DNA of 19,423 bases from Candidatus Poribacteria bacterium. Lineage in GTDB: Bacteria > Poribacteria > WGA-4E > WGA-3G. The notes below the pieces were generated by a model. That model had not been told where the DNA came from, made no database searches, and saw only the letters and a list, made by a program, of their open reading frames with translations. Position numbers and translations under genes: made by a program. This document shows, piece by piece, positions 1 to 19,423 of the stretch. The DNA lies in contig VXZL01000004.1 in assembly GCA_009845505.1 (NCBI GenBank), forward strand, positions 1 through 19,423, given 5' to 3'. Every line of letters begins with the position of its first letter. Position 1 is the stretch's first letter.

Positions 1-2
1 CG

Positions 3-2231
3 GTTCAGGACTCTATGAATGAGGAGCGCATGCTCTGCATCTTTCGTCCGAAAAAGGACGATTTCAAAAATATTACCCTGAGCGATCTCAGTCCGGTTGG
101 GAGTTTGGTTCACATCCTCCGTTATAAAACGGATGATAACGATGTCCTGTTTCTCGCCCATGGACGCGAACGTGTTGAAATCGAAGAAATTTTGCACACC
201 GAGCCTTTCATCAAAGCCCGTGTCAATATTCTTAAAGGTGATGAAGAAGCGTCTGATGCGAGTGAAGGACAGGTCTTAGAAATTGAAGCACTCGTCCGTA
301 GCAACGATGAGACTTTCCAACGTATCGTTCAGATGTCATCGCGTTATCAAGAAGAATACGGCAGCATCACTAAAACAATGCTTGACGAACCCGGACGTTT
401 CGCCGACTACATCGCCGCCGTCTTGGACTTGAAGCCACACGACAAACAACGTATTTTAGAAGCTGTGTCTGTCTATGAGCGGTTAAGCGCACTCGCTGTT
501 ATTCTCGCGAAAGAACTTGATCTCCACGAACTGGAAAGCAAAATACAAAACAACGCACAAGCCGTTATTAACAAAGGACAGCGCGAATACTATCTCCGAG
601 AACAACTCAAGGCTATTCAAACCGAACTTGGTGAAGCGGACGATCTCAGTTTTGAAATCGATGAGATGCGGGAACAGCTACACGCAACTGAAATGCCGGA
701 CAAAGCGAAGCAGGCAGCTGAAAAAGAACTAAAACGACTCTCCAAAATGCAGTCTTTCTCACCGGAATCCACGGTTTCTCGAAATTACTTGGACTGGCTG
801 CTCAACCTTCCATGGTGTATCAGTACCGAAGATATGTTAGATTTGTCGGCTGCACAAAAGATTCTCGATGCGGATCACTACGATCTGGAAAAGGTTAAAG
901 AACGCATTCTTGAGTATCTTGCTGTACGTATGTTGAAGACAGAAATGAAGGGCCCAATTTTCTGTTTTGTCGGACCGCCGGGGGTGGGTAAAACCTCACT
1001 TGGTAGATCTATCGCGCGCGCGATGAACAGAAAATTCGTGCGGATCTCACTGGGGGGTATGCACGATGAAGCGGAAATCCGAGGGCACCGCCGCACCTAT
1101 ATCGGCTCTATGCCCGGTAGAATTGTCAAAGGACTCCGACAAGCCGAGTCTAACAATCCTGTCTTTATGCTTGATGAAATTGACAAACTCGGATCTGATT
1201 TTCGAGGGGACCCGGCGGCTGCACTTTTGGAAGTCCTGGATCCGGAGCAAAATCACTCGTTCACCGATAACTATCTTGATGTTCCTTTCGATTTGTCGAA
1301 GGTGATGTTCGTCACAACAGCGAATCAGCTCCATACGATTCCACCACCGTTGCGCGACCGGATGGAGACGATAGAACTCCCCGGTTACACCGCTAACGAG
1401 AAAGTGATTATCGCTAAGCAGTACCTGATTCCACGGCAATTGGACGCGAATGGACTAAAAAAGAAACTTATAAATATAAGAGATACGGCTATTAACAAGG
1501 TGGCGAGTGAGTACACCCGCGAGGCAGGTGTCCGGAATTTAGAGCGTGAACTCGGCACGCTCTGCCGGAAAGTTGCGCGCCGCGTCGCCGAAGGGAACAC
1601 AGAACGAACGAACATTGCAGCGAGAGACGTTCCGTCGTATTTGGGTCCAGCGAAGTTCGATTCTGAAATTGCGGGTCGTAAAGCCGACATCGGTGTCGCA
1701 ACAGGGCTGTCTGTCACACCCGCGGGTGGTGAAATTCTTTTTATTGAAGTTACCGCTACGAAAAAAACAAATGATCGTGCGGAGCTTCACATTACCGGTC
1801 AGATCGGTGATGTCATGCAGGAATCCGTGCAAGCTGCACTCAGTTATGTCAAATCCCAAGCCAATAAACTCAAATTTGATCCAAGTGTATTAGAAGACGA
1901 TATCCATGTCCATGTGCCTGCTGGCGCGATTCCGAAGGACGGGCCGTCGGCAGGTATTACGATTGCCACTGCTCTCGCCTCCGTTGCCACTCAGAAGCGG
2001 ATTAGTCCTAAAGTCGCTATGACAGGTGAGGTCACGCTCAGAGGTAGAGTCCTCCCGATTGGCGGCGTGAAGGAAAAAATCCTCGCAGCGAAGCAGGCGG
2101 GTATCAAAAAAGTTATCATGCCACAAGGCAATGAAAAACATTTTATTGAAGTGCCTGAGGACATCCAAGCAGGTGTTGAATTTCTATTTGTGGAGCATGT
2201 CACCGAAGTTTTTACGGAGGTATTCGCATGA
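3..2231 (+). CDS. lon: ATP-dependent serine protease Lon (5' end outside window)
   Basis: Lon degrades damaged and regulatory proteins in the cytoplasm as an ATP-driven hexamer. The reading frame is open to the left edge (V-Q-D-S before the first in-window Met at 15), and the N-terminal domain begins in mid-fold, so the true start lies upstream; 738 residues follow Met15, against roughly 780-810 usual for LonA. Counting from Met15: N-terminal substrate domain to about 200, helical region to about 290, Walker A GPPGVGKT at 320-327, Walker B FMLDEID, then the protease domain with catalytic Ser645 (DGPSAG) and Lys688 (GGVKEK). The 43-residue Ser-Lys spacing equals that of E. coli Lon. The stop TGA overlaps the next gene's ATG (ATGA). 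Function is certain from the intact ATPase and Ser-Lys dyad; only the start is unknown. Confidence 0.97.
2216..2220 (+). promoter_or_regulatory. Ribosome binding site inside the end of lon
   Basis: GGAGG lies 7 bases before the ATG at 2228 and inside the lon coding region. It fixes the start of the cytochrome/DUF1549 gene and supports coupled translation through the ATGA overlap. Confidence 0.75.
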
Positions 2232-4498
2232 AACGCCTATTGAGAATATCAGTTGGAAAACAGCACGCTCGCACCTTCTACTGTGCGCAATTTTTTACGT
2301 ATGCTGTTGTGTTGCTGTTTGTCTCTTCATTTGTGGCACAGGCGAACATGACAGGTGGTGGAAGTCTGAATCCTACAACTGTGCCGTACTTCCTCAAGGA
2401 CATCGCGCCTATCCTTGATAAACAAGGGTGTTCTGCCGGGATGTGCCACGGAAAGTTTGGCGGACAAGGCGGTTTGAATCTGTCTTTGTTGACCTTGAAT
2501 CCAGAATCGGACTATGAACCGATTGTACACCACAATCGCGGCAGACGTATCAATCTACTTGAACCGGATCGGAGTCTCTTTTTTCTTAAACCTACTGGGC
2601 AGGTCCCGCATGAAGGCGATATGCGATTTGAACCGAATTCGGATATCGCATTAACAATTCTGCGATGGATTGAAGCAGGCGCGCCCTTTTCGGATGACGA
2701 ACCCCGCTTGAGAAAACTGGAAATTGAACCGAGTACTGTTGTCTTATCCGATATTGGAGAGACCGCACGACTCAAGGTCCTCGCCTATTTTTCTGATGGT
2801 TCTGTTGAGGATGTGACCGAAAAAGCCGTTTATGAATCTAAGGACGCACCGGTTGCTGAAGTGTCCCCCACTGGTGAGGTGACAAGCGTCCGCTGGGGCG
2901 GAACGGCGATTATCGCTCGTTTTTTGGGTGTTGTTGATGCCTCGTTTGTGACAATCCCGCGGGCTTCTGAGATAGACGCGGCTTCGCAAGCAGCCCAATT
3001 CACGCCTAATAACTTCATTGATGAATTTGTCCTTGCGAAGCTCAAGAAGCTCAATATCCGTCCCTCCGCGCTAACGACTGATGAGGTCTTTGTTCGTAGG
3101 GTCTATCTTGACACAATCGGTAGATTGCCAAGGTCTGATGAGATAAAAGCGTTTCTCGCCGATACCCGTTCTGATAAACGCTCGAAACTTATTGATGCCC
3201 TTCTTGAAACGCCTGAATGGGTAGACCTGCGCACGTTAAAATTAGCGGATATGTTGCGGATCCATCCGCGTAGATTGGGAAATGGTGCGTTTGGTGAACG
3301 TGGAGCGACCCTCTTTCACGAATGGGTGCGCGGGGCTGTCGCACAAAACAGACCGTATGACGAAGTTGTGCGCGAACTCATCACTGCCCGTGGTAGTACG
3401 TATCAACACGGTCCTACAAACTACTACCGCATTGAGCGTCAACCCGCAGGTAGAGCAGAGACAACGGCGCAAGTATTTCTGGGTATCCGGTTGAGTTGTG
3501 CGAGATGTCATAAGCATCCCTTTGACCAATGGACGACTGATGACTATTGGAATTTCGCTGCCTTTACTGGAAAGGTCGGAATTCGCGGCGGTGAGCTTTA
3601 CAACGAGCAAGTTGTCTACTATAACCCCACAGGACGCGTTATAAATCAATCTGTTCAGGGCAATCGCGGTGAAGTTGCACAACCGACGTTTCTTGGTGGT
3701 GAATCACTTTCTTCAGATTATCAAGGGGATGTCCTGCAAGTCCTGGCAGATTGGATGACCTCCTCGACGAATCCGTACTTCGCCAAAGCAACCGTCAATC
3801 GTCTCTGGAGTCAATATTTTGGCAGAGGTATTGTTGATCCGGTTGACGATATGCGAGCGACAACGCCCGCAAGCGTTGAAGGACTTCTCGAAGCGTTGGC
3901 GGATGATTTTGTAAAAAGTGGATTTGATACGAAACACATTATCAAGCGAATTCTCAACTCGCGAACCTATCAACTCTCCGCGGCGCCAAATGAGACGAAT
4001 GAATTAGATGATCGGTTTTTCTCCCGTTTCTATCCACGTCCAATGGTCGCGCAGGTGTTATTGGATGTCTTAAATGATGTTACTGGAACCCAAGAAAAAT
4101 ATGGGCGTTATCCGCTTGGCACGCGTGCTGTGGCACTGCCGCTACCGGTGAGTTCACGTTTCTTGTCGCTTTACGATCGTTCTGATCGTGAGTTCCTTGG
4201 TGATTTGGATCCGAAACTTGAACCGACGCTTACCCAAGCACTCCACATGATTAACTCCAATTACGTCAATAAGAAATTGAGAAGTTCCAGTGGTGCGCTC
4301 ACGCGTCTGATAAAAGCGAAACCTGAGAACCGGGAACTCATTACTGAGTTATATCTCAGCACATTAAGCCGGTTTCCAACGGATACGGAGGTGGAGACTG
4401 CTGAGGCGTACATCACAGGAAGCCCGAAGTATCGCACAGGATGCGAAGATCTCCTATGGGCACTCATCTCGTCGCGGTCATTTCTCTTTATCCACTAA
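2228..4498 (+). CDS. Secreted planctomycete-type cytochrome with Ig-like, DUF1549 and DUF1553 domains
   Basis: Exported protein of 756 residues. A hydrophobic segment at about 20-38 acts as signal or anchor. A PSCyt1-like segment carries a heme motif CSAGMCH (68-74, a CX4CH form), then a Big2-like Ig domain at about 164-244, DUF1549 at about 262-450 with a second canonical heme motif CARCH (424-428, followed by KHPFDQW), and DUF1553 from about 510 to the end. The family is abundant in Planctomycetes, Verrucomicrobia and Poribacteria. Its biochemical role is unsettled; extracellular redox or polysaccharide-associated functions are suggested. The partner DUF1501 gene that often follows is absent. 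The start is set by GGAGG at 2216-2220, 7 bases before the ATG, inside the end of lon; the 4-base overlap implies translational coupling. Domain identity is firm; function is not. Confidence 0.9.
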   Translation: MKRLLRISVGKQHARTFYCAQFFTYAVVLLFVSSFVAQANMTGGGSLNPTTVPYFLKDIAPILDKQGCSAGMCHGKFGGQGGLNLSLLTLNPESDYEPIVHHNRGRRINLLEPDRSLFFLKPTGQVPHEGDMRFEPNSDIALTILRWIEAGAPFSDDEPRLRKLEIEPSTVVLSDIGETARLKVLAYFSDGSVEDVTEKAVYESKDAPVAEVSPTGEVTSVRWGGTAIIARFLGVVDASFVTIPRASEIDAASQAAQFTPNNFIDEFVLAKLKKLNIRPSALTTDEVFVRRVYLDTIGRLPRSDEIKAFLADTRSDKRSKLIDALLETPEWVDLRTLKLADMLRIHPRRLGNGAFGERGATLFHEWVRGAVAQNRPYDEVVRELITARGSTYQHGPTNYYRIERQPAGRAETTAQVFLGIRLSCARCHKHPFDQWTTDDYWNFAAFTGKVGIRGGELYNEQVVYYNPTGRVINQSVQGNRGEVAQPTFLGGESLSSDYQGDVLQVLADWMTSSTNPYFAKATVNRLWSQYFGRGIVDPVDDMRATTPASVEGLLEALADDFVKSGFDTKHIIKRILNSRTYQLSAAPNETNELDDRFFSRFYPRPMVAQVLLDVLNDVTGTQEKYGRYPLGTRAVALPLPVSSRFLSLYDRSDREFLGDLDPKLEPTLTQALHMINSNYVNKKLRSSSGALTRLIKAKPENRELITELYLSTLSRFPTDTEVETAEAYITGSPKYRTGCEDLLWALISSRSFLFIH

Positions 4499-4513
4499 GC
4501 TATGTGAATTTAT

Positions 4514-4576
4514 GTGCCACAAACTGTTAGTTTGTGTGTTGGGTTGGAGGACCCGCAAACTAACGGTTTGCGGTAC
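4514..4576. repeat. Nested inverted repeat, possible dispersed hairpin element or terminator
   Basis: Two 24-base arms (4514-4537 and 4553-4576) are inverted copies of each other with 5 differences. Each arm is itself nearly palindromic: CACAAACT/AGTTTGTG in the left arm and CCGCAAAC/GTTTGCGG in the right. Of the 24 pairs in a transcript, 19 are Watson-Crick and 3 are G-U. The 15-base centre adds a GGGT/ACCC pairing. The element starts 15 bases after the cytochrome gene stop and may end transcription, but it has no clear T run. Its compound symmetry looks like a REP- or MITE-type element rather than a plain terminator. Confidence 0.7.
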
Positions 4577-4636
4577 AATAGAAGTGTCCAATTAATTATG
4601 GAATTCACTATAATTTTAACAGCGGGGGTTACAATA

Positions 4637-5428
4637 ATGAGGCACTTGAAACGCTATTTCATATTCAGTTTCGCTTTGCTGCTTCTCGTCGGGAACCTAA
4701 TTATGCCAGCATTCGGACAAGGAGAGAGAAAAGGAGATCTTGTTGGGCATTGGACCTTTGAGAAAGGTGTCGAGTTAGAAGACCTGACGGGACACTTTAG
4801 CGAGATTGAGCTCTTGGGTGCTGAGGTGAAGGATGGGAAATTGCACATCGGCAGCAATAAGTGGGCAATGACGACTGGATATAAGGGAACGGACATTGGA
4901 CCTGACAAGACTTTGGTAACATGGATCTATTTAGATGATTTGAACGTTACAAAAGGTGCGACGCTGGCGGTCAATAAGAGTAGTGGAGATACCTTTGATG
5001 CGATCGTCTATGCGGAACGTCAACCGAAGCGTTGGATGGCTGGGAGTAGCTTCTTTATGCGGACGCAGGATCCGCTCCCTGGATTTGAGGAAAAAGAGAC
5101 GGGGAAGTTAATCCAGTTGGCGATTTCGTATGAAGATGAGGGCGGAAACGCAAAAATTACGATATATCGGAACGAGGAGAGCATCGGTGGTTATACGATG
5201 GGACCGATTATGTCTTGGGAAGAAGGCGATGTGGAAGCACTTTTTGGACCGCGCGCCCTCATCGGTGGGACAGCGTACGGTTGGGTCGTCGCTCGCGTAG
5301 AGGATGCGAGAATTTATAACGCTGCCCTCAGTAAAACAGAGATTGGTAACTTGGTTGAGAACACGCTCAGTGTCGAAGCGCGCGGTAAACTCGCGACGCT
5401 CTGGGGCAAGCTGAAGTTTTCTAAGTAG
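4637..5428 (+). CDS. Secreted LamG/concanavalin-like domain protein
   Basis: Predicted exported protein of 263 residues from ATG 4637. A signal peptide of about 28 residues ends at AFGQ, and the LamG-like jelly-roll begins at GDLVGHWTFEKG and closes with the typical RVEDARIYNAALSKTEIGNL strand near the C-terminus. Such domains bind carbohydrates or act as structural modules; no catalytic site is evident. I chose this ATG because the signal peptide begins there and a G-rich site (GGGGG at 4624-4628) precedes it; an upstream GTG at 4514 in the same frame would put the N-terminus inside the inverted repeat. The last residues (VEARGKLATLWGKLK) match the tail of the secreted protein at 15527-16285. 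Domain class is well supported; ligand unknown. Confidence 0.85.
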   Translation: MRHLKRYFIFSFALLLLVGNLIMPAFGQGERKGDLVGHWTFEKGVELEDLTGHFSEIELLGAEVKDGKLHIGSNKWAMTTGYKGTDIGPDKTLVTWIYLDDLNVTKGATLAVNKSSGDTFDAIVYAERQPKRWMAGSSFFMRTQDPLPGFEEKETGKLIQLAISYEDEGGNAKITIYRNEESIGGYTMGPIMSWEEGDVEALFGPRALIGGTAYGWVVARVEDARIYNAALSKTEIGNLVENTLSVEARGKLATLWGKLKFSK

Positions 5429-5439
5429 GGGTTCGATGA

Positions 5440-5901
5440 ATGGTTATCTATTTCAAGAAAGGCAAGCATCGGTGGAAGCGCAAACCCCATACGCTAACCT
5501 GTGTTCGGGACGATGGAAGTGTCACTTGGACGCATCTCCCGCGTGGAATTGTGCAGCACGACTTTGCTCACTATGTTATTGAGACAACGCTCGGTTTAAA
5601 AAACGCGTTCTTAGGGCTTGTGGCGAAAGGGTACGACATCCCGGATTTCAACACACCAAAAGCGGCGCGCCCCTTTGAAATTCCGAAAGAAGCGATCGAT
5701 GTTGAGCCGATTGTTGCATTGTTACAGGCGGATATGTTGGACAGTGCCACTGAAGGGAACGGCATATTTCAGAATTACAGCGCAGGGCTGCCCATAACGC
5801 TTACAGAGGAGCAGCTGGCGGTAATGCGACAGAAATTGGGTAAACTGTTACAACAATGGCAAAATTTGCAACCTGGCGAGTCAATGGTGCTACAGTTTTA
5901 A
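5440..5901 (+). CDS. Conserved-looking small protein of unknown function
   Basis: A 153-residue soluble protein that I do not recognise. It has no signal peptide or membrane segment. It opens with a basic strand-rich stretch (FKKGKHRWKRK), continues with a DDGSVTWTHLPRG turn and a helix beginning at HDFAHYVIE, and ends with a helix (LTEEQLAVMRQKLGKLLQQW) and a PGESMVLQF strand. The His/Asp/His cluster at VQHDFAHY could bind metal or substrate, but this is only a guess. The gene begins 11 bases after the LamG-like gene, with GGGG at 5428-5431 placed 8 bases before the ATG, so the two are probably cotranscribed. Codon use is like its neighbours and it ends just before a strong hairpin. Confidence 0.75.
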   Translation: MVIYFKKGKHRWKRKPHTLTCVRDDGSVTWTHLPRGIVQHDFAHYVIETTLGLKNAFLGLVAKGYDIPDFNTPKAARPFEIPKEAIDVEPIVALLQADMLDSATEGNGIFQNYSAGLPITLTEEQLAVMRQKLGKLLQQWQNLQPGESMVLQF

Positions 5902-5908
5902 GATATAG

Positions 5909-5972
5909 AACGCCGCGAGGTATCCTTGTTACGGCACAACGGAGTGTGCCTACTACTATACCTTACGGCGTT
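5909..5972. terminator. Branched hairpin between convergent genes, probable bidirectional terminator
   Basis: Outer arms AACGCCG (5909-5915) and CGGCGTT (5966-5972) pair perfectly; AGGTAT (5918-5923) pairs with ATACCT (5958-5963) inside them; an inner hairpin GGCACA/TGTGCC occupies 5933-5950. T-rich sequence follows on the plus strand (TTTTATTGGTTTTTG). It sits 8 bases after the unknown gene and 20 bases from the end of the minus-strand selenoprotein gene, so it can serve both. Confidence 0.75.
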
Positions 5973-5991
5973 TTATTGGTTTTTGTGAGTT

Positions 5992-6531
5992 TTACGATTC
6001 ACCGTTTTTTGTCAACCGTGTGACGATTTCTTCAACTGCACCCGCTGCGCGCTCCCGAATCTGATCGGGTGTGAGACTCTGGATCGGGTGTGGCACGGTG
6101 AGGGGTTCCAAGTCGCTATGCCCGAGCACACGCGCCTGTACTTTACCCGCAGCAAAAAAAACTTCTGTACAGACTGCGACACTGGGGACACCGCGTTCCT
6201 CTAAAGCACTTCCATCGTGCATACTGCACGATATGCAAGAGCCTCAGTCGGCAAGTCCTTCAATAACGAAGTCTGCCTGCTCCGCGAGTTCAGCGAGCAA
6301 TTCCGTCGGTGCCGGACGCGTGAATGTCGGTTTTTTGACCTGAATCACTTCGGCAAGGTCAAACCGTTCTTGCATTAATTCAGCAATGCGGTCGAGAAAA
6401 ATATCACTCCCATTTTTCGTGATGTTCAGGAGACCCATTACTTTTCCATCAAGGCTATCGAGCCGCGGTGAGAGAAATTTCGCTGGCGCATCACCTTGAG
6501 AGGTTGGATCGAGTAAAGTGGCGTTTGGCAT
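5992..6531 (-). CDS. UGSC-family selenoprotein, TGA at 6244-6246 read as selenocysteine
   Basis: The frame from ATG 6531 runs 95 codons to an in-frame TGA, continues without interruption, and stops at TAA 5992-5994. Together the halves give 179 residues with Sec96 in a U-G-S-C motif (Sec96, Cys99, and Cys102 nearby). This is the defining motif of the UGSC family of (seleno)proteins, in which other members carry Cys at the Sec place. Family-like features lie on both sides: ATLLDPT near the N-terminus, RPAPTELL before the motif, and SMHDGSALEERGVPSVAV after it. A UxxC motif suggests thiol redox chemistry, but the substrate is unknown. A bSECIS-like hairpin directly follows the TGA. GAGG at 6539-6542 precedes the start. 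It lies 60 bases after the TPR gene and probably shares its promoter. An ordinary nonsense mutation is the alternative, made unlikely by the exact position and intact downstream frame. Confidence 0.88.
6199..6246 (-). promoter_or_regulatory. Putative bacterial SECIS element with recoded UGA
   Basis: Read on the minus strand, the UGA (6246-6244) is followed after 11 bases by a perfect 8-bp stem AUCGUGCA/UGCACGAU (6214-6221 with 6225-6232) and a GUA loop starting 19 bases after the UGA. A lower stem, CUCU with AGAG (6238-6241 with 6199-6202) and GCA with UGC (6234-6236 with 6206-6208), can form below an internal loop. The distance and the G in the apical loop fit known bacterial SECIS elements recognised by SelB. 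The structure was worked out by eye, without folding energies. Confidence 0.72.
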
Positions 6532-6591
6532 TAGAAAACCTCAATATTCTGTTGCTGGCGAGATTTATAACCTCGCCAATCCTTCCAGAGA

Positions 6592-6924
6592 TCATGTAGA
6601 TGAACCGGATGCTTCCATCTGCAGCTGCTGCGACTTTGCCATCGCATCTTCTGCTTCTTGAATCATCCCTTTTCGTTGGTAACACACGGATAAACTGGTA
6701 TATGCAAGCGGATCCTTCGGGTTAATTTCTATGGCTTTCTGGACAGCTTCAATGGCTTCATCGTATAAACTCAACCGTTCATAAGCGTGTCCCAGCCCAA
6801 GGTGTCCTTCGATGTAGTCTGGATACGTGTCAGTGAGTTCTTTGAAGGCGTTGACAGCCGCTTCAAGGTCGTTCTCCGCAAAGTGCGTGAGCGCAGCGTC
6901 GTAAAGTTCTGCTTCGGTTGGCAT
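6592..6924 (-). CDS. Small tetratricopeptide-repeat protein
   Basis: A 110-residue soluble protein made almost wholly of three TPR units: AALTHFAENDLEAAVNAFKELTDTYP, then EGHLGLGHAYERLSLYDEAIEAVQKAIEINP, then AYTSLSVCYQRKGMIQEAEDAMAKSQQL. TPRs form helical scaffolds for protein partners; no enzymatic part is present. A GGA site about 10 bases upstream and a strong promoter 34 bases further up place it first in a unit with the UGSC selenoprotein gene 60 bases downstream. It may be a partner of that protein, but this rests on gene order only. Confidence 0.85.
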   Translation of the reverse strand: MPTEAELYDAALTHFAENDLEAAVNAFKELTDTYPDYIEGHLGLGHAYERLSLYDEAIEAVQKAIEINPKDPLAYTSLSVCYQRKGMIQEAEDAMAKSQQLQMEASGSST

Positions 6925-6957
6925 CTTTTGTGTCCTTTGGGATATAAGTTTAACGAG

Positions 6958-6986
6958 ATTTTATCAAAAAATAGGGTAAATGTCAA
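6958..6986 (-). promoter_or_regulatory. Sigma-70-type promoter for the TPR-selenoprotein unit
   Basis: On the minus strand TTGACA (6986-6981), a 17-base spacer and TAAAAT (6963-6958) give a near-consensus housekeeping promoter. Transcription would begin near 6951, leaving a leader of about 26 bases before the TPR start. Confidence 0.75.
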
Positions 6987-7031
6987 GATAAAATGATTCT
7001 GAAAAACCGTTTGGATATTGAGTCGTTTTGC

Positions 7032-7049
7032 GGTATGCTACGGCATACC
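7032..7049 (+). promoter_or_regulatory. Leader hairpin with UACG tetraloop before the M14 gene
   Basis: GGTATGC and GCATACC form a perfect 7-bp stem around TACG. In RNA the loop is C(UACG)G, one of the very stable UNCG tetraloops. It ends 4 bases before the AAGGAG ribosome site, so it may shape translation initiation or protect the mRNA end. Confidence 0.55.
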
Positions 7050-7053
7050 TGTT

Positions 7054-7059
7054 AAGGAG
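7054..7059 (+). promoter_or_regulatory. Ribosome binding site fixing a TTG start
   Basis: AAGGAG, 9 bases before the TTG at 7069, is the strongest such site in this stretch and is the reason the unusual start codon was accepted. Confidence 0.7.
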
Positions 7060-7068
7060 TTTTGAAAT

Positions 7069-7797
7069 TTGCGCGATTACACTGAAATCACTGAACGTCT
7101 GAAACGCTTGGATGTGTCAATGGCATTACTGCGGACTGCCCACGGTTATCCGATACATCAGATTTGCTTAGCGTCTCCATCTGCACAGGCAGCGCGACAA
7201 GTGCTTATCACGGGTGGTATGCACGGCGATGAACCCGCTGGTGTTGAGGCAGTCTTACAATTCCTTGAACGTGACAACACCCCACTCCTGAAAAACTTCT
7301 CATTTTTGGTGATTCCGTGCATTAACCCCTACGGTTACGTTCACAACACGCGTGAGACGTTTGATGGTGTAGACATCAACCGCGCCTTTGAAGCAGAAGA
7401 TATTGCTGAGGTCGCTATTGTCAAACAGGCACTCGGTCAAACCCAATTCTCGCTCGCAATAGACTTCCATGAAGACTATGATGCGACTGGATTTTACCTC
7501 TACGAAGGCAAACGGGACGAAAAATACATTGGACCCGAGCTCGCCGCTGCTGCGAAAGCAGTTGGTCCCATAGATCCAGATGACCCGGGTGAAGATGCTC
7601 CAGACCTTGCCGAAGGTGTCTACAAAGTCGCCACTTCATGGGGTACGCAAGGTTTGACCCCTTACCTGTTGCATTTTCACAGTGAACATGTTATCATCTC
7701 TGAGACACCAACGGTCTGGGAACTTCAACAACGCGCATCGCTCCATTTAACAATACTGGATACCGCGCTAAACATCCTATCGGAAAGGGACGTATAG
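7069..7797 (+). CDS. M14-like zinc carboxypeptidase / succinylglutamate desuccinylase-type hydrolase
   Basis: A cytoplasmic hydrolase of 242 residues. Zinc ligands are visible as H52xxE55 (GGMHGDEPAG) and H134 (IDFHEDYD). The substrate loop INPYGY...R95...D.N104R105 is characteristic of the M14 clan, and Glu212 (ISETPTV) is a good candidate for the general base. The short length and absence of a signal peptide fit the intracellular amidohydrolase/desuccinylase-like branch rather than a secreted carboxypeptidase; the substrate cannot be told. The start is TTG at 7069, chosen because a strong AAGGAG (7054-7059) sits 9 bases upstream and no ATG is suitably placed. Its stop TAG directly abuts the ATG of the enolase-family gene, so the two are cotranscribed. 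Confidence 0.85.
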   Translation: MRDYTEITERLKRLDVSMALLRTAHGYPIHQICLASPSAQAARQVLITGGMHGDEPAGVEAVLQFLERDNTPLLKNFSFLVIPCINPYGYVHNTRETFDGVDINRAFEAEDIAEVAIVKQALGQTQFSLAIDFHEDYDATGFYLYEGKRDEKYIGPELAAAAKAVGPIDPDDPGEDAPDLAEGVYKVATSWGTQGLTPYLLHFHSEHVIISETPTVWELQQRASLHLTILDTALNILSERDV

Positions 7798-9057
7798 ATG
7801 GAAGATCAACAAATACTGTCAAATGTCAATACTGCTTCTCAACCTTCGGCACTCAAAATCACTGACATGCGTATTGTGCGGACCCAAACGGGGGGTCCTA
7901 TCTTGAAATTGGACACCAACCAAGGTATTTATGGGCTTGGCGAGGTTCGTGATGGTGCGAGTCCGACGTATGCGTTGATGCTCAAAAGTCGGATTCTGGG
8001 TGAAAATCCGTGTAACGTCGATAAAATCTTTCGACAGATTAAACAGTTCGGTCATCACGCACGGCAAGGCGGTGGTATCTGTGGGATTGAAATGGCACTC
8101 ATGGACTTGGCTGGCAAGGCGTATGGCGTGCCGTGCTATCAACTCGCTGGTGGCAAATTCCGAGACAAAATCCGATGCTATAGCGATACGCCATCCCTCA
8201 GAGACCCCGAAGAGATGGGTAAGGTACTCCAAGAACGTATGGATAGAGGATTTACCTTTCTGAAGATGGACATCGGTGTTGGGTTGCTGCGTGGAACGCC
8301 CGGCACCATCTCTGCTCCCGCTGGGCATTTAGAAACCTCTAACCTAATGCACCCCTTTACCGGCATTCGTCTCACCGAAAAGGGTATCAGCATATTGTGT
8401 GAATATGTGGAAACGGTTCGGGATATTATCGGTTATGAGATTCCACTCTCGGTCGATCACTTTGGGCATATCGGTATTGAGGATTGTATCCGTATCGCGC
8501 GGGCATTGGAAAAATACAACCTCGCGTGGTTGGAGGATATGGTGCCGTGGCAGTATACCGACCAATATGTACGTCTCTCAAATTCATGTGCGACACCCAT
8601 CTGCACGGGTGAGGACATTTACTGCAAAGAAGACTTCATGCCCCTGTTTGAGAGTCGTGGGATTGCGATAGCACACCCCGATATTGCGACATCCGGTGGG
8701 ATTTTAGAAACAAAGAAAATCGGTGATCTGGCGGAGGAACACGGCATTGCGATGGCACTCCACATGGCGGGTACACCTATCGCTGCGATGGCGAGCGTCC
8801 ACTGCGCCGCAGCGACATCGAACTTTTTGGTGTTAGAAAACCATTCTGTTGACAATCCGTGGTGGGATGAGATGGTGACGGGTTTACCGAATCCGATTAT
8901 CCAAGATGGTTATATTAATGTTCCCGAAACTCCGGGGTTAGGTATAGACCTTAACGAGGAGGTTATCCGAGAGCATCTCCATCGGGATGAGACAGACTAC
9001 TTCGCGCCGACGACAGAGTGGGATTCCGAACGTTCGCACGATAGGCTGTGGAGTTAG
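7798..9057 (+). CDS. Enolase-superfamily (mandelate racemase/muconate lactonizing-type) enzyme, probable sugar-acid dehydratase
   Basis: Full-length enzyme of 419 residues. The capping domain (about 20-135) is followed by the barrel domain. Mg2+ ligands are Asp220 (SVDHFGH), Glu246 (WLEDM) and Glu272 (CTGEDIY). Candidate acid/base residues are Lys156 (FLKMD) and His322 (ALHMAG), with Asp295 near the sixth strand. His221 directly after the first ligand is reminiscent of acid-sugar dehydratases such as mannonate or galactonate dehydratase. The expected chemistry is abstraction of a proton alpha to a carboxylate, followed by water loss or epimerisation. The gene starts at the base after the M14 stop. 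Oxidoreductases and an oligogalacturonate-lyase-like gene elsewhere in the window fit sugar-acid use. Superfamily is certain; substrate is not. Confidence 0.9.
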   Translation: MEDQQILSNVNTASQPSALKITDMRIVRTQTGGPILKLDTNQGIYGLGEVRDGASPTYALMLKSRILGENPCNVDKIFRQIKQFGHHARQGGGICGIEMALMDLAGKAYGVPCYQLAGGKFRDKIRCYSDTPSLRDPEEMGKVLQERMDRGFTFLKMDIGVGLLRGTPGTISAPAGHLETSNLMHPFTGIRLTEKGISILCEYVETVRDIIGYEIPLSVDHFGHIGIEDCIRIARALEKYNLAWLEDMVPWQYTDQYVRLSNSCATPICTGEDIYCKEDFMPLFESRGIAIAHPDIATSGGILETKKIGDLAEEHGIAMALHMAGTPIAAMASVHCAAATSNFLVLENHSVDNPWWDEMVTGLPNPIIQDGYINVPETPGLGIDLNEEVIREHLHRDETDYFAPTTEWDSERSHDRLWS

Positions 9058-9071
9058 GCGTTTTATGCGTT

Positions 9072-9926
9072 TTACTCGGAAGCATTGAGTTCCTGAAGGT
9101 GTTGCGCGATGTTGGTTTTAATATCGTCATGTTTTTGCTGTTCAGCCAGTTTTAACGCGATCTGCAAATCAGCACCCGCCGCCTCACTCTGATCGAGCGT
9201 AAGTTTCGTTAAACCACGATTATAGTAAGCTGCAACAAATTTTGGCTTCAGGCGAATGGCTTCGTCAAAATCTGCGATAGCAGCCTCGTATTGGGCAACG
9301 GATGTCTTTGCGGTTCCGCGATTGTAGTAAGCTTCGGCGAAATTAGGGTTCAAGCGAAGTGTCATATCGTAGGCAGAAATGGCTTTCTTGTGCGATCTGA
9401 CTTCTGAAAAAAGTCCACCAATACAGAAAAACGCATGGATAGCTATCTCTGTTTCAGTCCATATTGTAACGGTGGATTTCTTATTTGGCGAGGCAGCTTT
9501 GACAGGGGGATCTTCCTTCAGTTCTGGAAATATGTCCGTCAATTTTGGAAAGTGTTCATCTTCATATCTTTGAATAAGTCCGCCAATGAATGCCATTGAT
9601 GATGACAGGGGATGACTTTCGTCTTCACCTATTCCATGGATTAAATCCTCTAATATTTTTGACAGTTGTTTATAGTCGTTTTTTGTTACAATGGCACAGT
9701 CCAGGTCTGGGTTGCACTCCACAATATTGGTTAACAGATTCAAGACCTCTGCAAGCCATTGTGCAGCACTTTCTGGATAAGGCTCAGCCTCAACAGTTTG
9801 CTGGTGTAGAGGTTGCTGAAGTACCGGAGCCTCCTGCTTTTGAAGTTCAGGTGTGCTCAATCTAACTGATATTGAGGGTGCTAACAGGGGTGGAACATTC
9901 TGGGCAGTTTGTGTGTCGGTTAACAT
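9072..9926 (-). CDS. Candidate HigA-like antitoxin with TPR repeats in place of the HTH domain
   Basis: A 284-residue soluble protein encoded 6 bases after the HigB-type toxin, the position held by HigA in higBA operons. Residues 1-50 are proline/glutamine-rich and look disordered. Residues 80-127 (IVTKNDYKQLSKILEDLI, then HPLSSSMAFIGGLIQRYEDEHFP) resemble the HigA N-terminal region, where an 'I-x-x-x-x-Y...L...I' helix is followed by 'LI..YE..H.P'. Instead of the XRE-type helix-turn-helix expected next, there are three TPR units at about 161-194, 197-228 and 231-264 (AYYNRG, DEAIRLKP). A site GGAG (9937-9940) lies in the end of higB. By position it should neutralise HigB, with the TPR part perhaps binding a partner; this is inferred. 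The alternative is an unrelated TPR protein next to a solitary toxin. Confidence 0.72.
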   Translation of the reverse strand: MLTDTQTAQNVPPLLAPSISVRLSTPELQKQEAPVLQQPLHQQTVEAEPYPESAAQWLAEVLNLLTNIVECNPDLDCAIVTKNDYKQLSKILEDLIHGIGEDESHPLSSSMAFIGGLIQRYEDEHFPKLTDIFPELKEDPPVKAASPNKKSTVTIWTETEIAIHAFFCIGGLFSEVRSHKKAISAYDMTLRLNPNFAEAYYNRGTAKTSVAQYEAAIADFDEAIRLKPKFVAAYYNRGLTKLTLDQSEAAGADLQIALKLAEQQKHDDIKTNIAQHLQELNASE

Positions 9927-9932
9927 CGTTTT

Positions 9933-10271
9933 TTATCTCCGCTTGTTCGATTTATCATATTCTGCGTGTGTTTCTACCTTCTCAATGATAACCCTTTGAA
10001 ACTCGTATTGTACAATGGCAGTAAGACGCGCTTTATTTCCACCAATGTTGAAAACTGTGTATTTTGTTTCTCGGTTGCTGTAAGGAACCCGTCTCCCAGA
10101 ATAAATTGAATGTTCCTTTCTAATATCCGCGTGTGGAAACGTTTGGCGCATCTCAACAATTGAACGGAAACTGCCTTGTGCCATCAACCGAAACCAGTGT
10201 TCGAGTCCTGATCTAGCATTCGGATGTCTCTGAGCAAATTCCGTTAGTTTTCGTCCGTAAACAATTTTCAT
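9933..10271 (-). CDS. higB: HigB-type toxin (RelE-superfamily mRNA interferase)
   Basis: A 112-residue basic protein of the HigB family: ribosome-associated mRNA endonuclease toxins. Landmarks are the helix RHPNARSGLEHWF, the strand YTVFNIGGNKARL (FNI.GN.RL is the family core) and the C-terminal THAEYDK ending, typically ...I.THaeYD. Between residues 49 and 70 it carries a longer basic loop (IRKEHSIYSGRRVPYSNRE) than compact homologues. The start is secure at 10271 because a TAG lies in frame two codons upstream (10275-10277); no good ribosome site is seen, fitting weak translation. Toxin first, partner second is the usual higBA order. The toxin looks intact and so should need a functional antitoxin. 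Confidence 0.85.
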   Translation of the reverse strand: MKIVYGRKLTEFAQRHPNARSGLEHWFRLMAQGSFRSIVEMRQTFPHADIRKEHSIYSGRRVPYSNRETKYTVFNIGGNKARLTAIVQYEFQRVIIEKVETHAEYDKSNKRR

Positions 10272-10356
10272 TGGCTAGATATTTCAATAGGACCTGCCAT
10301 TATCATTGGTGTATGCTTCACTCTTTGCTTAGCAACGCGGGAATTTTCATCACAAC

Positions 10357-10395
10357 GCTATCTATTATACCGTATTGACATTGAGATAGCAATGT
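10357..10395. promoter_or_regulatory. Overlapping operator-like dyads at the toxin promoter
   Basis: GCTATCT (10357-10363) and AGATAGC (10384-10390) form a perfect 7-bp inverted repeat that brackets the -10 box. ACATTG (10378-10383) and CAATGT (10390-10395) form a second perfect dyad with a 6-base centre that covers the -35 box. Such placement is typical of autoregulated toxin-antitoxin promoters. Binding is inferred only. Confidence 0.5.
10364..10392 (-). promoter_or_regulatory. Promoter of the HigB/TPR-antitoxin unit
   Basis: On the minus strand TTGCTA (10392-10387), a 17-base spacer and a perfect TATAAT (10369-10364) precede higB by about 90 bases. Two dyads overlap these boxes and are described separately. 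Confidence 0.68.
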
Positions 10396-10399
10396 TGAT

Positions 10400-10510
10400 T
10401 TACTGCCCAAACTGATTCGCCACAGCCACCAAATCCAAGACATTGACAACTCCATCGCCATTGACATCAGGAGTATCTTTTCCAAACCCAGTAGCAACCG
10501 TCCTACGGAA
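10400..10510 (-). pseudogene. Orphan dockerin-like C-terminal fragment
   Basis: Read on the minus strand, one frame gives T-V-A-T-G-F-G-K-D-T-P, then the F-hand loop DVNGDGVVNVLDL and VAVANQFGQ, and stops at TAA 10402-10400. Calcium-loop positions 1, 3, 5 and 12 are Asp, Asn, Asp, Asp, as in dockerin and EF-hand-like modules found at the C-termini of secreted proteins. The frame is closed upstream by TGA at 10511-10513, and there is no start codon or signal peptide. It follows the lyase-like gene stop (10505-10503) immediately but in another frame. It is best read as the decayed end of a secreted protein or of a former C-terminal extension of the lyase. Confidence 0.72.
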
Positions 10511-11630
10511 TCACAGCAACATAAACCTGTGAATGCCCCGAAACATCCGAGGTATACACAACCGCCGACTCATCAGGACTAAATGAGGGATGTGGGTGCG
10601 TCCACTGCGGTCCATACACCGTATCCACCTTCATCTCCATCCAACTGAGTGCCTTCTCTCTGTCGCCTGTTTGCTGTGCGGCTGCCCAGTCTTCTGCGAG
10701 GGCGTACCGATCCGTTTTCCACTGACTCCCATTGGACGAACTCTGCGGATAACAGATAGGCGTATGTTCACCCGTCTCCACATCAACAAGTCGCAGACCA
10801 ATATCGGGGTGAACGGTATCACACAGGACCTTCGTTCCGGCGCGGTTACTGGCAATATGCCACGCGTTGAAATCGGCAATCGTCTGTATCTGTAGCGTTT
10901 CCAGAGACATCCGCCGAAGCGCGTAGGGCCAATGCGTCACAATCAATTCGTCCAGCGAACCAAGGAAGGTCTCGTGCACAAGAAACTCGTTGTTATCGTG
11001 TTGATAGAGGCTTAGGTTTTCCGTGCCGTCCCTTTTGATGGTCCACATTCGCGGTGCCGGATCGCCAGAATAGGCAATGAGGTCGGGGTGTTTCGGGTGA
11101 AACTGAGGGTGGATAATCGTCTGGTCAGGAGAGGTATAGATAACTTCACCACCGCTGCCATCAGTAGCCGTAACAGTAATGTGCGATTTGTCGTCGCGTT
11201 TCATGGCTGTTACGATAAACCGTTCATCCGCACTGACACTACATTCACCGAGACTTCCATTCGGAAATTCTGCAAGCACGCGTTCCTCAAGTGTATCAAG
11301 ATGGATTGCCTTTATAGCATCCGCTTGTGTATAAAAGAGTTCCGTGCCATCTTTGGAGATCACACCGGAATAGCCGTGGATGTCGTCAGCATCCGTTAGC
11401 TGCACAATGTCGCCATTGGGGAATTCCAATTTGAAAAAGTTCGGCTTTCCTGAACGATAAGAGGTAAAGATGAGATGTGCTTGGTCAGGAGTGAACGATG
11501 ATGTCAGGAAGTAGAGGTTATGGTTGATGGAGATGTCGTTTGTGAGTTGATAGATATGCGCGTTCGTCTGGCTGTCTTGAAACTCGCGTAGTTCTGAAGG
11601 GTGAACGGACGCTTTCGCGTATTTTGTCAT
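10503..11630 (-). CDS. Oligogalacturonate-lyase-like beta-propeller protein (PL22-type)
   Basis: A 375-residue cytoplasmic propeller with repeated TolB/WD-like blades (FTPDQAHLIFTSYRSGKPNFFKLE; SPDESAVVYTSDVSGHSQVYV). Near the C-terminus PQWTHPHPSFSPD provides Gln342, His345 and His347, the Q-x2-H-x-H pattern that binds Mn2+ in oligogalacturonate lyase; His219 (VHETF) could match the catalytic His and His258 or His274 the remaining metal ligand. The true enzyme splits unsaturated digalacturonate into 5-keto-4-deoxyuronate, the last intracellular step of pectin or polyuronide breakdown. Length is close to the family norm (about 385). AGGAGG upstream of ATG 11630 fixes the start. It lies 40 bases after the HAD gene, probably one unit. 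Substrate could differ in a marine organism. Confidence 0.8.
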   Translation of the reverse strand: MTKYAKASVHPSELREFQDSQTNAHIYQLTNDISINHNLYFLTSSFTPDQAHLIFTSYRSGKPNFFKLEFPNGDIVQLTDADDIHGYSGVISKDGTELFYTQADAIKAIHLDTLEERVLAEFPNGSLGECSVSADERFIVTAMKRDDKSHITVTATDGSGGEVIYTSPDQTIIHPQFHPKHPDLIAYSGDPAPRMWTIKRDGTENLSLYQHDNNEFLVHETFLGSLDELIVTHWPYALRRMSLETLQIQTIADFNAWHIASNRAGTKVLCDTVHPDIGLRLVDVETGEHTPICYPQSSSNGSQWKTDRYALAEDWAAAQQTGDREKALSWMEMKVDTVYGPQWTHPHPSFSPDESAVVYTSDVSGHSQVYVAVIP

Positions 11631-11670
11631 AGTGTCCTCCTCGTGAGTTTATTTATGTATGAAATAGGTT

Positions 11671-12498
11671 CTACCGATTGAATAGGTAATCCAGCAGCTG
11701 CGCGCCTTCACGGAAATCAGGGATAATAATATCCGCACCGGCGCGAATAAGGCGTTCCCGTTTGTCGGCGTTCATGTTGTACATATTATCTTCTACAGAC
11801 GCAACGCCGACAGCAATTGCTCCCACTTCTTTCGCGTTTTCGATCTCTACGTAGCCGTCTCCGACGATGAGCAATTCGCTTCCACTGAGTTCAAAATCTG
11901 TGATGATTTTCTGGATAACCATGGCTTTGGAAAACTTCTTATATTCCCGCAAGGCACCGAAAATCCCACCGTCAAAGTATTCTGCAACACCGAGGAGTGT
12001 CGCCTCATTTTTGACGAATTCGACATCTGTTCCGCTGGCGAGATAGCAGCTGATCCCCATTTCACGGAGGCTTTGAAGAAATTCGAGGGACCTCGGCACG
12101 CGAAGGGGATCAGCAGACAGTGTGCCTGCTGCGAGTCCAGCAATGCGTTCCTCAACGACGGGCAGCAATCGGCGGTTGTACTCGTCTTTGTAAGCGATGG
12201 GTTCCTTCGGTGTTCCGCCGCGTTTCTCAATCTCTTCAGTTAACTGAATCATCTGATAGATGGTCTGTTTGCCGGTCAGTCTATCCACAAATTCAACGAC
12301 GAGTGCCTCCAGTTCTTCTTGTGTTTCGGTGGTGTCCGTTTCGGTTTGGAGGCATTCAATCATCAATGGGACCATTACATTCTGCCAACCGTCTCGAATT
12401 AGCGAGATTGTGCCATCGAAATCGAAAACGACATGACGAATATTCCCTGTTTGAATCTCACGGTGAATCTCAATTGCGGTGTTTTCTAAGTTGTTCAT
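11671..12498 (-). CDS. HAD-superfamily phosphatase (phosphoglycolate phosphatase-like)
   Basis: A 275-residue cytoplasmic hydrolase. Motif I DFDGT gives the nucleophile Asp26 and acid/base Asp28. A long helical cap (about 40-130) follows, then motif II SGTD (Ser155/Thr157), motif III Lys near 188-191 (YKKFSK) and motif IV GDGYVEIENAK with Asp214. All parts needed for phosphoester hydrolysis are present; the large C1 cap points to a small sugar or organic phosphate as substrate. It is the first gene of a minus-strand unit with the lyase-like gene 40 bases downstream, suggesting a phosphorylated sugar-acid intermediate, but that is inference. No strong ribosome site is seen before ATG 12498. 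Confidence 0.88.
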   Translation of the reverse strand: MNNLENTAIEIHREIQTGNIRHVVFDFDGTISLIRDGWQNVMVPLMIECLQTETDTTETQEELEALVVEFVDRLTGKQTIYQMIQLTEEIEKRGGTPKEPIAYKDEYNRRLLPVVEERIAGLAAGTLSADPLRVPRSLEFLQSLREMGISCYLASGTDVEFVKNEATLLGVAEYFDGGIFGALREYKKFSKAMVIQKIITDFELSGSELLIVGDGYVEIENAKEVGAIAVGVASVEDNMYNMNADKRERLIRAGADIIIPDFREGAQLLDYLFNR

Positions 12499-12575
12499 AA
12501 CGAATTTTGACTTGCAAGTTATACCAAGTGATCTCAGAATAAAAAGGCGTTGATTTCCCTTCTTTTTCCTGATAG

Positions 12576-12581
12576 TATAAT
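12576..12581 (+). promoter_or_regulatory. Possible -10 box for the DUF58 gene
   Basis: A perfect TATAAT occurs 61 bases before the DUF58 start in the 144-base divergent gap. The nearest -35-like TTGATT (12550-12555) is 20 bases away, too far for a standard promoter, so the call is weak. The rest of the gap holds a tandem GACAACT pair (12621-12634) and nothing else I can name. Confidence 0.35.
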
Positions 12582-12642
12582 AGGGCTTAGAGAGTTAAGC
12601 AAGTGTTTTTATTGATAACCGACAACTGACAACTACCGATAC

Positions 12643-13512
12643 ATGAACGAAAAAGAGATTCTTAAAAAAATCCAGCACATCGAAATATTTACCAATCGCC
12701 TCGTCAACACCGTCTTCGCGGGGGAGTATGAGAGTGTCTTCAAAGGACAAGGGATTACCTTCGACGAGGTCCGTGAATATCAAGTGGGAGACGAGATTCG
12801 TGCGATTGATTGGAATGTAACCGCACGCATGGGGCAGGCTTACATCAAACAGTATGTAGAGGAACGTGAACTCGTCATGATGTTGGTTGTGGATATGAGT
12901 GCCTCGACGGGTTTCGGGAGTATCGCTGAGACGAAAGCGGAAATTGCTGCTGAAATTGCGGCACTCCTTGCTTTTTCCGCTATCAAGAATAACGATAAAG
13001 TTGGACTCATCTGTTTCACGGATACCGTTGAACACTTCGTTGCGCCGCGGCAGGGGAGAAGACACGTCTTACGCGTCGTTCGGGATATACTTCGTTTTCA
13101 GCCGAAGCAACCGCGTACAAGTATTGAAACGGCGTTGGCGTTCGTCGATCGCGTGCTCAAGCCCCACAGCGTTGTGTTTCTCATTTCTGATTTTAAGGAT
13201 ACAGGATATGAAAAGCAGTTGCGTTTGAGCAGTAAACGGCATTCACTTATTGCGATTGCCTTACAGGACAGACGCGAGGTGGAATTGCCAAACATTGGAC
13301 TCATAGAACTGGCGGATGCTGAGACCGGAGAGACGGTCGTTATTGATACGCGTTCCGAGACAGCGCGACAGTCGTATCAAGAGCTTAATCAACGTGCCGA
13401 TGCTGAACGTAGACAGATTTTCCGAGCAAGCCAAATTGATTCTATTCACATCAGAACAGATGAATCCTATGTAAAGCCGCTTATCCGATTTTTCCGCCAA
13501 CGTGCTGCTTGA
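12643..13512 (+). CDS. DUF58-family protein with VWA-like MIDAS motif
   Basis: A 289-residue soluble protein. The signature G-x-G-I-T-F-D-E-V-R-E-Y-x-x-G-D-x-x-R-x-I-D-W-N occupies about 35-58, followed by ARMG. A von Willebrand A-like segment carries DMSAS (Asp84, Ser86, Ser88), the metal-dependent adhesion motif. DUF58 proteins usually sit beside a MoxR ATPase and membrane VWA proteins in complex-assembly operons; none of those partners is here. The short form without membrane segments is common. No Shine-Dalgarno sequence precedes the ATG; the leader instead has a direct repeat of GACAACT. The ABC ATPase follows 19 bases downstream. Family certain, role unknown. Confidence 0.88.
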   Translation: MNEKEILKKIQHIEIFTNRLVNTVFAGEYESVFKGQGITFDEVREYQVGDEIRAIDWNVTARMGQAYIKQYVEERELVMMLVVDMSASTGFGSIAETKAEIAAEIAALLAFSAIKNNDKVGLICFTDTVEHFVAPRQGRRHVLRVVRDILRFQPKQPRTSIETALAFVDRVLKPHSVVFLISDFKDTGYEKQLRLSSKRHSLIAIALQDRREVELPNIGLIELADAETGETVVIDTRSETARQSYQELNQRADAERRQIFRASQIDSIHIRTDESYVKPLIRFFRQRAA

Positions 13513-13531
13513 GGCTAAGGCATGTAAGGTT

Positions 13532-14302
13532 ATGAGTAAATTAGAGGTCCGGAATTTAACACAAAGCTTTGTTCAAAAAGATACCCGATTACAGGTATTG
13601 GATACCTTGAATTTCTCTGTTGATGAAGGGCAGTTTGTCGCTTTATTGGGTCCCTCGGGTTGTGGGAAAAGCACGCTTTTTAATATTATTTCTGGGCTAC
13701 TTGTGCCGGACACTGGAGAAATTTACCTCAACGGCAAACGCATCTATGGCAATACCGGTGATTTTGCTTATATGCAACAAAAGGATCTTCTCTTACCGTG
13801 GCGAACTGTCCTGAGAAATGTCCTCATTGGTCCAGAGATTCACAACGAACTGCTTGACACCGCGAGGGAGGAAGCACAAAAGCGTTTGGCGCAACTCGGA
13901 TTAAGCGGGTTTGAAAACAGTTATCCAATGCAGCTATCGGGTGGAATGCGGCAACGCGTCGCGCTCGTCCGGACGCTCCTTTTTCGGAAAAAGGTGCTGC
14001 TTTTAGATGAACCGTTCGGTGCGTTGGATGCAATGACACGGACTGTCATGCAATCCATCCTACTCGACATTTGGGCAGAAGACAGGCAGACCGTTTTGCT
14101 CATTACCCATGATATTGAGGAAGCACTGTTGCTTGCAGATAAAATTTACGTGCTAACTGCCCGACCCGCGACGCTCAAGGCAGAGGTGCCTGTCTCTCTA
14201 TCGCGTCCAAGAGACATCACTGATACTGCTCTCATTCGCTTGAAAAGAGAACTTTTGTCTCTCCTACAGATCGAAATATCAGCCGTTTTCGATGCAGGCT
14301 AA
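13532..14302 (+). CDS. ABC transporter ATP-binding protein, NitT/TauT (SsuB-like) type
   Basis: A 256-residue ATPase subunit from ATG 13532. Walker A GPSGCGKST is at 40-48, Q-loop at 82-83, LPW typical of the nitrate/sulfonate/taurine group at 88-90, signature LSGGM at 135-139, Walker B VLLLDEPFGALD from 155 and the H-loop THD (His193). It should energise import of a small anion such as a sulfonate, nitrate or thiamine precursor. Permease and binding-protein genes are absent on both sides; they must be encoded elsewhere or upstream loci serve it. A GTG at 13502 extends the frame into the DUF58 gene; I prefer the ATG because MSKLEVRNLTQSF matches the usual family N-terminus and CTAAGG lies 11 bases upstream. 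Confidence 0.9.
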   Translation: MSKLEVRNLTQSFVQKDTRLQVLDTLNFSVDEGQFVALLGPSGCGKSTLFNIISGLLVPDTGEIYLNGKRIYGNTGDFAYMQQKDLLLPWRTVLRNVLIGPEIHNELLDTAREEAQKRLAQLGLSGFENSYPMQLSGGMRQRVALVRTLLFRKKVLLLDEPFGALDAMTRTVMQSILLDIWAEDRQTVLLITHDIEEALLLADKIYVLTARPATLKAEVPVSLSRPRDITDTALIRLKRELLSLLQIEISAVFDAG

Positions 14303-14304
14303 GT

Positions 14305-15195
14305 CTATTTCTCTTCAGAATCCTTGGTCAATTCATGCCAAAATGAACGTGAGGAGCGATTCATATTGTCAAACATTTCGTAATTCCCCTTTTTACAAAA
14401 CTCGTAGAGTGCTTTGGTCAACGGGATTTCAAATCCGGCTTTCTCTGCTGCTGCAAGAAAATACGGCAGTTCTGGATATTTCACAACGAGCGTCTTACCG
14501 GTTCCATCAACGATACGTTTGGCGATTCTGTCAAACTGTCCACGCCATCCATCACCCATTCCGACGACCTTTCGGATTGCCTCTGGGTCTACACCGGCAC
14601 AGACCCCATAAGCCATCGCCTCCATAAATGCTGCATCACCGAGTCCCATCGCCAGTTGATTCACACCCTTGACAATCTGACCGGAACCACTCGGACCGCA
14701 ATACACTACGTATTTCGGTTCACCGATGATTTCCAAGATTGGACGATGCTTTTCAACGACCGCTGCATCACCACCAACGAAGATCCGAAGTGTTCCTGTT
14801 TCGGATCCGTTGGATCCACCACTTACCGGTGCGTCTATCAGGGTCGCGCCTTTTTCGGTGAGTGCTGTTGCGATCTTCCGTGTCTGTTCTAATTCTGTCG
14901 TGCCTAAGTCGATAAAAACGTGACCGTCGCGGGCATTGGGAATGAGGTGTTGTTCAGCGACGCTGCAAAAAACAGCGGAGGAACGCAAACTGGTCATGAT
15001 GACATCGCTGTTTTTGACGACTTCATTGCTATCTTTTCCAGCAGTCGCGCCTGTTGCAGCGAGTGCCTTGCATTTTGTGGGGTCGATGTCATATCCCATG
15101 AGCGGATGCCCGGCATTATGGAGATTTTTCGCCATCCGCCCGCCCATGTTTCCAAGTCCAATAAAACCGATTGCGGGGAGTTGTTGAGCGTTCAT
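14305..15195 (-). CDS. 3-hydroxyisobutyrate dehydrogenase-like NAD(P)-dependent oxidoreductase
   Basis: A 296-residue beta-hydroxyacid dehydrogenase, full length for the family. The nucleotide-binding motif GFIGLGNMGGRMA lies at 10-22, the substrate signature DAPVSGG at 121-127, and catalytic Lys176 in GSGQIVKGVNQL with Asn179. It oxidises a 3-hydroxy acid (hydroxyisobutyrate, glycerate/tartronate semialdehyde or gamma-hydroxybutyrate) reversibly with NAD(P). The frame is open to 15333, but I start at 15195: the Rossmann fold begins there, AGGA lies 5 bases upstream, and the promoter at 15260-15288 falls inside the would-be extension. The stop is only 2 bases from the convergent ABC gene stop, leaving no room for a terminator. 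Confidence 0.92.
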   Translation of the reverse strand: MNAQQLPAIGFIGLGNMGGRMAKNLHNAGHPLMGYDIDPTKCKALAATGATAGKDSNEVVKNSDVIMTSLRSSAVFCSVAEQHLIPNARDGHVFIDLGTTELEQTRKIATALTEKGATLIDAPVSGGSNGSETGTLRIFVGGDAAVVEKHRPILEIIGEPKYVVYCGPSGSGQIVKGVNQLAMGLGDAAFMEAMAYGVCAGVDPEAIRKVVGMGDGWRGQFDRIAKRIVDGTGKTLVVKYPELPYFLAAAEKAGFEIPLTKALYEFCKKGNYEMFDNMNRSSRSFWHELTKDSEEK

Positions 15196-15259
15196 GATTT
15201 TCCTATACTTTGGTTTCTGAGAGTGCCGTTTTCGTCTTGTGATGTGAGGCGTGGATAAA

Positions 15260-15288
15260 AGTGTAGCATGTTTGAAAAGAAGCGTCAA
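15260..15288 (-). promoter_or_regulatory. Sigma-70-type promoter for the hydroxyacid dehydrogenase
   Basis: TTGACG (15288-15283), a 17-base spacer and TACACT (15265-15260) on the minus strand. Transcription would begin near 15253, about 58 bases before the ATG at 15195, which argues against the longer open frame being translated. Confidence 0.7.
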
Positions 15289-15339
15289 GAGGAATAGAGG
15301 CACGCCGAATCTACTTATATCTATAAAGTCCATTTTTCC

Positions 15340-15368
15340 TTGACCTTTTTTGTTTTCTCTGATATACT
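15340..15368 (+). promoter_or_regulatory. Sigma-70-type promoter for the secreted protein gene
   Basis: TTGACC (15340-15345), a 17-base spacer and TATACT (15363-15368) on the plus strand, diverging from the dehydrogenase promoter. It predicts a leader of about 150 bases that includes the hairpin at 15399-15450. Confidence 0.68.
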
Positions 15369-15398
15369 GCGAATGCTGGATTACGGTATCACTGGATT

Positions 15399-15450
15399 GG
15401 GCGCGTTTCGCTTCGGCTTCATAATAGAGCCATTGAGGGGAATCGCGCCC
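15399..15450 (+). repeat. GC-rich inverted repeat in the long leader
   Basis: GGGCGCG (15399-15405) and CGCGCCC (15444-15450) pair perfectly around a 38-base centre, which holds a smaller GGCT/AGCC hairpin. Lying downstream of a good promoter and 76 bases before the start codon, it could be a leader structure or a dispersed repeat unit; no known riboswitch class is recognised. With the two promoters it accounts for most of the 331-base gap at 15196-15526; I see nothing codable in the remainder. Confidence 0.5.
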
Positions 15451-15526
15451 TTAAACCACAATTTGTCTTAATTTCCTTAGACTACTTTTCCAATGTAATG
15501 GACCCGAATAAAGGAGTTTCCAAAAA

Positions 15527-16285
15527 ATGATACACCTAATTAGATACGCCTTGATTTTGGCGTTACTTGTTTTTGGGGCGTATAATGTGCATGCGGAAAT
15601 TTTGTTGCAGGAAGATTTTGAGGGCGATTTGGACTTAACGACGAAATGGCAGACGGGGCACCCCAAATTTGTCTACCCGAAAGACGGTATCCTCTATTTG
15701 AATCAAGGGAAATCCGGTGGTGACTATGTGAGTCTGCGGTCTGTTCAACACTTCAACGATATGGTTATCTATTACGAATGGTTCATCATCGAATGGAGTG
15801 GACAGGGAGACGATGGTGGTGCGCTGCGGCAGACCCCCGATGGTTCTTATTGGATGCGCTGGTGGGGACGCAACAGCGTTAAAGTGACAACAAACAAAGC
15901 TGGACCGGTTGCTGCTTGGCAACCTTTTCCGGCGAAGGGTGGACCCGCGTCGTCTAACTACGATGCAGCATCTGAACATTTCATACTCAAAGCGGCACTG
16001 ATGACGGACGAAAAGCGGGTGACCATTCATATATGGGACATCACGGATAAGAAGAAGCCGATACAGGTCGCCGAGTGGGAAGTTAAGGACGATACTCACA
16101 AGTCCGGAAATATCAGCTTTGACTGCTGGAAGTTCGGTATTTATGGTGTTGATAACGTTGTTGTTGCTACACCTGAACATGAAGAAGAGATTTTCGCCGA
16201 TAATTTTGATCCACAAAAGCTTGCTGTTGAACCTGAAGGAAAACTCGCGACAAGGTGGGGAGACCTGAAATCCAGCGGCTTGTAG
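15527..16285 (+). CDS. Secreted jelly-roll-like protein with conserved C-terminal tail
   Basis: A 252-residue predicted exported protein. The signal peptide (LIRYALILALLVFGAYNVHA) is cleaved near residue 23, just before EILLQEDFEGDLD, an opening typical of LamG/concanavalin-like or DUF1080-like domains. Strand-rich sequence with many Trp and Gly residues (YEWFIIEWSGQ, MRWWGRN) fits a carbohydrate-binding jelly roll; ISFDCWKFGIYGVDNVVVA is the usual closing strand. No clear catalytic pair is visible. The tail VEPEGKLATRWGDLK (234-248) matches the tail of the LamG-like protein at 4637-5428. AAAGGAG (15510-15516) precedes the ATG. The Gfo/Idh/MocA gene starts 18 bases downstream, so a sugar substrate is plausible. 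Confidence 0.8.
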   Translation: MIHLIRYALILALLVFGAYNVHAEILLQEDFEGDLDLTTKWQTGHPKFVYPKDGILYLNQGKSGGDYVSLRSVQHFNDMVIYYEWFIIEWSGQGDDGGALRQTPDGSYWMRWWGRNSVKVTTNKAGPVAAWQPFPAKGGPASSNYDAASEHFILKAALMTDEKRVTIHIWDITDKKKPIQVAEWEVKDDTHKSGNISFDCWKFGIYGVDNVVVATPEHEEEIFADNFDPQKLAVEPEGKLATRWGDLKSSGL

Positions 16286-16303
16286 ACGGAAAGGAATTGA
16301 ACC

Positions 16304-17284
16304 ATGACGAAATGTGCGCTTATCAGCGGTAGAGGTATGGGGTTGATGCACGGTGGGAACTTCCACAACCATCCGGACGCGGAAGTCGTCGCGGTATGCG
16401 ATATGGACCCGGAACTCCTCGCAAAAGCAGAAGAACAATTTGGAGCCCCCGGCTATTCCTCGATTGAGGAACTCTTAGCGGATTGCGATGCCGAACTCGT
16501 GCTTCTCATTGTCAATGAGACCCGTCGTATTCCCCCGCTTCGGCAATTGCTCGAAGCCGGACGCAATGTATTTACAGAGAAACCGCTCTGTGGATTAGAA
16601 GGACAGCATCGCGTACGGGAACCCGATCTTGCTATTGCAGCACCCGCTATATCAACATGGCGCGATTCTGGACTGAAGTTCGGCATTGATTTCAACTACC
16701 GATTTATGCACCATTTCCGAAAACTTCACGATGACGTTGCAGAAGGTCGGTTGGGTGAAATTCGGATGGTACACGCCCGGGCGCACTTCAACTGCTGGTC
16801 ACACGTTATCGACCAAATCCTCTGGACGATGGGCACACCGGAGTGGGTAAGTACTATCGGGGATCCGAAGCAAGACCGCGACTGGGAACGACTGATTCAT
16901 ATCGGTTGGGAAAACGGGGTCATCGGATCCCTGAGCGGCACGAACCTGTGGGGTTACGATGATCATCCGCTTCGGGTGAAAGTCCTTGGCGAAACCTCTT
17001 ACGCCGAAGCACGCGGTTTAGAGGGTTGGTACTGCCGACGAAAAGCGAATAGTTCAGAACACGAGGAACTCTGGGAAGCCGAAGCCGGAAGTCCAGAGAT
17101 GCCGGAGTCTTTTAAGCGGATGGCTGACGGTGTGGTCAAAGCGATGCACGCCGACACATCTTTTCCCGCCGACGGTGAAGCCGCGTGGAATGAACTGTTG
17201 TTTGAAGCAGCGGTACATCGCTCCGCCTTGCAAAATGGTGCGCGGGTGTTCCTCGCAGATGTGGAAAGCGCAGCGTTTGTCTAA
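16304..17284 (+). CDS. Gfo/Idh/MocA-family NAD(P)-dependent oxidoreductase
   Basis: A 326-residue cytoplasmic enzyme. The Rossmann part begins ALISGRGMGLMHGGNF, a variant of the dinucleotide loop, with VCDMDP after the second strand. EKP (92-94, FTEKPLCG) contains the catalytic Lys93. The C-terminal alpha/beta domain begins at GIDFNYRFMHHFRKL and continues with GEIRMVHARAHFN. Family members oxidise or reduce sugars, inositols and their derivatives. An extra stretch (GQHRVREPDLAIAAPAISTW, 100-119) between EKP and the next helix is longer than in short homologues. AAGGAA precedes the ATG by about 8 bases. It lies 18 bases after the secreted jelly-roll gene and is probably cotranscribed. Substrate unknown. 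Confidence 0.88.
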   Translation: MTKCALISGRGMGLMHGGNFHNHPDAEVVAVCDMDPELLAKAEEQFGAPGYSSIEELLADCDAELVLLIVNETRRIPPLRQLLEAGRNVFTEKPLCGLEGQHRVREPDLAIAAPAISTWRDSGLKFGIDFNYRFMHHFRKLHDDVAEGRLGEIRMVHARAHFNCWSHVIDQILWTMGTPEWVSTIGDPKQDRDWERLIHIGWENGVIGSLSGTNLWGYDDHPLRVKVLGETSYAEARGLEGWYCRRKANSSEHEELWEAEAGSPEMPESFKRMADGVVKAMHADTSFPADGEAAWNELLFEAAVHRSALQNGARVFLADVESAAFV

Positions 17285-17308
17285 CCGAATGTGTAATGGA
17301 CGCTATTC

Positions 17309-17380
17309 TTGTAGGGGCAGGTCTTGTGCCTGCCCTTTGTGTTGACATTTTTGTAGGGGCAGGTCTTGTGCCTGCCCCTA
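17309..17380. repeat. Tandem pair of GTAGGGGCAGG hairpins between convergent genes
   Basis: Two copies start at 17309 and 17351, a 42-base period, each reading TTGTAGGGGCAGG, TCTTGTG, CCTGCCC. The second has a perfect 10-bp stem (17354-17363 with 17371-17380) and a 7-base loop; the first has 7 bp (17314-17320 with 17329-17335 approximately). Identical loops argue for recent duplication or a mobile REP-like element. Sitting between convergent genes it may end transcription from both sides, though no long T run follows. Confidence 0.78.
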
Positions 17381-17390
17381 ACCTACCCGT

Positions 17391-18443
17391 TTAGGCACCA
17401 CCCCTGACAGCAATCTTAATCGTATCTTTGCCATCTAAGTGATAGTTTTCATGAAGCGCATCAAAACCTTTGGACACATCTTCTAATGGAAGAATGTGGC
17501 TGACAAACCCGCCAAAAAGCGAGGCGTGCTTCTCAAGCATTGGGATGGCGCGGAGGAAATGCTTTCTCTCGAACCCCCATCCGGCTTCCAATCGCAGGTT
17601 TTTACGCATTAACATCTGGTTCGGATTGCAGTCAAAAGTGCCGACATCTACGAAATGTCCATAGACAACGTAAGTTCCGCTGTACCTGATGTAGTCTAAA
17701 CCTTCGGGGATAGCGGCGGGAAAGCCGGTGCATTCGTAGACGACATCGGCACCTTCGCCTTGCGACGTATTTTCGCGGACAATTTTTTTCCGTTCTTCCG
17801 GGTCTGACACTTCGGCGATGTCAATGGTAAGGTCTGCCCCCAGTCTTTTCGCCATTTCAAGTCTTCCTGGAGGTCCACCAACAGCGATAAGCCTACCTGC
17901 GCCAGAAACTCTTGCCCAATTGAGGGCAAGCAGACCGATCGGACCCGTACCTTGAATCACCACTGTATCCCCAAATTCGATCCGTCCACGAGAGACACAG
18001 TGTGCCGCACAAGAAGCCGGTTCAGCGAGAACAGCGATTTCTGGGGGTAGATCGGTTCTAAGGAACATATTTGTGTCTGGATTTGAAAGATAGATGTACT
18101 CACTGAATCCACCGCGCAGATATGGTGCTTCTTCCGATGGAGAGAAACCGAGTCCGCCACTCGGTGAGAGCGCGATTCTGTCCCCTTCTTTAACCGGGTT
18201 CCCAAGGTAGTCTGTTTCGACACCTTCCCCGAGCGTCTCAATCACACCAACGTTCTCGTGTCCGAGAATGATGTCATGTTTGATATGCCCAAATTCCCAG
18301 TTGTGGAGATCGGTGCCACAAATGCCCCCTAACTCTTGACGTACCAAGACCGTCCCGGGTGTGGGATCGACTATCGGATATTCTCGGACTTCAAAATTTT
18401 TGCCACTCATCACGGTGGCGCGTGCGGTTCTGGTGGTTCCCAT
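17391..18443 (-). CDS. Zinc-dependent alcohol dehydrogenase-like MDR oxidoreductase
   Basis: A 350-residue medium-chain dehydrogenase. Catalytic zinc ligands are Cys42 (GICGTD), His62 with Glu63 (GHEN) and probably Glu141 (LAEPAS). The NAD(P) loop is GTGPIG at 165-170. The four-cysteine structural-zinc lobe expected near 90-115 is missing (SPSGGLGFSPSEEAPYLRGG has none), as in sorbitol- or quinone-type subgroups. It should oxidise a secondary alcohol or polyol, or reduce the ketone; resemblance to threonine or sorbitol dehydrogenase branches is only general. AGGAG lies 9 bases before ATG 18443. It follows the CurA-like gene by 12 bases, with the ribosome site next to that gene's stop, so the two are cotranscribed. 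Confidence 0.9.
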   Translation of the reverse strand: MGTTRTARATVMSGKNFEVREYPIVDPTPGTVLVRQELGGICGTDLHNWEFGHIKHDIILGHENVGVIETLGEGVETDYLGNPVKEGDRIALSPSGGLGFSPSEEAPYLRGGFSEYIYLSNPDTNMFLRTDLPPEIAVLAEPASCAAHCVSRGRIEFGDTVVIQGTGPIGLLALNWARVSGAGRLIAVGGPPGRLEMAKRLGADLTIDIAEVSDPEERKKIVRENTSQGEGADVVYECTGFPAAIPEGLDYIRYSGTYVVYGHFVDVGTFDCNPNQMLMRKNLRLEAGWGFERKHFLRAIPMLEKHASLFGGFVSHILPLEDVSKGFDALHENYHLDGKDTIKIAVRGGA

Positions 18444-18455
18444 TGTAAAACTCCT

Positions 18456-19423
18456 TTATACTTTAACGACTATTTTGCCGAGTTTCTCACCCGTAAAAAG
18501 TGCCATAAACGCCTTTGGTGCATGCTCTAAACCTTCTACGATTGTCTCTTCCCACTGTATTTTATCTTCCGCTATCCACTGCCGCATGTCGCGGTAAAAT
18601 TCAGCGTTGCGTTCCATGAAATCGGTGACGATAAACCCTTGCAATTTAATCCGTTTACCGATGGCAGAACTGAGATTTGTCGGACCTGGGGTCGGTTCAA
18701 TATCGTTGTATTGGGAGATCATGCCGCACAGCGGAATGCGTCCGTGCATATTCATCACTGCAAGTGCAGCTTGGAGGTGTCTACCACCGACATTCTCAAA
18801 GTAGATGTCAAGTCCATCTGGACAGTATTTTCTGAGTTCGGCTTCCAAATCATCGACATTTTTATAATTAAAAGCGGCATCAACGCCTGCTGTCTCCAAT
18901 AGCCACGCGACTTTCTGATCAGAGCCAGCACTTGCGACGACTCGGCAGCCTTTAATTTTACCGATCTGGCAGACGATTGAACCGACTGCGCCTGCCGCAG
19001 CAGAGACGAAAACGGTTTCACCTGCTTTCGGCTGACCGATCTCCAGAAATCCGAAGTAGGCGGTGCGTCCCGGCATACCGACTGCGCCTAAAAATGACTG
19101 CAGTGGCGCGATTGATAGATCGACAGCAGTTAGGCTTTCTGCTGATGCAACGTAATGATCACGCCACCCTAACATGCCTGTCACATAGGCCCCGACTTGA
19201 AACTCATCGCTGTTGGATTGCAGAATCTGACCGGCACATCTGCCTTCCAGTGGTTTACCGAGTTCAACCCCGCGCATGGCACCGCGCATATATGGGTCTA
19301 CGGATGTGTAAAGGTTTTGGACTAATACCTCTCCTGCCGCGGGTTCAGGCAGGGATGTCTCCACGAGTTCAAAATCACTTTCCTTTGGCATCCCAACAAT
19401 CCTGTTCTTAAGACGAATTTGCC
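18456..19423 (-). CDS. NADP-dependent CurA/PTGR-like oxidoreductase (5' end outside window)
   Basis: A quinone-type MDR enzyme without zinc ligands, like curcumin reductase CurA and prostaglandin/leukotriene reductases that reduce alpha,beta-double bonds with NADPH. Seen are TSVDPYMRG near the N-terminus, the nucleotide loop AAAGAVGS with VVASAGSDQK after it, FENVGG, and the C-terminal EGLEHAPKAFMALFTGEKLGKIVVKV typical of the group. There is a Met at 19391, but the frame stays open to the edge and reads QIRLKNRIVG before it, matching the family's usual 'NRQ...RP.G.P' beginning. So the gene continues past the right edge and 311 residues is not its full length (family about 335). First gene of the unit with the zinc-type enzyme. 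Confidence 0.92.
   Translation of the reverse strand, partial: QIRLKNRIVGMPKESDFELVETSLPEPAAGEVLVQNLYTSVDPYMRGAMRGVELGKPLEGRCAGQILQSNSDEFQVGAYVTGMLGWRDHYVASAESLTAVDLSIAPLQSFLGAVGMPGRTAYFGFLEIGQPKAGETVFVSAAAGAVGSIVCQIGKIKGCRVVASAGSDQKVAWLLETAGVDAAFNYKNVDDLEAELRKYCPDGLDIYFENVGGRHLQAALAVMNMHGRIPLCGMISQYNDIEPTPGPTNLSSAIGKRIKLQGFIVTDFMERNAEFYRDMRQWIAEDKIQWEETIVEGLEHAPKAFMALFTGEKLGKIVVKV

Follow-up and report, generated by a model that had tools for sequence, protein, structure and literature searches.

The window, meaning the whole stretch of 19,423 nucleotides of Candidatus Poribacteria DNA that was analysed, contains on its minus strand a UGSC-family selenoprotein gene at 5992..6531. The gene would encode 179 residues with selenocysteine (Sec) at residue 96, as judged from its family scores and a frame that is kept in relatives. 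The UGA read as selenocysteine lies at 6244..6246 on the minus strand, with coding-type conservation on both sides. A SECIS hairpin follows at 6214..6232 on the same strand. Upstream, at 6592..6924 (minus strand), is a gene for a TPR protein of 110 residues, recognised by its TPR family matches. Elsewhere in the window, a plus-strand Lon protease gene (15-2231) has a four-base overlap with a plus-strand gene with PSCyt2/PSD1 domains (2228-4498), and the clusters of these two genes were each present in 25 of 47 loci. The minus-strand gene at 9933-10271 carries a HigB-type toxin domain (PF09907, 73.8 bits) and is probably half of a toxin-antitoxin pair.

Reading frame, family and recoding of UGA 96

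The original prediction joined two adjacent minus-strand frames, separated by the TGA at 6244-6246, into one 179-residue protein that plain ORF calling would miss. Both points were confirmed. The two halves form one frame with a single internal TGA (codon 96) and a terminal TAA, and the ORF caller reports just 6244-6531, 95 aa, which is the first 95 residues of the UGSC gene. The joined protein was searched against family models and exceeded both curated cut-offs over nearly the whole model, with 172.5 bits for PF24696 'UGSC' (cut-off 25) and 158.5 bits for NF041046 'UGSC family (seleno)protein' (cut-off 125). The UGSC motif occupies residues 96-99, so that the TGA stands at its first position as had been proposed, and the extended site reads U-G-S-C-I-S-C. 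Homologues in other lineages have Cys, as the prediction called for, or Sec (TGA) in the residue 96 column. The gene is a new member of a known family. It shares with that family the full-length match, the motif and the Sec/Cys column, and it differs in nothing essential, the window protein being the Poribacteria member with U-G-S-C-I-S-C.

The scan of named genomes, whose reach was limited to close relatives, gave 46 loci, all from Poribacteria and 65-97% identical. TGA was present at the UGSC codon in the same frame in 46/46 of these loci (47/47 counting the window). In a set of 97 related genomes, the UGSC family was present in 62, and one in-frame TGA was found in 61 of the 63 match rows, the remaining two being rows that do not span the Sec site. 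The 46-locus set and the 97-genome set overlap, and many of their contigs are identical. When all pairs of the 47 Poribacteria sequences were added up, codon differences in codons 97-175 were synonymous in 33,947 cases and nonsynonymous in 11,425. TGA is also an ordinary stop in other genes, as was claimed: the upstream TPR gene ends in TGA, and in 8 of 46 relatives TGA is the normal terminator of the UGSC gene itself. The claim of site-specific recoding of a UGSC-family selenoprotein in a Poribacteria host holds.

The SECIS hairpin and the selenocysteine machinery

The hairpin AUCGUGCA-GUA-UGCACGAU lies at 6232-6214 and begins 11 bases past the UGA. The 51-nt stretch from the UGA folded at -20.2 kcal/mol (z -4.28), and 0 of 200 shuffles were as good. 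According to the constraints quoted in PMC13188914, a bacterial SECIS has a loop of 3-9 nt, a stem of 4-16 bp, an energy of -7.5 or lower, a G in the first two loop positions and 16-37 nt from UGA to loop. The hairpin here falls within these limits (loop 3-5, stem 7-8, 18-19 nt, -20.2 kcal/mol), and folding bears out the bacterial SECIS geometry that had been proposed. The description of a perfect 8-bp stem with a GUA loop was right as to position, but the outermost A-U pair is not conserved, being broken by codon 106, which is GAC in 11 of 47 sequences. The conserved stem has 7 bp plus this one variable pair.

Codons 101-105 (TCG TGC AGT ATG CAC), the block that forms the hairpin, were invariant in 47/47 sequences, and four of these five codons are degenerate. 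Over most of the gene, silent sites are free to vary in the same 47 Poribacteria sequences: mean codon entropy, taken over well-conserved degenerate residues only, was 1.20 bits (codons 1-95) and 1.28 bits (codons 112-179). Each of the 47 UGSC codons was followed by a SECIS-like hairpin whose stem had 7 bp or more. Among the 19,849 TGA triplets in the same sequences, 237 were followed by a hairpin with such a stem and the right loop and spacing; this background of 1.2% includes the 47 UGSC sites. Because such hairpins follow 1.2% of TGA triplets, a single hairpin is weak evidence, and the proof lies in its conservation.

In the genome of the window, contig C335 carries selB (351 bits) next to the gene for tRNA-Sec (78 bits), and selA (589 bits) lies on contig C15. 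Of the four genes that were expected in the host (selA, selB, selC and selD), the first three are present; selD was not found in this assembly of 691 contigs and 86.5% completeness (best 24.6 bits, cut-off 125). In 34 of 36 genomes of the same genus selD was over the cut-off, with a single in-frame TGA in every case, so its absence here is most likely due to the incomplete assembly. The missing selD is what speaks for the alternative of a TGA that comes from a sequencing error or a decayed stop, with the downstream half untranslated. The TGA in all 47 sequences, the synonymous excess downstream of it and the silent sites frozen at the hairpin oppose this alternative, which we consider extremely improbable. 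Judged from the sequence evidence, the gene at 5992-6531 is almost certainly a genuine UGSC-family selenoprotein gene that ordinary gene calling splits in two.

Other selenoproteins were observed in these genomes. Of 60 genomes with selD over the cut-off, 59 had one in-frame TGA in the gene, which makes SelD itself a selenoprotein in them; the remaining genome lies outside the phylum. A second selenoprotein is encoded by Poribacteria PrdB-like (PF07355) genes with TGA in a UPxC motif, in 30 of the 30 relatives fetched. The genome of the window also has such a gene (contig C422, match 5997-6359).

The TPR neighbour and an unannotated partner protein

It had been suggested that the TPR gene could be the partner of the UGSC gene. 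Among the 44 loci whose upstream sequence was long enough (L037, L048 and L060 were left out as too short), 41 had the TPR gene adjoining UGSC, upstream and on the same strand; L030, L065 and L067 gave none by ORF clustering. It was present in 67 of 97 genomes (E 1e-30), and over all 97 its association with UGSC reached p 4e-12, kinship ignored. This association arises because the TPR gene is confined to one order. Within that order the two genes were unassociated (58 genomes with both, 3 with UGSC only, 9 with TPR only, 1 with neither; p 0.46), and in several families the TPR gene is on another contig or distant from UGSC. Despite the steady adjacency and the association across the 97 genomes, the TPR protein was rejected as a partner, given the nine genomes that keep it without UGSC and the lack of association within the order. 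A functional partnership of the two is very unlikely. Shared synteny is the simplest reading of their adjacency, and the TPR gene is probably a neighbour, not a partner.

In place of the TPR protein, a different and steady partner is new in this study. Plasmid records show UGSC next to a 'hypothetical protein' that is 330-358 residues long, and partner proteins overall have about 310-360 residues. Five plasmid-borne partner proteins have 67 invariant columns in common; these five gave no Pfam or NCBIfam match over the cut-off, and one weak Pfam match (E 0.023). The partner profile found a homologue in 61 of 97 genomes. In the genome of the window, the partner gene lies on contig C52 at 12826-13767 and encodes 313 residues (partner profile E 2.6e-108). 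Presence of UGSC and of the partner agreed in 94 of 97 genomes (60 with both, 34 with neither); the discordant genomes were G020 and G047, with UGSC without partner, and G034, with partner without UGSC. The agreement was also seen within the order (59 both, 9 neither, 2 UGSC only, 1 partner only; p 7e-9) and within a genus in which absences recur (11 genomes with both, 6 with neither, 1 with UGSC only; p 0.0004), kinship being ignored in all three comparisons. In Poribacteria of the window's order, the two genes are mostly unlinked.

Plasmids were searched with a UGSC query (L107, E 1e-5) and with the partner from the window's genome (E 1e-10). Every record that matched UGSC (16/16) also matched the partner, the two matched stretches being 4-441 nt apart, and 8 of the 24 records with a partner match gave no UGSC match. 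The two proteins occur as a single fused protein in G074, where it is the Sec form with the motif U-S-T-C, and in Variovorax boronicumulans, where it is the Cys form. A 2008 ocean survey describes UGSC fused to a domain called 'Unknown_1' (PMC2398784), which by that description resembles the partner in being a domain fused to UGSC. The association itself is read from gene presence, linkage and fusion, and we consider a functional pairing of UGSC with this unannotated partner highly probable. The structure model of the partner had fair confidence (pLDDT 76.5), and a fold search with it gave no match at E 0.001.

The plasmids offered several further observations. Sec-form UGSC genes with TGA at the motif are borne by a conjugative IncP plasmid of Acidovorax (L104) and by two Paracoccus plasmids (L170 and L173). 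In the annotation, the Acidovorax gene appears only as a piece of 96 residues and that of L173 as two pieces; L173 also has selB, some 4 kb from UGSC. On an Arthrobacter plasmid (L105:5992-6807), UGSC has a C-terminal NifU-like domain at 27.2 bits, barely over the cut-off of 27. The haloarchaeal plasmids L106, L165, L171 and L172 each have two places that match the partner. In L106, the two copies lie on either side of UGSC and align with the partner family. A paired-subunit arrangement is possible.

Fold, redox site and proposed function

The UGSC model, built from an alignment of 90 members, had a pLDDT of 91.9 and five alternating strand-helix units, with Sec 96 placed between the third strand (88-94) and the third helix (97-112). 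In a thioredoxin fold, strands and helices follow a set order in which two neighbouring strands precede the last helix, and this order is absent from the predicted model. Fold searches with the model returned generic alpha/beta relatives. The predicted fold resembles that of Rossmann or flavodoxin domains and disagrees with the published thioredoxin-like suggestion. PMC2398784 and PMC13188914 place UGSC among thioredoxin-fold selenoproteins, and this grouping and the UxxC motif favour the explanation that UGSC is such a protein and that the partner is merely a clustered gene. The five alternating units predicted here, the lack of any thioredoxin family among the 14 Pfam families matched by the 90 members, the two UGSC-partner fusions and the 94/97 agreement in genomes where the genes are mostly unlinked all count against that explanation, and we regard it as unlikely.

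Each of the 90 family members was scanned on its own against NCBIfam. Nine of them are fragments of 98-126 residues, and the three fragments that were inspected end right before the Sec site. At E up to 1, the models that ranked next after UGSC were GrdB (76/90), GrdF (68), GrdH (58) and general selenoprotein B (52), which are related models and not four independent tests. The best unrelated family matched 13 of 90. The UGSC profile scored 29.4 bits against GrdB of Acetoanaerobium (E 4.9e-6 at 177,635 sequences), with Sec on Sec, and 14.3 and 9.5 bits against a GrdH-type protein and PrdB of the same organism. When UGSC was aligned with these three proteins by hhalign, the probability was 85.9, with UGTCTRC on UGSCISC and PHP on PHP. 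The score against GrdB was 22.9 bits after the Sec was masked and 6.6 bits after seven motif residues were masked, less than the best shuffle (8.4). A profile of Poribacteria UGSC proteins only gave 16.8 bits (E 0.04).

The UGSC protein was excluded as a GrdB itself, since it had no full-length match and scored 15.9 bits against the TIGR01917 cut-off of 602.2, over model positions 333-405 of 431 only. What it has in common with GrdB (TIGR01917, PF07355) is the UxxCxxC site, represented by UGSCISC, the next helix, the strand, the PHP motif and, by some copies, thioredoxin-system genes. It differs in its length (179 residues against about 430) and in its partner protein. PrdB was rejected as the closest relative. 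The 30 Poribacteria PrdB-like proteins alone gave an hhalign probability of 0.1, and pooling them with the three Acetoanaerobium proteins lowered it from 85.9 to 23.9; the likeness is therefore claimed for GrdB only. PrdB and the Poribacteria PrdB-like proteins share a Sec in a UxxC motif with UGSC, but the motif is UPMC or UGTCHRS and the Poribacteria set has no profile similarity.

The link between UGSC and GrdB is suggestive and based on the active site, and convergence is possible. The likeness may reflect convergence on a UG[ST]CxxC redox site, in which case the pair, whether a reductase or some other redox enzyme, would be unrelated in both ancestry and chemistry. Such a reading gains from the score that resides in the motif and from the missing profile similarity to PrdB-like proteins; it loses from the rank of the four related glycine-reductase-type models directly after UGSC and from an alignment that extends over the helix, the following strand and the PHP motif. 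We consider convergence a serious contender, somewhat short of an even chance. Glycine-reductase-like chemistry of the pair is put only slightly below even. No function for UGSC and no link between UGSC and glycine reductase was found in the passages of open-access papers that were consulted.

Annotation was available for 13 of the 15 plasmid stretches viewed, out of 16. A trxB or TrxR-like gene was near the UGSC-partner pair in 5 of the 13. These are Arthrobacter (trxB and trxA), Variovorax SRS16 and Roseovarius, together with Haloterrigena and V. boronicumulans, whose TrxR-like genes are under the TIGR01292 cut-off. The other eight annotated stretches had no thioredoxin-system gene. Among Poribacteria, G061 has a thioredoxin-like gene (CPTC), the partner and UGSC in that order, and G063 has a partner protein that is fused to a thioredoxin-like domain; in each of the two genomes the thioredoxin match is under the curated cut-offs. 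Near the partner gene of the window's genome, whose neighbours were viewed without a profile scan, no thioredoxin-system gene was noticed. We believe that the pair is fed by thioredoxin, with moderate confidence.

We propose that UGA 96 is decoded as selenocysteine through the downstream hairpin by SelA, SelB and tRNA-Sec of the host. The working unit would most likely be a two-component enzyme composed of the UGSC protein and its partner, the latter encoded elsewhere (contig C52). In this enzyme, Sec 96 would carry out the reductive cleavage of a bond in a small substrate that is bound by the partner or jointly with it. Thioredoxin and thioredoxin reductase would then restore Sec 96 by way of the cysteines close to it, as in GrdB. 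We infer the physical complex, the reductive chemistry and the electron route from the comparisons above. To this proposal as a whole, a selenoprotein and partner forming a thioredoxin-fed two-component enzyme with GrdB-like reduction, we assign a probability of roughly 55%. TRAP and tripartite tricarboxylate transporters, CoA transferases and PEP-mutase-like lyases recur near the plasmid copies of the pair and suggest the breakdown of an imported acid. On a more tentative level, and with less than an even chance, the pair may represent a new mobile two-component reductase that has its selenium site in common with glycine reductase. It would draw on thioredoxin, act on an imported compound of the carboxylate type, and operate in haloarchaea and other bacteria as well as in sponge symbionts.

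The UGSC family has been known since at least 2008. In the Global Ocean Sampling data its members ranked with the most abundant selenoproteins, at 255 Sec and 21 Cys forms (Table 2 of PMC2398784). A 2026 review counts the family among selenoproteins whose functions are largely uncharacterized (PMC13188914). The proposal, if true, would assign a function to a selenoprotein family that is one of the most abundant in aquatic metagenomes. The steady partner, the thioredoxin link and the GrdB-like Sec site make this orphan family testable. SelA and SelB are enriched in sponge symbionts of several phyla, and most close relatives are without them, as reported in PMC5649159. The UGSC finding may bear on the retention of SelA and SelB in these symbionts, and UGSC, SelD and the PrdB-like protein are candidate reasons for the enrichment in Poribacteria.
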